A stretch of 64,000 bases of DNA from contig QCGO01000001.1 in NCBI GenBank assembly GCA_003279855.1, positions 372,001 to 436,000 of the forward strand, read 5' to 3'. The DNA comes from Prochlorococcus sp. AG-388-E21. Lineage in GTDB: Bacteria; Cyanobacteriota; Cyanobacteriia; PCC-6307; Cyanobiaceae. Position 1 is the stretch's first letter, and the number at the start of each line of letters is the position of its first letter. The notes below the pieces were generated by a model. The model searched no databases, had not been told where the DNA came from, and saw only the letters and a program-made list of their open reading frames with translations. Positions 1-64,000 of this stretch are shown piece after piece. The translations under genes were made by a program, and so were the position numbers.

Positions 1-256
1 GTGATTTAGGAGAATATTCCCATAGTCCCATAGTTGTAATTCCAGCAGAAATTATTCCCATGCCAACTATTGATAAATTTACTATTCCCATAGCAACAGC
101 ACCAAAAGAAAAAACACCCATTGGCACTACTCCAATACTTATAACACCCATTGGGACTATTCCAATAGAAACGATACCTAAGGGAGCAATACCGAAGGCA
201 AATTTTTTTGGTTTTGTTCCACAATGCTGACTCTCTTTATTATTAGTTATTCCCAA
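1..256 (-). CDS. Glycine-spaced hydrophobic repeat protein, partial
   Basis: The open frame enters from the left edge (C-terminus missing) and reads back to a TTG at 256; the frame closes with a stop shortly upstream, so TTG is the only reasonable start. The product begins MGITNNKESQHCGTKPKKFA and then repeats a short unit of the type G-(I/V)-(V/I)-(P/S)-(M/I), giving Gly every four to six residues with Ile, Val, Met and Phe between. Such glycine-periodic hydrophobic proteins occur in cyanobacteria, but I know of no assigned function. It is divergent from hisS with about 100 bases between the starts. The repeat suggests a membrane-embedded or beta-type stack; that is inference. A different reading frame over the same bases encodes a Cys/Trp/Tyr-rich string and is not believable. 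Confidence 0.7.
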   Translation of the reverse strand, partial: MGITNNKESQHCGTKPKKFAFGIAPLGIVSIGIVPMGVISIGVVPMGVFSFGAVAMGIVNLSIVGMGIISAGITTMGLWEYSPKS

Positions 257-353
257 TATTTTGTATGAATGTTAGATTAAATTATGACATAAAGAATTTC
301 AGCAAAATTTAATTTCTATTAAAATTAAAAATTTTGAATTATTAATTAGAACT

Positions 354-1640
354 TTGAATAACTTTAAAAATCTTAGAGGAACAGTAGATCTTTTACCTGA
401 TCAATTAATAAAGTGGCAAAATGTTGAAAAAATAATAAAAGAGCAACTTTTTAGGGCTTCTGTAAAGGAAATCAGGACTCCAATAATGGAAATGACTGAA
501 TTATTTATGAGAGGGATTGGAGAAGGCACCGATGTCGTTAGCAAAGAAATGTATACATTTTTGGATAGGGGTGAAAGGTCATGCACCTTAAGGCCTGAGG
601 GTACTGCCTCAGTTGTAAGAGCTTTAATACAAAATGGAATCTCAAGTAAACCTTCTCAGAAACTTTGGTACATGGGACCAATGTTTAGATATGAGAGACC
701 TCAAGCTGGTAGGCAAAGGCAGTTTCATCAGTTAGGTGTTGAATTTGTAGGTTACGAATCTGTAAGGAGTGATATCGAAATTATTGCTTTGGCTTGGGAT
801 ATTTTGGAGAAATTAGGAATAAAAGAACTAAATCTTGAAATTAATACCTTAGGGGATCAAAATGACAGGTCAAATTTTAATAAGGCATTTTTAAAATGGT
901 TAGAAGTTAATAAAAACTCCTTAGATTTGGATTCTCAAAAGAGAATAGATAAGAATCCTTTAAGAATTTTTGATACCAAGAATGTTCAAACAAAAAAGAT
1001 TCTTGAAGATTCTCCCAAATTATTTGACTTTTTGTCTGAAAAAAGTGTCGAGAGATATTTAACTATCAAAGATAAATTAAAACTTCTTAAAATACCTTTT
1101 ATAGAAAATTTTAATTTAGTAAGAGGTTTGGATTATTACACTCACACTGCATTTGAAATCACTAGTGGATTACTTGGTTCTCAAGCTACAGTATGTGGAG
1201 GTGGAAGATATGATAATTTGATTAGTCAAATGGGAGGGACAGAAACTCCTGCTATTGGATTTGCAATTGGATTGGAAAGACTCATTTTATTATCAGGTAA
1301 AGATCTTGAAGAAAGTAGAGAAACTGATATTTATATTGTGAATAAAGGGCTTAATGCTGAAAAAATGGCGATGGAATTATCTAGAAAGTTAAGAAATTAT
1401 GATTTAAAAACAGAATTGGATCTTAGTGGCGCATCATTTTCAAAGCAATTTAAAAAAGCTAATAAATTAAAATCAAAAAGTATTATTGTAATTGGAGATG
1501 ATGAAGCACTTGAAAATGAATTTATAATTAGGCTTTTCAACCAGGAGAATTTTGAAAATATGGAAGAGACCATATCAGTAGATGATGTTACCAAGTTAGA
1601 TAATTGGCTGGATAAAAATCTTCTTTTAAAAAGGTCTTAA
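354..1640 (+). CDS. hisS: Histidyl-tRNA synthetase
   Basis: Charges tRNA-His with histidine in the cytoplasm. The class II core is complete: LRPEGTAS at residues 79-86, motif 2 (FRYERP...QFHQLGVE) at 111-130, the histidine-specific LVRGLDYYTHTAFEI block around 255-269, and motif 3 (GFAIGLERL) near 302-310. A C-terminal anticodon-binding domain follows from about residue 325. The length of 428 aa is normal. The start is TTG, giving MNNFKNLRG, which aligns with usual HisS N-termini ahead of the G-x-x-D-x-L-P segment. The small membrane-anchored ORF downstream begins only 8 bases after the stop, so the two are probably cotranscribed. Confidence 0.97.
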   Translation: MNNFKNLRGTVDLLPDQLIKWQNVEKIIKEQLFRASVKEIRTPIMEMTELFMRGIGEGTDVVSKEMYTFLDRGERSCTLRPEGTASVVRALIQNGISSKPSQKLWYMGPMFRYERPQAGRQRQFHQLGVEFVGYESVRSDIEIIALAWDILEKLGIKELNLEINTLGDQNDRSNFNKAFLKWLEVNKNSLDLDSQKRIDKNPLRIFDTKNVQTKKILEDSPKLFDFLSEKSVERYLTIKDKLKLLKIPFIENFNLVRGLDYYTHTAFEITSGLLGSQATVCGGGRYDNLISQMGGTETPAIGFAIGLERLILLSGKDLEESRETDIYIVNKGLNAEKMAMELSRKLRNYDLKTELDLSGASFSKQFKKANKLKSKSIIVIGDDEALENEFIIRLFNQENFENMEETISVDDVTKLDNWLDKNLLLKRS

Positions 1641-1648
1641 GTCAAATT

Positions 1649-1915
1649 ATGATAATTATTATTTTTTTAGCAATCCTAATTTCTTTGTATATTTTTTTAA
1701 AAGTTTATAGAGAAAAAAAAGGTTTAAAAAATAAAAAAAATATCTCATTTAATAAAAATAATTTGAATCAATGGATGAATTTGACCAAGAAAGAAAGATA
1801 TAATTTATCAAAAGAAGATTCTTCTTCCTATCTAAATAAAAGAAAAGTTTTATTAGATCAAATAAGGAAAGAATATAAGATTATTTCTGAAGGAGAAGAA
1901 AAATCAGATAGTTAA
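1649..1915 (+). CDS. Small membrane-anchored hypothetical protein
   Basis: An 88-aa protein with one N-terminal membrane segment (residues 1-18, almost all Ile/Leu/Phe) followed by a very basic, Lys/Asn-rich soluble tail containing NQWMNLTKKERYNLSKED. It lies 8 bases after hisS and 6 bases before the next gene, so all three are likely one transcript. No family is recognised. The composition matches other picocyanobacterial small membrane proteins. Confidence 0.7.
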   Translation: MIIIIFLAILISLYIFLKVYREKKGLKNKKNISFNKNNLNQWMNLTKKERYNLSKEDSSSYLNKRKVLLDQIRKEYKIISEGEEKSDS

Positions 1916-1921
1916 AAGATC

Positions 1922-2224
1922 ATGAAAAGTATGTGGACTTCAAGTAAACCTATACATGGATTAAGACATTTTGTTTTAGTAAATAAGATTAAAGAAAAAG
2001 ATCAAATTAAAAATTTGATGGTTTCTGTTCTTGATGTCGAAATTAACTTAAACATTTCTAATAAGGAATTAATTAATAGTGACGAATGGACTGAGGGATG
2101 GTTAAATCTTCCTAAAAGTGAATCGATTACAAAATATTATTTTGAATATAAGTTATCTAATGATCCAACAAAAGGAGCTAATAAAGTTTTTATTAACAAT
2201 AATTCCATATTTAATATTTCTTAA
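1922..2224 (+). CDS. TIGR02450-like Trp-rich conserved protein
   Basis: A 100-aa protein beginning MKSMWTSSKPIHGLRHFVLV and continuing to a W-x-x-GW-x-x-LP element (DEWTEGWLNLP). This is the layout of the TIGR02450 'Trp-rich' family in cyanobacteria: W-T near the start, then (W/L)RHF, a V-L-D/C-D strand, and W-x-x-GW at the end of the domain. Function is unknown. It has an ATG start 6 bases after the preceding ORF and probably ends the hisS transcript. Confidence 0.75.
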   Translation: MKSMWTSSKPIHGLRHFVLVNKIKEKDQIKNLMVSVLDVEINLNISNKELINSDEWTEGWLNLPKSESITKYYFEYKLSNDPTKGANKVFINNNSIFNIS

Positions 2225-2364
2225 TTTTAATTCAAGGAAACATATTTATTAAGACTCATTATGAAGACTATGTTTTAATCAATTAAAAAATTTTTTAAAA
2301 ATTAATGCCCCTTTCACAATAAAGAGATAAACGTTATTAAGGATTAATAATATTTATTTAAACA

Positions 2365-2601
2365 ATGTTAGGAAATATATGGCAATCTTCTAATTATGCT
2401 GCTGAGGATTTAGGTACAAGTGAAATAAAACTTTCTTATTTTAGGGAGAATGGTTTCTTAAAACCTGGTATACATTGGAAAAGCTCTCCTTATGGACAAA
2501 AAAAACCCTGGAATCCTGAAGCTTTATACAATACAAAATTATGCAAAAAGATAATTGATAAATATTATTCTGAGAAACAATTTGATCAAGAAGCGGCCTA
2601 A
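2365..2601 (+). CDS. Small conserved protein with HTH-like segment
   Basis: A 78-aa protein. The segment from AAEDLGTSEIKLSYFRENGFLKPGIHW resembles the 'select a helix, then Gly-Leu-Leu-Lys-Pro-Gly-x-His-Trp' pattern of small excisionase/MerR-like winged helices, so DNA binding is possible but unproven. It stands alone in a low-density area between the hisS cluster and pcb. No closer family is recognised. Confidence 0.65.
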   Translation: MLGNIWQSSNYAAEDLGTSEIKLSYFRENGFLKPGIHWKSSPYGQKKPWNPEALYNTKLCKKIIDKYYSEKQFDQEAA

Positions 2602-2648
2602 CTATAAATAATCTAAGTTCAATTAAGAAATAAATCCTCAGAAAAATA

Positions 2649-2825
2649 TTAATTAACTAAATTTTCATCCTTACATTCAATCAAAGTGGTTTGAAGTATT
2701 GGATATAGATCAATCATGTTTATGTATTGCTCTGATTTTCTATAAGTTTTCGCAGCTTTTTTGTAATGCCCTTCAGATTTCATTTCTAGTGAAATTTGTC
2801 TAGAAGTTCTTTGGGAAATTGTCAT
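2649..2825 (-). CDS. Small hypothetical protein, 58 aa
   Basis: Begins MTISQRTSRQISLEMKSEG and ends at a TAA (plus-strand 2649-2651). The residue mix is ordinary for this genome (basic N-half, Tyr/Leu-rich C-half). No good ribosome binding site is visible and no family is recognised. It fills part of the roughly 550-base space upstream of pcb and could be a real picocyanobacterial small gene or a chance frame. Confidence 0.4.
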   Translation of the reverse strand: MTISQRTSRQISLEMKSEGHYKKAAKTYRKSEQYINMIDLYPILQTTLIECKDENLVN

Positions 2826-2875
2826 GAGAAGAGTTGTCTTGTTCTCTTTTTAGTAATTGATTGAAAAGGAGGCAA

Positions 2876-2908
2876 TAATTATTTATGTTTTCATGACATA
2901 AATAATTA
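2876..2908. repeat. 13-bp perfect inverted repeat upstream of pcb
   Basis: Two perfect 13-base arms (TAATTATTTATGT and its complement) surround a 7-base spacer about 250 bases before the pcb start. It could be an operator, a promoter-proximal hairpin, or the 3' end of an unrecognised transcript. No U-run follows on either strand, so it is not a canonical terminator. The rest of 2826-3154 is AT-rich leader or promoter sequence. Confidence 0.5.
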
Positions 2909-3154
2909 ATAATGTCAGCAAAGAGAGATTTTTTTTTAATATTTGATTAAGTAATCAAAAAAAAAGAATTTTAAAAAATTTGTAAAATCAATAATTATGC
3001 AGACTAAACCTATCTTTTAACATCAAAAAAAAACGTCCCAATTTCCTTTAAGTCTTTATAACTAGGATTAACAACCTTTACAATTTTGTTGTGAATTGAA
3101 CTCTTTGCTGAAATATAAAGTATTCTCAAAACGTTTAAGCTAATCAATTCCTAA

Positions 3155-4213
3155 ATGCAAACCTATGGCAATCCAGATACTACCTACGGATGGTGGGCTG
3201 GTAATTCAGGTGTAGCAAATCGCTCAGGAAAATTTATCGCAGCTCACGTAGCTCATGCAGGATTAATTGTTTTCTGGGCCGGTGCTTTCACCCTTTTTGA
3301 ACTTTCACGATTTGACCCAAGCGTCCCAATGGGGCACCAACCTCTAATCGTTCTTCCTCACTTAGCAACTCTTGGAATAGGGTTTGATGCTAATGGGGTT
3401 GCGATGGGAGATACTAAACCAGTTCTCGCGATAGCAATAGTACACTTAGTTTCTTCTATGGTTTTAGCCGCTGGAGGACTTTTACACTCTTTACTTCTTC
3501 CTGGAAATTTAGAGGATTCTGACGTTGCAAAAGCTAGAAAATTCAATATTGAATGGGATAACCCAGATAAATTGACATTTATTCTTGGTCATCATCTTAT
3601 TATTCTTGGATTCGCAGTTATTGCTTTCGTTGAATGGGCTAGAGTTCACGGTATTTATGATCCGGCCATTGGTTCTGTAAGACAGGTTGAGTATGAATTA
3701 AACTTAGCCAAAATTTGGAATCATCAAACAGACTTCCTAACTATTGATAGTCTTGAGGAAGTGATGGGTGGTCATGCTTTCCTTGCTTTTGTTGAGATTA
3801 CTGGTGGCGCTTGGCATATTGCTACTAAGCAAGTTGGAGAATATACCAAATTCAAAGGTAAGGGACTTCTTTCAGCAGAAGCAGTTCTCTCATGGTCTTT
3901 AGCCGGAATTGGCTGGATGGCTATTATTGCAGCCTTCTGGAGTGCAGCTAATACAACAGTTTATCCTGTTGAATACTTTGGTGAACCTCTTGAATTGAAA
4001 TTTAGTATTTCTCCGTATTGGATTGATACTGTTGACCTTCCTGATGGTGTATATACATCAAGGGCATGGTTAGCAAATGTACATTACTACTTTGGTTTCT
4101 TCTTTATTCAAGGTCATCTATGGCATGCACTAAGAGCCTTAGGATTTGACTTTAAGAGAGTTACAAATGCTATCAGTAACATTGATAGTGCTACTGTTAC
4201 TCTTAAAGATTAA
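3155..4213 (+). CDS. pcb: Divinyl-chlorophyll a/b-binding antenna protein Pcb
   Basis: The major intrinsic light-harvesting antenna of Prochlorococcus, in the CP43/IsiA family, binding divinyl chlorophylls a and b in the thylakoid membrane. The 352-aa protein opens [20 protein letters not shown], has the expected six hydrophobic helices, and shows paired His residues in helices (AAHVAHAG near 29-36, [25 protein letters not shown], and the C-terminal [19 protein letters not shown]). It lacks the large lumenal loop of CP43, as expected for Pcb. Its codons are noticeably more GC-rich than its neighbours', typical of a highly expressed gene. It has a long leader upstream and a strong terminator 25 bases after the stop, so it is probably monocistronic. 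Confidence 0.97.
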
Positions 4214-4235
4214 ATTTTAGTCACTGATAAATATT

Positions 4236-4264
4236 AAAAGGCCTCAATTAATGAGGCCTTTTTT
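4236..4264 (+). terminator. Rho-independent terminator of pcb
   Basis: The stem AAGGCCTCA...TGAGGCCTT with a short AT loop is followed directly by TTTTATTT. It is the strongest hairpin near pcb and separates it from the gltS-like gene. Confidence 0.9.
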
Positions 4265-4318
4265 ATTTGATAAATTTTATCTATTAAATTAGATTTAAAA
4301 AGTATTAGTTTAAAATAG

Positions 4319-5692
4319 TTGAATATTTCTCTCCTAAAGAATCAAAATATTTTTTCAAATTCCCTTTCAATAAGTCTAATAGGATTTTTTGTAATCGGTT
4401 TTTTCTTGATTTTTGGAAGGAAATTTAAATTTGCTGTTCAATTAGAAAGATTTGGATTACCCATAGCTGTTATATCTGGAATTGTAGGAATATCGATAGG
4501 TCCCTATGGATTAATAAATATCTTATCTAAGGAGACTACAAATGTCTGGAGTAATTTTCCTACTCCTCTCTTATCTCTAGTGTTTGCGACATTAATGATG
4601 GGCAGGCCAATTCCAAATATTAATGGTTTAATTAGACCCATTGTCAATCAGTTTTTGTTGGCTCTTTCATTAGGCTTTGGTCAATTTCTTGTAGGAGGAT
4701 TAGTAGTCAAATACTTATTGTCTCCTTCTATGGAAACAAATCCTTTAATGGGATGTTTAATAGAGGTTGGTTTTGAAGGAGGACATGGTGCTGCAACTAT
4801 TATTGGAGAAAGTTTTAATAAACTTGGATTCTCAGATGGCTTAGACTTAGGTCTTGCAATGGCTACAATGGGCCTTTTATCCTCTTCCTTATTAGGTAGT
4901 TTTTTTATTTTTGTAGGAAGAACTTTAGGAATTTCAGATACAGAGCAGATTGTTGATAAGACGGATAATGAAAATCCAAATCTGAAAATAGGCATTTTTT
5001 CAGATTTGAGAATTTTATTAATAAATCTTGGCTTTGTAGGGTTGGCAATTTCTTTTGGGGTCTTGATACTTAACCTTTTAAGGTATATTTCAAACTACTT
5101 TGGTGAATTCTCAAAAGAGGTAATCTTATCACTTCCTGTATTCCCGCTTATTCTTATAGGATCACTTTTGATTAGATATATCTTAGAAAAAACCAAAAAT
5201 ACAGAATTTATATCTAATCTTCTTCAAAGAGAAATTGGCATCTTGTCCACAGATTTATTAATTTTTACAGCAATGGCAAGTTTAGATATTGCTACTGTTC
5301 TTGATAATTGGAGATTGATTTTGGTACTTACTATTTTTGGTTTGATTTGGAATTTAATTTGTATTGCCTATTTTGCATACTTTGTATTTGAAAAATACTG
5401 GTTTGAGAGAAGTTTAATAGAATTTGGAAATTCAACTGGAGTAGTTGCATCTGGACTACTTCTTTTAAGACTCGCTGATCCAAAAAATATTTCTAAAACA
5501 CTTCCGATTTTCACATCAAAGCAACTTTTTGCTCAGTTAATCTTATCAGGAGGATTTTTTACAGTATTAGCTCCATTATTGATCTCAAAAATAGGATTAG
5601 ATTATTGGACAGAGATTTGTGCATTAATAACTCTTTTTACTATTTTGGTTGCATTCTTTTTTAACAAAAGATTTTCTACAAGTTATCAATAA
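4319..5692 (+). CDS. gltS: GltS-type sodium/glutamate symporter family protein
   Basis: A 457-aa inner-membrane protein with about ten to twelve hydrophobic segments. The ESS (GltS) family signature is clear: EVGFEGGHGAATIIG around residues 149-163, and the inverted-repeat counterpart EFGNSTGVVASGLLLLRL near 367-384, where each half of the transporter carries a Gly-rich re-entrant loop. Role: Na+-coupled amino acid (glutamate) uptake by family; the substrate in this organism is not proven. The start is TTG. It follows the pcb terminator, so it must have its own promoter. Confidence 0.82.
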   Translation: MNISLLKNQNIFSNSLSISLIGFFVIGFFLIFGRKFKFAVQLERFGLPIAVISGIVGISIGPYGLINILSKETTNVWSNFPTPLLSLVFATLMMGRPIPNINGLIRPIVNQFLLALSLGFGQFLVGGLVVKYLLSPSMETNPLMGCLIEVGFEGGHGAATIIGESFNKLGFSDGLDLGLAMATMGLLSSSLLGSFFIFVGRTLGISDTEQIVDKTDNENPNLKIGIFSDLRILLINLGFVGLAISFGVLILNLLRYISNYFGEFSKEVILSLPVFPLILIGSLLIRYILEKTKNTEFISNLLQREIGILSTDLLIFTAMASLDIATVLDNWRLILVLTIFGLIWNLICIAYFAYFVFEKYWFERSLIEFGNSTGVVASGLLLLRLADPKNISKTLPIFTSKQLFAQLILSGGFFTVLAPLLISKIGLDYWTEICALITLFTILVAFFFNKRFSTSYQ

Positions 5693-5730
5693 GAAGTTAG
5701 GTTAGTATAAAAATATATTTTTGTTGATTT

Positions 5731-5988
5731 ATGTCCTTCACTCCATATGATATTCCTCCTCAAGAAAGTAAAGAAAAATGGTTTAGGAGTCACTTGCTTG
5801 GAAGAGAAGTTGAACTAGGAGAATTATATAGTCTTGGATTTAACGAACTGGATTTAATTATGGCTGAAACCGCAGAAATTAGAAGTGATATTGAATTTAA
5901 AGAAAAAAATATTGGAAAATTTAGAACAGCAGGATATTTTTTAGAGTTAGCAAGAATTATTGAAAAAAGAAAATTACTTGAAAGCTAA
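5731..5988 (+). CDS. Conserved hypothetical cyanobacterial protein, 85 aa
   Basis: A soluble, acidic-basic mixed protein beginning MSFTPYDIPPQESKEKWFRS. Its central helix-rich part (GREVELGELYSLGFNELDLIMAE) looks folded. No family is recognised. It has an ATG start, follows gltS by about 40 bases and overlaps the convergent GST gene by 4 bases. Confidence 0.7.
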   Translation: MSFTPYDIPPQESKEKWFRSHLLGREVELGELYSLGFNELDLIMAETAEIRSDIEFKEKNIGKFRTAGYFLELARIIEKRKLLES

Positions 5989-6644
5989 TTAAAAGGGAAA
6001 TATTCTTTCTTTGTAGATGGTTCCCATGGATCAAATTTATGCATTAATTTTTTAAAATATTGATGTTTTTCAAAATGTCCTAACCACTCTTTTATGGGAT
6101 CTTCAAAATAGCTTGTTTTTTTTTGACTTTCGCAAGCAATTTTAAATTGCCTTATAAATGGCCAAACACACCAATCGGCAATTGAAGGATTATCTCCCAT
6201 TAGCCATCTATTATTTGTTAGTTTTTTATTCCATTTTTTTATGTATTTGGCAGCTTCTTTGAAATGATAATCTTCTTCGCTTGCGTTAAATCTAGCAGAA
6301 TATTTAAAACGGTCTAAATGATATTTAAACCCATCGTCATTTTCGGAAATGATTTCTATAATTTTTTCCTCCTTACTAATAGGCATATAAAAATTTTTTA
6401 TTTGTTTATTTTTTGATTCTGAAAGTGCCCAGATGATAATATCTAAACTTTCTTCTATGACTTCTTTATTTGTTTTTACTAGGATAGGAACTGTTTTAGT
6501 CTTTGATATATTTATAAATTCTAATGGCTTATTTTTTAAATCAACTTCTCTTATTTCTACTTTAATTTCGCAAATTAATAATGCCCATCTTGCTCTAATT
6601 GCATATGGACATCTACGAAATGAATATAAAATATCTGTTCTCAT
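5985..6644 (-). CDS. Glutathione S-transferase-like protein
   Basis: A 219-aa protein with an N-terminal thioredoxin-fold GST domain: SFRRCPYAIRARWAL (residues 8-22, Cys12 at the active-site position), the cis-Pro strand KTVPILV, and the glutathione-binding ESLDI turn. An all-helical C-terminal domain contains WLMGDNPSIADWCVWPFIRQF, the usual GST N-capping motif. Family role: glutathione-dependent conjugation or thiol exchange; the substrate is unknown. It is encoded convergently to the preceding 85-aa gene, with a 4-base overlap. Confidence 0.85.
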   Translation of the reverse strand: MRTDILYSFRRCPYAIRARWALLICEIKVEIREVDLKNKPLEFINISKTKTVPILVKTNKEVIEESLDIIIWALSESKNKQIKNFYMPISKEEKIIEIISENDDGFKYHLDRFKYSARFNASEEDYHFKEAAKYIKKWNKKLTNNRWLMGDNPSIADWCVWPFIRQFKIACESQKKTSYFEDPIKEWLGHFEKHQYFKKLMHKFDPWEPSTKKEYFPFN

Positions 6645-6718
6645 TTTGTAAAAAATAAAATTTTTTTTGAATCTTTTAGTATTATCTACATAGGACTAAC
6701 CTTAATTTTACATTGCAA

Positions 6719-7261
6719 ATGGCGGGATATGTTTACCTTATAAGAGTTGGAGATCTTTATCGAATTGGTAAGGCAGATAATCTTGATAAGAAAATTAGGA
6801 AACTCAAACCAGATGAATTACTAGCTTCGATAATGACTAAAGAGCCTGAAACGCTTGAAGCTAGGTTATTAAGAAAATATAAATCCCAAAGAATCCCTGA
6901 AACTGGATATTTAAAGCTTACTAAAAGGCAGATATATGAATGTAAAAAACAATTTGAATTAAAAGGAAATTTACCTCATACACTTGATGCTGAGGTTTCC
7001 ATAACTTTATTTGCATCCTTTTTATTATTTGGAACAAATTTTTTAATTTTGAATTATTTTAATTTTGGATTTTTAAGAAATATTTCCTATTCATTTGGCC
7101 TCGCATCGATACCTATGATAATTTTGTTTCTTACAGGTAGCTTTGGAGGATATTTTTCTGAAGATTTATCTTTATTTTCATTATTAACGAATCGAATAAA
7201 AGGTTTTTTTATAGCTATTGCGATGATCACAATGGCTTTTCTAATGTTTAGACTAAATTAA
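6719..7261 (+). CDS. GIY-YIG/T5orf172-like domain protein with C-terminal membrane segments
   Basis: The N-terminal part (MAGYVYLIRVGDLYRIGKAD...LEARLLRKYKSQRIPETGYLKL) has the strand order and conserved Gly/Tyr/Lys pattern of GIY-YIG-like (T5orf172/Mub) domains: Y-V-Y-L-I-R followed by Y-R-I-G-K-A. The C-terminal half has three hydrophobic segments, so the domain would sit at a membrane. A TTG lies two codons upstream (6713), but ATG at 6719 gives the more natural MAGYVYLI start. It is unclear whether nuclease activity survives. Confidence 0.65.
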   Translation: MAGYVYLIRVGDLYRIGKADNLDKKIRKLKPDELLASIMTKEPETLEARLLRKYKSQRIPETGYLKLTKRQIYECKKQFELKGNLPHTLDAEVSITLFASFLLFGTNFLILNYFNFGFLRNISYSFGLASIPMIILFLTGSFGGYFSEDLSLFSLLTNRIKGFFIAIAMITMAFLMFRLN

Positions 7262-7965
7262 ATTTCATAATTACAATTTAATGCTATTTCAAATGGAACT
7301 GACTGCATTGGTAATTTCAGGATGGTAGAACATATTTCGGCTATATCCCCTGGTTGAGTCATTTTTGACTTTTCTAAGGATGATATTTTCTCAGCCATTT
7401 TTGTATTAACCCAACTAGGACAAATAGCAGTAACTCTAATATTTTCTTCCCAACCCTTGTTCTTCATTGTTTGACAAAGACTCATTAAAGCGAATTTTGA
7501 TGAGGAATATGCTGCTAAATCTCCCTTGGACCTTTTGCCGCTCATTGACACTAAAACGATAATTCTTCCATTATTTGATTGACTTAGCTGTTTCCAGGAA
7601 AGTCTGCATAAATGCCAAATGGCTAAAAAATTTATATTAAAAGTATTTAATATCTCTTCTTCATCCCCATCTTTATATAAAAAAGGAACTTTTGAAAGGA
7701 CTCCAGAACAGTTTATTAAAGTATCAAAACCTCCAAATTTACTAACTGTATTTTCTACCCACTCTTTGGCGGAAAATTTATCTAATGCATCATATTTATT
7801 TAGGAGTATTTTTTCATTAGTCCAATTATTAGGATCAATAACGCTTCCTTTAACAGACTCTAAATCTCTTAGCCCAATACTAATTCTATTTCCTGCTTTT
7901 AGTTCTTTATGTGCAATATTTAATCCAATCCCGCTACTAGCTCCGCTTATCAAAATAGTTCTCAT
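7258..7965 (-). CDS. Short-chain dehydrogenase/reductase
   Basis: A 235-aa classical SDR: the NAD(P)-binding TILISGASSGIGLNIA at residues 3-18, an N-C-S-G variant of the NNAG strand (LINCSGVLSK), the catalytic Ser in IVLVSMSGKR, and the Y-x-x-x-K dyad in AAYSSSKFALMSL. The substrate is unknown. It starts 13 bases after the lycopene cyclase stop on the same strand, so the two are probably one operon, which hints at isoprenoid or pigment chemistry without proving it. Confidence 0.85.
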   Translation of the reverse strand: MRTILISGASSGIGLNIAHKELKAGNRISIGLRDLESVKGSVIDPNNWTNEKILLNKYDALDKFSAKEWVENTVSKFGGFDTLINCSGVLSKVPFLYKDGDEEEILNTFNINFLAIWHLCRLSWKQLSQSNNGRIIVLVSMSGKRSKGDLAAYSSSKFALMSLCQTMKNKGWEENIRVTAICPSWVNTKMAEKISSLEKSKMTQPGDIAEICSTILKLPMQSVPFEIALNCNYEI

Positions 7966-7978
7966 TTTAATTTTTAAA

Positions 7979-9262
7979 TTATATATTTGGTAAAACTATC
8001 CTCAATAACATTCTAAGTTCTTTACCGTGCATAATCATTAAACCTTTTTTTACACTCCAAGGGGCCTTTATAAACATTATGCACATTGCATACACAATTT
8101 CTCTTAAGGATAATGTATCAGTTAAGAATCCATACCATTGAGTTTTAGGTAATTTAAAGAAACTACCAAAAAATTCTCTTAACAGTTTTTCATCGAATCT
8201 CATAAGTTTTTCCAAACCAAATTGGTAGATTGATTTCTTTCTTATTAATTCTTTAGGCCATAAACTCTCCCAGCCTTTCCTAGCAATATGATAAGTACTT
8301 AATTTCTTATCATTCATAGCAGTTGATATAGCTTTTGCCACTAGTGGAGCTCTTCTTAAAACATTTCCAATTAGATATCCTGATGCTGGGTGAACCATTG
8401 AAGCTGCTCCACCGTACCCAAGTACTTGTTGTTTAAAGTCTGGGATAGGCATATTCATGGGTAAAAACAAACCAAGTTCTTCATGTTGCATGCTAGTAAT
8501 TGAGATGTTTCTGTAAGAAAGTCTTTTTTCTAATCTTTCTTTTAAATTCTCCATTGTTAAAGGATTTACTAAACCAAGTGAAGTCTCTTCAAGAAAATAC
8601 TTTCCATTTCCCATATCCATTGCATAGAGAAAAGTAGGGGGTTCTTTTTTTTGCTCCTCATTCAAATGATCATTACGATAATCCATCAAGACAAATTGCC
8701 CTTTTTTTAGTGGAGGCTTACTAAAACTTCCTACTATTCCATAACAAGTCTGCACTGCTAATGGTCCACATGATTTTAATTTAAGAAATACAGGGTCATA
8801 TCCTGTCGCATCTACAACTAATCTTGCTGAGTAACTTTTCCCATCACTAGTAGTAACAATACTTTTATTTCTCTGAAAGTGTATCTTCTCTGCAAAACCC
8901 TCATGCCATTTAATGAAAGACTTATTACATTCATTTAACCAGTAACTATGTAATTTCTTTTTATCAAATAATCCATAATCTAAAGAATGCTCAGTTGCTT
9001 TATTCTCGTAGTGATGTTCCTCAAGAGAACCATGCCCAAAAAAACTAACTGTATTTTTCCATCTATATTCAAGTAAATCCTGAAGCCCAAGTTGATCTAC
9101 TTCTTTTCCCCAAATCCCATAAGTGTTTGGCCAAGGTTCGTCAGGACCATTAGGGGAAAGAACCTCTACATCTAATTTTTCTTTCCCTAAAGCTGAGGCA
9201 ATCGCCATCCCCGCGGGTCCTGCACCTAAAACTAGTACATCTGGCAATCTTTTGGAAGGCAT
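7979..9262 (-). CDS. crtL-e: Lycopene cyclase, epsilon type (CrtL-e)
   Basis: Cyclises lycopene ends to make carotenes. Plant-type flavoprotein cyclase: dinucleotide fold LVLGAGPAGMAIASALG at residues 10-26, the PWPNTYGIW cyclase motif near 43-51, LVVDATGYDP around 149-158, and a C-terminal GYGGAASMVHPASGYLIGN block. Prochlorococcus has two cyclases. The one near pcb and the MscS/fur genes is the epsilon-type enzyme, reported in MED4 to make both epsilon and beta rings, consistent with the alpha-carotene content of the genus. Assignment to the epsilon rather than the beta paralogue rests on this remembered gene order. It lies upstream of an SDR gene, probably cotranscribed. Confidence 0.85.
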   Translation of the reverse strand: MPSKRLPDVLVLGAGPAGMAIASALGKEKLDVEVLSPNGPDEPWPNTYGIWGKEVDQLGLQDLLEYRWKNTVSFFGHGSLEEHHYENKATEHSLDYGLFDKKKLHSYWLNECNKSFIKWHEGFAEKIHFQRNKSIVTTSDGKSYSARLVVDATGYDPVFLKLKSCGPLAVQTCYGIVGSFSKPPLKKGQFVLMDYRNDHLNEEQKKEPPTFLYAMDMGNGKYFLEETSLGLVNPLTMENLKERLEKRLSYRNISITSMQHEELGLFLPMNMPIPDFKQQVLGYGGAASMVHPASGYLIGNVLRRAPLVAKAISTAMNDKKLSTYHIARKGWESLWPKELIRKKSIYQFGLEKLMRFDEKLLREFFGSFFKLPKTQWYGFLTDTLSLREIVYAMCIMFIKAPWSVKKGLMIMHGKELRMLLRIVLPNI

Positions 9263-9490
9263 TAACTATAAATTATGAAAATAGAAAAGTTTTTGAAAAA
9301 AATAAAAAATATCTAAAACTTAATTTTTATAAATCATTCAAAATTTTATAATGAGAATAAATTTAATAATAAGCAAGAGACTCTATAACTAGCTCTTTTG
9401 TTTTGAGTGTTTTAACAATAATTTATAAGAAAATAAAAGAAAAAATAATATATAATTTCCTTACTGCAAACAAATTATTGTTTAATTCAT

Positions 9491-10492
9491 ATGATAAAAG
9501 GTAAAAATATTTTAATAACAGGAGGTAATTCTGGGATTGGTTTTTTTACCACAATGAACTTGTTAAAGTCCCAAAATAATTTATATATTCCAATAAGATC
9601 ATTATCTAGAAAAGAAGAATTTTTATTTAAACTTATAAAGTATTTTGATAAAGAATATCTAGAAAAATATTTAAACCTTATTGAAAATATTGATTTATCT
9701 AATTTGGAAAATATTCAAAAAGTTAGAGATTTTCTAATCAGAAAAAATATTTCTTTAGATGTGGTTATTTTAAATGCAGGCTTACAATATACTGGAGCTT
9801 TTTATCCTAAAGTCTCAAAACAGGGTGTTGAACTAACTTTTGCTGTTAATCATCTTGCGCACTTTTATTTAGTTAATATTCTTATGGAACTAATAAATAA
9901 TAAAAATGAATCTAGGATAATTATTACATCATCGGATGTTCATGATCCAAAGAGTTCAGGAGGAAATGTTGGTGAGAAAGCAGGTTTAAATAATTTAGTA
10001 AATTTTAAAGAGGAAATTACAGGAAATTATACAAATTTTAATTCTGACAAGGCTTATAAAAATAGTAAATTATGTAATATTTTATTTGCTAAGCAACTTT
10101 CAAAAAGATTACAAATTAAATCTAGTAAAATATCAGTTATTTCTTGGGCTCCTGGTCTTGTGATTCCTAATGAGGATTTGGGCTTTTTCAGATATAGTAT
10201 TAAATTTAATATCTTTGGATATATTGTTTTTTCAATTATTGCAAAAAATATTTTAGGAATATCTGAAAATGTAGAAAATGCAGGAAAGTTGCTTTCTGAT
10301 ATCGTTTTTAATACTGATTTCAATAATATTAAGTACTTACATTTAAGCAATAAGCTTGTCTTTTATAAAAAACATAAATTACTTAAAAGTGATGTTAGTA
10401 AGGAAGCTAGTCAAGAAGAACTTGCTTTAAGACTTTGGAGTTTTAGTGAGGAATTATGCCGATCATTTGGATTCGTTTCTTTCAATATTTAA
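9491..10492 (+). CDS. POR-like short-chain dehydrogenase
   Basis: A 333-aa SDR of the long, protochlorophyllide-reductase/retinol-dehydrogenase-like type: ILITGGNSGIGFFTTMNLL at residues 7-25, LDVVILNAGLQYTGAF (NAG strand), FAVNHLAHFYLVNILM, Ser in IIITSSDVHDP, and the Y-x-x-x-K dyad in KAYKNSKLCNILFA. The NAG-NHLAHF-SS-YxxxK series is shared with light-dependent protochlorophyllide oxidoreductase, but POR-specific Cys residues are not obvious, so the substrate is left open. A TATAAT hexamer lies at 9451-9456. The 3' end overlaps the convergent mscS by 30 bases. Confidence 0.8.
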   Translation: MIKGKNILITGGNSGIGFFTTMNLLKSQNNLYIPIRSLSRKEEFLFKLIKYFDKEYLEKYLNLIENIDLSNLENIQKVRDFLIRKNISLDVVILNAGLQYTGAFYPKVSKQGVELTFAVNHLAHFYLVNILMELINNKNESRIIITSSDVHDPKSSGGNVGEKAGLNNLVNFKEEITGNYTNFNSDKAYKNSKLCNILFAKQLSKRLQIKSSKISVISWAPGLVIPNEDLGFFRYSIKFNIFGYIVFSIIAKNILGISENVENAGKLLSDIVFNTDFNNIKYLHLSNKLVFYKKHKLLKSDVSKEASQEELALRLWSFSEELCRSFGFVSFNI

Positions 10493-11494
10493 TGTTTGAG
10501 TTGGGAATGCAAATTCTATTTTATTTAAAGAAAATTCTTCAATAATTTTTAAGTTAATACTTTGTTGTGCTTCCATAGCAGCTAAATAATTATTGGTTGG
10601 GATGTAATAAACTAGTTCAAAATTAAGACTGAAGTCTCCAAAATCTGTAAAGTGACATCTATCAAAAGAAGCATCTTTAGTTTCTTCAATGATTTTTTGT
10701 ATTATTTTTGGAATCATTTTCATCAGGGATGGAGAAGTTTCATAAACTACTCCTAATTTATGAACTAGTCTCCTTTTCTTCATCTGAGCATAATTTGAAA
10801 TGATCCCATTAGTTAATGCACTGTTACTCATAACTATTACTTCTCCATTAATACTTCTTATTCTTGAAGATCTTACCCCTACTCTCTCTACCATTCCTAA
10901 TACGCCATCTGACTTTATAAATTCCCCTTTTTGAAAAGGTTTATCAAGCAAAATTGTAATGTATTCAAAAAATTCTTGCACTGGATCTTTTAATGCTAAA
11001 CCTGCCCCGATACCACCTGCGCTAAGCAAAGCCCAAATTGCGGTCATTTGTACTCCTATATTTTGTAAGAAAAATATTGATCCTATGGTCCAAGTAAAAG
11101 CTTTAATTAAAGGTGTTAATGATGAGATCATTGAACTAATTGAAGAATCATCAATTTTTGCTGTAGATTCTGTTAGCGATCTTATTAATACTTTATTTAG
11201 AGCTTTAATGATAATTATTAATATAAGTAATTTTTGAATATTTAATAGTACAGATATAAAAGTTATTTCATCAGTAAAAAAATAATCAATTGCGAAATAG
11301 GCTGATAGAAGAAAACCTATTGGTCTTAAAATTCCAGAAAGTGTTTCAAAAATAAAATCATCAAAATTTGTTTTTGTTCTTTTAGAAATCCTTTTAAAAA
11401 TAACCTTGGAAATTTTCGATATTATTATTGATAATATTATTCCAATAAGAAATATAGAAATTGCCAAAAGCAAGTTTTCCGTAAATAATTTCAT
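10463..11494 (-). CDS. mscS: MscS-family mechanosensitive ion channel
   Basis: A 343-aa inner-membrane channel for release of solutes on hypo-osmotic shock. There are three to four N-terminal hydrophobic helices. The pore helix and beta domain follow in the family order: ALLSAGGIGAGLALKDPVQEFF, then ITILLDKPFQKGEFIKSDG and VGVRSSRIRSINGEVIVMSNSAL, which is the conserved MscS beta-domain signature. It overlaps the end of the POR-like SDR gene (tail to tail). Confidence 0.9.
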   Translation of the reverse strand: MKLFTENLLLAISIFLIGIILSIIISKISKVIFKRISKRTKTNFDDFIFETLSGILRPIGFLLSAYFAIDYFFTDEITFISVLLNIQKLLILIIIIKALNKVLIRSLTESTAKIDDSSISSMISSLTPLIKAFTWTIGSIFFLQNIGVQMTAIWALLSAGGIGAGLALKDPVQEFFEYITILLDKPFQKGEFIKSDGVLGMVERVGVRSSRIRSINGEVIVMSNSALTNGIISNYAQMKKRRLVHKLGVVYETSPSLMKMIPKIIQKIIEETKDASFDRCHFTDFGDFSLNFELVYYIPTNNYLAAMEAQQSINLKIIEEFSLNKIEFAFPTQTLNIERNESK

Positions 11495-11567
11495 ATCTAA
11501 TAAATTCTTAAATAACCAATATTTAAAGTTTAAATTATCTCTAAAAATAAACCAGTCTTAATTATCT

Positions 11568-12125
11568 TTAATTTTTGATAATATTTCTAATTTCTTTAAA
11601 TTCTTTTCTATCTGAGGTTTTACAAATTTCGAAAATTATTGATTCAGTTGTAGTAATAATTGCTCCTTTATGAAGCATTCTTTGGAGTGCTATTTCGTGA
11701 TCTGAATTATTTCTACTTCCCATTGCGTCAGATATGATTAGTACTTCATATCCTTTTTTTAAAAATTCTAGAACACTTTGTTGAATACAAATGTGTGTTT
11801 CAAATCCGCAAATTATCAAATTACTAATTTTTTTATCATGAAGTTCCTCAAAAAGAACTTTACTAGTAGCTAAGCTGAAATCCATTTTTTTAATATTAGT
11901 AAAACCTACTTTGGGTAATAACTTTGGGATTGTTTTACCCAGTTTAAGAGGGTTTTGTTCTGAGACAAATATGTTCTCATCCAGGATTTGGTAAGCGCTT
12001 AATAGCTTTTGAATATTTTTGATTATTGAATCTTTGTTGTTAATTGGGGATATAATTTTTTCCTGAATATCTACTAATAGTAAAGCGTTTTTGATTGGTA
12101 ATTCGCTTTTAGAAGAATGAGTCAT
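11568..12125 (-). CDS. Isochorismatase-family cysteine hydrolase
   Basis: A 185-aa hydrolase with the Asp-Lys-Cys triad of the family: Asp in ALLLVDIQEKI near residue 19, Lys in IKKMDFS, and the nucleophile Cys in GFETHICIQQSVLEFL, preceded by the usual cis-peptide region. Relatives hydrolyse nicotinamide, isochorismate or carbamates; the substrate cannot be told here. It sits between mscS and fur, on the opposite strand to fur. Confidence 0.8.
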   Translation of the reverse strand: MTHSSKSELPIKNALLLVDIQEKIISPINNKDSIIKNIQKLLSAYQILDENIFVSEQNPLKLGKTIPKLLPKVGFTNIKKMDFSLATSKVLFEELHDKKISNLIICGFETHICIQQSVLEFLKKGYEVLIISDAMGSRNNSDHEIALQRMLHKGAIITTTESIIFEICKTSDRKEFKEIRNIIKN

Positions 12126-12249
12126 TAATTTCTTTTCTAAAATATTTAAAGATATACCTTAAATATAGATATGTTTTTAATGTAATCTTTTAGAGTAACT
12201 TTAGTAAATATTTATTAGTTAAAAGTTGATTTAGTCTCATCAATAGCTA

Positions 12250-12262
12250 TTATTGAGAATAA
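12250..12262. promoter_or_regulatory. Possible Fur-type inverted repeat ahead of fur
   Basis: TTATTGAGAATAA is a 5-3-5 dyad 15 bases before the fur start. Its AT-rich dyad resembles Fur/PerR boxes and would fit autoregulation, but it is short in a very AT-rich genome. Confidence 0.25.
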
Positions 12263-12276
12263 GTGTTGCTCTTTAG

Positions 12277-12729
12277 TTGTCCTTTCCTTCTCAATATCAA
12301 GCTATTACATCTCCTTTAGGAGATGACTTACATAAAGATGGTAAGAGATTAACTCCCCAAAGACTTAAAGTTTTAAATTTATTTGAGAATATTGGAGCAG
12401 GTAATCATTTAAGTGCGGAAGAGGTTCATGAAAAACTAATTAAATCTAGTTCTAAAGTTTCCCTCGCAACAATATATAGGACTTTGAGACTTCTCGTGCA
12501 AATGGGGTTATTACATGAATTAGAGCTTAGTGAAGGCGGACATAGATATGAATTATTAAGTAATGAAACACCAGATCATCATCACTTAATTTGTATAAGA
12601 TGTGGAAGAACTGAAGAATTTGAAAGTGATGAAGTATTGAAGGCCGGGAAAGTCGCCGCTAAAGTTAATGGTTTTAAACTTATTGAATCTTCTTTAAATG
12701 TTAGAGCTATATGTCCTAATTGTATTTAG
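12277..12729 (+). CDS. fur: Ferric uptake regulator family repressor
   Basis: A 150-aa Fur-family metal-dependent DNA-binding protein. The N-terminal winged helix contains RLTPQRLKVLNLF and VSLATIYRTLRLLVQMGLL (recognition helix about 62-77). The regulatory His cluster DHHHLICIRCG follows. Two structural-zinc pairs are intact: Cys106/Cys109 (CIRC) and Cys146/Cys149 (CPNC). The start is TTG, giving MSFPSQYQAITSPLGDDL. It probably controls iron or oxidative-stress genes; Fur versus PerR cannot be decided by eye. Confidence 0.93.
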   Translation: MSFPSQYQAITSPLGDDLHKDGKRLTPQRLKVLNLFENIGAGNHLSAEEVHEKLIKSSSKVSLATIYRTLRLLVQMGLLHELELSEGGHRYELLSNETPDHHHLICIRCGRTEEFESDEVLKAGKVAAKVNGFKLIESSLNVRAICPNCI

Positions 12730-12735
12730 CAGAAA

Positions 12736-13668
12736 CTAAGTTAAAGTTCCTCCGCAACTTGATCCGGCCCCTGCTGTGCAAGCAAAGCAATGTTCCTTAA
12801 CAGCTACTCCATAATCAAATTTAAATGATTTACTCATTAAATCAGAAAGTGTCTTTGGACCTTTATTTCCTTTAAGATTTATTTGCTGATTAAAGTCACA
12901 ATCATAGATTTGCCCTTGCCAATTAACACTTAACGTTCTTTTACACATAAGATTTTCTAAATTATTTTTATTAAAATTATCTTTAAGTAATTTGTAATAT
13001 GAATCAAGTTTATTTTCTCTATTAAGAGAATCTGCGTATCTATTAATTGGCATATTGGTTATTGTATAAAGATTATTAAATGAAATATTGTACTTTTCAA
13101 AAAGTATTCTTTTATAGTCTTCTTCTAGGATTTTTTGTGATGGAGGAAGAATAGGATTTACGGGATTATAAACTAGATTTAATTGAAGTCCATCTTTTTG
13201 CTTCCCATATCCTAAATCATTAAGTATTTTTAAAGCGTTAATACTTTTATCAAAGACTCCATAACCCCTTTGCAATTCTACATTATCCTTTTCATAGCAG
13301 GGGAGTGATGCTATTACTATTACGTTATTCTTAGCAAGAAACTGGGGTAAGTCTTCGAATCCATCTTCAAAGAAAATTGTTAAATTACATCTATCAATAA
13401 TATCAATATTTTTATCACTTAAAGTAGTAATTAAATTTCTAAATTCAGGATGCATTTCTGGCGCCCCCCCGGTAATATCTAAAGTTTTAATTTTATATTT
13501 TTCTATAACTTTTGGAATGAGTGAAATTATTTTATAAGACATCTTTTCGCTACGTAATGGGCTTGAATTTACATGGCAATGTTTACAAGCCTGATTACAT
13601 TTAAGGCCAATATTTATCTGGAGTGTTTCAATATGTTCTTTCTTAATTAAAGGAAAACTATCTATCAT
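12736..13668 (-). CDS. arsS: Arsenosugar-biosynthesis-type radical SAM protein (ArsS-like)
   Basis: A 310-aa radical SAM enzyme. The 4Fe-4S motif C-x3-C-x2-C is at Cys24/Cys28/Cys31 (CNQACKHCHVNSSP), followed by LDITGGAPEMHPEFR. The C-terminal DUF3641-type domain carries CKRTLSVNWQGQIYDCDFNQQ and ends in HCFACTAGAGSSCGGTL. That combination is the ArsS layout, an enzyme that adds a 5'-deoxyadenosyl group to dimethylarsenite during arsenosugar synthesis. The usual partner arsM (As(III) methyltransferase) is not next to it. The stop is 6 bases from the convergent fur. Confidence 0.82.
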   Translation of the reverse strand: MIDSFPLIKKEHIETLQINIGLKCNQACKHCHVNSSPLRSEKMSYKIISLIPKVIEKYKIKTLDITGGAPEMHPEFRNLITTLSDKNIDIIDRCNLTIFFEDGFEDLPQFLAKNNVIVIASLPCYEKDNVELQRGYGVFDKSINALKILNDLGYGKQKDGLQLNLVYNPVNPILPPSQKILEEDYKRILFEKYNISFNNLYTITNMPINRYADSLNRENKLDSYYKLLKDNFNKNNLENLMCKRTLSVNWQGQIYDCDFNQQINLKGNKGPKTLSDLMSKSFKFDYGVAVKEHCFACTAGAGSSCGGTLT

Positions 13669-13704
13669 GATGTGGGAAGTTCTTAATTACATTTTAAGTA
13701 AATA

Positions 13705-14922
13705 TTAATTAAGTATTAGTTTTTTTAATTTTGATCTATTTTTTGCAAACTTAATAAACCAATTTAAATATTCCTTAGGACCATTCTGAAAAATCATATC
13801 GAACTTTAAGTTGTCATCCTCATCACTTATACCTTCTAGACCAGATATTTTTGTAGAAGGTCTATAAACTTCTCCTGAACTACTATCAACGAAAATTATT
13901 TTATTATTACTCTTAAACTCTTTTCCTAGTAATTGTATGAATTCTAAGAAAGATCGATCACTCCCTCCTCTTGAGTAACCATTATTTGGAATTTTTTGGG
14001 ATGTAACTGTGTCACCAATCCCAATAATTGTTGGCATATCTTCTGTTTTTATATATTTTTTGCAGAAATTTACTTTTTCTATTAAAGATTTAGGAGAGTC
14101 TCTAAAATTAAAGTTTCTACCAAATGGAGCTTCACCAGTAGTACTATAAATAAATTTATTTAATAAAAAGAGAACTCCCGAGTCTTTGACTGCACCTTTA
14201 ATAAGTAACTGTATGTCCGTTGATCCAATATCATTTTTACTAGAAAGTTTTATTATTTCATTTCCATCTTTACTCCCTAGATTTGGAGATATGTGAAGAA
14301 AAAATGAGTTTTCAAGTCCTTGAGCTTTGGCTTCGTAAATAATTTCATTCATCATATCTTCAAAGCTTTTTTGAATAAGTTTTCTTTTTTCAGAATCATC
14401 TTTTACTAAATCGAAAAGGCTATTAAAATTTATTGTTGGAGAGAACCTCGTTTTACATATCGATTTTGAAGCATGAGAATTTATTTCTTCTTGACTGAGA
14501 TTAGGAAAAAATTTCTTTACTATTTGTTCAAAGCTAGGCCTCATTAAGTCAGGAACTTTGGCTAAGAAATCGACCTCTTCTTTTGATACTCCCTCAAAAC
14601 TTATTTCCCCATTATTATCTTGATATTCGACCCCGCATGCAGCTAAACCTCTTAAATAAAGACCTTTTTCTTTTGGCTGATCAATACTTCTTAGGCTCCT
14701 TTCAACTATTCTGTTAACCCCTCTTGGCCCTTCATGTTCTCCGCAAGTTAAAACATAAAATTCTTTTTTTAAATTTTTAACGGCAAATATGAATTTCGAT
14801 TCCAGTTTTCTTGTCATTGGGTCTTTTACCAATGGAATACATACTCCATCTATATCTTGAATAAATAAGATATTTTTAGAATTAATTACTGTTTCTTCAA
14901 AATCTAAATTAATGTTTTCCAT
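13705..14922 (-). CDS. stpA: Glucosylglycerol-phosphate phosphatase (StpA-like)
   Basis: A 405-aa HAD-like phosphatase of the salt-tolerance StpA/GgpP family, which in other cyanobacteria dephosphorylates glucosylglycerol-3-phosphate to the compatible solute glucosylglycerol. Visible hallmarks are the N-terminal FIQDIDGVCIPLVKDP (DxDG nucleophile motif), VLTCGEHEGPRGVNRIVE, FFLHISPNLG, IIGIGDTVTSQ, GGSDRSFLEFIQLLG and FVDSSSGEV. All match the StpA order. It starts about 150 bases from a divergent 508-aa gene. No GgpS synthase is present in the window, so the natural substrate in this strain is open. Confidence 0.83.
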   Translation of the reverse strand: MENINLDFEETVINSKNILFIQDIDGVCIPLVKDPMTRKLESKFIFAVKNLKKEFYVLTCGEHEGPRGVNRIVERSLRSIDQPKEKGLYLRGLAACGVEYQDNNGEISFEGVSKEEVDFLAKVPDLMRPSFEQIVKKFFPNLSQEEINSHASKSICKTRFSPTINFNSLFDLVKDDSEKRKLIQKSFEDMMNEIIYEAKAQGLENSFFLHISPNLGSKDGNEIIKLSSKNDIGSTDIQLLIKGAVKDSGVLFLLNKFIYSTTGEAPFGRNFNFRDSPKSLIEKVNFCKKYIKTEDMPTIIGIGDTVTSQKIPNNGYSRGGSDRSFLEFIQLLGKEFKSNNKIIFVDSSSGEVYRPSTKISGLEGISDEDDNLKFDMIFQNGPKEYLNWFIKFAKNRSKLKKLILN

Positions 14923-15074
14923 TTTCTATTATAAAAATCCCATCTCTTTTGAATCCATAATAAAGCTTGAACTTGAAAATATAAAATTCAATATTTATAT
15001 TAAAACGATTTGCGATGGCAATAAATTGGTTTAATGTATAAAAATGCTATTTATAGAAAATATTAAGATAATTT

Positions 15075-16601
15075 ATGGATAAAAAGAACAAAATGAATAA
15101 TAGTTTTTTTAGGCAGTTAAATAACAAAGAATCTTTTTATTCATTGTTAGAAGACATTGAAAGCTGCAAAGTGGGATTCTATAGTGTTGGATTATATCCA
15201 GCATCATTAGCATATAACTGTGCAATGCATTCTGAGTCAAATAATATTCTTTTAGCTCCAAGACCAGGAAGAGATTTATTAGGTGCTTTTTCTAAAGATG
15301 TTCTAGCCAATATGGAACACAAAATAATAGAAAAAGTAGAAGGTATGGGAAATTACTTTTTTGAGGGTAAAAGTAAGACTAATACACTTGAAGATCTTCT
15401 TCAAAAATGTAAGATCGTTATTCTCGCTTCAAATAGTAATCACATACAAAATGATATTCGTTATGCCATAGAATTAAGAAAATCTTTAAATCGTGAAAAT
15501 GTAGTTCTTGCATGTCTTGTGGGCTCTTTTTGTTTTGATGATGAAGATGAAAAACCATATATTTTATGTGATCAATATCCTGATTTAGCTTTCTTTACAG
15601 GCTTTCATCGTCATGGTGCATTACGAAACCCTAAAGATAGTTTTACCGCTAATTTTTGTCATCCTGACTCATTAACAGCTCTAATTGGTGCAAGAATTTT
15701 AAATCAATTATCTCCAAATATTCAAGTATCCCCTGGAGTTCATAATATTGAATGCCAGTACATTAAGTCCATAAAAAATATTTCTTCAATATTCGCAGGG
15801 TTTGTTACTAACTTTCATTCAGAAAAGCCTGGAATGTTGCCCACAATCAATACTGTTTTATTAACTCAGTGCTTGGATCAAGCAGCTACTGTTTCTTTAA
15901 AAGTTAGAAAAGAAAATAAATTTCAAAACTTAAATTTTTCATTGAAAGAACTTGGATATGGTGAAGATATTATTATCGCTAAAGAAAATCTTGGGAACAA
16001 ATATGTTGAATCAGCTGATTATACTTTTTCTCAACTAAATGCTGTTAAAGCTGATGTTTTAGGGAGCATGTCGTTGCCAATAGAGGGAAATCCAACAAGG
16101 AATTTTCAGGCAGGACAAGTTTTATCAGATATGCTTTTAAGACTAAAGAGATGTCCTAATGATGTTGGTGAATTTATTAATTGGTGTGAAAAATTTAGCT
16201 TAGGTCAAGGAGGCCTTGAGGGCCTAAAATCACTAGTATATTGGCCCAAAATTTACAGGGAATTTAATATTAAAAATAATAATTGCTCGATGATTAATCT
16301 AATTTATTTATGCTTTAATGCAAAAGCTGAAGAAAAAAAAGATATTTATGAAGTATTAATTAATTCAGATGCAATAACTAATTTTTGTCAGGAATCTGTA
16401 AAGCCTAATTTATGTTTAGAACTAAATTATAAACTTCAAGGAATAGATATTTTTGATAATAAAAAATTATTTTATGAGAAATTAATTTCAAATAATAATA
16501 AAATTAATTTTGAAAAAAAGTTATATGAAAAATTATCTTCAAAAAAAAATCCAAACTACATTAAAGCAATAAATATAATAAATAAATACTTCACTAATTA
16601 G
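15075..16601 (+). CDS. Uncharacterised 508-aa protein divergent from stpA
   Basis: I do not recognise a named family. Residues 30-70 (CKVGFYSVGLYPASLAYNCA...ILLAPRPGRDLLGAF) look like a degenerate Rossmann beta-alpha-beta start. Residues about 118-135 (CKIVILASNSNHIQNDI) resemble the second strand region of dehydrogenases such as GpsA or 6-phosphogluconate dehydrogenase. The middle is rich in conserved-looking Gly/His/Cys (ANFCHPDSLTALIGARIL, GVHNIECQYIKSI), and the C-terminal 120 residues are Asn/Lys-rich and looser. It is placed head to head with stpA, which suggests a link to compatible-solute phosphate metabolism; this is inference only. Confidence 0.75.
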   Translation: MDKKNKMNNSFFRQLNNKESFYSLLEDIESCKVGFYSVGLYPASLAYNCAMHSESNNILLAPRPGRDLLGAFSKDVLANMEHKIIEKVEGMGNYFFEGKSKTNTLEDLLQKCKIVILASNSNHIQNDIRYAIELRKSLNRENVVLACLVGSFCFDDEDEKPYILCDQYPDLAFFTGFHRHGALRNPKDSFTANFCHPDSLTALIGARILNQLSPNIQVSPGVHNIECQYIKSIKNISSIFAGFVTNFHSEKPGMLPTINTVLLTQCLDQAATVSLKVRKENKFQNLNFSLKELGYGEDIIIAKENLGNKYVESADYTFSQLNAVKADVLGSMSLPIEGNPTRNFQAGQVLSDMLLRLKRCPNDVGEFINWCEKFSLGQGGLEGLKSLVYWPKIYREFNIKNNNCSMINLIYLCFNAKAEEKKDIYEVLINSDAITNFCQESVKPNLCLELNYKLQGIDIFDNKKLFYEKLISNNNKINFEKKLYEKLSSKKNPNYIKAINIINKYFTN

Positions 16602-16705
16602 TACAATACTTACTAAAATTATCTTAATCAATTGAGTTGCTCTTATCTATTATTTACTTATCTTAATTTCAGAGTTAGACTTATTAAGTTAAAGTAGGTT
16701 TTTTT

Positions 16706-17365
16706 TTGAATAAAGAATTATCACATCGCTCTCCTGAACTGAAAGCTCTTGGTTGGAACCAAGAAGATTTATCAAGGTATGAAGATTTATGGGACTATAG
16801 TCAAAGATGGGGATTGATAAATCTAGAAAGAGAAGACAGACAATTTTTGAAAAAAGCAGAGAAGTTACTTCCTAAAATTCAAAATAAAAAAGCATCTGTA
16901 AAAAAATCTATTGAAGAGAAATCTTATTATTTATGGTTAAATTTCTATCTTGAAGAAATTAAAATTTTTAGTGAATCTAATGTGCCCAAAAAACAAGTAA
17001 GTGTTTGGACTATTTTGATTGAAGAGGAGTTGAAACTTCTTAAAGAGCTACAACCTGTAATGGGATTACCAGATACTTTGAAGGCTAAAAATTTGTTCGT
17101 TAATAGAAAACAAATTATTGAAAAAGCTTTTAAAGAATACGATGCTAAAAATAATAACGAGCCTTTTGATTTTATTAATATATTTAATAAATCTGAAAAA
17201 GATGTGAGTAAAAGCTGGAAATCTATTATTGAAAAAGATCCTGATGCAAACAAAACTTTCCCTATTGTTGACAGTAATAATGTAAAAGATTTGAGATCTG
17301 AAATAAATGAAGATTTAAAATCATTTATGAGGGGAAATTATCCATCATTAAAAGAGGATTTATAA
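16706..17365 (+). CDS. Conserved hypothetical protein, 219 aa
   Basis: A soluble, highly charged, helix-rich protein without membrane segments or obvious motifs. The N-terminus reads MNKELSHRSPELKALGWNQ, with aromatic clusters (LWDYSQRWGL, YYLWLNFYLEE). The start is TTG after a run of T. It precedes metY by about 70 bases on the same strand. Function unknown. Confidence 0.75.
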   Translation: MNKELSHRSPELKALGWNQEDLSRYEDLWDYSQRWGLINLEREDRQFLKKAEKLLPKIQNKKASVKKSIEEKSYYLWLNFYLEEIKIFSESNVPKKQVSVWTILIEEELKLLKELQPVMGLPDTLKAKNLFVNRKQIIEKAFKEYDAKNNNEPFDFINIFNKSEKDVSKSWKSIIEKDPDANKTFPIVDSNNVKDLRSEINEDLKSFMRGNYPSLKEDL

Positions 17366-17410
17366 AGATTTATCTTCTTTATATTTATTTTTAGGAAGTT
17401 TTTAAGTTAA

Positions 17411-18766
<1,356 letters not shown>

Positions 18767-18780
18767 ATAATGGAGATTCT

Positions 18781-19671
18781 TTGGCTTTAATAATACCTAG
18801 CAATTATCACAAGATTAGTGATGTAGAGAAAAATCATATTTCTTGGATTGAACCAGATTTGGCTGAAAGACAGGATATACGACCATTAAGGATTGGTATT
18901 TTAAATATCATGCCTCTTGGTAAGCAATATGAATTTAATTTATTACATCCTCTTGGTTTGTCCCCTCTTCAAATTGAGCCTGTTTGGATCAAGTTAAAAA
19001 CTCATTCATATAAAACATGGGATCTTAACCATTTAAATAATCTTTATACAACTTGGGAGCAGGCAAATGATCCAGAACCATTAGATGGAGTAATTATTAC
19101 CGGAGCACCTGTTGAGCATTTGGCTTTTGAAGAAGTTAAATATTGGGATGAATTCGTAAATATTACTAATGAAGCAAAAAATTCATGTGCAAGCACCCTT
19201 GGGTTGTGCTGGGCAGGATTCGCACTTGCTTATTTGGCAGGCGTTAATAAAGAAGTATTTGATAAGAAATTATTCGGGGTATTTCCATTAAAGAGTCTCG
19301 CCCCAGGTCATCCTTTAATGGGTACGCAAGATGATGAGTTCATTTGTCCTCAAAGTAGATTTGCAGGGTTACCTGATCTTGAAATGGAAGAAGCTCAAAA
19401 AGAAGGGAAATTGAATTTGCTTGCATATGGCAAGGATGTTGGTTACACAATATTTGAAACCAAAGATCAAAAACAACTCATGCACTTAGGTCATCCTGAA
19501 TATACAGTGCATAGAATAATTAGCGAAATTAACAGAGATAAAGAAAAGGGAGATGTACCTCCTCCTGAGAATTTTGATATTAATTCTTCAAATACATCTT
19601 GGAGATCTCATAGGAATCTCCTTTTCCAGCAATGGCTATGGTTTTGTTATCAGCAAGTTAGTCTCAGTTGA
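18781..19671 (+). CDS. metA: Homoserine O-acyltransferase of the MetA family, probably acetyl-specific
   Basis: Activates homoserine for methionine synthesis. A 296-aa MetA-family enzyme with nucleophile Cys in TLGLCWAGFALAYLAG and the His-Glu pair in LGHPEYTVHR. The specificity residue after ITGAPV is Glu (residue 112), which in studied MetA proteins favours acetyl-CoA, whereas Gly gives succinyl-CoA. That agrees with the upstream metY, which uses O-acetylhomoserine. The TTG start lies 14 bases after metY. The name homoserine O-succinyltransferase would therefore be misleading here. Confidence 0.92.
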   Translation: MALIIPSNYHKISDVEKNHISWIEPDLAERQDIRPLRIGILNIMPLGKQYEFNLLHPLGLSPLQIEPVWIKLKTHSYKTWDLNHLNNLYTTWEQANDPEPLDGVIITGAPVEHLAFEEVKYWDEFVNITNEAKNSCASTLGLCWAGFALAYLAGVNKEVFDKKLFGVFPLKSLAPGHPLMGTQDDEFICPQSRFAGLPDLEMEEAQKEGKLNLLAYGKDVGYTIFETKDQKQLMHLGHPEYTVHRIISEINRDKEKGDVPPPENFDINSSNTSWRSHRNLLFQQWLWFCYQQVSLS

Positions 19672-19677
19672 ATTTAA

Positions 19678-21246
19678 TTAGTGAGAGGTTTCAAGACCAC
19701 CTAGTCTTTCAAATAAGTTCAAGCTTTCTTTATTTAAACCAATAATTTCAACTTTTGAACCGCTATTTTTGAATTTTCTAATAATTTGATCTAAAGCAAC
19801 AACCCCGCTCTGGTCCCAAATATGAGCTAAAGACATGTCAATTAAAATATCTTTTGGATGCTCATGAATATCGAATCCTTGTAGAAAATATATTTTACTG
19901 ACAAAAAATAATTGACCTTCAACTTTGTAAGTTATTTGGTTTTCACCTTTAACTCTTGAAACCGTTATTACTTTTGCAACTTTCCTGCTAAAAAGTATTG
20001 CAGCTAAACCAACTCCTGCAATAACACCTAGGGCAAGGTTATGTGGTTTTGTAAGCATCGTAACCGCAAAAGTCATAAGCATTACTGCAGTATCACTTTT
20101 TGGTATCTTTCTAATATTCTTCAAACCAGTTAAATCAGCAGTGCTTACTGCAATTGTGATCATTATTGCTACTAAAGCGGCCATGGGTATTGCCCCTATC
20201 CATGGCTTTAAAAGGATGATCATTAATAATAATGATAATCCTGAAATTAAGGTTGATAACCTAGATTTACCTCCATTCTCATTATTCATAACTGATTGCC
20301 CTACTAACGCACAGCCTGCCATGCCTCCAAATAAAGAGGATATTATATTGGCTATACCTTGTCCCCTTGCTTCTTTATTTTTGTTGGAACTAGTGTCTGT
20401 GGCATCATCTAATATATCTTGAGTTAAGAATGTTTCCATTAAACCAACTAGAGATATCGCCAAGGATGTTGGCAATATCACACCAAAAGTTGAAAGGTTG
20501 AATGGTACTTTCCCATTCGCTAATTCACCAAATGGTAAGGAGAAACTAGGGAATCCGTTTGGTAATGTCCCTAAATCACTTACAGTAGGGATTTCTAATT
20601 TAAAAAATAAACTTATTAAAGTAAGCAAAACAATTGCTACTAATTGAGAAGGAATTACTTTTGTTATTTTGGGAAATCCGTAAATAACAATTAATCCTAA
20701 AATTACAAGAATCCAAACGGTTGGTATTTGACTATTTGTCGGATATTTTGAAAGTTCATTTTCTAATAGTTTCCCTTCATTAATGCCAATTCCTAGTTGA
20801 AGGAATTGAGCTTGAAATATTAATAAAGCAAGAGCATTTACAAATCCGCTTAATACACCTGTAGGTACAAACCTCATTTGATAAGCCAGCCTTAGATAAC
20901 CCCAGAGTATTTGAAAAATACCTGTTAATAATCCTGCTGCTATTAAATAGGAAAGACCAAGATTTGTCCCAGGGGCCTGAGCTTCTCCAATAGCAACAAC
21001 CCCAGTCATTAAAAGAGCTGTTGATCCTGTCGCAGAAGTAATCATACCCCTTCTGCCACCAAGAATCGCAATTGTTATAGATAAGCAGAATGCACCATAA
21101 AGTCCAACTTTGGGATCAACCCCAGCAATTCCTGAAAAAGCAATCGCTTCAGGAATCATTGCAAAAGCTACTACTAATCCCGAAAGAATATTAGATTTTG
21201 GATCATCTAACCAATTTTTAGATAAATATTTGGTGAAATTTGACAT
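19678..21246 (-). CDS. SulP-family anion transporter with STAS domain (BicA-like)
   Basis: A 522-aa membrane transporter with 12-14 hydrophobic segments. The N-terminus shows the SulP signature (NILSGLVVAFAMIPEAIAFSGIAGVDPKVGLYGAF). MDETFLTQDILDD-type and FGGMAGCALVGQS motifs follow, and a cytoplasmic STAS domain starts at about residue 420. Cyanobacterial members include BicA, the Na+-dependent bicarbonate transporter. Bicarbonate uptake is therefore the most interesting guess, but sulfate or another anion cannot be excluded. It lies downstream of an FAD oxidase gene on the same strand and converges on metA. Confidence 0.85.
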   Translation of the reverse strand: MSNFTKYLSKNWLDDPKSNILSGLVVAFAMIPEAIAFSGIAGVDPKVGLYGAFCLSITIAILGGRRGMITSATGSTALLMTGVVAIGEAQAPGTNLGLSYLIAAGLLTGIFQILWGYLRLAYQMRFVPTGVLSGFVNALALLIFQAQFLQLGIGINEGKLLENELSKYPTNSQIPTVWILVILGLIVIYGFPKITKVIPSQLVAIVLLTLISLFFKLEIPTVSDLGTLPNGFPSFSLPFGELANGKVPFNLSTFGVILPTSLAISLVGLMETFLTQDILDDATDTSSNKNKEARGQGIANIISSLFGGMAGCALVGQSVMNNENGGKSRLSTLISGLSLLLMIILLKPWIGAIPMAALVAIMITIAVSTADLTGLKNIRKIPKSDTAVMLMTFAVTMLTKPHNLALGVIAGVGLAAILFSRKVAKVITVSRVKGENQITYKVEGQLFFVSKIYFLQGFDIHEHPKDILIDMSLAHIWDQSGVVALDQIIRKFKNSGSKVEIIGLNKESLNLFERLGGLETSH

Positions 21247-21277
21247 TTTAATTTCTTCTTATACTTAAAAAGTTACC

Positions 21278-22558
21278 TTATAGAGGAGGCAAAATACTTT
21301 CTGGATCACAAATATTCTTTAAAGTTTTTAATTCACTAAGTCTTTCTCCAAAAGATAAATAGACTTCTTCTTCGTGAGAATTTAAATGATTATGAATCTG
21401 AGCTAGATGTATTTTTGGAAAAAATATTTTTAGTTTCTTCCACGATTCATTCATCCACTTCAAAACAATTTCTTTTTCTTTTAAATCACCTTTTTCCCAT
21501 GCGGCATAGATCCAAGGTTTCCAAGTGCTTGCCCGATGAATAAAGAAACTTGATTTATGGTCTAATTCTTTTGTCTTTCCTCCAAGCTGTTGTGAGGCAA
21601 TATAACAAGATTTATTTGGTTTGTCCCTAATGATTTCTTTCATACATTTAACAAAAATTTGAACATTATCTTTTAAATCTCCTCCAAGAAGGCTTATTAC
21701 TTCTGAATGGTTATTCTTATTCAATTCAAATAGATCTAATTCTTTTGGAAAAAAGTTTATCTGATTATAGTTTTCATAACTTTTTATTTTGAGAGAATTA
21801 AATTTTTCAAGTTTTGTTAAATAGTTTTTGGTAATTTTGTTATCTGAATCATTTTTTATCTCTGCGAAGATATAAATATATATATCTTCGGCATAAATCC
21901 ATTGTAGGCTTAAATTTTCTGGGAATCCCTCAGCCAAATTAATAATCTTTGATAGTTCATTATCATCTACGAATCCTTCTATAATTTTAATAGGGTGAGA
22001 TTGGAATGTTTTAAGACCAATTTCAGTAATTATTGCGAGAAAAGGAGCGGCACCCTTAAGTCCTTCCCATAATAGTTTTTGGGCGGAATCCAGACTGTTA
22101 TGTTCTAATGATATAAAATTTCCATTCCCTAAGTATCCTTTAATAGATTCAATATTATCAATAGCTAATCCATATCTTCGACTCATCGGACTTATTCCTC
22201 CGGTTAATATGTAACCTGCTCCGGGAAGTTTTGATAGGCCTGTAGGGAAGGTCTTATTATGTTTTTCTAAATAATTCATAAGATCCTTCATAATCACCCC
22301 ACCTCCAATTTTTATTAAATTCTTTTCTTTCTCAAGATGAATTTGGTTATATTCTTTTCTTAAATCAAGAGTAATTAAACCATCTCTAGCGCAGCTTGAT
22401 GTAGTACCCCCGCTGCAAACACAAAGATATTCTGATTTTTGGGATGATTTGTAATGGCTATTAAATAAATCAGCGTTTATTTTATAAATTAGGTTTTTAA
22501 CTTGAGCATCACTGGAATTAATATTTGGGACTTCAAATAAATTATTTTCTTTTTTCAC
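21278..22558 (-). CDS. FAD-binding PCMH-type oxidoreductase
   Basis: A 426-aa soluble flavoprotein. The FAD-binding domain shows EYLCVCSGGTTSSCARDGLITLDLR, then IGGGVIMKDLMNYLEKHNKTFPTGLSKLPGAGYILTGGISP, the typical order of vanillyl-alcohol-oxidase/berberine-bridge folds. The C-terminus has a BBE-like aromatic stretch (STWKPWIYAAWEKGDL and SFGERLSELKTL). The substrate is unknown. It is divergent from cbiX, with only about 50 bases between the starts. Confidence 0.8.
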   Translation of the reverse strand: MKKENNLFEVPNINSSDAQVKNLIYKINADLFNSHYKSSQKSEYLCVCSGGTTSSCARDGLITLDLRKEYNQIHLEKEKNLIKIGGGVIMKDLMNYLEKHNKTFPTGLSKLPGAGYILTGGISPMSRRYGLAIDNIESIKGYLGNGNFISLEHNSLDSAQKLLWEGLKGAAPFLAIITEIGLKTFQSHPIKIIEGFVDDNELSKIINLAEGFPENLSLQWIYAEDIYIYIFAEIKNDSDNKITKNYLTKLEKFNSLKIKSYENYNQINFFPKELDLFELNKNNHSEVISLLGGDLKDNVQIFVKCMKEIIRDKPNKSCYIASQQLGGKTKELDHKSSFFIHRASTWKPWIYAAWEKGDLKEKEIVLKWMNESWKKLKIFFPKIHLAQIHNHLNSHEEEVYLSFGERLSELKTLKNICDPESILPPL

Positions 22559-22605
22559 TACTAAATATTCTTCTTTACTATTATATTATTAGTTATTGCT
22601 TACAA

Positions 22606-23748
22606 TTGGATACTTTTGATTCGAACTTAAATAAGCAAATTGGCATCCTCATTTGTGGTCATGGGAGTAGAAATAAATTAGCAATTACAGAATTTCAGGA
22701 GTTAACTAGGCTTATACAAAAAAAATATCCATCGATATTAGTTGAGTTTGGTTTTTTGGAATTTGCAAAACCATCTCTTACTGATGCTTTGGATAAATTA
22801 AGAAATAGTTCTATAAAAAAAGTAATAGCTATACCGGCGATGCTTTTTGCTGCTGGGCACGTGAAAAATGATATACCAAGTTTGCTTATGAATTATGCGA
22901 AGAAAACTGACATAGAGATAATTTATGGAAGAGAATTAGGAATAAATAATTTAATGATTAGTGCAGCCTGCGAGAGAGTTAAAGAAGTATTCCAAAAAAA
23001 TAATTCTCTAATTCCTGAAGAATCATTATTAGTATTAGTTGGAAGAGGCTCTTCTGATCCTGATGCAAATTCTAACGTATCTAAAATTACAAGAATGGTT
23101 GTTGAAGGTGTTGGTTTGGGATGGGGAGAAACTGTATTCTCTGGAGTAACATTTCCATTAGTAGAACCTGGGTTACGAAATGTTGTAAGACTTGGTTATA
23201 AAAACATAATTATTTTTCCTTACTTTCTTTTTTCAGGTGTACTGGTAACAAGAATAAAAAGGCAAAGCGATTTAGTAGCACTTGATAATCCAAATGTTGA
23301 ATTCCATGAGGCAAAATATCTTTCATCTCATAAATATGTTGTTCAAACATTTGTAGAAAGGATTGAAGAAATTTTTAATGACGAGAGCAACAATTTTATG
23401 AATTGTTCCCTGTGCAAATATAGATCGAACTTATTTGGTTTTGAAAAAGAAGTTGGATTAGTACAAGAAAGTCATCATGATCATGTTGAGGGCATAGGAC
23501 TCAGTTGCGATTTGTGTGATTCTGAATGTAATGGGGCATGCGAAACGAATAGCCAAAATTTGACTGATATTGATAATCAGCCAGTACTTTTAGTAGAAAA
23601 AAATAACAATAAACATCATCATAAACATGAAGATAGTCATCATCATCATCATAGTGTTTACCCAAATTCAAAACATCCCTTGGGCCCTGTTACGCTTCGC
23701 TCGCTTAGTGATGATCAAATCTTAAGAAATTCAGTTGAAAAAGACTGA
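22606..23748 (+). CDS. cbiX: CbiX-like sirohydrochlorin chelatase with His-rich tail
   Basis: Inserts Co2+ (or Fe2+) into sirohydrochlorin for cobamide or siroheme synthesis. Two tandem chelatase half-domains are present: GILICGHGSRN...FLEFAKPSLTDAL...IPAMLFAAGHVKNDIP, and LVLVGRGSSDPDAN...FSGVTFPLVEPGL...FPYFLFSGVLVTRI. The C-terminal 100 residues have a Cys cluster (CSLCKYR, CDLCDSECNGAC) and a histidine-rich stretch, probably for metal handling. I chose TTG at 22606 (MDTFDSNLNKQIGILICG): a further upstream start would add a membrane-like leader and overlap the divergent gene. This organism depends on B12 enzymes (nrdJ here), which favours the cobalt role. Confidence 0.87.
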   Translation: MDTFDSNLNKQIGILICGHGSRNKLAITEFQELTRLIQKKYPSILVEFGFLEFAKPSLTDALDKLRNSSIKKVIAIPAMLFAAGHVKNDIPSLLMNYAKKTDIEIIYGRELGINNLMISAACERVKEVFQKNNSLIPEESLLVLVGRGSSDPDANSNVSKITRMVVEGVGLGWGETVFSGVTFPLVEPGLRNVVRLGYKNIIIFPYFLFSGVLVTRIKRQSDLVALDNPNVEFHEAKYLSSHKYVVQTFVERIEEIFNDESNNFMNCSLCKYRSNLFGFEKEVGLVQESHHDHVEGIGLSCDLCDSECNGACETNSQNLTDIDNQPVLLVEKNNNKHHHKHEDSHHHHHSVYPNSKHPLGPVTLRSLSDDQILRNSVEKD

Positions 23749-23837
23749 ATCAACCGTCTCTTTCTTAGTTTAGTCTCAATAGACTAATCATATATAAGTA
23801 TTCCTAATAGATATTTAGAAATGTATTTTGGGCTATA

Positions 23838-23879
23838 TTTTCCACAGTTAATAATAAGTTTTCCACGTCCATATCCACA
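23838..23879 (+). promoter_or_regulatory. Cluster of three DnaA-box-like sites
   Basis: TTTTCCACA at 23838-23846, TTTTCCACG at 23859-23867 and ATATCCACA at 23871-23879, all in one orientation. TTTTCCACA is the usual cyanobacterial variant of the DnaA box. They lie in a 350-base gene-free stretch between cbiX and the DUF2811 gene. The remainder of that stretch is AT-rich without further genes. Confidence 0.5.
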
Positions 23880-24099
23880 TGGAATTAGGTATAAAGCCTT
23901 ATCTCGAAAATAACAGCACTTCAACATTATTATTGACTTTTCTTAAAGCTTTTTTCAATTTACCACTTTGGAAAACCGTTTTTGTTAAATCTAATTTATA
24001 ACATGAGTCTCATTTGATAATGGCGTAGAAGTGATAAAAATATATTTTTGACTTTTAAGAAAAAATGGACAATCATATTTGAACACGAAGTTTGTATTT

Positions 24100-24357
24100 A
24101 TGAATCAAATAAATCAAGAGAATAACATTGAAGTTAAATTTGATAATTCTTTCCCATCAAAAGTTTCTTTAGAAACTGAGCTTTCAGAAAGTCTTTATGA
24201 AACTATGAAAGATTTTGTTTTACATAATCCTACTTGGGATCAATACAAACTTATAAATTCTGCTTTAGCTACTTTTCTTGTCCAAAATGGATGTACTGAT
24301 AGTTCAGTTTCAGAGATTTATTTAAATCAACTTTTTACACCTTCTAAATCTTTTTAA
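24100..24357 (+). CDS. DUF2811-family small protein
   Basis: A cyanobacterial small protein: VSLETELSESLYETMKDFVLHNPTWDQYKLINSALATFLVQNG matches the DUF2811 layout (V-S-L-E-x-E-I-P-E-x-L, then W-D-x-x-x-x-x-x-A-L). I chose ATG at 24100 (MNQINQENN); a TTG-initiated extension back to 24079 is also open. Function unknown. The 3' end overlaps the convergent GMC oxidoreductase by 14 bases. Confidence 0.8.
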   Translation: MNQINQENNIEVKFDNSFPSKVSLETELSESLYETMKDFVLHNPTWDQYKLINSALATFLVQNGCTDSSVSEIYLNQLFTPSKSF

Positions 24358-25990
24358 TATTTAAACAAGCTCTTCTGCTTATGGCCATCATCGTCAGCGT
24401 GGGACTTTGCCAAGAAGAAGTTGGCCAACATGCACCATCTAGTACAAGGACATTTTTGCACCTCCATAGTTGATTTAATTTATTAACGACACTTTCTTCC
24501 TCACTAAATCCCATAGCAGCACCCCCTACTTCATGAATATAATATCCCGGTGGTGGTGGATTTCCTGAAAGTGCAATAGATTTTTCTGTAAATAATCCTA
24601 CATATGGGATATTTATGAGCTCATCAATTCTTCTGATTTTTCCATCTGCCGCTTTTATTGAATCTCTTATCGTACTTTCCATATGTTTAGCCATATTTAA
24701 TTCGTTTTCACTCCATTTGAATTCAATATGAGGGATTGGAATCCCCCAGCTATCTGTTCTCTTAGAGAGAGTTACTGAATTTTCTTTTCTTGGTAGGACC
24801 TCACCATGGGCGATTAGAAAACCTGTAGAAGAATTTAATTCTTTTTGTAAAAACTTAGGGATCCCAAGCCTATCAATTGCGCCCCAAATTCCATAACCTC
24901 TTAAAAAGTTAATACTTTCAGGTTTAGGTAAGTTTGACCCAAAGGGTATGAAAAAACTCCCTGCGCCGGAGAGATCAGGATAAGAATTAGAATTAGATTT
25001 ATTTTTTGTCTGAATTGTATTAGGCATTGAAAAAAACCTACAGATAGAAATATGATCCATCAAATATTTTCCTAGCTTACCAGAGGTATCTTTAAAACCC
25101 GAAGAATTTGATTTGGTTTCAGAGTTAAGTAGAATTCTAAGTGTTGATATTGTGGATGCACATAGGATAATTAAATCGCAATTTAATGATATTCTTTGAC
25201 CATTTTCTAGATTTACAATGATTATTTTTGTAGCTAGTTCAGTTATTTTGTCTGTTTCGAATGATTCTACGAGGTGATTAGAAAGTATTTGAACATTTCC
25301 GGTGCTTAATGCTTTTTTAAAGGTGGTCCCGACACTTGAAGATCTAGGCCATTGCTCTTCTTTAACTGAGGAATTACGGTCAAATCCTCTAGATTGAATA
25401 AATGGGTATTTTAATTTTGATTTAACTTGATTCCCAAAAATACGTTCATTACTTGTGAGAGGTATTTCACCAATATATTTCCCGTTTGGAACTTCTTCAA
25501 TGTTATCTTTTTGTCCATAAATTCCACAAAATTTCTCGATAAAATCATAATGAGGTGATAATTCATCGTAGGATATAGGCCAATCTGGTCCGTACCCATC
25601 TTTTTTTGATGGGTGAAAATCATCTGGAGAAAATCTCAAGGTAATACCTCCCCAAGTTAATGATCTGCCTCCATATTGCTTTCCTTGAGTCCAAAGGAAT
25701 GGCTTCCCTTTTGATTGGCTATATGGATGATTTAATTCATTTGAATATAAATCAGGGTTATTTTTCCAATAACCAGGATGTTGACTTTGATTAGAATGTT
25801 TCTTTGAGATTATTCCCGATAATCTATTTAAGGTATCTTTCGGCTCATAACTACTGGCCTCATTTCTTTTGATTTGAGGTCCTGCTTCTATTACTAGAAC
25901 TCTAATTCCTTGTTCGGCCAAAGTAAGTGTAGCTACTCCTCCTGTTGAGCCTGAACCCACTACGATTGCATCAAAAGGATCTATATCCAA
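24344..25990 (-). CDS. GMC-family FAD oxidoreductase
   Basis: A 548-aa glucose-methanol-choline-type flavoprotein. The FAD dinucleotide fold DAIVVGSGSTGGVATLTLAEQG is near residues 7-28, with VLVIEAGP. The GMC signature GGRSLTWGGITLRFSPDDF lies near 104-122, and IILCASTISTLRILLNS matches the second GMC signature. The C-terminal part has the His-containing YYIHEVGGAAMGF and the GACWPTSSWQSPTLTMMAISRRA closing motif. The substrate (alcohol or sugar) is unknown. Confidence 0.9.
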   Translation of the reverse strand: MDIDPFDAIVVGSGSTGGVATLTLAEQGIRVLVIEAGPQIKRNEASSYEPKDTLNRLSGIISKKHSNQSQHPGYWKNNPDLYSNELNHPYSQSKGKPFLWTQGKQYGGRSLTWGGITLRFSPDDFHPSKKDGYGPDWPISYDELSPHYDFIEKFCGIYGQKDNIEEVPNGKYIGEIPLTSNERIFGNQVKSKLKYPFIQSRGFDRNSSVKEEQWPRSSSVGTTFKKALSTGNVQILSNHLVESFETDKITELATKIIIVNLENGQRISLNCDLIILCASTISTLRILLNSETKSNSSGFKDTSGKLGKYLMDHISICRFFSMPNTIQTKNKSNSNSYPDLSGAGSFFIPFGSNLPKPESINFLRGYGIWGAIDRLGIPKFLQKELNSSTGFLIAHGEVLPRKENSVTLSKRTDSWGIPIPHIEFKWSENELNMAKHMESTIRDSIKAADGKIRRIDELINIPYVGLFTEKSIALSGNPPPPGYYIHEVGGAAMGFSEEESVVNKLNQLWRCKNVLVLDGACWPTSSWQSPTLTMMAISRRACLNIKKI

Positions 25991-26096
25991 AATCTACTTT
26001 TATATTTTTCATATCAACAAATATAGCATTCAGTTAAAAATATATTTCTTGTTTTAAACTTAAGAAGTTAGAATTTATTTAAATATTTTTATTTAA

Positions 26097-26570
26097 ATGA
26101 GATTTATAATATTGATTATTTGTTCGATTACTTTAATCTTTCCATGGAGTTGTTTCGCAGCATTAGATTACGGCAAACAATCATTATTGGGAACTGATTT
26201 TTCAGGATCTGATTTACAAGGTGCAACTTTCTATTTGACGGATTTACAGGATGCAAATTTGTCAGATTGTGATCTTCAAAATGCAAGCTTATATGGAGCA
26301 AAATTAAAGGATACTAATTTAAGTAATTCTAATTTAAGAGAAGTTACTCTAGACTCAGCCGTATTAGATGGAACTGATTTAACAAATACTAATTTAGAGG
26401 ATTCTTTCGCTTATAGTACACAATTTGAAAATGTAAAAATTCAAGGTGCGGATTTCACAAATGTCTACTTGCCAAGAGATGTTGTGAGGGAATTTTGTAA
26501 AGATGCCACTGGAACTAATCCCTTTACTAACAGAGAAACTAGGGAAACATTAGAATGCGATTATATTTAA
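26097..26570 (+). CDS. Secreted pentapeptide-repeat protein
   Basis: A 157-aa protein with a signal peptide (residues 1-21, cleavage after FPWSCFA). About 15 pentapeptide repeats of A(D/N)LXX type follow (DLQGA, DLQDA, NLSDC, DLQNA, SLYGA, NLSNS, DLTNT). A non-repeat cap with two Cys (EFCKDATGTN and LECDYI) closes the protein and may form a disulfide. It is probably located in the thylakoid lumen or periplasm as a right-handed beta helix. Lumenal pentapeptide proteins are common in cyanobacteria; the partner is unknown. Confidence 0.88.
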   Translation: MRFIILIICSITLIFPWSCFAALDYGKQSLLGTDFSGSDLQGATFYLTDLQDANLSDCDLQNASLYGAKLKDTNLSNSNLREVTLDSAVLDGTDLTNTNLEDSFAYSTQFENVKIQGADFTNVYLPRDVVREFCKDATGTNPFTNRETRETLECDYI

Positions 26571-26572
26571 AT

Positions 26573-26959
26573 TTAAGCTAATGAAAGTTCTTTTTTGATT
26601 TTTCTCTGTTTATAAAGTGATCGCCCCACCGGCCAACCTAAAGTAGATAAATGTCTTATCAAGATATTTGAGTATCTGAAATTTAATCTATTAGAAAAAT
26701 TTATATCCAATTCATTTAAAGTTTTTATTAATAAATTAAGGTCTTGTTCTTTGCCTTTCTTTTTATCTAATAAAATTGAATTGCTTTGCAAAACCTTATT
26801 TTTCAGGATTTTATCATTTTCAGCAAAGCCTACTTCTATTGAATTAAACCTATCAGAATAAAGAGTATAAACTATTCCAAATTTAGATTTTTGAGGTGCT
26901 AAATTTAAAGATGATGAAATAAATTTCCGAGATTCTGTATTTAATTTTTTTAATACCAT
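26573..26959 (-). CDS. Hypothetical protein, possible GIY-YIG-like fold
   Basis: I chose the ATG at 26959, one base after the stop of the upstream gene, giving MVLKKLNTESRKFISSSLNL. A further upstream ATG at 26989 would overlap it. The middle (FGIVYTLYSDRFNSIEVGFAEND) has the strand pattern of GIY-YIG-like domains, but catalytic residues are not clear. It is cotranscribed with, and probably works with, the RHH-like protein upstream. No better assignment is possible. Confidence 0.65.
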   Translation of the reverse strand: MVLKKLNTESRKFISSSLNLAPQKSKFGIVYTLYSDRFNSIEVGFAENDKILKNKVLQSNSILLDKKKGKEQDLNLLIKTLNELDINFSNRLNFRYSNILIRHLSTLGWPVGRSLYKQRKIKKELSLA

Positions 26960-26960
26960 T

Positions 26961-27458
26961 TTAGTTTTGTTCGTTTTGAGAAATTTCATATTTTTCTAAT
27001 AAATTATTCACTTCTGCTAAGGCAATTCTTTTCTGACAAGCAGAATCATATCGATTTATTGCTATCGATGGAATTGAACCTTTGCTCTTCATTTCTCTAA
27101 GACCAGTTTCTAAACACTGAAATGCAACACTTGATAAATCGCGGCCTTCTGCAGCTGCCCAAACTTTTAAAAGATAATTGAGATTTGAAGGGACGGAAAT
27201 TTGAACCTTGTTTGAATTAGAAGTATTTAAAGCAATGTCATCGAGGCTTACTTCTTTTGAGGATATAGTTTCTTTAACTTTTTTCTTTAAATTTCTAACT
27301 TGTCCTAATGCATCTTGATTATTTTTAAATTTTCTCTCTATTTCAAATAAATCTTCTTCCGTATTAATTAGAGCTTCTAACGCCCACTTTGCGTCATCCT
27401 CCGCAATAGTTGTGCTCTTAAGCCATTCATCTCTAATGTAAGACCAATTCTTGGACAT
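26961..27458 (-). CDS. Ribbon-helix-helix-like hypothetical protein
   Basis: A 165-aa protein. Residues 1-75 are helical and charged, possibly a coiled coil (EEDLFEIERKFKNNQDALGQVRNLKKKVKETI). Residues about 87-127 (KVQISVPSNLNYLLKVWAAAEGRDLSSVAFQCLETGLREM) have the strand-helix-helix of ribbon-helix-helix DNA-binding proteins. It could be a regulator or part of a small-protein complex with the next gene, which starts one base after its stop. Confidence 0.65.
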   Translation of the reverse strand: MSKNWSYIRDEWLKSTTIAEDDAKWALEALINTEEDLFEIERKFKNNQDALGQVRNLKKKVKETISSKEVSLDDIALNTSNSNKVQISVPSNLNYLLKVWAAAEGRDLSSVAFQCLETGLREMKSKGSIPSIAINRYDSACQKRIALAEVNNLLEKYEISQNEQN

Positions 27459-27648
27459 AAATTCTTAGCTGTAAACTAAGAATAGTTTAATCTATTTAAA
27501 TTGTCTATAGAATCTAATTAGAATATGTTTAGACTGTAGTATTTATATCGGTATGGTAAATTTTTTAAAACACGATAAATGTTTTCTAATCTGATTAAGA
27601 TTTTCGATCTATGGGACGACACACAGTTCTATGCAAATAAAAATAGCT

Positions 27649-28026
27649 TTAAGGATTAAAGTCTTTACATCTTGATCTTTCGTTTTCGTAATCTTTGATT
27701 GCATTATCCCATTCTGATAAATCTGCATCTTTCCCAAAAATATATAAATCCATTTGCTTGGAATAATTTAGTGATTCAATCCAACTATTTATTGAGGAAT
27801 TACAAAAAATTGTACTTCCAAATTTGTCATAGTCTATAGAATCCCTTTTTGCAGCAAATTCCGCATTTGCACGTTTCTTATCGAATTCTTTATATTTCAA
27901 ATCCTCAATAGTAGGTTTTGAAAAAATTAAGGATGGTTTTTTCTCTAAGTTTATATATGTAAGAAGGCATCCTCCAATAAAAATAAGAACAGCCCCTCTA
28001 ATTAGCCAAGTTATAGCTTTATCCAT
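27649..28026 (-). CDS. Single-pass membrane hypothetical protein, 125 aa
   Basis: One N-terminal membrane anchor (residues 8-26, WLIRGAVLIFIGGCLLTYI), then a soluble charged domain with two Cys (TIFCNSS and RSRCKDF). No family is recognised. It lies downstream of the gloA operon's terminator on the same strand and so has its own promoter. Confidence 0.65.
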   Translation of the reverse strand: MDKAITWLIRGAVLIFIGGCLLTYINLEKKPSLIFSKPTIEDLKYKEFDKKRANAEFAAKRDSIDYDKFGSTIFCNSSINSWIESLNYSKQMDLYIFGKDADLSEWDNAIKDYENERSRCKDFNP

Positions 28027-28055
28027 TAATACTTAATTTTGTATTGACACGGCAA

Positions 28056-28102
28056 AGTAAAAACAAGAAACCCTTCCAGAAATTCCCACTACTAGAAGGG
28101 TT
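28056..28102 (-). terminator. Rho-independent terminator of the gloA unit
   Basis: Arms AACCCTTC and GAAGGGTT (28069-28076 and 28095-28102) enclose a 18-base loop. On the minus strand the hairpin is followed by a T-rich tract. It closes transcription that comes from gloA and the 50-aa gene. Confidence 0.7.
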
Positions 28103-28145
28103 ATTAAATTGAATACACTACTATACGTAATCAATCTATGTCTTG

Positions 28146-28190
28146 GAGTTGAACATATATTCAACTCATTGAGGTTTGGCCTCAATTAAT
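28146..28190. repeat. Two tandem hairpins downstream of the gloA unit
   Basis: GAGTTGAA/TTCAACTC with a 6-base loop is followed at once by ATTGAGG/CCTCAAT with a 5-base loop. Together with the terminator at 28056-28102 they could form the body of a roughly 130-nt 3'-UTR-derived RNA on the minus strand. Confidence 0.45.
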
Positions 28191-28216
28191 TTATAGCAAA
28201 ATAATTAGAAACCAAC

Positions 28217-28369
28217 CTATTTATTTACTACTTTTCCTCCATACTGCCTAACTATTTTATCTAACAAAATACGCATATCTTTATTTTTAAGTTTCTCTAT
28301 TTGCTGCAAATTTTCAAGAAGATCACATATTTGATCCTGTGTATCTTCATTTAATTCAGAAATTGCCAT
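28217..28369 (-). CDS. Small conserved protein, 50 aa, in gloA operon
   Basis: Begins MAISELNEDTQDQICDLLEN and is helical and Lys/Leu-rich throughout. The ATG lies 2 bases after the gloA stop on the same strand, which supports translational coupling. No family is recognised; the pattern fits a small helical adaptor or an artefact-free cyanobacterial small protein. Confidence 0.65.
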   Translation of the reverse strand: MAISELNEDTQDQICDLLENLQQIEKLKNKDMRILLDKIVRQYGGKVVNK

Positions 28370-28371
28370 AA

Positions 28372-28761
28372 CTAATCTCTTTCAATAAGTTCAATCTTAT
28401 ATCCATCAGGATCTTCAACAAATGCTAGAACAGTTGTGCTGTTTTTCATCGTTTTTGGTTTAGTCGTAACATTACAGCCGTTATCTTCTAATCCCTGGCA
28501 AATGTCATATATATCTTTTACACCAATAGCGATATGTCCATACTTATTTCCAAGCTCGTAGTCTTCTGATTTCTTGCTCCAATTATGAGTTAACTCAATT
28601 ACTGCATTATCTTTCTCAGAACCATAGCCAACAAAAGCTAAAGTAAATTCTCCATGAGGATAATCTTTTCTTCTTATAAGATTCATTCCTAATCTATTTA
28701 CATAAAAATCAATAGACTTATCTAAATCACCAACTCTCAACATGGTGTGTAAGATTCTCAT
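28372..28761 (-). CDS. gloA: Lactoylglutathione lyase (glyoxalase I)
   Basis: Converts the methylglyoxal-glutathione hemithioacetal to S-lactoylglutathione. The 129-aa protein matches bacterial GloA over its length: MRILHTMLRVGDLDKSIDFYVNRLGM carries metal ligand His5, AVIELTHNW the first Glu, KYGHIAIGV the second His, and EDPDGYKIELIERD the second Glu. Metal type (Ni or Zn) is not evident. It is followed by a coupled 50-aa gene. Confidence 0.95.
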   Translation of the reverse strand: MRILHTMLRVGDLDKSIDFYVNRLGMNLIRRKDYPHGEFTLAFVGYGSEKDNAVIELTHNWSKKSEDYELGNKYGHIAIGVKDIYDICQGLEDNGCNVTTKPKTMKNSTTVLAFVEDPDGYKIELIERD

Positions 28762-28851
28762 TTAAAGTTTAATTGTTTATATACAATGATATTTAGTAAA
28801 GTTAGTTTTTATGAAAATGCGTTAAATTAAATATTAAAGAGTAGGTTTTAA

Positions 28852-29286
28852 TTGAATCAAATAATTCAACGAGCAACTTCAGTTATTTTTTATACTTTGC
28901 CATTAAAGGCTTCATTGCCTTTTGGATACTATTTATTATATAAATTCTCTGTTTTAAAGGTACTTTTATTGCTCACATTCCCTGTTGCGATAATTGAAAG
29001 ATCCTTACCTTTTGGGGGTTTATTATTTTTTATAATATTGTTTGCAGGAGTTGTAAGAAATCCAAATGTCCCCTATTTCATAAGATATAACGCTTGCCAA
29101 GCATTACTCCTTGATATTGCCTTGATCATAATTAGTTATCTATTACGTATTTTACCTTTAGTTGAATTTGGTTCAATAGTATTTTTATTTTCACTATCTA
29201 TTTTTATTTTTTCTATCTTCCAGTGTATTAATGGCGTTGAACCCGAAATACCATTTATTAGCAAATCTGTAAGAATGCAAATTTGA
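28852..29286 (+). CDS. Tic20-family (Ycf60-like) membrane protein
   Basis: A 144-aa protein with four hydrophobic segments and the Tic20 hallmark RNPNVPYFIRYNACQALLLDIALIII in the middle. Plant Tic20 forms a protein-import channel in chloroplasts; the cyanobacterial role is not settled. The start is TTG (MNQIIQRATSVIFY). It is divergent from gloA. Confidence 0.85.
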   Translation: MNQIIQRATSVIFYTLPLKASLPFGYYLLYKFSVLKVLLLLTFPVAIIERSLPFGGLLFFIILFAGVVRNPNVPYFIRYNACQALLLDIALIIISYLLRILPLVEFGSIVFLFSLSIFIFSIFQCINGVEPEIPFISKSVRMQI

Positions 29287-29320
29287 AGAACTTCATAAGT
29301 TTTTGTTTACTTGCGTATTT

Positions 29321-29650
29321 TTAACATTCATTGAAAATAGATTCCCATCTTTTTTGACTAGATTTTATAGCTTCCATCGGTGGTTCTCTTCCTTCTACTT
29401 CAAATGCTTTAATTAAGGATTTATTAGCTAATAATCCTAACCTTGCAGCTTCTCTCTGTCTTGAACATACATTTTTTCTAGAACCCTCTTTGAGATTAGT
29501 TTCTATTTCTTTGAGGATTTTGCTGGCTTCGTTTGATTTAGAGTAAAAATCATTCATATAAACATCAAGGGGTGTTTCAGCTAGCATTTTATTTGGTGAA
29601 AAGATGAATGTTAACAAAATTAAAAAAGATATAATGATAAATCTGCTCAT
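29321..29650 (-). CDS. Secreted hypothetical protein, 109 aa
   Basis: A signal peptide (residues 1-24, ending NKMLA) precedes a helical mature part with two Cys (KNVCSRQ and the C-terminal FNEC). The ATGA overlap with the upstream membrane-protein gene shows coupled translation. No family is recognised. Confidence 0.7.
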   Translation of the reverse strand: MSRFIIISFLILLTFIFSPNKMLAETPLDVYMNDFYSKSNEASKILKEIETNLKEGSRKNVCSRQREAARLGLLANKSLIKAFEVEGREPPMEAIKSSQKRWESIFNEC

Positions 29651-30243
29651 TTCAAAATCTTAGATAATTTTTTTTCTGACCTTATTAATACTAAATAAAA
29701 AGTTATTACACTAATGGTCCCTGATGGGCCAATAAAAACATGCCAAATTTGGTTTCCAGTTATTGATAGATTTGTTCCAAAGAAAGTTGTAAAAACAATG
29801 CCAAATATTGGGTAAGCAATGAAGATCCAATCTTTAAATATCCGTTGCCAATTTATAATCAAGAATATACTAATAATTACTTGTAATGAGAGAGCGATCG
29901 TTTTATCAATTAACAAATAGGAAACTATTGAGCAAAAACATAGGAAGATATTTGTTCTAATAGCAAATTTATTTTTAATAACTGATATGGTAAAACATGT
30001 TAAGCCTAATGCAAGAAAAGTATAAAAAAACCAATTAAAGAGAGAAGAATGATCTATATAAATCCAATTTGTTTTTGTATGATCAATCATCTCAAACATT
30101 GAGGCCAAACCTAAAAAAATAAAACCAATGGGAATAAGAATATGGTTTTTTATATTTTTAAATTTATTAATTGATTTAATTCCAAAAATTATTGGAACAA
30201 TTACTGCTTGCAAATGTGCAGAAAATAAGAGAAAGAAAAACAA
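29647..30243 (-). CDS. Polytopic membrane protein, 198 aa
   Basis: Seven or so hydrophobic segments fill the whole protein. Notable motifs are MIDHTKTNWIYIDHSSLFNWFFYTFLALG and GTNLSITGNQIWHVFIGPSG, with several His that might bind metal or haem. The start is TTG. It is conserved-looking, but I cannot name a family. It is coupled to the secreted 109-aa protein. Confidence 0.7.
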   Translation of the reverse strand: MFFFLLFSAHLQAVIVPIIFGIKSINKFKNIKNHILIPIGFIFLGLASMFEMIDHTKTNWIYIDHSSLFNWFFYTFLALGLTCFTISVIKNKFAIRTNIFLCFCSIVSYLLIDKTIALSLQVIISIFLIINWQRIFKDWIFIAYPIFGIVFTTFFGTNLSITGNQIWHVFIGPSGTISVITFYLVLIRSEKKLSKILK

Positions 30244-30299
30244 ATTTATTTAAATATCCTCAACTTAATTTAAATTTAAATTTAATATGAAGGTTTAAA

Positions 30300-30500
30300 T
30301 TATCTCAAAAGAGAAATATACCATTGCCCAATCAAGACAATTAATAATGTGAGAACCAAGGGAAAAGCAGGATATCGAGTTTGGAAATTTGCTGGTGGCC
30401 AAGGCGACCATGAGATGAGTCTACCTTTGGGTTCTTTTGAGGTAATTATTTTTTTTGTTTTATTGGTACTTTGTGTTGTTGTTGCGAATCCTTTTTCCAT
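30300..30500 (-). CDS. Small single-pass membrane protein, 66 aa
   Basis: A basic N-terminal half (TNKTKKIITSKEPKGRLISW) is followed by a Trp/Pro turn (SPWPPANFQTRYPAFP) and one membrane helix at the C-terminus (residues 46-62). It resembles small thylakoid proteins in size, but no assignment is possible. Confidence 0.65.
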   Translation of the reverse strand: MEKGFATTTQSTNKTKKIITSKEPKGRLISWSPWPPANFQTRYPAFPLVLTLLIVLIGQWYISLLR

Positions 30501-30604
30501 AGCTATTGCGAAAAATTAACTTTAACAAAAACATAAATAAACAGTGTATTTAAAACCAAATAAGATCTGTATTGGATTACCATTTGAATAGTCTTGTTTT
30601 TAAT

Positions 30605-30808
30605 ATGGGAGAAGCTAAAAGAAGGAAAGATTTGGGTTTACCTCCTAGAGAAAAAGAATTTGTTTTACCCGAATTTAATAAAGATAAGGTCAAGCAGAAA
30701 GTTAGAAATACTTTATATAATTATCCGATTATTCCTTTCGTATTTTATGGTGTTGCAATTGTTATCCTTTTTGTTGGCGTATTTGGTGTCATTAAATACT
30801 ATAAGTAA
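30605..30808 (+). CDS. DUF2839-family small membrane protein
   Basis: The ATG at 30605 gives MGEAKRRKDLGLPPREKEF, the typical opening of this cyanobacterial family. One C-terminal membrane helix (IPFVFYGVAIVILFVGVFG) follows. A longer TTG-initiated reading from 30572 is open but breaks the family N-terminus. Function unknown. Confidence 0.8.
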   Translation: MGEAKRRKDLGLPPREKEFVLPEFNKDKVKQKVRNTLYNYPIIPFVFYGVAIVILFVGVFGVIKYYK

Positions 30809-30838
30809 TGATTGATTATTTTTTTTGAATAAACAATA

Positions 30839-31129
30839 ATGTGGGAATTAGAAAAGATTGCAAAAGTTTTAAAATATAGAATGTTGAAATCAGAAGAAGG
30901 ATTAGATCATAAACCCTCTATATTATTCTGTGGAATGGATTCCTATCAAAAGAGAGATCTTCATAGCGAAGCAAAAAAAGCGGGATTCAAACCTGTATAT
31001 TCAATGAAGCATCCATCAATAAAAGTCTTAATGCAAAGGTCATCATCAAGAAAAATAGAAACTGATAAGTTCAAAACGACCACTATCGACATAGAACATT
31101 TTTGGTATATGTGTAGACATCTTTTATGA
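30839..31129 (+). CDS. Hypothetical protein, 96 aa
   Basis: A soluble basic protein beginning MWELEKIAKVLKYRMLKSEE, with no membrane segment. The central part, SILFCGMDSYQKRDLHSEAKKAGFKPVYSMKHPSIKVL, reads like an alpha/beta domain. No family is recognised. The 310 bases after it, up to rluF, hold no gene or hairpin that I can support. Confidence 0.65.
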   Translation: MWELEKIAKVLKYRMLKSEEGLDHKPSILFCGMDSYQKRDLHSEAKKAGFKPVYSMKHPSIKVLMQRSSSRKIETDKFKTTTIDIEHFWYMCRHLL

Positions 31130-31439
31130 AAAATGATTTATTAATATTCAGATTAATGAAGCAAGCGCGCTAAGAGTTAATCAATAAAACCTTAAGATCA
31201 AACAATTAACTAGTTCTATTATCTAAATATAAATCCGCAACTTGGCAAGTCATCCATAGACTCGAAAGAAAACTAGAATTTAAACAGTCAGTAGTAGATC
31301 AATAGCAAAAGTCACAACAGGATCCCTTCAAAGTTGCAGTTTAACTATGCTTACTAAATCAATTGGTTAAAATAAAGTCAATAATTTTTTTTCGAGAGAA
31401 TAACTAAATTTCAAATAATTAAAAGGTAACTTTGACAAA

Positions 31440-32162
31440 ATGGCAACTAGAATAAATAAATATTTAAGTGAAGTCGGCTACTGCTCTAGAAGAGTAGCAG
31501 ATAGTCTAATTGAAGAAGGAAAAGTAACTATTAATGGTGAAATTCCAGAAATGGGTACCAAGGTAGAGGAAGGAGATCAAGTAGAAGTTGAAGGTCAAAG
31601 AATAGAAAAATCAATTAAACATGAAAAAATATACTTAGTCTTTAATAAACCTGTTGGAATTGTTTGCACAACCGATAGAAGAGTAGAATCCGACAATATA
31701 ATAGATTTTATTAAATATCCTACAAGAATTTTTCCAATTGGAAGATTGGATAAGCCCAGTGAGGGATTAATTTTCTTAACTAACGATGGAGATATCGTAA
31801 ATAAAATACTCAGAGCAAGAAATAATCATGAAAAAGAATACATAGTAAGCGTTAATCGGCCGATTAATAGAGACTTTATTCAAAGCATGAGTAATGGCGT
31901 TGAAATATTAGATACCATTACTAAGAATTGTTTCGTAAAACAATTGGGGCCAAAAAAATTTAAAATCATACTCACTCAAGGACTTAACCGTCAGATTAGG
32001 AGAATGTGTGAGTCCTTAGGATTCAGAGTAAAATCATTAAAGCGTGTAAGAATTATGAATATTAAGTTAGACGTATCAATAGGAGAATATCGCGAATTTA
32101 CCAAAGAAGAACTCTTAGAATTGAATGAATTACTCGAAAACTCTTCAAAAACATATGACTAA
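31440..32162 (+). CDS. rluF: 23S rRNA pseudouridine synthase, RluF type
   Basis: Isomerises a uridine in the 23S rRNA peptidyl-transferase region (U2604 in E. coli). A 240-aa protein with an N-terminal S4 RNA-binding domain (RINKYLSEVGYCSRRVADSLIEEGKVTINGE) and the catalytic Asp in IFPIGRLDKPSEGLIFLTNDGD. KILRARNNHEKEYIVSV and LTQGLNRQIRRMCESLGF complete the RluB/E/F set. The LNRQIRRM and NCFVKQLGPKKFKI segments fit RluF best. ATG start; the following intergenic region leads to tRNA-Ser. Confidence 0.9.
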   Translation: MATRINKYLSEVGYCSRRVADSLIEEGKVTINGEIPEMGTKVEEGDQVEVEGQRIEKSIKHEKIYLVFNKPVGIVCTTDRRVESDNIIDFIKYPTRIFPIGRLDKPSEGLIFLTNDGDIVNKILRARNNHEKEYIVSVNRPINRDFIQSMSNGVEILDTITKNCFVKQLGPKKFKIILTQGLNRQIRRMCESLGFRVKSLKRVRIMNIKLDVSIGEYREFTKEELLELNELLENSSKTYD

Positions 32163-32241
32163 TCAAAAATCCTATATTTCCAATAAAAAAGTGCTTTTGG
32201 TTTCCCAAAAACACAAATTAAATTTGCTTGTCTATAAATTA

Positions 32242-32331
<90 letters not shown>

Positions 32332-32497
32332 AGATGAAAAATATTAAATTTTTAACTTTATTATTATAGCAAAAGAAGGTTGATTTTTTAGAAAACTTTT
32401 GTGAAACACATATATAATTTCATATGAAATCCGTTGATATAACTAGATATCAATCTAGTTTTCAAGAAATATATGACATTAAAGGAGTCAATAAATT

Positions 32498-33264
32498 ATG
32501 ACAACATATCTAGAAGAGAGACTTGAATGGTACGACCATAATTACAGAATAGGCAATTCTATAAATTACATATAAACAATTTTATCAGTTAGAAAAAAAT
32601 CTTTTAAGAATAGATCCTGATTGTGAATACTTCACTAATAAAAAATCTCTCCCATTACCTGCATTAAAAAGAATTCTATTGATGAATTTTTAGAAGGAAG
32701 CTACCTGATACTCGATTGTTAATAGAACCTAAGATTTATGGCATTGCTATTGCTTTGCAATACAGAGATGGCAATTTAGAAAAGTCCATTTCTAGAAAAG
32801 GTATAGATGTCACAAACAAAATTGCTGAGATTCAAGACATTCCCCTCAAACTTCCTGTTTCAGGAATTTTGCAAATTAGAGGCGAACTTTTCACTCCAAA
32901 TAGATCTCCCAACTTTTCCCAAAGAATTGCATCAGGCTTCGTCCGAGTTGCAGCAGGGTCTCCAGAAGGTATCAGCTTTTGCGATTTCCAAATTATTAAT
33001 GGAAAGCTTAATCAATACGAAACCATTCAATATCTTAAAAAACTTAGCTTCAACACCCCAGACATTAAAAGCTGTAATTACACAAGCCAAGTCCAAGTCT
33101 TTAGGAAACAATGGTTAGATAAAAAATTATTTATTGAATATCCATACGACGGAATAGTAGTCAAAATAAATTCTAGAAAATTACAATTAACTAGAGAGAA
33201 ATCAAAGATTGATTATCCTCACTGGCAGATCGCTATAAAGGATAAAGGTTGTATTTTGGAATAG
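32498..33264 (+). pseudogene. Degenerate NAD-dependent DNA ligase-like gene
   Basis: The reading starts at ATG 32498 after AAAGGAG (MTTYLEERLEWYDHNY) and stops after 25 codons. It resumes in other frames (QFYQLEKNLLRIDPDCEY, then NSIDEFLEG) and finally runs from 32704 to 33264. The last piece has the ligase adenylation-domain series: EPKIYGIAIALQYRDG, LQIRGELFTP, FSQRIASGF, YPYDGIVVKIN, PHWQIAIKD. The adenylated-lysine motif KxDG reads K-I-Y-G, so Asp is replaced by Tyr (GAT to TAT). The OB, zinc-finger, HhH and BRCT parts are absent. At least two frameshifts plus the motif change make activity unlikely. The downstream 182-aa open frame alone would look like a gene but is only the tail of this relic. 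Confidence 0.8.
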
Positions 33265-33403
33265 GTAAAAAAGGAGATTTTCTTTTTAAAGACTCGTTAT
33301 AAAGAAAAAACAACATGTAGCTGCGAGTGACTACTATACAAAAGGTGAAAAATGCTAGAGCCACACAAATAGGGCAATGTGGAAATCCCATTAAGATTAC
33401 GTT

Positions 33404-33508
33404 CTAAAGTTTGTTTTTCATTCTGTCTATAATGTTTATCATTTCATCTAGCCATTCTGAGTTACTTTTTGATTGTCTCTTATGATTTTGACTTCTTTGA
33501 ATACTCAT
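33404..33508 (-). CDS. Tiny hypothetical protein, 34 aa
   Basis: Begins MSIQRSQNHKRQSKSNSEWL and ends in an amphipathic helix (DEMINIIDRMKNKL). It is very basic. No family is recognised and no ribosome site is obvious, so it is kept at low confidence. The bases 33265-33403 and 33509-33738 around it show no further gene that I can support. Confidence 0.4.
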   Translation of the reverse strand: MSIQRSQNHKRQSKSNSEWLDEMINIIDRMKNKL

Positions 33509-33738
33509 AAAATAAACCTTTTATAAATTTCGTTCATATTATTGGAAGAATTTATTGGGATCAATAAGCAAAAATACTAGATTGATTGATATGACTTAGT
33601 TCTATTAATAAATCTATACAATTTACAAAAAAGAAAAATAGGGGGTATTACTCGATATTAATCTTCATGAGGGAACTAAAGAACAGGTTCTTGTTTTTTC
33701 AATGAAGAAGATATTAGATTACTTATTATCAAAATGAA

Positions 33739-33888
33739 TTAGCCAAAATTAACATTTTGTTGAAATATCCCAAATAAATTATTACCAACTATGGCAGCAA
33801 TAATTAAAACAAAGGCTACTATCGCAAAAAGAGCACTTACATCTTTAATATCATAAGGAGTTTTAAATAGAGGTTTTTCCTCTGTCAT
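33739..33888 (-). CDS. Small single-pass membrane protein, 49 aa
   Basis: MTEEKPLFKTPYDIKDVSAL precedes one membrane helix (FAIVAFVLIIAAIVG) and a short polar tail. The clean charged-then-hydrophobic layout and Pro/Tyr turn resemble small thylakoid membrane proteins. No family is named. Confidence 0.6.
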   Translation of the reverse strand: MTEEKPLFKTPYDIKDVSALFAIVAFVLIIAAIVGNNLFGIFQQNVNFG

Positions 33889-34014
33889 GATTTTCTTCTT
33901 AAGGTTTAGTATTTAATCATCTTATATCATTGTTTGAAAGTACGATTGAGTATTTCTTCGCTTGACTTCATAGGTTGACTCGTTTTAAAGAGTAACTAGT
34001 TACAAAGGAAGGTT

Positions 34015-34179
34015 ATGAAACTTACAACACCTTTTACCATCCTCAATAATTCACTGAATGACATATGGAGGATGCACGATTTTAATTATCAATTACCAAA
34101 AGATACTTTTAATGAGTACTGGGATGAGGAATGTATTTTGCATCCTACAAATTCTCATTGTAAAATTTATGATGGTTAG
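34015..34179 (+). CDS. Small hypothetical protein, 54 aa
   Basis: Begins MKLTTPFTILNNSLNDIWRM and is Trp/Asp/Asn-rich. It is preceded by a purine-rich AAAGGAAGG stretch just before the ATG and followed by a strong terminator 35 bases downstream, so it is very likely a real transcribed small gene. No family is recognised. Confidence 0.6.
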   Translation: MKLTTPFTILNNSLNDIWRMHDFNYQLPKDTFNEYWDEECILHPTNSHCKIYDG

Positions 34180-34212
34180 TTATAAATTGAGCATCTGATA
34201 TTTTGAGCCATA

Positions 34213-34247
34213 AAAAAAGGCCACTTTACGTGGCCTTTTTTATTTTT
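34213..34247. terminator. Bidirectional terminator between two small genes
   Basis: The stem GGCCAC/GTGGCC is flanked by A-run and T-run, so it works in both directions. It ends the 54-aa gene on the plus strand and the 33-codon gene on the minus strand. Confidence 0.88.
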
Positions 34248-34256
34248 GTATAGTAA

Positions 34257-34358
34257 TTAACTTGTGTAAGCTTTGCCTCTATAAGTTAATTCTGTATGCT
34301 GTTTTTTTGCAGCTACTTTGTTTTGGACGTATTTTTGTCCTCTGTAGATAAGTGTCAT
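34257..34358 (-). CDS. 33-aa DUF4278-like peptide (Yfr6-type)
   Basis: MTLIYRGQKYVQNKVAAKKQ then TELTYRGKAY: two copies of the L-x-YRG-x-x-Y unit of DUF4278. A good ribosome site (GGAG, 7 bases before ATG) is present. The picocyanobacterial RNA Yfr6 is described as carrying a 33-codon ORF behind a conserved leader, and this gene has exactly that size and a structured leader. The bidirectional terminator follows 10 bases after the stop. Function of the peptide is unknown; regulation by glutamine or nitrogen status is suspected from the leader. Confidence 0.75.
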   Translation of the reverse strand: MTLIYRGQKYVQNKVAAKKQHTELTYRGKAYTS

Positions 34359-34437
34359 CTATTTTCTCCGGTTTCGCCCAAGTCCCCGTTCCATGGCTTG
34401 AGTCGATTTGCGGCTTGCATTATTACAAGTTGAACGT
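34359..34437 (-). promoter_or_regulatory. Candidate glutamine-II (Downstream-peptide) riboswitch leader
   Basis: This is a GC-rich patch in an AT-rich genome, directly upstream of the 33-codon gene. On the minus strand it begins CGTTCA, has a CTTG/CAAG hairpin, then CGCAAATCGACTC, and closes with GGAACG, which can pair with CGTTC as P1. The distal GGACTTGG can pair with CAAGCC as a pseudoknot, and the ribosome site GGAG lies just after. Position, P1 bases and pseudoknot potential match the Downstream-peptide/Yfr6 motif as I remember it. I could not align it to a covariance model. Confidence 0.5.
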
Positions 34438-34441
34438 TTTG

Positions 34442-34455
34442 GTAGCGGTTGCTAC
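34442..34455. promoter_or_regulatory. ntcA box: Perfect GTA-N8-TAC (NtcA-type) palindrome
   Basis: GTAGCGGTTGCTAC matches the NtcA consensus on both strands. On the plus strand TAATTT follows 21 bases later, the canonical NtcA-activated spacing. On the minus strand it lies just before the leader of the 33-codon gene, where it could act as activator or repressor site, or instead be a 5' hairpin of the RNA. Confidence 0.5.
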
Positions 34456-34661
34456 AAATTAATATTAACACATAGGTAATTTTTTGTGAAGGCTTTAAAT
34501 GACATTTATACTGCTAAATCGAATAAAATTTATCTATATAAGTGGGATGAAATCTTTTTTTAGAAGAATTTAATGATTTAGACAGGTTACATTTTGTTCA
34601 ATTAATCTACTTATTTTTAATAACTTTACTTTTTAAATGTAAAATTCAGAGGATTATAACG

Positions 34662-34862
34662 ATGTTTATGTTCTCAAGAAACAAAAAATCTCCTAGTAAA
34701 AAAGCTCCAGTAGTTGAAGAAAAACCTTTGTATGCGCAGTTACTTCCATTCGCGAATGTCATGACTGAGAAGGTTCAAGTGGTTAATGCTTTGGCTTTTA
34801 CTTTAATAATGGGTGTTTCAATTTTTGGTATAGCTCTTTGGAGGCTTTCTGCTCTAACTTAA
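34662..34862 (+). CDS. Small membrane protein, 66 aa
   Basis: A basic N-terminus (MFMFSRNKKSPSKKAPVVEE) precedes one membrane helix in the C-terminal third (VVNALAFTLIMGVSIFGIALW). A GAGGA ribosome site precedes the ATG. It is of the size of small thylakoid or respiratory subunits; no family can be named. Confidence 0.7.
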   Translation: MFMFSRNKKSPSKKAPVVEEKPLYAQLLPFANVMTEKVQVVNALAFTLIMGVSIFGIALWRLSALT

Positions 34863-34866
34863 TTAT

Positions 34867-35130
34867 CTAATTTTTCAGAGAATTAATTTTTGACTCTTTG
34901 TCGTTAATCATTGTAATTAGCCACTTAGAAGCTAAAGCTCGAGATATAGATCTATTTTTAAGGAATCTACATATATAAATATGTAGATTTTTTTCGTTTC
35001 TAGAGTTAAATTTCTCTTCAAATTCTAATATTGATTCTTCTGTATTTCTTTTCCTAAGCTCGTCTACTAAAGCATGAGTAGATGAATCATTAAAAAAATT
35101 ACCAATATTTAAGCTTAATGTCATAGTCAA
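34867..35130 (-). CDS. Hypothetical protein, 87 aa
   Basis: A soluble helical protein beginning MTMTLSLNIGNFFNDSST. The second ATG (codon 3) is an equally good start. It contains an Arg/Lys-rich helix (YICRFLKNRSISRALASKWL). It converges on the small membrane gene with 4 bases between the stops. No family is recognised. Confidence 0.6.
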   Translation of the reverse strand: MTMTLSLNIGNFFNDSSTHALVDELRKRNTEESILEFEEKFNSRNEKNLHIYICRFLKNRSISRALASKWLITMINDKESKINSLKN

Positions 35131-35209
35131 TTTGTATACCTACTTAAGATGTAGCCATAAATTAAATTTTTAAAAACAAAATTCAATTAATTTACAAATA
35201 ATTTAATAT

Positions 35210-37543
35210 TTAATTTTCTGGTTTAGCTAACGGAAGTAAACACTTATCTGAATCACAACCAGCTGGTCCTGCTTCGGATAGCTCTCCAATATCATATTTA
35301 TTTAGTGCATCAAAGAAATCATTATTTACTTTCCTTTCAGTTACCTGTTCCTGCAAAGATAAATATTCCTCTTTACTTATAGGTTCAAAAGGTAATCTTG
35401 GGAATGTAGCATTTGCACTGAATCGAGCTAATAAAGCTGCAGAAATATACCCTTCGTTATTTTCTATTGCATTATGTATTGCTTTTGCTAAATCTTCAAT
35501 TTCACTTTCTCTAAATTCAACAGTTGCAGAAGTATTATGTTCTGTATAAAACTTTTGAACTTGCATATAAAAATCAAATTGTGCAAGGGCAGAGAAGTTA
35601 TTAATATCTATTTGATCTGCTCCTTCTATGTTTGCCCAACTTACTTCTGTTGGAATTTCAACGAGCCATTCAGTACATCTTGGGTCAAATGGATTATCAA
35701 GTAAGCATCCTTTTTCATCTTTATCGGATTGAGATGGAACAACAGAGTAACCATAATCCATACAAGCTAAAGCAATAGGATCATTCTTTCTGAAAGTTAT
35801 TCTTCTTAAGAATCTTTGTGCTTTAGGTGGATGCCATCCAGGAGCAGCTCCAGTTAAAAGACTTTTGGTGCCAGCAGGTTGAACTGTTGTGCATCTATTA
35901 GGTCTTCTGAGATTATGTTTGTCGCAGTATTCCCAAACAGTTTCTTTTACAGTTTTTCTCCATGAATCTAAGAATTTAGCTTCTTGCTTTTTAAATTCTT
36001 TTCCTTCTTCGTTGTCAGGTCTCCCAGCTTCCCACCATTTCAACCAAGGGGTTCCAAACGCATGTACAAAGAAATCAAATAATCCTGTAAAACTAACTCC
36101 CACAATAGGATCATACTCCCTACTTTTTCTATATCTCTCAACTTCGAATTCATGATTTAGCAAACATGCCACTGAAAGAGCTGCAGCTTTAAAGGCTTTT
36201 TTTTGTTCTTCAATATTTTCCGGATCTATCTGATTTAGGTGAACTTCTGCCAAGTTACAATGAAAATCGTTGCCTAATATTTCTCCGCAAGGATTAAGTC
36301 CATATCTACTCATTCTATGATCTAGTTCTTCTTCAGAAAAAGGTCCGTAATTGAGATTAATCCAATTTCTTGCTTCATCTTTACCTTGTTCTGAATATAT
36401 TTCTATGAATTCATTTTTGAGATCTTCTCCGTTCAAAATATCTGCATTTGATCTTGCTATTGCTTCTGGCGCAAATTGAATTGCTCCTTCACCTGAGTGA
36501 AATTGCTTGGTTACAGCATCCAGAATTGTTTGATAAGAGGGCTTTGTATGATAAACCCTTGTATGATTTGCCATTCTAAGAGCGTCCTTTTCGGGATCGA
36601 TTCTCCAATTACCATCTTCGTCTTGACTCCATAGATTCTCTTTAGCTGATGCTGCTTCTTTGTCATCAGATGCAAACTGCCTCATGCCAGCGCTTCTTCT
36701 TATGTTACCTGCAACTATTGTTACAGCTGCTTCGTCAATAAGTAAGCAGCACTCGACTGTATTTAGCTTTCTACCAATCGCTTTTCCTAATAGAGAAGCA
36801 ACTCGAGAGTATAGATCCTTTAATTTAATAGGATTCGCCATACCTCCAAAACCTTTTAATGATTCTCCTGCTGGCCTAATATCTTCTAAGTTAATATAAA
36901 CATTAACTTCTTTTTCAAGACTTTCATTGCTTGATGCTTCAAGAAGATATTTATAACTATCTACCCAGCCTCTTCTGCTATCACCCACTTTTATAAAAAT
37001 ATCGTTGCCTTTAATTTCTAAAGAAGATTTTTCCTGCCTTTGATCCTTAGGAGTTATTCCTACTTCGCTTACTGATTTAATAGTTATTTTATTTTTTACT
37101 GTTGGAAGCTTATTTATAAAATGGGGCTCTATTATTGCTCCTGTGCCGCAACCCATCATTGCTAAATCCATCATTAGGGCAAAAGCTTCCCAATCAATTA
37201 AATTTGTCGAAGTACAATTATATGCTCCTGAAAAATTCTGGTTTTTATTAATCCATGGAGTCCCTCCGATCCATAACCATCTTCCAGATGGTTGAGCCTT
37301 TTGGTTACTCTGCATTTCTCTCATTAACATCAATTCTTGATCAGAGAGTTTTCCTAATTCTTTTAATCCAGATAAATTTCTTTCTCCAACTTCACTCCAA
37401 TTCTCTCTTTTTCCGGAAACTGTCTTTCTGCTATATGACCTAAAGAAGACAGGATAAGCAGCAGGAGCTGTTTTTGGGAAGTCATCTTTCCTAAGATTAT
37501 TAGAATTGCTCTCGGAGGAAGCTTTATTTGGTGCAATTGTCAC
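35210..37543 (-). CDS. nrdJ: Adenosylcobalamin-dependent ribonucleotide reductase (class II)
   Basis: Reduces ribonucleoside triphosphates to deoxyribonucleotides using coenzyme B12. The 777-aa monomeric RTPR type shows GAYNCTSTNL (first redox Cys), GCGTGAIIEP, RRSAGMRQF, the LNPCGEILGNDFHCNLAEVHL radical-site block, and a C-terminal shuttle pair in CDSDKCLLPLA. I chose GTG at 37543 (MTIAPNKASSES). The frame is open 25 codons further to an ATG at 37618, but the extension is unlike RTPR N-termini. It links DNA synthesis to cobalamin supply and hence to the chelatase gene elsewhere in this window. Confidence 0.93.
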   Translation of the reverse strand: MTIAPNKASSESNSNNLRKDDFPKTAPAAYPVFFRSYSRKTVSGKRENWSEVGERNLSGLKELGKLSDQELMLMREMQSNQKAQPSGRWLWIGGTPWINKNQNFSGAYNCTSTNLIDWEAFALMMDLAMMGCGTGAIIEPHFINKLPTVKNKITIKSVSEVGITPKDQRQEKSSLEIKGNDIFIKVGDSRRGWVDSYKYLLEASSNESLEKEVNVYINLEDIRPAGESLKGFGGMANPIKLKDLYSRVASLLGKAIGRKLNTVECCLLIDEAAVTIVAGNIRRSAGMRQFASDDKEAASAKENLWSQDEDGNWRIDPEKDALRMANHTRVYHTKPSYQTILDAVTKQFHSGEGAIQFAPEAIARSNADILNGEDLKNEFIEIYSEQGKDEARNWINLNYGPFSEEELDHRMSRYGLNPCGEILGNDFHCNLAEVHLNQIDPENIEEQKKAFKAAALSVACLLNHEFEVERYRKSREYDPIVGVSFTGLFDFFVHAFGTPWLKWWEAGRPDNEEGKEFKKQEAKFLDSWRKTVKETVWEYCDKHNLRRPNRCTTVQPAGTKSLLTGAAPGWHPPKAQRFLRRITFRKNDPIALACMDYGYSVVPSQSDKDEKGCLLDNPFDPRCTEWLVEIPTEVSWANIEGADQIDINNFSALAQFDFYMQVQKFYTEHNTSATVEFRESEIEDLAKAIHNAIENNEGYISAALLARFSANATFPRLPFEPISKEEYLSLQEQVTERKVNNDFFDALNKYDIGELSEAGPAGCDSDKCLLPLAKPEN

Positions 37544-37675
37544 GATAAAAAAAGTATGTAAATTTACCCGTAAAGGAAGAATAACTCTACCTGTGGCGTC
37601 TGCAACTATTCTTACCACTATTTAACGGTTTGTGTAAAAATATGTTTATTATGAAATCTTTGTTCACGGAAGTTT

Positions 37676-38371
37676 ATGGAAAGAACTGTTGAACCTGAAT
37701 TAATGGAAAGAGAAGACCAAGTTGATTCTTATGCTAAAGCTGATTTTTCAGAGGGAGAGAATAATCTTATTAGTCAAATAAATCATTACTTGATTAAAAA
37801 TAATATTCATTTGAATGAAAAAGAATTGATTGTTGATTTAGGATGCGGACCTGGCAATATTTCTGAAAAGTTATCAACTAAATGGCCTAATGCCAATGTT
37901 ATTGGTATTGATGGCTCCAAAGAGATGATTCGAATAGCAGAGTTAAATAAAAAGAATTCCTTAAATCGGAGTCGATTAAAAAATTTGCGTTACATTTGTG
38001 CAGATATAAAAAGCCTTAAATCAAGTGATATTTCTTTCGAAAAAAATATAAGTTTATTAGTCAGCAATAGTTTAATTCACCATATTACTTATCTGGATGA
38101 TTTTTTTAATTGCATAAAGAGATTATCAAGTGATTTGACTATAAATTTTCATAAAGATCTGAAAAGACCGATTGATAAACAATCAGCCTTATATTTAAAA
38201 GAAAAATGCGGGGAAAAATATAATGAAATTCTGACTAATGATTATTACGCATCATTAAAGGCTTCTTACACATCAAAAGAATTAAAAGATTTTATTTTTG
38301 AGAATAAATTATCCTCTTTAGAAGTGTTCGAAGAAGGTGATCAATATTTAGTCATTTATGGTAAGGTTTAG
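37676..38371 (+). CDS. Class I SAM-dependent methyltransferase
   Basis: A 231-aa methyltransferase: motif I LIVDLGCGPGNISEKLS near residues 52-68, motif II acidic turn in VIGIDGSKEMI, and motif III-like LRYICADIKSL. The substrate is unknown. It sits between divergent nrdJ and prfC; it may be cotranscribed with prfC, which starts 30 bases downstream. Confidence 0.85.
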   Translation: MERTVEPELMEREDQVDSYAKADFSEGENNLISQINHYLIKNNIHLNEKELIVDLGCGPGNISEKLSTKWPNANVIGIDGSKEMIRIAELNKKNSLNRSRLKNLRYICADIKSLKSSDISFEKNISLLVSNSLIHHITYLDDFFNCIKRLSSDLTINFHKDLKRPIDKQSALYLKEKCGEKYNEILTNDYYASLKASYTSKELKDFIFENKLSSLEVFEEGDQYLVIYGKV

Positions 38372-38400
38372 AGTTAATGGGATTGTTAAAATAGAATTTA

Positions 38401-40038
38401 ATGAGTTCAAGTACTGAAAACTTAAATAATAAAAATATCTTAGAGGCGGTAAATAAAAGAAGGAACTTTGCGATTATTTCACATCCTGATGCTGGTAAAA
38501 CAACTCTTACTGAAAAACTTCTTTTATATGGAGGCGCTATACAGCAAGCAGGGGCAGTAAAAGCAAGAGGTAATCAAAGGAAAGCTACTTCTGATTGGAT
38601 GGAACTTGAAAAACAAAGAGGTATCTCAATTACTTCAACTGTTTTGCAGTTTGAATATGAAAGATCAGTAATAAATCTGTTGGATACTCCTGGGCACAAA
38701 GATTTTTCTGAAGATACATATAGAACTTTAGCTGCCGCAGATAATGCAGTAATGCTTGAAGATGCCGCTAAAGGATTAGAACCTCAAACAAGAAAATTAT
38801 TTGAGGTATGCAGAATGAGAAAAATACCTATTTTTACTTTTATTAACAAGATGGATAGACCGGGGAGAGAACCTTTTTCGTTGCTTGATGAAATTGAATC
38901 AGAGCTTGGTTTGAATACTTTGCCCGTTAATTGGCCAATTGGTATAGGTGAGGAATTTAGAGGAGTTATTGATAGATTTACAAGAGAGGTTATTTTATTT
39001 GATAAAGCTGTTAGAGGGAAACAGTCAAATGAGAAAAGAATGAGTTTAGATGATAAAGAACTTTCAAAATATGTAGAGAAAGAATTACTTGAGATCTCTC
39101 TTGAAGAGCTCGAGGTTCTTGATGAGGCAGGTTCGAAATTAGAAAAAGAAGAAATTTTTAATGGTTCACTTACTCCTGTTTTCTTTGGCTCGGCGATGAC
39201 AAATTTTGGGGTAAGACCTTTTTTAGATAGTTTTTTAAAAATGGCTCAAAAACCAACTTCAAGAAATAGTAATAAGGGAGATATTGAGCCTGCAAGCGAT
39301 GAATTTAGCGGTTTCGTATTTAAGTTGCAGGCAAATATGGATCCAAAGCATAGAGATAGAGTTGCTTTTATAAGAGTTTGTAGTGGAAAATTTGAAAAGG
39401 ATATGTCAGTCAAGCACTCAAGAACAGGAAGAACTATTAGATTATCTCGACCTCAAAAAATATTTGGTCAAGACAGGGAAGTAGTTGATGATGCCTATCC
39501 TGGAGATGTAATTGGACTTAACAACCCTGGAATGTTTTCTATCGGAGATACTTTATATACAGGCACTCATCTTGAATATGAGGGTATACCCTCCTTTAGT
39601 CCTGAAATATTTAGTTGGCTAAGAAATCCAAACCCTTCAGCATTTAAAAACTTTAGGAAGGGAGTAAACGAACTTCGTGAAGAAGGTGCTGTTCAAATAC
39701 TTTATGACTTTGATGAGAGCAAAAGAGATCCTATCCTTGCAGCTGTTGGACAATTACAGTTGGAAGTAGTTATTCATAGATTAAAAAATGAATATGGTGT
39801 AGATGCCAATCTTGAATCTATGCCATACCAATTGGCACGATGGGTTTCAGATGGATGGTCAGCCATTGACGAATTAGGAAGGATCTTTAATTGCAAAGTA
39901 GTAAAGGATTGCTGGAATAGGCCAGTGATTCTTTTTAAGAATCAGTGGAATCTTAATCAATTTATTGAAGATAATGAGAATTTAGATTTAAAAAAAGTAG
40001 CACCTGTTGTTAGTGGAGTGGAACCAATTGTTTTATAA
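38401..40038 (+). CDS. prfC: Peptide chain release factor 3
   Basis: A GTPase that recycles RF1/RF2 from the terminating ribosome. The 545-aa protein has the G1 loop [15 protein letters not shown] near residues 27-41, switch [22 protein letters not shown] and [15 protein letters not shown], and G4 [11 protein letters not shown], followed by RF3 domains II and III ([27 protein letters not shown]). The sequence is full length with no frameshift. Confidence 0.96.
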
Positions 40039-40089
40039 AGACCTATTGGATAATAAAATTGGTTAATCTATAGTTATTGTAAAAATCAA

Positions 40090-40764
40090 TTGGATCCAAA
40101 TAAAAGCAAAAATAATCCCGATAAAACTCCCTATGAAATATTAGGTGTTGACGAAGGTGCCGATTTTGAAGATATACAAAAAGCAAGAGATCTTAAAGTT
40201 AAGGAGGCAGGTGAAGATCTACTACTTAAGGCAAAAGTAGAATCATCTTTTGATCAATTGTTAATGGGTAGTTTGAAAGCAAGGCAGTCAGGGAATGTTA
40301 GTTTCGAAGCTCAAAATGCTTCTAAGAAAGAGAAACAAATTAATAAACTCATTAATAATGATTTCCCGCTTTTATCAAAAATAAAAAATTTAAATAATAA
40401 TGGTAACAAGTCAAACGAATATAGCCTTCCCAAAATAACCCCTCCATCTTTTGATAATCTTTCAATCAAATTATCTGTTGGATTATTATTTTTGATAATA
40501 CTTTTAATTAGTCCTGATTCTTACAACAGACTTCTGCTCTCTATTTCAACTTTAATTCTTACTTATATTCAAATTAAATCAGGTAAAAAGTTTATTAGTT
40601 CTCTTGGATGGAGTGTGACATTTCTTTCAATAGGCTTAATATTTGGAGGTTTATTTGAAACTAACTCATTTATTCAGGAAATATCTAATAACTCTTTATC
40701 AATTCAAAAAATCCAAAGTTTACCAGCAATGATAATTTTGTGGATAGGAGTAATTTTCCTTTAA
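40090..40764 (+). CDS. CPP1-like J-like membrane protein (DUF3353)
   Basis: A 224-aa protein with an N-terminal J-like domain (TPYEILGVDEGADFEDIQKARDLKVKEAG) lacking the HPD tripeptide, a flexible Lys/Asn-rich linker, and three to four C-terminal membrane helices. This is the layout of the CPP1/DUF3353 family, whose plant member stabilises protochlorophyllide oxidoreductase. The TTG start gives MDPNKSKNN. It lies 50 bases after prfC and ends 2 bases from convergent hslO. Confidence 0.82.
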   Translation: MDPNKSKNNPDKTPYEILGVDEGADFEDIQKARDLKVKEAGEDLLLKAKVESSFDQLLMGSLKARQSGNVSFEAQNASKKEKQINKLINNDFPLLSKIKNLNNNGNKSNEYSLPKITPPSFDNLSIKLSVGLLFLIILLISPDSYNRLLLSISTLILTYIQIKSGKKFISSLGWSVTFLSIGLIFGGLFETNSFIQEISNNSLSIQKIQSLPAMIILWIGVIFL

Positions 40765-40765
40765 A

Positions 40766-41668
40766 TTAATTTTTAATCATCTCTTTAATCTCTTCAGAAT
40801 TTATTAGATATTTATTCTTGCAAAATTCGCAAACTAATTCGGCTTTTCCTTCTTTAATTAAAATATCTTCTAATTCTTTTTTATCAAGCATTTTCATTGC
40901 ATTTAAACTTCTCTGTCTAGAGCACCTACATTCAAATCTAACCTCTTGAGTTCGAGCTTTCTCTGAAATTGATTTATCGTCAATATCAGGAAAAATATTT
41001 TTTATGAGTGAAAGAAGATTATCTTTTGATTTAAATAAGTCTTCACTAAAAGAATTAATTTCTTTACATCTTTCTTCAAGCAGCGAGACTAATAATGGAT
41101 CAGTTTCTTTCTTTGGTAAAACTTGAGCTAACAAGCCTCCGCTAGAAATAATATTTTTATTTTGAATCTTTTCCCCAATAAATACAGCAGAAGGAGTTTG
41201 CTCAGAATGATATAAATAAGATGCTAAATCTTCAGCAATATTTCCATTAACTAACTCAACAGTGCTGGTAAAAGGTTCTCCAAAACCATTATCCCGGATA
41301 ACATTTAAATAGCCTGTCCCTAATGCTTTTGTGAAATCAAAAGAATATTGATTAGACTTGGTTTTGACTAGATCTAATTCCAAATTAGGATTTCCTACAT
41401 AACCTCTAACTTTCCCATCTCTGCCGGCATCCACAAGTAATCCCTTTAAAGGGCCATCAGATCTTACTCTTAAAGTGACTCTCCCATGCATTACTTTCAT
41501 CGAACTTGCTAAAAGAAGAGAGGCGCTGAAAGCTCTCCCCAGTATAGAGGTAGTTAGATAAGACAATCCATGCCTTTCTTTCGCTTCCATTGATGCATCT
41601 GTTGTTAATACCGCAACTAGCCTTATTCCACCATTAGCCGCAGTTGCGCGTACAATTTTATCCCCCAT
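40766..41668 (-). CDS. hslO: Redox-regulated chaperone Hsp33
   Basis: A holdase chaperone activated by oxidation. The 300-aa protein has the Hsp33 core ([14 protein letters not shown] near the start, GYVGNP, then [10 protein letters not shown]) and the C-terminal zinc switch: Cys pairs CRC and CEFC ([10 protein letters not shown]...[10 protein letters not shown]). The N-terminus overlaps the ABC ATPase gene by 11 bases, so both are one operon. Confidence 0.94.
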
Positions 41669-42305
41669 AATTTTCTTTAGTTAATTCCTTAATCTTTCCT
41701 TGTTCAAGAACTAATATTTTAGACGGTATCCCCTCAAATAATGAGGGTTCATGAGTAACAATAATTATTGTATTTTTATTTTTGAGATTGAGAACTAAAT
41801 TCTTAACATCATTTTTCATTGACCAATCAAGACCAGCAGTTGGTTCGTCAAGTATAAGAATACTTGGATTTCTCATTAGTTGAACTGCTACAGCTAATCT
41901 TCTCTGTTGACCACCACTTAGTTTCTCAGGAGGTTGAGTAAGATTTATATTTGATAGGCCAACTTTTTTTAAAACTTGCTCTATATTTTTTTCTCTCAAT
42001 GATTTATAACCAATTTTTAATTCTTTCCCAATGGTTGTTCCTAAAAAGTATCTTTCTGGGAATTGGAATACTACTCCACTTATCCATCTTCTTTGCCTAG
42101 CAGTGATATTTTTATTTTTCCAAGTAATCTTTCCTTTCTGAGGAGTAATTAGTCCACTTATTATTTCCAATAGAGTAGTTTTCCCTGAACCACTTTTGCC
42201 ACAAATTAATATAATTTCATTTTCATTAAGATTGAAACTAATATCGTCTAATATTTTTTTATTTCCTGTTTCAGGTTGATAAGTAATATCTTTTAAATCA
42301 AGCAT
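41658..42305 (-). CDS. ABC transporter ATP-binding protein (EcfA/CbiO-like)
   Basis: A 215-aa ATPase subunit: Walker [14 protein letters not shown]-loop [20 protein letters not shown], signature LSGGQQRR, Walker [13 protein letters not shown] and H-loop VTHEP. The FQFPE Q-loop followed by an acidic-hydrophobic turn is typical of energy-coupling-factor ATPases (cobalt, nickel, biotin importers). No membrane partner gene is adjacent; the next gene is hslO. The exact substrate is unknown. Confidence 0.87.
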
Positions 42306-42389
42306 TATTAATTTAGTTTTAGGTATGAAATTTAAACTTTGAATTATCTACTTATAATAACTATAGATCTAAAAAAAATAACATTAAAA

Positions 42390-42833
42390 ATGAATATTGC
42401 ATTTAGGGAAGTTGATCCTTTTAATTGTTGGATTTGGATAAAATTCTTTGAAATACCTACTGAAGCAGAAAAAAACTATTTAGATGGTGTTTTTGATAGT
42501 TGGTATGTATTAGGTAGGTTAGGTGGGTTTAATTCTGAGAATTTACAAACTCATGAAGAGGGTTCTGATTTAAGTTGGATGTCATACGATAATGAACAAA
42601 AAGAATCTGTCCTTCCTGCCTTGATGCATAATTTAGGTGTTATGGAATATCAAAATTTGTGGTCAAGAAGTTGGGTTGATTTTGGGACTTCAGATTCACT
42701 TTCTATTGATATTTTAATAAATGCGTTAAATGAGATATCTAATAATTATGTAAAAATTGATGAATTAATAATTGGGGGAGAAAATAGTGATTGGTCGATT
42801 GAGGAACATGAAGATTTGGTTTTTAAAAATTGA
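42390..42833 (+). CDS. DUF3531-family protein
   Basis: The ATG at 42390 gives MNIAFREVDPFNCWIWIKF, the usual DUF3531 opening (F-R-E-x-D-P-F-N-x-W-I-W). The rest is soluble, with a conserved YQNLWSRSWVDFGTSDSLSIDILINALNEI segment. A longer reading from 42339 is open but not typical of the family. Function is unknown in cyanobacteria and plastids. It is followed 10 bases later by rsmE, suggesting a link to ribosome work. Confidence 0.85.
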   Translation: MNIAFREVDPFNCWIWIKFFEIPTEAEKNYLDGVFDSWYVLGRLGGFNSENLQTHEEGSDLSWMSYDNEQKESVLPALMHNLGVMEYQNLWSRSWVDFGTSDSLSIDILINALNEISNNYVKIDELIIGGENSDWSIEEHEDLVFKN

Positions 42834-42842
42834 TTTTTATAT

Positions 42843-43616
42843 ATGGATGATTTAACAAGATTATTTATACAGAATGAAAGAATAATTAATAATAAGAACA
42901 ATAATTTAAAACTTACAAATAATGAAGCGCGCTATATAAATAAAGTAATGCGAATAAAAATTGGTAAAGAAATATTTATCACTAATGGCCAAGGTTCATT
43001 ATGGAAAGCTATAAACTTAGAGGACAATTCTATAAAGATAAACAATATTAATAATCCTTATTTATTTCAAGAAAAAGAAAAAATTTCATTAGGAATAGCT
43101 GTTGTTATTCCTAAAAATGGTTTTGAAGATATTCTAAAAATGTGTACTGAAATAGGAATTGATTTTATACAACCTTTGTATTCAGATAGACAAGTTAAGA
43201 AGTATACCAACTTCTCAAATAAACTTATAAGATGGAATTCAATTGTTAATGAAGCTGTTGAACAATGTGAGAGATTATGGAGACCATCTATTTTGAGTGA
43301 TATAAATTTATTCGACTGGATAAATTCTATAGAAAATAAAGATATTATTTCAGTATCTGTTACGAGAGATGTTAGCTCTGATAATTTGAATCAATGGTTA
43401 AAAAAAAAGCAAAGTGTTTTGGATAAAAAAGGAGGAGTTTTATGGAATGTAATTGGACCGGAAGGAGGCTGGTCCAAAGGTGAAATTGAATTTTTTATTA
43501 AAAATAAAATTGCTTTTGTTAAACTTTCAGAAAGCATTTTAAGAACTTCAACAGCTACTGTTAGTGCAACTTCAATTCTTAGTCAATGGCGTAATCATCT
43601 CAAATTAATTTTTTAA
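42843..43616 (+). CDS. rsmE: 16S rRNA m3U1498 methyltransferase
   Basis: Methylates U1498 of 16S rRNA. The 257-aa SPOUT-family enzyme has an N-terminal PUA-like domain (LTNNEARYINKVMRIKIGKEIFITNG) and a C-terminal trefoil-knot domain with VIGPEGGWSKGEIEFF and LSESILRTSTATVSATSIL, the SAM-binding signature of RsmE. It stands in a compact plus-strand run after DUF3531 and before the DUF92 gene. Confidence 0.94.
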   Translation: MDDLTRLFIQNERIINNKNNNLKLTNNEARYINKVMRIKIGKEIFITNGQGSLWKAINLEDNSIKINNINNPYLFQEKEKISLGIAVVIPKNGFEDILKMCTEIGIDFIQPLYSDRQVKKYTNFSNKLIRWNSIVNEAVEQCERLWRPSILSDINLFDWINSIENKDIISVSVTRDVSSDNLNQWLKKKQSVLDKKGGVLWNVIGPEGGWSKGEIEFFIKNKIAFVKLSESILRTSTATVSATSILSQWRNHLKLIF

Positions 43617-43621
43617 AAAAA

Positions 43622-44365
43622 ATGAATTTACTTTCTAATGATTTTTTATTTGGCTTTTTAATTAATTTTATTCTAATTTTTTTGTTTTTTAGAGTCCCAT
43701 TGATGACAAAAGGAGGGTGGATAAGTGCTGGGGTATTAGGGTCTATTTTATGGGGATGTTTGTCATGGCAAGGTTGGACCTCAGTTGTAATATATTTATT
43801 CCTTGGATCTCTTGTGACAAAAATTGGTTATAAATTTAAAAACGAAAAAGGCATAGCTGAAAAAAGAGGTGGTAAAAGAGGTCCTGAAAATGTTTGGGGT
43901 TCGGCTGCAACAGGATTGTTTTTTGCAATAATGGTTAAATTGAATGTTACTAATTTAGTCTTTTACAAAATTGGTTTTGCTGCAAGTTTTGCCGCAAAGT
44001 TGGCAGATACTTTTGGCAGTGAAATAGGAAAAAGATTTGGTAGAAATACATATCTAATTACTTCGTTTAGAAAAGTTGAAAGAGGTGCAGAAGGAGGAAT
44101 TAGTTTAGAAGGCACAGCTGCAAGTGCCTTAGGTGCATTATTTATGTCATTAATAATGTTTATATTAAATATTATTTCAACAAAATATCAATTTTTGATA
44201 GTTGTAATTTCTGGTTTTTTAGCAACAATTTCTGAAAGTTTTATTGGAGCTAAATTTCAAGACAAATATAAATTAAGTAATGAATTGGTAAATTCTATTC
44301 AAACAAGTATTTCTTCTATAATTGCTATTTTTGTTCTAATTTTTTATCTCAAAATTTCTAATTAA
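43622..44365 (+). CDS. DUF92-family integral membrane protein (VTE6-like)
   Basis: A 247-aa membrane protein with about six helices and the TIGR00297/DUF92 core: KRGPENVWGSAATGLFFA, FAASFAAKLADTFGSEIGKRFG, and RKVERGAEGGISLEGTAASALGALF. The plant and Synechocystis homologue VTE6 is a phytyl-phosphate kinase that salvages phytol from chlorophyll for tocopherol and phylloquinone. A chlorophyll-rich Prochlorococcus would fit that role. It starts 5 bases after rsmE. Confidence 0.85.
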   Translation: MNLLSNDFLFGFLINFILIFLFFRVPLMTKGGWISAGVLGSILWGCLSWQGWTSVVIYLFLGSLVTKIGYKFKNEKGIAEKRGGKRGPENVWGSAATGLFFAIMVKLNVTNLVFYKIGFAASFAAKLADTFGSEIGKRFGRNTYLITSFRKVERGAEGGISLEGTAASALGALFMSLIMFILNIISTKYQFLIVVISGFLATISESFIGAKFQDKYKLSNELVNSIQTSISSIIAIFVLIFYLKISN

Positions 44366-44382
44366 ATTACCTTTTATCAAAA

Positions 44383-45027
44383 TTAGGATTCCTTCCATTT
44401 ATTAAGAATATCCCAACTTTTAATACGTTGATAAATCCAAAGATGTCCATGCGCATTTAAGTGTATACCATCCTCTGCGATCCAATTCTTACTTCTATTA
44501 TCTGAGTACATTTCTCTAAAAGTTGGCAGAAAAGGGACATTTTGATTTATACAGACTTCTTCCATTCTTCTTTCATAAGAATGACAGGAATCATTTGAAT
44601 ACCATAAACATCCAGCAAATGGCATTTTGTTTTCATCAACTGGGGTTAGCCCAATTACAAAAACTTGAGTTTGGGACTTCATTTCAAAAATTAATCTTTC
44701 TAATCCATACTCGAATCCATTTATCTCTAATTGGTGCCGCCCATTTTTTTGTCCAATTGTTGGAGTATCATTAAGACCAACATTTAAGAGGATAGCTTTG
44801 GGTTTATTTCTTCTTGTTTCTCCTCTTGATGACCATTCTTTTTCCCAACGTAAAGAAACCTTTTCAATTCCATCTCCTCTTACCCCTAGTGGATAAATAA
44901 TTGGAAAATCATGAAATTTAGACCAATCTTTTCTTAGTCTTTCGCACCATCCTCCTCCTACAGTATCCCCCCATCCATATACTGAACTATCTCCGATTAC
45001 AACCAATTGTTTTGGTAAAACAGGCAC
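44383..45027 (-). CDS. SGNH/GDSL-type hydrolase
   Basis: A 214-aa esterase-like protein: block I LVVIGDSSVYGWGD (nucleophile Ser), block II Gly in PLGVRGDGIEKV, block III LLNVGLNDTPT (oxyanion Asn), and block V DGIHLNAHGH (catalytic Asp/His). There is no signal peptide, so it acts in the cytoplasm. The substrate is unknown. It converges on the DUF92 gene. Confidence 0.88.
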   Translation of the reverse strand: MPVLPKQLVVIGDSSVYGWGDTVGGGWCERLRKDWSKFHDFPIIYPLGVRGDGIEKVSLRWEKEWSSRGETRRNKPKAILLNVGLNDTPTIGQKNGRHQLEINGFEYGLERLIFEMKSQTQVFVIGLTPVDENKMPFAGCLWYSNDSCHSYERRMEEVCINQNVPFLPTFREMYSDNRSKNWIAEDGIHLNAHGHLWIYQRIKSWDILNKWKES

Positions 45028-45077
45028 TAATTTCCTTTAAATATTTTCACTTGATTTGAGAAGATTTTTATTAATAA

Positions 45078-46580
45078 TCAAGTTAGATTACTTTTGATTT
45101 TACCATTTATTAATTCTCCAATTATTGCAATTGAGCTATAAGCAAACAAAATTACTATAACTTCTTCCCATGCAAATGAACTCAATGATTCTTGAAGTTG
45201 CCAACCTAAACCAACACTACCAATTACTCCCAAAATGGCTGTTTCTCTAATTATAATGTCTGATCTATAAGCACAATATGCTAAGTAACTATTTGCTTGT
45301 TTAACAAATAATCCGAAAAGCCAACTAGACCTCTTTGCAACTCCTAATGATTTCATCGCAATATATTGTTTATTATCTTGGTTATGTAAATTCGCCAAAA
45401 GCAATTTGCTTGTTATAGCTGCGTTATGTAATCCTAATGTTATTGCTGCTAAAGATATTGAAGGATTATTAAACATTAAAAGTATTAGAATTAGTACAGG
45501 CGTTGGTATTAAACGAAATAAAAATGAGATTATTCTTATAATTGTAATTCCTATTTTATTATTTAAAATTAATATAAAAATGGGAGGAAAACTTATAGCT
45601 ATTCCAGTAGATAAAAGACATAAAACTATTGTTTCTAATAATAGCTTTAAAAAGTCGTATGAAATAAAATTAAAGTTTGATATCAAAAGATTGTTGATTG
45701 AATTAAAAGGTATTGCATTTTTATTAAATATAAAATAAACAAAGAAAGATAAAGAAAATAAACTAATACAAAATAAAGCTATTACAAAAAAGGTCAAAAA
45801 ATTCTTAGAAGTTTTAGAGAGGTTGAATTTTTTTAATAGTTCTTTTGAGATAATAATTAAAAAAGCTAAACCCCAAAGATAAGTCCATAGCTCTCGGAAA
45901 TTCAAAGTTTGAAAGGATATAAATATACTTGTGCCTATTCCTCCAACTCCAAACAATCCCAAAACTGCTGTACTTCTTATGGCACATTCCAAACGGTATA
46001 ACCCAAAATTTTTAAAGGTTTCTATCACTGGAGCCCAAACTAATGTTATTAAAGTGGAAGATTTAATACAATTAATTTGTTTAATTGATTCAATCGTTTT
46101 TAGATTAATATTTTCTATTTGCTCACTAAAAACTTTTGCATTTATAGCAACATAAGGAATGCAAATAGCTATTATTCCAATTGAAAAATTTATACCATAT
46201 ATTTGCATTAATATAAGTCCCCAAATTATTTCATGAATCGATCTAATAAAAGTTAAAAATAAATTTAAAAATCTCTTTAAAAATATAGGTAAATTTAATA
46301 TTTTATAAAAAATTTCTGAAGATAATATTCCAAAAATAACCCCAAATATAATACTTATTAGCCAACTTAAAAATGCAATAAAAATAGTTTCATTTAATCT
46401 TTTTACTAAGGTTAAAATGATTTCATTATTAATTTTCGGATTTAAGGCAGAAATAATAAATTCTTTAAATAATTCAATTCCTCCAATATGAAAATTAATA
46501 AATAGTTCATAGGCTATAGGTATAAAAACTAGTATTGGTAGAAAAGTTATTGAAGAAGAATTTAATTTTAATTTATTCAA
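45078..46580 (-). CDS. phnE: PhnE-type ABC permease, double-length
   Basis: A membrane subunit of a phosphonate/phosphite importer. At 500 aa it is about twice a usual PhnE and carries two permease domains, each with a binding-protein-dependent EAA region: KVFSEQIENINLKTIESIKQINCI near residue 155-180, and KLLLANLHNQDNKQYIAMKSLGV near 385-410. It is therefore a fused heterodimer in one chain. It lies last in the aspC-phnD-phnC-phnE run, 4 bases after phnC. Confidence 0.9.
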   Translation of the reverse strand: MNKLKLNSSSITFLPILVFIPIAYELFINFHIGGIELFKEFIISALNPKINNEIILTLVKRLNETIFIAFLSWLISIIFGVIFGILSSEIFYKILNLPIFLKRFLNLFLTFIRSIHEIIWGLILMQIYGINFSIGIIAICIPYVAINAKVFSEQIENINLKTIESIKQINCIKSSTLITLVWAPVIETFKNFGLYRLECAIRSTAVLGLFGVGGIGTSIFISFQTLNFRELWTYLWGLAFLIIISKELLKKFNLSKTSKNFLTFFVIALFCISLFSLSFFVYFIFNKNAIPFNSINNLLISNFNFISYDFLKLLLETIVLCLLSTGIAISFPPIFILILNNKIGITIIRIISFLFRLIPTPVLILILLMFNNPSISLAAITLGLHNAAITSKLLLANLHNQDNKQYIAMKSLGVAKRSSWLFGLFVKQANSYLAYCAYRSDIIIRETAILGVIGSVGLGWQLQESLSSFAWEEVIVILFAYSSIAIIGELINGKIKSNLT

Positions 46581-46584
46581 TTAT

Positions 46585-47322
46585 CTAATAAATCTTGTTT
46601 AAATGATATTTTTTTAATTTAGTTTTCTCTAAATCAAATAATATTTCACCATTTTTCATTCCAATAATTCTATTAAAACCATCTAATAAATCTAATCTAT
46701 GCAAAGAAATTAAAGTAGTGTTAGGAACTTTTATTTTATTTTTATTTTTAGTAATTAATAATAGATTTTTAATATTAGAAGTTAGTTTTGGATCTAAATT
46801 ATTAAAAGGCTCATCAGCAAGTAGGATGTCTGACTCTTGAATTAATGATCTTGCAATAGCGACTCTTTGTTTTTGGCCTCCAGATATTTTTCTAATATTT
46901 TTGGAAAAAATAGATTTCTTAAGATTACAAACTTGCATATATTGATGAGCTTTATTAAAAGAACTTATATTTAGTAAATTTTTAAAAGCAAATAGGAAAC
47001 TTTGTTTTCCAAGAAGTCCACAATTAACATTTTGTTCTACTGATAGATCTTCTATTAATCTTAAATCTTGCCAGATAGTTGATATCTTACTCTTTTGGTA
47101 TAAGTTTAATTTATCAAATTCTGTATTAAATAATTTGACACTACCTTTGTTAGGCTTGAGTGTTCCGTTAAGAATAGATATAAGGGTAGTTTTACCCGCG
47201 CCACTTTTGCCTAATAAGGCAACTTTTTCACCCGATTTAATTCGTAAACTTACGTTTTTTAAGGTGAAATTATTTTTATTTTTATAGCTTACCTCTTTTA
47301 ATTCGAGAAGAGGATTAATCAT
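46585..47322 (-). CDS. phnC: PhnC-type phosphonate/phosphite ABC ATPase
   Basis: A 245-aa ATPase: Walker A LGKSGAGKTTLI, Q-loop IWQDLRLIEDL, signature ISGGQKQRVAIARSL, Walker B DILLADEPFNNLDP, and H-loop SLHRLDLL (His with Leu before it, as in PhnC). The start overlaps the phnD stop by 4 bases (ATGA), so it is translationally coupled. Confidence 0.92.
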   Translation of the reverse strand: MINPLLELKEVSYKNKNNFTLKNVSLRIKSGEKVALLGKSGAGKTTLISILNGTLKPNKGSVKLFNTEFDKLNLYQKSKISTIWQDLRLIEDLSVEQNVNCGLLGKQSFLFAFKNLLNISSFNKAHQYMQVCNLKKSIFSKNIRKISGGQKQRVAIARSLIQESDILLADEPFNNLDPKLTSNIKNLLLITKNKNKIKVPNTTLISLHRLDLLDGFNRIIGMKNGEILFDLEKTKLKKYHLNKIY

Positions 47323-48224
47323 CTGATTTTTTTTAATTTTCTCGCGATTTTCTCGATATTTTTATATTCACTAGATTCTGCTTCTATAAATTTTTTTGCG
47401 TTGAACATATCTAATATCTTTTTATGTTCTGTATTTTTAATATCTAAATTAAGAATTGTAGATTTAAGTTCTTTAGTAAAACCTTTTCGAAATCTATTAT
47501 CAAGATTTCCTTGAGCAACCCAATGATAGTCAACATAATCAGGAGTTATCCAAAAAAGATTTACATTATTTGTTCGTTTAGGATTATTTTTAAGATTGTT
47601 TTCCCACACTTGTTTATTTAAAGCTCCTGCATCAAAGGCTCCACTATTAACTAAAGCGATAGTTGCATCATGACTACCGCTGAATCCTGCTCTTTTTCCT
47701 TTAAAGTTTTCTATTTTTATTCCAGCATCATTAAGGAAATATTCTGGCATTAACCTTCCAGATGTTGAATTTTCAGAACCAAAAGTAAATCTTAGATTCT
47801 TGAGCTTTTTAAGTCCATTTTTATTGAAAATTGAATCAAGTTTTAATTTCTTATTCACAATAAAAACGCTCTTAAAATCTTTATCAATATCTCGTTGAGC
47901 AATCACAATTGCATTAGGGGTTTGTAATCTTGCCTGAACTCCGGATAAACCACCAAACCATACTAAATCTAAATCATTTGTTCTGAATCCAGTAACCGCA
48001 GCAATATAATTAACAACGGGAATATACTTTACCTTTACATTTAAACTCTTGGCTAATTCTTTTGCAAACAAATTAAATCTTTTGTCTAACACCTCTTGAT
48101 TTTGATCAGGAATTGCCCCGATCTTTAAAACTTTTGGATTTGCATTTAAGGGTGAAGAAAGAGTTGCGAAAAAAATAGTAGAGGTTACAATTATTTTTTT
48201 AACATTAATAAAAATCTTATTCAT
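47319..48224 (-). CDS. phnD: PhnD-type periplasmic phosphite/phosphonate-binding protein
   Basis: A 301-aa solute-binding protein with an N-terminal signal segment (residues 1-28, FFATLSSPLNA). The PhnD fold is visible: LKIGAIPDQNQEVLDKRF, the ligand loop LVWFGGLSGVQARL, FGSENSTSGRLMPEYFL (S-T-S-G oxyanion site), and GFSGSHDATIALVNSGAFDAGALNK. Prochlorococcus PhnD1 proteins have been shown to bind phosphite and methylphosphonate. No phosphite dehydrogenase or C-P lyase gene is in the window, so what happens after uptake is not shown here. It directly follows aspC. Confidence 0.92.
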   Translation of the reverse strand: MNKIFINVKKIIVTSTIFFATLSSPLNANPKVLKIGAIPDQNQEVLDKRFNLFAKELAKSLNVKVKYIPVVNYIAAVTGFRTNDLDLVWFGGLSGVQARLQTPNAIVIAQRDIDKDFKSVFIVNKKLKLDSIFNKNGLKKLKNLRFTFGSENSTSGRLMPEYFLNDAGIKIENFKGKRAGFSGSHDATIALVNSGAFDAGALNKQVWENNLKNNPKRTNNVNLFWITPDYVDYHWVAQGNLDNRFRKGFTKELKSTILNLDIKNTEHKKILDMFNAKKFIEAESSEYKNIEKIARKLKKIR

Positions 48225-49406
48225 TTAAAAGTAATAATTTAAAATACCTTTCTCTAATCTTGATAAGCCATCAAGAATCTTTTCTTTTGAAGAGGCACAT
48301 GAAATTCTAATACATTGATCATCACCAAAAGGTTTTCCAGGCACCACCACTAAACCATAATCATTAAGAATTCTTTTGCAAAATTCTACAGAAGTCATGG
48401 AATTATTAGGTAATCTAGGAAATGCATAAAAAGCTCCATTAGGTGGATATATAAATAGTCCTTCGATATTTTTTAGCCCTTTATAAAGGACTTCTCTTCT
48501 TAGATCATAATGGCTATTGATTTCTAAGAAAAATTCTCGGTTTACTTTTAAAGCCTCTAAAGCACCTCTTTGAACGAAAGAACAAACATTACTTGTACTT
48601 TGGCTTTGTAAGGCTGATGATGCTTTAATAACATCTTTTTGTCCTGCTAAATAACCAACTCTCCACCCTGTCATTGCCCAACCCTTTGCAAAACCATTGA
48701 TTATAAAAATTCTTTCTTTTAGGTCAGTTGCTAGTGAAGCTAAACTTAAATGCTTAAATTCTTTTTTAAGAATTAATTCGTAAATCTCATCTGAAAGAAT
48801 ATTAATATTTTTATTTTCTCTTACTAATTCTGCAATTTGCAACAATTCTTCTTTTGGCATTACTCTGCCAGTTGGATTATTGGGAGAATTAATAATTATA
48901 AATTTCGTTTTTGGAGATATCTTAGATTTTAAATCTTGTATATTTATTTTGAATCCATCTTCAGCAGAAGAATTTAGGAAGACAGGCTCACCCCCTGCCA
49001 ATCTAATCATCTGAGGATAGCTTAACCAATAAGGAGCAGGTATAATCACTTCGTCCCCATCATTCAATAAAACCTGGAAAAGATTATAAATTGCCTGTTT
49101 TGCTCCATTTGTTACCATTACATTTTCATAATCAACATATAAATTGTTTTGAGTTTGAAGTTTTTCAGCAATAGCTTTTCTAAGTTCTAAATCTCCTGAG
49201 GCAGGACCATATTTTGTATATCCATCAAATATAGCCTCACTTGTTGCTTTTAATATTTTATTGGGAGCATCAAAGTCTGGTTCTCCAGCACTCAAATTAC
49301 ATATATCTTTTCCCTCTTTTGCGAGTTGATTAGCTTTAGCACTTATCTGTAGAGTAAGTGAAGGCTCAATAGAGAGTGCTCTTTTTGATAAATTTACTTC
49401 ACTCAT
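48225..49406 (-). CDS. aspC: Aspartate aminotransferase, class I
   Basis: A 393-aa PLP aminotransferase: ICNLSAGEPDFDAP near the N-terminus, TNGAKQAIYNLFQVL, the NSPNNPTGRV substrate loop, LSDEIYELI, and the PLP-lysine in IINGFAKGWAMTGWRVGY. It transfers the aspartate amino group; some relatives also use prephenate. The stop touches the phnD start (no gap), so the transporter genes are read from the aspC side. Confidence 0.93.
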   Translation of the reverse strand: MSEVNLSKRALSIEPSLTLQISAKANQLAKEGKDICNLSAGEPDFDAPNKILKATSEAIFDGYTKYGPASGDLELRKAIAEKLQTQNNLYVDYENVMVTNGAKQAIYNLFQVLLNDGDEVIIPAPYWLSYPQMIRLAGGEPVFLNSSAEDGFKINIQDLKSKISPKTKFIIINSPNNPTGRVMPKEELLQIAELVRENKNINILSDEIYELILKKEFKHLSLASLATDLKERIFIINGFAKGWAMTGWRVGYLAGQKDVIKASSALQSQSTSNVCSFVQRGALEALKVNREFFLEINSHYDLRREVLYKGLKNIEGLFIYPPNGAFYAFPRLPNNSMTSVEFCKRILNDYGLVVVPGKPFGDDQCIRISCASSKEKILDGLSRLEKGILNYYF

Positions 49407-49640
49407 TTGATCTAAAGTTCTTTAAATATAACTTTTAAAAAATTTATTTTATTAATAGAATAAGAATAAGTAAAAGTATCACAGATTGGTTAAATTTGGT
49501 TCATTTTCTTAATTTAATTTATTTTCGTATTGTCTTTTATGAAAAATTAAAATGTGGAGTGAAGAATTATATAGTTATTTTTATTTATTTAATCATTTTT
49601 AGTTTTAATATTATGTATAAGCTTTGAACTTAAATTTGCT

Positions 49641-50144
49641 TTGAAAAGATTAGTCATTAGTAGAGGTAATGTATTTGCAAATTTATTAATTATTGGGGAA
49701 GCACCTGGGGCTCAAGAAGACTTAGAGGGAGAGCCTTATGTTGGTAGATCAGGGAAATTGTTGGATGAACTATTAATAGAAGCAGGAATTGACTTACAAA
49801 AGGATGTATATTTTTGCAATGTAATTAAATGCCGTCCTCCAAACAATAGAAAACCAACTAATAAAGAAATAAATATTCATAAACCATGGTTAATGCAGCA
49901 AATCAAACTAGTAGATCCAAAATTTATTATTTTAACCGGTTCGATTGCTATGAGAACTATCTTGGAAACAAAGAATCCAATTTCTAAAACAAGAGGAAAA
50001 TGGTTTAAGAAAGGTGGGAGAGAAATTATTACTATTTTTCACCCCTCTTATTTGTTGAGATTCTCTTCAAAAGAGGTTGAAAAACCATATGATCTAACTT
50101 TAAAAGACCTTAAGAATGTTAGTAGTAAACTATATGCTTTATAA
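49641..50144 (+). CDS. Family 4 uracil-DNA glycosylase homologue lacking Fe-S ligands
   Basis: A 167-aa protein with family-4 UDG motifs: LLIIGEAPGAQEDLEGEPYVGRSG near residues 15-38 (motif A), VIKCRPPNNRKP, and motif B TIFHPSYLLR. The usual N-terminal C-x2-C is absent. Of the two further ligands, Cys64 (in KCRPP) remains but the position 16 residues later, normally Cys, is His80. Three of four cluster Cys are thus gone. The start is TTG at 49641; upstream in-frame codons are open for a short distance but contain no C-x2-C. Activity without a cluster is uncertain. It is 33 bases before ispG on the same strand. Confidence 0.82.
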   Translation: MKRLVISRGNVFANLLIIGEAPGAQEDLEGEPYVGRSGKLLDELLIEAGIDLQKDVYFCNVIKCRPPNNRKPTNKEINIHKPWLMQQIKLVDPKFIILTGSIAMRTILETKNPISKTRGKWFKKGGREIITIFHPSYLLRFSSKEVEKPYDLTLKDLKNVSSKLYAL

Positions 50145-50177
50145 TTTAAGTAAGAATTTTTGAATTTCTAGAATTTA

Positions 50178-51395
50178 ATGTCACTTACTCAATCAAAAGA
50201 GGTGAATAGTCTCTCAAGGAGATATTCAACTTATATTGAGAGAAGGATAACTAGAACAGTAATGGTTGGGAATATCGCAATTGGTAGTGATTATCCAGTA
50301 AGAGTTCAATCTATGATAAATGAAGATACTATGGATGTGAATAATTCTTTTTTAGCAATTAAAAGACTTCATGAAGTTGGATGCGAAATAGTAAGACTAA
50401 CTGTTCCTTCTTTAGCTCATGCAAAGGCTGTTGGTGATATTAAAGAAAAATTAATAAAAAATAATATAGATACCCCCTTAGTTGCAGATGTTCATCACAA
50501 TGGAATGAAAATTGCAATGGAGGTTGCAAAACATGTTGATAAAGTAAGAATTAATCCAGGATTATTTGTTTTTGAGAAGTCAGATCCTACAAGGACTGAA
50601 TATACTGAAGATGAGTTTGAGACTATTAAAAAAACAATTCTTAAAAGATTTACTCCACTTGTAGAAGTTTTAAAGTCGGAGAATAAAGCTTTAAGAATTG
50701 GAGTTAATCATGGATCTTTATCCGAGAGGATGCTTTTTACTTATGGAGATACACCTTTAGGGATGACAGAATCTGCAATGGAATTCGTCAAAATCTGTGA
50801 TGAGCTTGATTTTCATAACATCATTATTTCTATGAAAGCCTCAAGAGCACCAGTGATGTTAGCTGCATATAGAATGATTGCAGATAGATTAGATGCTGAA
50901 GGATATAACTACCCATTGCATTTGGGTGTTACTGAAGCAGGAGATGGTGATTATGGAAGGATTAAGAGTACTGCAGGTATAGGAACACTTCTTGCAGAGG
51001 GTCTTGGAGATACTATTAGAGTTTCTCTAACTGAAGCTCCTGAAAAGGAGATTCCAGTATGCTATTCAATTTTGCAATCTTTAGGATTGCGAAAAACAAT
51101 GGTTGAATATATAAGCTGCCCTAGCTGTGGTAGAACGCTTTTTAATTTAGAGGAGGTTGTAGATAAAGTGAGGAATGCCACTTCTCATTTAACTGGTTTA
51201 GACATAGCAATAATGGGTTGTATAGTAAATGGCCCAGGAGAAATGGCAGATGCTGATTATGGTTATGTAGGCAAAGGTAAAGGTACAATTGCTCTTTACA
51301 GAAGAAAAGAAGAGATAAAAAGAGTACCTGAGGATGAAGGTGTTGATGCTTTAATTCGGCTCATTAAAGATGATGGGAAATGGATTGATCCCTAA
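50178..51395 (+). CDS. ispG: 4-hydroxy-3-methylbut-2-en-1-yl diphosphate synthase
   Basis: The penultimate 4Fe-4S enzyme of the MEP pathway, feeding carotenoid, chlorophyll-phytol and quinone synthesis. The 405-aa protein has [16 protein letters not shown] near the N-terminus, the TIM-barrel LVADVHHNG and [10 protein letters not shown], and a C-terminal cluster domain with [15 protein letters not shown] and [11 protein letters not shown]. The ATG start gives [11 protein letters not shown]. It is followed about 55 bases later by the CTP-type protease. Confidence 0.95.
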
Positions 51396-51451
51396 ACTTA
51401 TTTTTAATTTATAATTCAATTAATAGAATATTTAATGCTTAGTACCGACCC

Positions 51452-52786
51452 TTGAAAATAAAAGAATTATTTAAAAATAAACTTGTCTTTTTAATAGTGA
51501 CTACTTTTTCTGGAATATTGGTGAGTAATCATTCAAAGGCGACAATTTTAGAAAATAACTACAAAGAGGTTATTGATCACGTTTGGCAAATAGTATATAG
51601 AGACTTCCTTGATTCAAGTGGAAAATTTGAGAGATCTAATTGGATTAATTTAAGAAAGGAATTTTTAGCAAAAAAATATTCAGATAACAATGAAGCTTAT
51701 GATGCTATTAGAGATATGCTTTCAAATTTAGATGACCCATATACAAGATTTCTAGACCCTAAAGAATTTAATCAAATGAGAATAGATACTTCAGGAGAAT
51801 TAACTGGAGTCGGAATACAAATTGTTAAAGATAAAGAATCTGATTCTATAATTATTATTTCTCCTATAGAGGGAACTCCTGCTTATGAGGCTGGAATTAA
51901 AGCTAAAGATAAGATTTTATCAATCGATAATGTATCTACTAAAGGGTTGAATATTGAGGATGCAGTTAAATTAATAAGGGGCAGAAGAGGTACAAAAGTT
52001 AAACTTGAAATCCTAAGAAATGGGAATTCTTTTTATAAGTCTTTATTAAGAGAAAGGATAGAAATTAAATCAGTGACAAGCAAAATCAATGAAACTAAAG
52101 ATGGATTATTAATAGGTTATGTGAGAATAAAACAGTTTAATGCTAATGCATCAAGAGAGATGAAAGATACATTAAAAGATCTAGAAATAAAAAAAGTTTC
52201 TGGATATGTTCTTGATTTAAGAAGTAATCCCGGAGGATTATTAGAATCAAGTATTGATATTTCTCGTCAATTTATTGATAAAGGCATAATCGTAAGCACC
52301 TTATCAAAAGATGGTTTGAGAGAAACAAAAAAAGGGAATGGTAATGCTTTAACAAAAAAACCTTTAATTGTACTTGTCAATGAAGGTTCGGCGAGCGCAA
52401 GTGAAATAGTCTCCGGAGCAATAAGAGATAATAACAGAGGAAAATTAGTAGGGAAGAAAACTTTCGGCAAAGGCCTTGTTCAGTCTATGCGAACCTTGGT
52501 CGATGGTTCAGGATTAACAGTTACGGTAGCAAAATACTTAACTCCTAATGGAACAGATATTAATAAGTTTGGAATTACTCCAGACATAGAAGTCAAGATG
52601 AATTCTAATCCAATTCTTCAAAGAGAAATTGGTACTAAAAGAGATAGACAGTATAGAGCAGGTGAGAAAGAACTTCTTAAAATTATTAAAAAAACTAAAT
52701 TAGTAAGTCAGTTTCAACCTAATTCTTCAAATTTATTAGCTGTTTTTAAAAATAATGATAAAAATTTTGTTTATTCATTAAATTAG
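51452..52786 (+). CDS. ctpA: C-terminal processing peptidase (CtpA type)
   Basis: A serine protease with a Lys general base, exported across a membrane. The 444-aa protein has an N-terminal signal or anchor (residues 12-30), a PDZ domain (GVGIQIVKDKESDSIIIISPIEGTPAYEAGIKAKDKIL), and a protease core with the catalytic Ser in EGSASASEIVSGAIRDNNRG and the catalytic Lys in GKKTFGKGLVQSM. CtpA trims the D1 precursor in photosystem II; cyanobacteria have several paralogues, so the substrate is not settled. The start is TTG. The end overlaps convergent nadA by 4 bases. Confidence 0.9.
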   Translation: MKIKELFKNKLVFLIVTTFSGILVSNHSKATILENNYKEVIDHVWQIVYRDFLDSSGKFERSNWINLRKEFLAKKYSDNNEAYDAIRDMLSNLDDPYTRFLDPKEFNQMRIDTSGELTGVGIQIVKDKESDSIIIISPIEGTPAYEAGIKAKDKILSIDNVSTKGLNIEDAVKLIRGRRGTKVKLEILRNGNSFYKSLLRERIEIKSVTSKINETKDGLLIGYVRIKQFNANASREMKDTLKDLEIKKVSGYVLDLRSNPGGLLESSIDISRQFIDKGIIVSTLSKDGLRETKKGNGNALTKKPLIVLVNEGSASASEIVSGAIRDNNRGKLVGKKTFGKGLVQSMRTLVDGSGLTVTVAKYLTPNGTDINKFGITPDIEVKMNSNPILQREIGTKRDRQYRAGEKELLKIIKKTKLVSQFQPNSSNLLAVFKNNDKNFVYSLN

Positions 52787-53697
52787 ATGCTCATATCCAG
52801 CATTCTTTTTATAGGTTTGTAAGCTTTTTTAATTATTTTAGGGTCTAATTCAATTGAAGGATAATTGTTTTTTAAACAATCTAAAATCTTTTCTAATGTA
52901 TTCAATTTCATATATGGACACTCATTACATTTACAACCATCAATATCTGGTACTTCAACAAAAATTTTATTAGGTTCTTTCTTTTTCATTTGATGAATTA
53001 TCCCAGGTTCAGTTAAAACCATATAAGTATCAGAATTATCATTACTAACGAAATCTAATAACTTACTGGTTGAACCAATAAAATCTGAAAGTACTAATAA
53101 ATTTTGGCTGCACTCAGGATGGGCTATTACTTTTGCATCGGGATGTTTGTACTTTAATTTTAATAAAGCCTCTTCACTAAAAGTTTCATGAACTACACAG
53201 CTGCCTGGCCAAAGTTTAAGTTTTCTCCCTGAGTTTTTTTGTACCCATCGACCAAGATTTTTATCTGGCGCAAATATAATTTTTTTATCTTTAGGAATTT
53301 TTTCTACTAATGAAACAGCATTGCTACTAGTGCAAATTAAATCACTTTGTGCTTTTACTTCTGCAGTACAGTTTATATAACTTACAACATAATGATCTGG
53401 ATTTTCCTCTCTAAATTTTTGGAACTCTTCTGCAGGACAATCATCAGCCAAAGAACAACCTGCATCTATATCAGGTAATAAAACTGTTTTGTTTGGGCTA
53501 AGTATTTTTGCCGTTTCTGCCATGAAATGGACACCACAAAAAATTATTATGTCTGCATCATTATTTGCTGCTTTCCTAGAGAGGTCTAATGAATCTCCAA
53601 TAAAATCAGCGATATCTTGAATTTCTGGTGCTTGATAATAATGAGCAAGAATTATCGCATTAGCTTTTAAGCAAAGCTCCTTAATTTCAGAAATCAA
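52783..53697 (-). CDS. nadA: Quinolinate synthase A
   Basis: A 4Fe-4S enzyme that condenses iminoaspartate with dihydroxyacetone phosphate in NAD synthesis. The 304-aa protein has AIILAHYYQAPEIQDIADFIGDSLDLSR near the N-terminus, IIFCGVHFMAETAKIL, the Cys-containing SLADDCPAEEF, INCTAEVKAQSDLICTSSNAV and HPECSQNLL, and the closing DGCKCNECPYMKLNT. All three repeats of the NadA fold are present. Confidence 0.95.
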   Translation of the reverse strand: MISEIKELCLKANAIILAHYYQAPEIQDIADFIGDSLDLSRKAANNDADIIIFCGVHFMAETAKILSPNKTVLLPDIDAGCSLADDCPAEEFQKFREENPDHYVVSYINCTAEVKAQSDLICTSSNAVSLVEKIPKDKKIIFAPDKNLGRWVQKNSGRKLKLWPGSCVVHETFSEEALLKLKYKHPDAKVIAHPECSQNLLVLSDFIGSTSKLLDFVSNDNSDTYMVLTEPGIIHQMKKKEPNKIFVEVPDIDGCKCNECPYMKLNTLEKILDCLKNNYPSIELDPKIIKKAYKPIKRMLDMSI

Positions 53698-53800
53698 ATC
53701 TTTTTCGTTTTTAATTGATTTCTGTTTTGCAGTAGAAGTTATACTGGTCAGGATTTACAATGTCTCTTAATAGATTATATGCCTTTAAATAGAAAAAATT

Positions 53801-54649
53801 CTGACAAATTTAAAAATTGCTATTGTTGGTGACTGTCACGGTCAGTGGTCTGAAGCGGATATTAGGATTTTATCGCTTATAAAACCAGATATTGTCCTAT
53901 TTATTGGAGATATTTCTGATGGCAGTATCAAAATAATAAAGAAGATTAATCTAATAAAAATTCCTACTTTTGTGATTTTGGGAAATCATGATCGAGGTAA
54001 AGACTCAACAGGAGAGACTCTTTTAAAACAGATTCGTATTTTGCAAGAAAAATATTGCGCTTGGGATTTGAAAATATTTAATAATCAATTAAATATTTTA
54101 AGTGCTAGGCCTTGTAGTTCAGGAGGTGGTTATTATCTATCAAATGAGGTTAAAGCTGTTTATGGACCCATAAGCGAACAAGAGTCAGTTAATAAAATGC
54201 TTAAATGTTCAGAAAAAAATAGTAGAGAATTACCTCTTGTTTTAATGTCACATGCTGGTCCTTCAGGCTTGGGATCAGACTCTACAAGTATTTGTGGTAA
54301 AGATTGGAAAGAGCCATCTTGTGACTGGGGAGATAGGGATTTAGCCATCGCAATTTCAGAAATACAAAAAAAAAGAAAAATTGACCTTGTCATTTTTGGA
54401 CATATGCATAATCGTCTGAAAAGAAATCAAGGTTTGAGAAATATGTTCAAAATTGATAAAGAAGGTACAGCTTATTTGAATTCTGCAATAGTTCCGAGAT
54501 ATAAAAAAAATATAGAGGGCGAATTATTAGTAAACTTTTCATGGGTTGAGTTTGTGGATAGTGAAATTTCACATATTTCTCACAGATGGTATTCAGAGTC
54601 AGGGGAGATATCTGAAGAAGAAATACTTTTTCAAAATGGAGATTTTTAG
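53801..54649 (+). CDS. Calcineurin-like metallophosphoesterase (TIGR04168-like)
   Basis: All catalytic blocks of the fold are present only if the gene begins near 53801: IVGDCHGQW (GDxH), LFIGDISDG (GDxxD), VILGNHDRG (GNHD), LPLVLMSHAGPSGL, and IFGHMHNRL (GHxH). The frame is open upstream only to 53789, with no ATG, GTG or TTG. CTG at 53801 or ATT at 53798 must serve, or one indel has moved an ATG at 53779 out of frame. A GTG at 53972 would remove half the active site. The substrate is unknown. Cyanobacteria and plants share this branch. Confidence 0.8.
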   Translation: MTNLKIAIVGDCHGQWSEADIRILSLIKPDIVLFIGDISDGSIKIIKKINLIKIPTFVILGNHDRGKDSTGETLLKQIRILQEKYCAWDLKIFNNQLNILSARPCSSGGGYYLSNEVKAVYGPISEQESVNKMLKCSEKNSRELPLVLMSHAGPSGLGSDSTSICGKDWKEPSCDWGDRDLAIAISEIQKKRKIDLVIFGHMHNRLKRNQGLRNMFKIDKEGTAYLNSAIVPRYKKNIEGELLVNFSWVEFVDSEISHISHRWYSESGEISEEEILFQNGDF

Positions 54650-54659
54650 CTAGAAATTT

Positions 54660-55457
54660 TTAACTTTTTTTAGGTTTCTCGTATCTAGAGAATACGGTTT
54701 GTGATAATAGATATCCTGCAATTGTTGCAGCAGCAAAAGCAAGTCCATTTTTGAATAACGGTATTATTTCGCTTGTTCTAGAAATTATTGGTGCTAAACC
54801 AAAAATGCCAAATAGCATTCCCCATAAAGGAGAAAGAAGAGCTAAAAATCCAATTGATATGATTTGGCCCTCTTTTCTTGGGGCGGCAGCAAATCCTGCC
54901 ACTAATCCTCCTAAGATAGAAGTACACAAAGTCCATATATATTGTTCTTTTGGTAATCCAGGAACAACTTGGCACCCTCCTTTGTTAAGACAAATTTTTA
55001 CTGAATTAATTGCATCTAATACTGCTCCATCTTCTCCATGATCTTTTACATAATATTGATTTCCGAACCTTGTTTGAAGTTCCACCCAAAATAATCTTGG
55101 CATGAAAGCAAAATATGCTTCACCAACATTAAAATTTAATAAATTACCTCCTCTTGGATCTGCAATTACTAATAAACTTGTTTCATCTAAATCCCAAAAA
55201 TCTTTAATAGCAATTCCAGGGACACTTTCAAATTGAGATAAATATTTAATCTTCCAACCACTTTCCTTTTCTAAGTTATTAAGATTTTCCTCTAATGATT
55301 TTTTCTGAGCTGGACTTAATGTCTTAGCTAAATCAATAACAGGTGTTTTTTCTTCAGGTAAAAGATTTGGATTATTAATAGCAAAAGAAGGTTCATTAAA
55401 TATTAAAATTACTATAGATAGAAATATTACTAAGAAATAGTTAATCTTTGAATGCAT
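54660..55457 (-). CDS. TPM-domain protein (Psb32/TLP18.3-like)
   Basis: A 265-aa protein with a signal peptide (residues 1-26, ending PSFA), a lumenal or periplasmic TPM domain (VIDLAKTLSPAQKKSLEENLNNLEKESGWKIKYLSQF...LLVIADPRGG), and three C-terminal hydrophobic helices. The closest known relatives, Psb32 and plant TLP18.3, help repair photosystem II; the C-terminal helices are longer here. The role is inferred from family. It is divergent from the MidA-like gene with 32 bases between. Confidence 0.8.
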   Translation of the reverse strand: MHSKINYFLVIFLSIVILIFNEPSFAINNPNLLPEEKTPVIDLAKTLSPAQKKSLEENLNNLEKESGWKIKYLSQFESVPGIAIKDFWDLDETSLLVIADPRGGNLLNFNVGEAYFAFMPRLFWVELQTRFGNQYYVKDHGEDGAVLDAINSVKICLNKGGCQVVPGLPKEQYIWTLCTSILGGLVAGFAAAPRKEGQIISIGFLALLSPLWGMLFGIFGLAPIISRTSEIIPLFKNGLAFAAATIAGYLLSQTVFSRYEKPKKS

Positions 55458-55489
55458 AGAAGTTTTTTGGTCTTTATATATTTTCGCCG

Positions 55490-56680
55490 ATGAAAAGCCT
55501 ACCCGCGAATAATCAAGAATGGTTACTAAAAAAAATAATAAAAAAGGGAGGAACTATAAGTTTTTATGACTATATGGACTTCGTTTTGAATGACCTAAAT
55601 AATGGATACTACGGAAGTGGTAAAGCTAATTTAGGCTCTAAGGGTGATTTTGTTACTTCGCCTTCAATGTCAGATGACTTCGCGTTTTTGTTATCGAAAC
55701 AAATTTACGAATGGTTGATACAGGTAAAAAGTAAATTAATTTGTGATGATAAGTTATCAGTGATTGAATTTGGAGCTGGAGACGGCAGTCTTATGAGTGG
55801 TCTCCTTGAGTATTTATTTATTAAAGATAAAAAAATATTAAAAAATGTTTGTTTTATAATTATTGAGCCAAATAAAGGAATGATAAAAAAACAGCAAAAG
55901 AAATTAGAAAAATATTTAAAACTGGGTTTTGATATATTATGGAGAAGTTTAGAGGACTTGGAAGATAGAAGTTTAAATGGGGTTGTATTAGCTAATGAGG
56001 TACTCGATGCTTTGCCAGTGGAAAGAATAATAAATCTAAAAGGCAAAATGCAACGACAAGGAGTCTCTATAGATAAGAAATCAGGAAGCTTGTTCTTTGA
56101 TGCAATTTCAATTACAAAAGAATTAGAAAAAAGTATTGCCTCTGCTCAGGAAACATTAGATATTAATATTCCCCCTAAATATGCTCCAGAAGGATGGACT
56201 ACCGAATGGCACATAGATAACAAAAAATGGTTAAAGGCTATTTATGCAAAAATCAATAATGGAATTTTATTAATAATTGACTATGCCAAAGAAGCTAAAA
56301 GATATTATTCATTGGGTAATAGTAATGGGACATTGATTTCCTATAAAAACCAAAAAATTGTTGAAAATATTTTTGAGTCTCCCGGGGATTGTGATTTAAC
56401 GTCTCATGTTTGTATTGAAAGTTTAATTTATGATTCTGAAACTTTAGGTTTTGAAACTATTGGAATAGTCAAACAAGGAGAGGCACTATTGTCACTTGGT
56501 TTAGCCGAACGACTTTTTGAAATTCAAAATGAATTAAAGGATGATATCTCAAAAGCTCTTTCTAGAAGAGAAGCATTGTTGAGATTAGTTGACCCAATCT
56601 GTTTAGGAGATTTTAAATGGTTTGTTTTTAGCAAATTTAACAATAAGAAATTCAAAATAAATTCAATCTGTATTCGCTAA
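55490..56680 (+). CDS. MidA/NDUFAF7-like SAM methyltransferase (DUF185)
   Basis: A 396-aa methyltransferase: the opening [22 protein letters not shown] followed by [20 protein letters not shown] (family signature), SAM motif [17 protein letters not shown] near 92-107, and [17 protein letters not shown]. The eukaryotic relative methylates an Arg of a complex I subunit; in a cyanobacterium the NDH-1 complex is a plausible but unproven target. It ends in a 4-base overlap with convergent aroB. Confidence 0.88.
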
Positions 56681-57768
56681 TCGAAATATTTTAGGAATTG
56701 CGTCTCATTTACATCATTAAAAATATCAACTTCTCCAAGCTCTATGGGTAATATAAATCTCATTTTTCCATTACGTACTTTTTTATCACCCATAAGTATT
56801 TTAGTCACTTCATTCTTTTTAATTTTGGGTGTTTGTATTGGCAGACCATAACTTTCAATAAGATGATCTTGCCTTAAAGAATGCTCTTTTGACCACAAAT
56901 TCTTTTCAGTCGCAATATCTCCTGCAATTTTCATTCCAATTGATATTGCTTCGCCATGTAGATACTCTCCATATCCACACAAATTTTCTATTACGTGGCC
57001 AAAGGAATGACCATAATTTAATATTGCTCGAATTCCATTTTCTTTCTCGTCTTCAGAAACTATACGAGCCTTAGTTTTAATTGATTTATTGATTATTTTT
57101 ATTAATGATTCGTTCTCGAGATTGAGAATCTTATTTCTATTCTTTTCATTTTCTAAGTATTCGAAAAGTGATTTATCTTTTATGACTCCATATTTGATCA
57201 CTTCCGCCATGCCTGCCTTGAATTCCCTTGTTGGTAATGTTATTAGAGTTTCAGGGTCAATAAAAACTGCTTTTGGCTGATAAAAAGCTCCTATTAGATT
57301 CTTTCCTTTAGGATGATTAATGGCTGTTTTACCACCTACAGATGAATCAACCATAGATAATAATGTTGTAGGGATTTGAATATACTCAATACCTCTTAAC
57401 CATGTAGCGGCGGCAAAACCAGTGACATCCCCTACAATTCCGCCCCCGAGTGCAATCATCAAGGAATTCCTATCTAAACCAACCTCAAAAGCAGCATTAA
57501 ATATCTCACTTAAACTTGCCAAGTTCTTATGAGATTCTCCAGCTTTAATATTGAATATTTCAGCATTAAAATCATACTTTTTTAAAGTATTAAGAATTTT
57601 ACTCCCAAATAATGTTGAGATTTCTTTATTAGAAACTATAAGAATTTTTCTATTATTATTAATACCAATTCGGGTTAGTTCTTCTCCAATGCTATTAATT
57701 AATCCTTGTTTTATAATAACTTCGTATGAATTATTACTAAGAGGAACTAGTATTTTGTTCTTATCCAC
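56677..57768 (-). CDS. aroB: 3-dehydroquinate synthase
   Basis: The second step of the shikimate pathway, converting DAHP to 3-dehydroquinate with bound NAD+ and a divalent metal. The 363-aa protein has [23 protein letters not shown] (NAD and substrate site), [38 protein letters not shown], and the metal-binding His in [13 protein letters not shown] and [11 protein letters not shown]. Full length. Confidence 0.95.
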
Positions 57769-57897
57769 AATAAATGTTTTAGAAGATTTTTTATAAATTT
57801 TAAAGATTGATTTTATTTATTCTAACCTTATATTGACTTAAAAATTAGATTAAAATAATCAGTTGTTAAGAATTAAAAATCATAATAAGATCATCAT

Positions 57898-59088
57898 ATG
57901 AATTTAAAAAAAAATATTGATAATATAAAGAAAAATTATTCAATAGGAATAATTGGAGGTGGCCAATTAGCTTTAATGCTTGCTGAAGCTGCAAACAATA
58001 GAGGAATAAAAGTATGTGTACAAACTAAATCTTCCAATGATCCAGCAGGTTCAAAAGCAGATTATGTAATTGAAGCTGATCCCTTAAAGGTAAAAGGGAA
58101 TAAGGACTTAATTAAAGAGTGCGAAAAAATTATTTTTGAAAATGAATGGATTAAAATTGAAAAATTGAATTTAATTGAGTCTAAAGATATTTTTGTACCA
58201 AGCCTTGAATCAATTCAACCTTTGGTAGATAGAATCTCTCAAAAAATATTAATAGAAAGATTGAACCTCCCATCACCAAGATGGAAACCAATAGAAGAGT
58301 TTAAAAGTCTTAATGATGAAGAAATTGAGTATTGGAATTTTCCTCTAATGATTAAATCTTATAAAGGAGGATATGACGGTAAAGGAAATACAAAAATCAA
58401 TACTAAAGAAGATTTGAATTCTTTTTTTGTTGAGACCAATTCAGAAGAATGGATAATTGAAGAATGGGTTGATTATAAAAATGAGTTTGCTTTAGTAGGA
58501 TCAAGAGATTTTGATGGAACAATAAGATTCTTTCCGGTTGTCGAGACATTCCAAAAAAATAATATTTGTGATTGGGTTTTGTCTCCAGCTGAAATTGATT
58601 ATGATTTAGAGACTTTTGCGAAAAATATTTTCTCATCAATAGTAAATGAACTTGATTATGTAGGAGTGATGGGAATTGAATTCTTTTTTGGTGATAAAGG
58701 ACTATTAATTAATGAAATAGCCCCTAGAACTCATAATTCAGCACACTTTTCTATTGAAGCTTGTTCATCAAGCCAGTTCGATCAATATGTTTGTATATCA
58801 TCAGGAATCAAGCCTCCCGAAATAATAATGCATTCCCAAGGATCTTTAATGATAAATTTACTAGGTTTAAATAAAAAATTTCCTTTGTCCATAAAAAAAA
58901 GATTAGAATTGTTATCTCAAATCGGAGGTTCTAATATCCATTGGTATGGTAAATCTAAAGAAAGTGTTGGACGGAAAATGGCCCATATAACGTTTTTACT
59001 TAACGAAGATAATCAGTCGAAAAGAGTTGAAAAATCAAAAGAAATTTTAAATCAGGTAAGAGAGATTTGGCCATCTCCAAATGACTAA
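57898..59088 (+). CDS. purK: N5-carboxyaminoimidazole ribonucleotide synthase
   Basis: The ATP-grasp enzyme that carboxylates AIR in purine synthesis. The 396-aa protein has IGIIGGGQLALMLAEAANNRGI near the N-terminus, the ATP-grasp lid (LMIKSYKGGYDGKGNTKI), and the active-site EIAPRTHNSAHFSIEACSSSQFDQYV. 6S RNA lies immediately downstream on the same strand, the arrangement seen in other cyanobacteria. Confidence 0.94.
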   Translation: MNLKKNIDNIKKNYSIGIIGGGQLALMLAEAANNRGIKVCVQTKSSNDPAGSKADYVIEADPLKVKGNKDLIKECEKIIFENEWIKIEKLNLIESKDIFVPSLESIQPLVDRISQKILIERLNLPSPRWKPIEEFKSLNDEEIEYWNFPLMIKSYKGGYDGKGNTKINTKEDLNSFFVETNSEEWIIEEWVDYKNEFALVGSRDFDGTIRFFPVVETFQKNNICDWVLSPAEIDYDLETFAKNIFSSIVNELDYVGVMGIEFFFGDKGLLINEIAPRTHNSAHFSIEACSSSQFDQYVCISSGIKPPEIIMHSQGSLMINLLGLNKKFPLSIKKRLELLSQIGGSNIHWYGKSKESVGRKMAHITFLLNEDNQSKRVEKSKEILNQVREIWPSPND

Positions 59089-59109
59089 AGAAATAAGTTA
59101 ATATTTACT

Positions 59110-59285
59110 TACTGGATCTTTGGTCAAGTTCTTCTTTATGTGCTCTGATCTGACTCTTTTTCGACTTGAGGAGACTGTCGTGATGTGGACGTAAACCAAT
59201 CCTGTAATTGGAAACGAAAGCCCACTTTGACTCCTCTTCTGGCTTTTCCAGGTCGATGCATCAGAGAACTGGCGGGGATTCGGTG
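59110..59285 (+). ncRNA. ssaA: 6S RNA (Yfr7)
   Basis: A roughly 175-nt segment that folds as one long imperfect hairpin. The 5' side ATCTTT, AGTTCT and GATC/GAC blocks pair with 3' side GGGGAT, AGAACT and GTCGAT. A central segment closes with GAGGAG/CTCCTC (about 59171-59176 and 59231-59236), which leaves a bulge as expected for a regulator that mimics an open promoter. Position directly after purK is the cyanobacterial 6S location. Ends are approximate, chosen by pairing, with TAATAT upstream as a possible -10. It binds RNA polymerase holoenzyme by family. Confidence 0.75.
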
Positions 59286-59336
59286 TTACCTACCAAACTG
59301 CTTGCTATCACTTGCATTTGGTAGGTAATTTTATTT
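59286..59336 (+). terminator. Strong terminator after 6S RNA
   Basis: 12-base perfect arms TTACCTACCAAA and TTTGGTAGGTAA (59286-59297 and 59317-59328) with a 19-base loop are followed by TTTTATTTT. Confidence 0.85.
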
Positions 59337-59478
59337 TAAGAATTAAGTGTGCAGGACTAGAATGCAGGACCAAGTTGCCAATTCAGGTACATCTTTATTT
59401 TTCTAATCGGTGGGAGTATAAAGAATACAGGATTCAAAAGCACTCACCTACTTTTAGATAATGAGTGCATAAGACTCG

Positions 59479-59513
59479 AAAGAGGCAATTAAATGCCCCT
59501 TTATTTTTTTTTA
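59479..59513 (+). terminator. Second plus-strand terminator
   Basis: AGAGGCA/TGCCCCT stem with an AT-loop is followed by a long T-run. It implies a plus-strand transcript over about 59340-59500, in which I find no gene longer than 15 codons, so a small RNA or readthrough leader is possible. Confidence 0.6.
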
Positions 59514-59544
59514 GATTTGAGTATCTATTGGCAATAAATTAGAC

Positions 59545-59640
59545 AAAAAAAGACCCCTATTTCTAGAGGTCTTTTTCTGGTTTTACCGAATCAAGTGTTT
59601 CCTTGTTTCCACTTTTTTAGTAAAACCTCTCCTACACACA
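59545..59640 (-). ncRNA. yfr2: Yfr2-family small RNA, copy A
   Basis: Minus-strand RNA of about 95 nt. The 5' part GTGTGTAGGAGAGG is followed by a stem GGTTTTAC/GTAAAACC whose loop carries the family element GGAAACAAGGAAACA. A terminator hairpin then follows (AAAAAGACC/GGTCTTTTT with a T-run; arms at plus 59545-59576). The repeated GGAAACA is the hallmark of Yfr2-Yfr5. It is about 80% identical to copy B at 62931. Confidence 0.82.
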
Positions 59641-59741
59641 CATTTACAATATGCCATATTTTTACCTTTCGTGGAAGGGGGTGAGTAATATTACTTAATT
59701 GTCACATATACTAGTTATACTTTTTAAGAATTAATTGCATT

Positions 59742-59815
59742 AAAAAACACCCTAATTCTTTCGAATAGGGGTGTTTAGTGATCAGAAATTAGTGTGTGAG
59801 GAGTTTCTGATGTAT
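59742..59815 (-). ncRNA. yfr10: Yfr10-like small RNA (Yfr1 motif), copy A
   Basis: Minus-strand RNA. The stem ATCAGAAA/TTTCTGAT carries a loop CTCCTCACACACTAA, which includes ACTCCTCACAC, the strictly conserved Yfr1 core motif. A terminator hairpin AACACCCCTA/TAGGGTGTT with a T-run follows (plus 59745-59775). It is not in the guaB-trxA location of Yfr1; Yfr10 family members share the motif and vary in structure, so Yfr10 is the best name. It lies just upstream of copy A of Yfr2 in transcription order. Confidence 0.72.
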
Positions 59816-59915
59816 TTAATCTAATAGAAAAAATCTCAATTGACTGCAGTATTTACACCATCTTTAATTTTTTGATTTTGACGGATTAATTAAACATAAA
59901 ATGTAAGATAGAAAT

Positions 59916-60029
59916 TTATTTTGTATTTATGTTTTTTGTAATTCTTAGGTAAACATATAAACCAATACCAAGAAGAAAAGCATTTAAATAGTTATGCCAA
60001 GTAGGAAATATTTGATGTAGTAATTCCAT
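59916..60029 (-). CDS. Tiny membrane protein, 37 aa
   Basis: MELLHQIFPTWHNYLNAFLL then GIGLYVYLRI: a single hydrophobic helix with polar ends. The codon pattern is clean and the position between the small RNAs and pyrE is on the pyrE strand. No family is named. Confidence 0.5.
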   Translation of the reverse strand: MELLHQIFPTWHNYLNAFLLGIGLYVYLRITKNINTK

Positions 60030-60135
60030 TCTTTAACCAATTAAATAGATAATAAGTGTCATTATCTTTTCAGTAATACTCCTTACTTACTCCCTACCTC
60101 CTTATTGGTACAAATTTTTGGACAGTCCCAACAGT

Positions 60136-60675
60136 TCATTCAATAATATCCTCTAATTTGTATAGAGAAATAAATTCTATTTTGTTATCTACCCATACAA
60201 TTTGATCCTCTATTCTATCAACGATTGCAACAACGCGATTAACAATGTAACCTGCATCACGCAAAACATTTACGGCTTTGATTGCACTACTGCCTGTTGT
60301 AGTTACATCTTCTAATACTGTAACGATAGATCCTTTAGGTGGCTTATTACCTTCAATAACTTCTTTTGTTCCATATCCTTTCGGATTCTTTCTTACGATC
60401 AAAGCGTCAATATGTTTATTTGAGTAGTATGCTTTCTGCGCGATACCACAAACTAAAGGATCAGCACCTAGTGTAAGTCCACCAACTGCTGCAGACTTAT
60501 CTTCTATATGTTCAAACATCAAATGGGATATAAGTGCGTTTCCCTCACAAGATAAACTAACAGGTTTACAGTTAATGTAATGCTCTGATTCTTTACCAGA
60601 AGATAAGGTAAATCTTCCTTTCTTGTATGCTCTTTCTTTTATAAGATTTAGTAATGTCTTTCTATGAATATCCAT
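60136..60675 (-). CDS. pyrE: Orotate phosphoribosyltransferase
   Basis: Adds PRPP to orotate to make OMP in pyrimidine synthesis. The 179-aa protein has FTLSSGKESEHYINCKPVSL near residues 22-41 and the PRPP-binding loop TVLEDVTTTGSSAIKAV near 119-135, plus VVAIVDRIE at the end of the core. It lies inside the inverted small-RNA duplication, which is notable for a core gene. Confidence 0.93.
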   Translation of the reverse strand: MDIHRKTLLNLIKERAYKKGRFTLSSGKESEHYINCKPVSLSCEGNALISHLMFEHIEDKSAAVGGLTLGADPLVCGIAQKAYYSNKHIDALIVRKNPKGYGTKEVIEGNKPPKGSIVTVLEDVTTTGSSAIKAVNVLRDAGYIVNRVVAIVDRIEDQIVWVDNKIEFISLYKLEDIIE

Positions 60676-60847
60676 CAGAGAATTAATTGTCTTGTTGCTT
60701 TTGATAATTTACCAATAATCTCAAAAAAAAGTCTCCTTCAGAGTCGACTGTTTAAATTTTGTATTTCTTTTTTTCTCAACAATAATAGTTTAAAAGTGAT
60801 TTTTTCCTTTCAATAAGATATTTACTATTGATTAGTGTGAGTAAATC

Positions 60848-61262
60848 TACTTTGCAATTATTCCCATTGCTTTTCTTAGATCTTCAGTTGTAGGTCTGTT
60901 ATACATCATTAATACCTCTGATATCCCTGGAATCTTATTTCTTACTACATCCTAAATCCTGTAAGGATAAACACCCTCATTTATTAGTGCAGTAATGCCA
61001 AATCTTCTTAAGTCATGTGATGGTAAACCATATTTATTTCTGAACTCATTGCAATGATGATGTCCCCATTAATCATCACTAATCTTATATCTATTCGGCC
61101 AGATAGGATCATCTGAACCTTTTATTAATGGCATGTCTTTGAGATGTATATAAAGCTTGTTATTGCGACGTTTCTTAGGAGATATTTTATTTACTTCTTT
61201 ATGGATGTCTTACCAAAGTGCCTAGCCAAAATCCCGAAACAATGAGCCTTCCCAAGTAAATA
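60848..61262 (-). pseudogene. Tyrosine recombinase (integrase) relic
   Basis: Minus-strand C-terminal catalytic domain with several in-frame stops: KKRRNNKLYIHLKDMPL, WPNRYKISDD then stop, WGHHHCNEFRNKYGLPSHDLRRFGITALIN (the H-x-L-R box), VYPYRI then stop, DVVRNKIPGISEVLMMYNRP, where the final Tyr box lies. It ends at a TAG (60848-60850). At least three stops in the readable part make it inactive. Confidence 0.72.
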
Positions 61263-61330
61263 AAAGTTAGTCATAATAAATAGACTGGAGTTATTCAACA
61301 GATTGTGAGATGAATGAATTTAAGAATTAC

Positions 61331-61360
61331 TTGACATTGACAAAATAAGTCTGCTATAAA
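61331..61360 (+). promoter_or_regulatory. Sigma-70-like promoter for the DUF1651 gene
   Basis: TTGACA (61331-61336), an 18-base spacer, then TATAAA (61355-61360), 27 bases before the ATG. It is one of the clearest promoters in the window. Confidence 0.6.
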
Positions 61361-61387
61361 TAATAGTACAAGTGTATTACTTACTAG

Positions 61388-61687
61388 ATGACTCTTGGAG
61401 GAGCTAATGTTTGGTCTAATTTTTCTTATGGCAGTCTTATTGACTCCCCAAATGGCTGGATACTTAACCCGCAAAATAGCTATTTAATCTTGTTTGAAAG
61501 ATGCAAGAAATCTGTACGAAAAAACATCAAAGTCTATACCCATCTTTTCTATGCAAACCAAATGGGAGAACCTGGTCGACTTAAAAATACAAGACTTCAT
61601 GATCTGGAATCTGCGTTTGAAACATGGAATGAATTAATAGCTGGAGGATGGACTGAAGTTACAAATCAATTTCAAGAATCTGAATGA
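61388..61687 (+). CDS. DUF1651-family protein
   Basis: A 99-aa protein with SPNGWILNPQNSYLILFERCKKS, the typical DUF1651 opening (G-W-L-x-x-P ... L-x-x-F-x-R-D). It is found in picocyanobacterial islands; function unknown. It overlaps the next ORF by 4 bases (ATGA). Confidence 0.75.
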   Translation: MTLGGANVWSNFSYGSLIDSPNGWILNPQNSYLILFERCKKSVRKNIKVYTHLFYANQMGEPGRLKNTRLHDLESAFETWNELIAGGWTEVTNQFQESE

Positions 61688-61911
61688 ATGAGCGAGACCA
61701 ATGGGACTATTTAAAGGAAGAGACATTAACAAGAAAACGAAAAAAGATTTTTATTACTTGCAATCACTTTAGTTACAGCAGGAATGTGGATTTTGCCAAT
61801 GTCTTGATTTGTCCAATTCACGAAAAACTTATTCCTCAGGGTGATCACTTAATAAAGGGATGTAAATGTTGGAGAGAAAATAGAACTATCTTTGCACCTG
61901 AAGCTGCTTAA
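61684..61911 (+). CDS. Small Cys/His-rich hypothetical protein, 75 aa
   Basis: Coupled to the DUF1651 gene by an ATGA overlap. The four Cys and several His (ITCNHFSY, LICPIHEKL, KGCKCWRENR) suggest a possible metal site. No family is recognised. Confidence 0.65.
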   Translation: MNERDQWDYLKEETLTRKRKKIFITCNHFSYSRNVDFANVLICPIHEKLIPQGDHLIKGCKCWRENRTIFAPEAA

Positions 61912-61972
61912 CAAAAGGCATTAATAAATATTATTTATGCTTAAATATCTTTTAGTTCTTATTACCTTATAA

Positions 61973-62095
61973 ATGCCTTATTCAGAAACTAAAGTAATTA
62001 TTGGTGGTTTAGCCCATATACCAGTACTTATTTTTCTTTTTAATTTCATTAAAAATAAATTTGAAGCTAGGTCCCAATCAACTTCTATTAGTTAA
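61973..62095 (+). CDS. Tiny membrane protein, 40 aa
   Basis: MPYSETKVIIGGLAHIPVLI opens a hydrophobic helix, followed by a basic tail (IKNKFEARSQ). It is small but well shaped for a single-pass protein. Confidence 0.45.
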   Translation: MPYSETKVIIGGLAHIPVLIFLFNFIKNKFEARSQSTSIS

Positions 62096-62121
62096 TGTAT
62101 TTGCCTTATATATATTTTGAG

Positions 62122-62268
62122 TTATTTAGCTTTCTTTAAATAGAGATTCTTTTTATTAGCCTGATCTGATGTAAACAACATAACTAAAATAGTACCAACT
62201 AAAAATGAAAACATCGTTGTTACCTCTAAAACCGTCACCATTTCACTAGGCAAATAATTTGTAAACAT
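62122..62268 (-). CDS. Tiny membrane protein, 48 aa
   Basis: MFTNYLPSEMVTVLEVTTMF precedes a hydrophobic helix (SFLVGTILVMLF) and a Lys-rich end. Opposite strand to its neighbours. No family is recognised. Confidence 0.45.
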   Translation of the reverse strand: MFTNYLPSEMVTVLEVTTMFSFLVGTILVMLFTSDQANKKNLYLKKAK

Positions 62269-62417
62269 AATAAAGTGAATCTCTTATTTCAAACGTAGCA
62301 ACTATTTAATGTTTAACCATGGGTAATAACCTTATTTATTAAAGGTTTTAACATTGAGTTTATAAAAATAGAAAATAACACTCGCTAAAACAACTATATT
62401 ACTACTAATATTTTTAT

Positions 62418-62714
62418 ATGAAAATTTCTGTCAACTTAGCTAATTCAGTCGTAGATCCAAAGACAATAAGAAGAAAATATCCAGAAGTAAGGATAATAGT
62501 TCTTGATGATAATTTTAATACGTTTGAACATGTGGCAAATTGTCTTGTAAGTATTATCCCTGGAATAAGTGAAAAAAAATCATGGTTACTTGCGCTCGAA
62601 GTTGATAGGGAAGGATCAGCAGAAGTATGGAGAGGACCCTTTGAGCAGGCAGAACTATATCATCAGCAACTTCTCATCAAAGGATTAACTATGGCACCAA
62701 TTGAAAAAATATAA
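62418..62714 (+). CDS. clpS: ClpS-like adaptor, second type
   Basis: Delivers N-end-rule substrates to ClpC/ClpP. The 98-aa protein has the ClpS core VRIIVLDDNFNTFEHVANCLVSIIPG (D-D-N-x-x-T) and a Gly-closing AEVWRGPFEQAELYHQQLLIKGLTMAPI. Cyanobacteria have ClpS1 and a shorter, divergent ClpS2; this one fits ClpS2 in size and form. It is the last gene before copy B of the small-RNA pair. Confidence 0.85.
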   Translation: MKISVNLANSVVDPKTIRRKYPEVRIIVLDDNFNTFEHVANCLVSIIPGISEKKSWLLALEVDREGSAEVWRGPFEQAELYHQQLLIKGLTMAPIEKI

Positions 62715-62747
62715 AAATTATTAAATACAGGGGTGAATTGATTTTTT

Positions 62748-62840
62748 CAGAGTATTAGCTATATAGGAACTCTTCTCACACTCATTTCTAATCACTAAAC
62801 GCGCTGATTGAAAACATGGGGTTTTTTTATTACGTTATAG
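62748..62840 (+). ncRNA. Yfr10-like small RNA, degenerate copy B
   Basis: Plus-strand homologue of copy A with AACTCTTCTCACACTCATTTC, one change from the CTCCTCACAC core. The terminator of copy A is replaced by a weak AAAC/GTTT pairing before a T-run, so the RNA may not be made or ended efficiently. Confidence 0.45.
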
Positions 62841-62930
62841 ATTCAAGAGTTGTAATTATCACATAATACGGATAAGTAACGATACTCACCTTCATCCACA
62901 AAAAAGAAATATATGTTATATATTAAAAAA

Positions 62931-63028
62931 GTGTGTAGGAGAAGTTTTATTAAAACAGTGGAAACAAGGAAACACTTGTTTTATTAAAACTATTTAAAGA
63001 TCTCTAGAAATAGGGATCTTTTTTTATT
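62931..63028 (+). ncRNA. yfr2: Yfr2-family small RNA, copy B
   Basis: GTGTGTAGGAGAAG, a stem GTTTTA/TAAAAC, the GTGGAAACAAGGAAACAC loop element, and a terminator AAAGATC/GGATCTTT followed by T-run. A good -10 (TATATT) lies at about 62919. Spacing and order relative to the Yfr10-like copy are the same as in copy A. Confidence 0.82.
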
Positions 63029-63226
63029 TTCTAGTTTTAAATTGCATAAAAGAAAATATTGTTAATTCAATAAATTTCATTCAGCGTTTAGTAGTTATAT
63101 CTCAAACAGAAAAGTTTTCTTAAAATCTAATATCCTCTGACGATACTCAACTTAAGAAAGAAATTAGGCTCTAATACCATTATTAAACTAAAAAGTTTCG
63201 TTCGAAAAGGGTAGATAATATTAATT

Positions 63227-63430
63227 TTATTGTTGCTTTTGTTTTAATGCTTTTTTTAATTTTTCAAATTCGTTTTTAGAAACGACTCTCAATTTGTATT
63301 CTGGATATCTTCTTTTCCACCAGTTGTTTATAGATATTACAATTCCATCCAAGTTTTCAGTACAGATATGTACCCATAGAATTTTATCTTGATCTTGCTT
63401 AAAAAATTCCCAATTCGTAGGTGAATTCAT
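63227..63430 (-). CDS. Hypothetical protein, 67 aa
   Basis: Begins MNSPTNWEFFKQDQDKILWV, has Trp-rich middle (SINNWWKRRYPEYKL) and a basic helical end. It overlaps the upstream 29-aa gene by 4 bases (ATGA). No family is named. Confidence 0.65.
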   Translation of the reverse strand: MNSPTNWEFFKQDQDKILWVHICTENLDGIVISINNWWKRRYPEYKLRVVSKNEFEKLKKALKQKQQ

Positions 63431-63516
63431 TTAATAAAGTAAATAATTAAACCTATAAAAGAACTTCCTACAAGTAGCAATACCATTAATAAAGCTATTA
63501 ACTTTGCTAGACCCAT
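63427..63516 (-). CDS. 29-aa membrane peptide
   Basis: MGLAKLIALLMVLLLVGSSF is almost purely hydrophobic and crosses the membrane once. It overlaps both neighbours (10 bases upstream, 4 bases downstream), which supports a coupled chain of three genes. Confidence 0.6.
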   Translation of the reverse strand: MGLAKLIALLMVLLLVGSSFIGLIIYFIK

Positions 63517-63896
63517 AAAGATAAATTCGAATCTACTGTTGATCTCTGCATCCAATGAATTTTCCAAAAATCACTCACTTTTTTGAAAATAGAAGTAACT
63601 GTTGGCAAATCATCATTAAGAGTACCTTTGTAGCTGAATTTTGAACTAAGAGTGAAAGTGGACATTGCGACATTATCACATAAAAATTCGAATCGGTGTA
63701 TTTTTGTTATTGCTGCTTTTTCTTGTACTATATCTCCAGAGTTCATCATTTCTTCAAATCCTTTTGCACTTATAGGATTACCACTTGGCCTGATAAATAA
63801 AAAATCCGGAGTTGCATTGTTCATGAAAAAAGAACCCATCTTCTCTGGTGATGCGAGCTCATGTAATTATGAAATAATTTTTTCTTTATCAGTCAT
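63507..63896 (-). pseudogene. DUF3804/NTF2-like protein gene with in-frame stop
   Basis: Reading from ATG 63896: nine codons (MTDKEKIIS), TAA at 63867-63869, then the same frame continues LHELASPEKMGSFFMNNATP to the TAG at 63507. A restart at 63839 gives a 110-aa product. The body (FLFIRPSGNPISAKGFEEMM, IHRFEFLCDNVAMSTFTL) looks like an NTF2-like fold of the DUF3804 type known in picocyanobacteria. Loss of the first 19 residues may or may not destroy it. Confidence 0.65.
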
Positions 63897-64000
63897 AAGA
63901 GATGTAAATCTTATCTATTTATTTTAAGCAGATTGTCAATATTCTATTTAGTTTTAATCATTTTAAATATTTATCGTCAAACAAACTAATTGTTTAAGTT

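Follow-up and report, generated by a model that had tools for sequence, protein, structure and literature searches.

The stretch of Prochlorococcus DNA analyzed here (64,000 nt, the window) contains two oppositely oriented Yfr10-Yfr2 small RNA units at a distance of 3.3 kb, and this raises the question of how the pair arose. Copy A occupies 59545-59830 on the minus strand and copy B 62740-63028 on the plus strand, the two being divergent. A preliminary description had explained them by duplication and inversion of one segment, which could recombine to flip the whole block. Alignment of the reverse complement of A with B resulted in 233 identical columns out of 315 (74%) and a score of 199, compared with 21.6 ± 2.7 (maximum 35) for 300 shuffles. 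The longest exact run common to both was 22 nt. Homology spanned Yfr10, the spacer and Yfr2, and identity was above chance also outside the Yfr2 loop. Both copies have the order Yfr10, spacer with an operator-like patch, Yfr2, and by Rfam coordinates the gap from Yfr10 to Yfr2 was 88 nt in A and 91 nt in B. Thus, the paired homology and the common order, orientation and spacing were confirmed. Rfam searches of the whole genome revealed four Yfr2 and four Yfr10 matches (one of the latter below the cut-off), coinciding at four places.

Both Yfr2 copies exceeded the Rfam cut-off for Yfr2/Cyano-1 (RF01701, 41 bits). Yfr2-A (59545..59643, minus strand) scored 64.0 bits at 59574-59643 and has a terminator hairpin of -21.2 kcal/mol; its predicted transcript ends were set from the hairpin and the Rfam match. 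Yfr2-B (62929..63028, plus strand) scored 70.7 bits at 62929-62996 and is the orthologue of MED4 yfr3, as judged by tree and synteny. Sequences and folds of both copies revealed an unpaired 5' end GUGUGUAGGAG, a 12-nt loop on a long stem and then the terminator; in the predicted fold of Yfr2-B, part of the 5'-end GGAG is paired. The promoter regions carry a near-palindromic patch, TAAGTAATATTACTCA at 59682..59697 (minus strand) for Yfr2-A and the operator-like TAAGTAACGATACTCA at 62873..62888 (plus strand) for Yfr2-B. It was recognizable in most of the 41 units compared and more worn in the Yfr10/Yfr2 group than in the others. Local conservation was observed across eight B loci, where mean pairwise identity was 88% at 62873-62890, 75% before and 66% after. 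In MED4, CGRE1 of the Yfr2 promoter is bound by the GntR regulator PMM1637. Published yfr2 promoters carry CGRE1 (PMC6778093). By analogy to the MED4 work, a promoter containing a dyad operator would drive Yfr2 transcription, and the patch, which lies where CGRE1 is expected, is probably this GntR site.

The two Yfr10 copies differ in quality. Yfr10-A (59732..59811, minus strand) matched RF02362 with 85.5 bits at a cut-off of 43 bits, folds into a stem-loop with its own terminator, and has the loop ACUCCUCACACAC with the motif ACUCCUCACAC(AC) exposed. Yfr10-B (62761..62837, plus strand) reached 37.3 bits. Its folds revealed neither the canonical stem-loop nor a terminator hairpin, and the loop is altered to ACUCUUCUCACAC instead of ACUCCUCACAC(AC). 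The Rfam check therefore supported Yfr2 in both copies and Yfr10 in A, but Yfr10-B fell below the cut-off; it is a degenerate homologue and was not counted as a Yfr10 member. The proposed two-RNA unit stands for A, but the degenerate Yfr10 leaves B short of a full unit, and for the same reason copy B probably makes mainly Yfr2.

Of 31 units in the five other groups, 28 had the motif ACTCCTCACACAC intact, versus none of the 10 B rows. Among the 25 units that belong to no named group, 6 lacked it as well, so its loss is not unique to B. Mean pairwise identity was 81-82% for Yfr10-B, below the 86% of Yfr2-B but above the 66% of the sequence downstream, and the degeneracy does not clearly reflect neutral evolution. 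The altered loop still pairs with its own Yfr2 (-17.7 vs -17.8 for the canonical loop). Full-length Yfr10 and Yfr2 gave RNAduplex energies no lower than shuffles, which were not used as evidence; 20-nt motif windows did better, as only 3 to 13 out of 1000 shuffles reached energies as low. We do not claim that B-lineage loops are selected for pairing with Yfr2, as their edge over equal-distance random mutants was only mild (mean z -1.2). At the eight loci tested, 748, 189, 176, 165, 108, 68, 51 and 9 mutants per 1000 paired as low as the own loop.

Both the Yfr10-Yfr2 gene pair and the pairing between its two RNAs have been published. PMC2518516 describes Yfr10/12/18 as adjoining Yfr2/4/5 with complementary motifs, and interaction and RNase E data for Yfr10-Yfr2 are available (PMC6778093). 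The MED4 pairs Yfr10-Yfr2, Yfr12-Yfr4 and Yfr18-Yfr5 resemble the window in that the small RNA genes are adjacent and co-oriented and have complementary motifs, with Yfr10 upstream of Yfr2 in high-light strains and an association with islands. Following the published MED4 work, exposed ACUCCUCACACAC of Yfr10-A would pair with the GUGUGUAGGAG end of Yfr2, and therefore we infer mutual antagonism of the two RNAs in this strain.

The ancestry of the copies was analyzed in a tree of 66 units. Forty-one rows fall into six groups (10 rows in B), and 25 units lie outside them; the group names A, Y4, C, X and Y10 are our own, and X is not a clade. Window B and nine units of other genomes form the B clade (support 99/100), and window A with eight others forms the A clade (support 86/97). 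Forcing window A and B as sisters was 188.8 log-likelihood units worse. AU tests were carried out with 39 rows, leaving out two B rows without adjacent Yfr10 (MED4 yfr3 and G139). Forcing the whole A and B lineages together cost 7.6 units (AU p 0.057), and forcing A with the yfr4 lineage cost 18.2 units (AU p 0.087). In line with the tree, A is 87% identical to MED4 yfr12-yfr4 over 317 bp versus only 74% to B, and B is 87% identical to MED4 yfr3 over 180 bp. A recent local inverted duplication was ruled out by tree and AU test, and the suggestion that one unit was duplicated and inverted within this genome or a close relative of it was not borne out. On sequence grounds, A and B are old, separately inherited relatives that are now neighbors in a variable island, and not a fresh inverted duplication. 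With an AU p of 0.057, the two lineages may have a common origin in a very old event.

The yfr3-bearing island is phage-responsive in MED4. Copy B has both orthology and synteny with the yfr3 locus of MED4 island 2: the yfr3/yfr15 locus has the same neighbors (clpS-like, DUF1651, purK). Unlike the window, this locus lacks unit A, the second pyrE, the integrase remnant and Yfr10-B, and 56 bp stand in place of window positions 59347-61359. MED4 (G010) has an A-like unit at 383 kb and its B unit (yfr3) at 654 kb, whereas in the window both are 3.3 kb apart and opposed. The MED4 B unit has lost Yfr10, whereas the window retains the degenerate Yfr10-B.

In the window, purK (57898-59088) is followed by 6S RNA (59106..59290, plus strand; RF00013, 90.1 bits). 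Unit A comes next as part of a cassette of about 530 bp (59545..60072, minus strand), made up of Yfr2, Yfr10 and a 37-aa ORF (MELLHQ..., 59916..60029, minus strand) that co-occurs with A in other loci. Genome searches for this cassette and for the second pyrE covered 266 genomes, and some other searches covered 101. Among the matches listed, the A cassette was found full-length at 88-90% identity in G131:C20, G009:C5, G056:C9, G132:C9 and G122:C23, and over positions 2-520 of 528 in G131:C55 (87%). In G056 and G132 its distance from 6S-purK is no more than about 1 kb. In G131:C55, where A on the minus strand occurs together with a truncated B on the plus strand, its neighbor is a 6S fragment.

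The interval between A and B contains, as had been described, a pyrE-type gene, an integrase remnant, DUF1651 and ClpS. The pyrE (60136-60675) belongs to a mobile virus-type cassette (60127..60806, minus strand) with homologues in genomes and viruses. It matched NCBIfam TIGR00336 above and Pfam PF00156 below the cut-off, and the cassette is present in at least 13 of the 266 genomes of the genus, its own included (at least 94% identity over at least 624 of 680 bases). Amino acid identity was up to 90% to viral contigs, 73% to P-SSM7 pyrE and 51% to the host's own pyrE. The window pyrE is thus nearer to the viral type (cyanophages P-SSM7, P-SSM2) than to the host gene, but unlike cyanophage pyrE it lies in a host island, with neighbors judged from listed ORFs and families only. 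The integrase remnant (60850..61209, minus strand) consists of stop-free pieces separated by stops and recurs in G009 and G131:C20. Its window pieces gave no Pfam match at E 0.1; the G131:C20 homologue matched a PHROG integrase at 4e-5 and PF00589 at only 0.074. The DUF1651 gene (61388..61687; PF07864, 59.8 bits) and the ClpS-like gene just upstream of unit B (62418..62714; PF02617, 47.9 bits) are on the plus strand.

We consider it likely that the four dispersed Yfr10-Yfr2 units of the genome include A and B, that these two derive from an old duplication, and that they are now near each other in the variable purK-clpS island, where A would make antagonistic Yfr10 and Yfr2 and B mainly Yfr2. 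B, of the yfr3 lineage, would be the unit that many relatives also have as a resident next to clpS. A belongs to a different lineage and would have settled beside purK-6S as the cassette with the 37-aa ORF, and the virus-type pyrE cassette and the integrase remnant would have come to lie between the two. The arrival of A was probably later than that of B, because most relatives with B have no A there. All nine loci that hold purK, clpS and B have them in one relative orientation, and A was present in the window only.

These loci bear also on the proposal that one unit was duplicated and inverted at this locus, if need be in a very old event, and flips the pyrE block. The inverted repeat itself (74% over 315 columns, 22-nt exact run), the joint presence of A and truncated B in G131:C55 and the AU p of 0.057 for one A and B clade are consistent with it. 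However, window A and B are not sisters, the single orientation in 9/9 loci revealed no block flip, and in the strain comparison the second pyrE was the same way round in the three purK loci holding it. A second orientation of an invertible segment was thus not found in the 9/9 and 3/3 loci compared, and we regard this explanation as very improbable. In G139 a 1.2-kb inversion has one end between Yfr10-B and Yfr2-B; this is not the proposed block flip and could be an artefact of assembly.

Besides the preferred old dispersed duplication, we analyzed the flanks. The flank table covers 40 of the 66 units, namely the 41 rows of the six groups less one G122:C5 row; two units share this name, which makes the remaining row ambiguous and leaves it without an upstream class. 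Where units agree in their upstream side, they often differ downstream of Yfr2, and in a comparison that used 32 of the 40 units, homology between them often ended at the Yfr2 terminator. Two control small RNAs did not have such a pattern, and the combination of differing downstream flanks and a homology stop at the terminator seems to be new. Window A and G131:C20 combine the upstream class of A with the downstream class found in eight yfr4-type units. A could have acquired its yfr4-like Yfr2 half and 3' flank by homologous recombination or gene conversion between dispersed units. In agreement with this, A and yfr4-lineage rows each required 2 label changes when the tree was built from the Yfr10 half and 6 when it was built from the Yfr2 half. 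However, the Yfr2 half is short and little resolved, and in it A or yfr4 as one clade was not significantly rejected (AU p 0.059 and 0.119). With suggestive trees and non-significant AU tests, recombination inside the unit was not adopted, and we give it a lesser though appreciable chance.

The 3' ends of tRNA genes are attachment sites for integrative elements. The Yfr2 gene end could serve likewise, with the neighborhood of A built by such integrations. This would fit the homology ends near the terminator in many same-group pairs, the integrase remnant within the window, and the two loci, one common to four genomes, at which a 38- to 40-nt Yfr2 3' end stands alone. We nevertheless judge it unlikely. 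The exact 26-nt Yfr2 3' end had no match in viral contigs, and the 50 stretches there with a 21-nt 3'-end pattern are likely chance terminators. Eight phage records gave short matches in phages of other hosts and no cyanophage. A crude integrase motif scan of 24 loci, weak enough to miss the window's own broken remnant, detected only the G131:C20 remnant and none beside the solitary ends. No contig was seen to hold an element together with both copies of the end, and a sharp boundary could also result from selection on the RNA tail. We discarded viruses as carriers of the units, with no exact 21- or 25-nt match in viral contigs and none in phage records.

Tentatively, the units may be portable cassettes (small ORF, Yfr10 and Yfr2) whose right border is the Yfr2 terminator end. 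Such a border might be a joint for repeated exchange of island DNA in high-light Prochlorococcus, perhaps via recombinases for which the Yfr2 3' end would serve as tRNA 3' ends do, and the inverted pair of the window might be one product. If this were true, island turnover in a very abundant photosynthetic organism would have landmarks in small RNA genes as well as in tRNA genes, and island traffic would be coupled to the dosage of a small RNA and its antagonist. The multi-copy Yfr2 family and its Yfr10 antagonists appear to change copy by copy, one unit keeping both RNAs and another mainly Yfr2.

Further closely spaced unit pairs were seen as well. The second unit of G259 gave no core match. 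G068:C15 has two inverted units, 100% identical and 13.7 kb apart, which we suspect to be an artefact. G122:C5 has two convergent units 1310 bp apart (80%), and G105 has two co-directional units at a distance of 848 bp (78%).

Unit A (59545-59830, minus strand) and unit B (62740-63028, plus strand) were compared directly. The reverse complement of A aligned to B with 74% identity over 315 columns and a score of 199, against 21.6 ± 2.7 for 300 shuffles. Order and orientation of the two small RNA genes agree, and so does their spacing, with gaps of 88 nt (A) and 91 nt (B) between Yfr10 and Yfr2. Thus, the paired homology proposed in the preliminary description is real and extends well outside the Yfr2 loop, where identity is not at chance level. 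Rfam models recovered Yfr2 (Cyano-1) above cut-off in both copies (59574-59643, minus strand; 62929-62996, plus strand) and Yfr10-A likewise (59732-59811, minus strand), but Yfr10-B (62761-62837, plus strand) scored 37.3 bits, below the cut-off of 43. Across the whole genome, Yfr2 and Yfr10 each have four matches, which coincide at four sites; one of the Yfr10 matches is below cut-off. Within the genus, Yfr2 was found in 97 and Yfr10 in 95 of 101 genomes (E 0.001). One of these genomes (G010) is presumably MED4, as its small RNAs stand at the published MED4 coordinates; for the other genomes, 'high-light' is likewise a presumed label. Yfr10-Yfr2 pairs, their complementarity and their interaction have been published (PMC2518516, PMC6778093), and high-light strains encode Yfr10 homologues upstream of Yfr2 homologues (PMC6778093). 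A Yfr13 small RNA (28083-28183) and a glutamine-II riboswitch (34377-34439), both on the minus strand, also lie in the window.

The TAAGTAA patch described between both RNAs was confirmed. In most of the 41 units compared, Yfr2 is preceded by TAAGTAA..TTACTYA, either intact or worn; the MED4 Yfr10/Yfr2 group diverges most. The patch is a dyad of the kind that a dimeric regulator would bind. According to PMC6778093, yfr2 promoters with the CGRE1 motif are bound by PMM1637, a regulator of the GntR type; judged by position and form, the patch probably corresponds to CGRE1.

The origin of the two units was analyzed in a tree of 66 units. B clades with nine other units including MED4 yfr3 (support 99/100), and A sits in a separate clade of nine (86/97; 78/93 with 39 rows). 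The order of the lineages is an open fork. An inverted duplication of one segment, able to recombine and flip the whole block, had been suggested. Forcing the window's own A and B together as sisters costs 188.8 log-likelihood units, which argues against such an event in this genome or its near kin. Joining the whole A and B lineages costs only 7.6 units (AU p 0.057), and joining A with the yfr4 lineage 18.2 units (p 0.087). Neither constraint is rejected, so that A and B may have a very old common origin. Because the joint clade of the whole lineages is not rejected, we gave the inverted duplication more weight and our preferred reading less; even so, we consider the duplication at the locus highly improbable.

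The loci themselves were compared. Unit A is 87% identical to MED4 yfr12-yfr4 over 317 bp. purK, clpS and unit B co-occur at nine loci, and unit A lies within about 1 kb of 6S-purK (6S being the 6S RNA gene downstream of purK) in three of 19 fetched purK loci (the window, genomes G056 and G132). On contig G131:C55, unit A adjoins a 6S fragment, followed by ORF37 (a 37-aa ORF accompanying unit A), one small ORF, clpS and a truncated B. MED4 has 56 bp in place of 59347-61359 of the window, and its A-like unit is located at 383 kb. The inverted A-B pair occurs in two of the genomes examined, one with truncated B. Together, the tree, the forced-topology costs, the locus comparison and the MED4 gap suggest that the inverted pair is a meeting of two old paralogues. 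Most probably, A and B are two of the genome's four dispersed Yfr10-Yfr2 units, both derived from an old duplication and now close together in the purK-clpS island. It has been reported that a small RNA borne on an island in one strain can have its homologue outside islands in another (PMC2518516). The available parts of PMC7368042, PMC5069720 and PMC2662882 contain nothing on the paired-unit arrangement, and no publication on the unit pair around pyrE was found in literature mostly outside subscription journals. Other close unit pairs run in the same direction (G105; L429 3559 and 4407) or converge (G122; L430 4331 and 5641). Two 100% identical inverted units 13.7 kb apart in G068 (L431 1788 and 15475) are probably an assembly artefact.

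Flipping of the block found no support. purK, clpS and unit B keep one relative orientation at all nine loci, and comparison of the pyrE block across strains revealed no opposite orientation at the three loci where the second pyrE adjoins purK (window, G009, G136). With 74% identity and a longest exact run of only 22 nt, homologous flipping seems unlikely. In G139, a 1.2-kb piece bearing Yfr2-B is inverted relative to Yfr10-B (L178 7590-8990). This is possibly an assembly artefact or chimera, because the same contig also bears Yfr1, which lies on a different contig or at a great distance in all seven further B genomes found to have it.

Of the genes between the units, pyrE and the dead integrase are both present, the latter as a remnant common to the window, G009 and contig G131:C20. 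This pyrE (60136-60675, minus strand) is a second, virus-type copy, 51% identical to the regular gene at G000:C1:46550 of the same genome. It matches the PHROG phosphoribosyl transferase and is nearest to viruses (73% aa identity to P-SSM7; up to 90% to viral contigs among the best 80 of 156 relatives). Its DNA (at least 94% identity) was detected in 13 of 266 genus genomes, own included, three times at purK and ten times elsewhere. This part of island 2 responds to phage in MED4, where Yfr15, which overlaps yfr3 on the opposite strand, and the adjacent PMED4_07441 are reported to be induced upon infection (PMC2518516). By position, PMED4_07441 is probably the clpS-like ORF. Placed by its published position (PMC2518516), Yfr15 lies at 3302-3563 of the MED4 locus L069, antisense over the clpS end and the yfr3 start, and spans the site where Yfr10-B is deleted.

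Yfr10-B is altered or missing throughout its group. Of the 31 units in the five other groups, 28 retain an intact ACTCCTCACACAC motif, as do 19 of 25 ungrouped units and 0 of 10 B rows; Yfr10 is deleted in the MED4 row and displaced and altered in that of G139. The predicted fold of Yfr10-B has neither stem-loop nor terminator hairpin. Mean identity across eight B loci was 81-82% for Yfr10-B, 86% for Yfr2-B and 66% for downstream sequence, and the altered loop is predicted to pair still with its own Yfr2. This intermediate identity and residual pairing would count against full decay.

Flanks were classified over 350 nt beside the units. This resulted in nine upstream classes (39 units) versus 16 downstream classes (40 units). 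The multi-unit upstream classes, of 11, 9, 7, 5 and 3 units, contained 3, 2, 4, 4 and 1 downstream classes, and downstream classes of 10, 7 and 2 units contained two upstream classes each. Thus, both flanks change, the downstream one more. Against a greater downstream change stand the small ORFs under constraint on the upstream side and the upstream bases that partly entered the group-defining tree. G231 and G123:C8 differ from the other A units on both flanks. Controls from a 21-genome set gave two classes on either side for Yfr13 (11 and 12 flanks), three on either side for the Yfr13 paralogues (8 flanks) and one on either side for Yfr1 (18 flanks), the last an easy control because of its conserved place.

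Homology ended between positions -15 and +20 relative to the last T of the terminator in 52 of 122 same-group pairs (A 14/21, C 7/10, yfr4-type 26/55, B 5/36); these pairs are non-independent, the class counts implying about nine changes. At the loci inspected, A units and MED4 yfr4, the next genes differ too. A 968-bp segment containing unit A is 99.4% identical between contigs G009:C5 and G056:C9 (L073 1-967, L074 1186-2153) and ends 107 nt past Yfr2 at a GCGAGACGAAGTCGAGCGGG stretch. Since purK is far more divergent (93.8% identity to the window's in G009, 85.6% in G056), this segment was recently transferred.

Solitary Yfr2 3' ends of 38 to 40 nt, the rest of the gene being absent, were found at two loci, a count that omits shorter, weaker matches. 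One is orthologous in four sequences (L366 10025-10063, L367 2944-2981, L368 274-311, L369 2482-2519), the second is L370 9814-9853 on the minus strand. These observations would fit an attachment site at the Yfr2 3' end. No integrase was detected next to the solitary ends in a weak scan, no viral carrier was found at 26 exact nt, and literature mostly outside subscription journals yielded no publication on the 3' end as a joint. In three of the four orthologous sequences, the solitary end adjoins a candidate short-chain dehydrogenase ORF.
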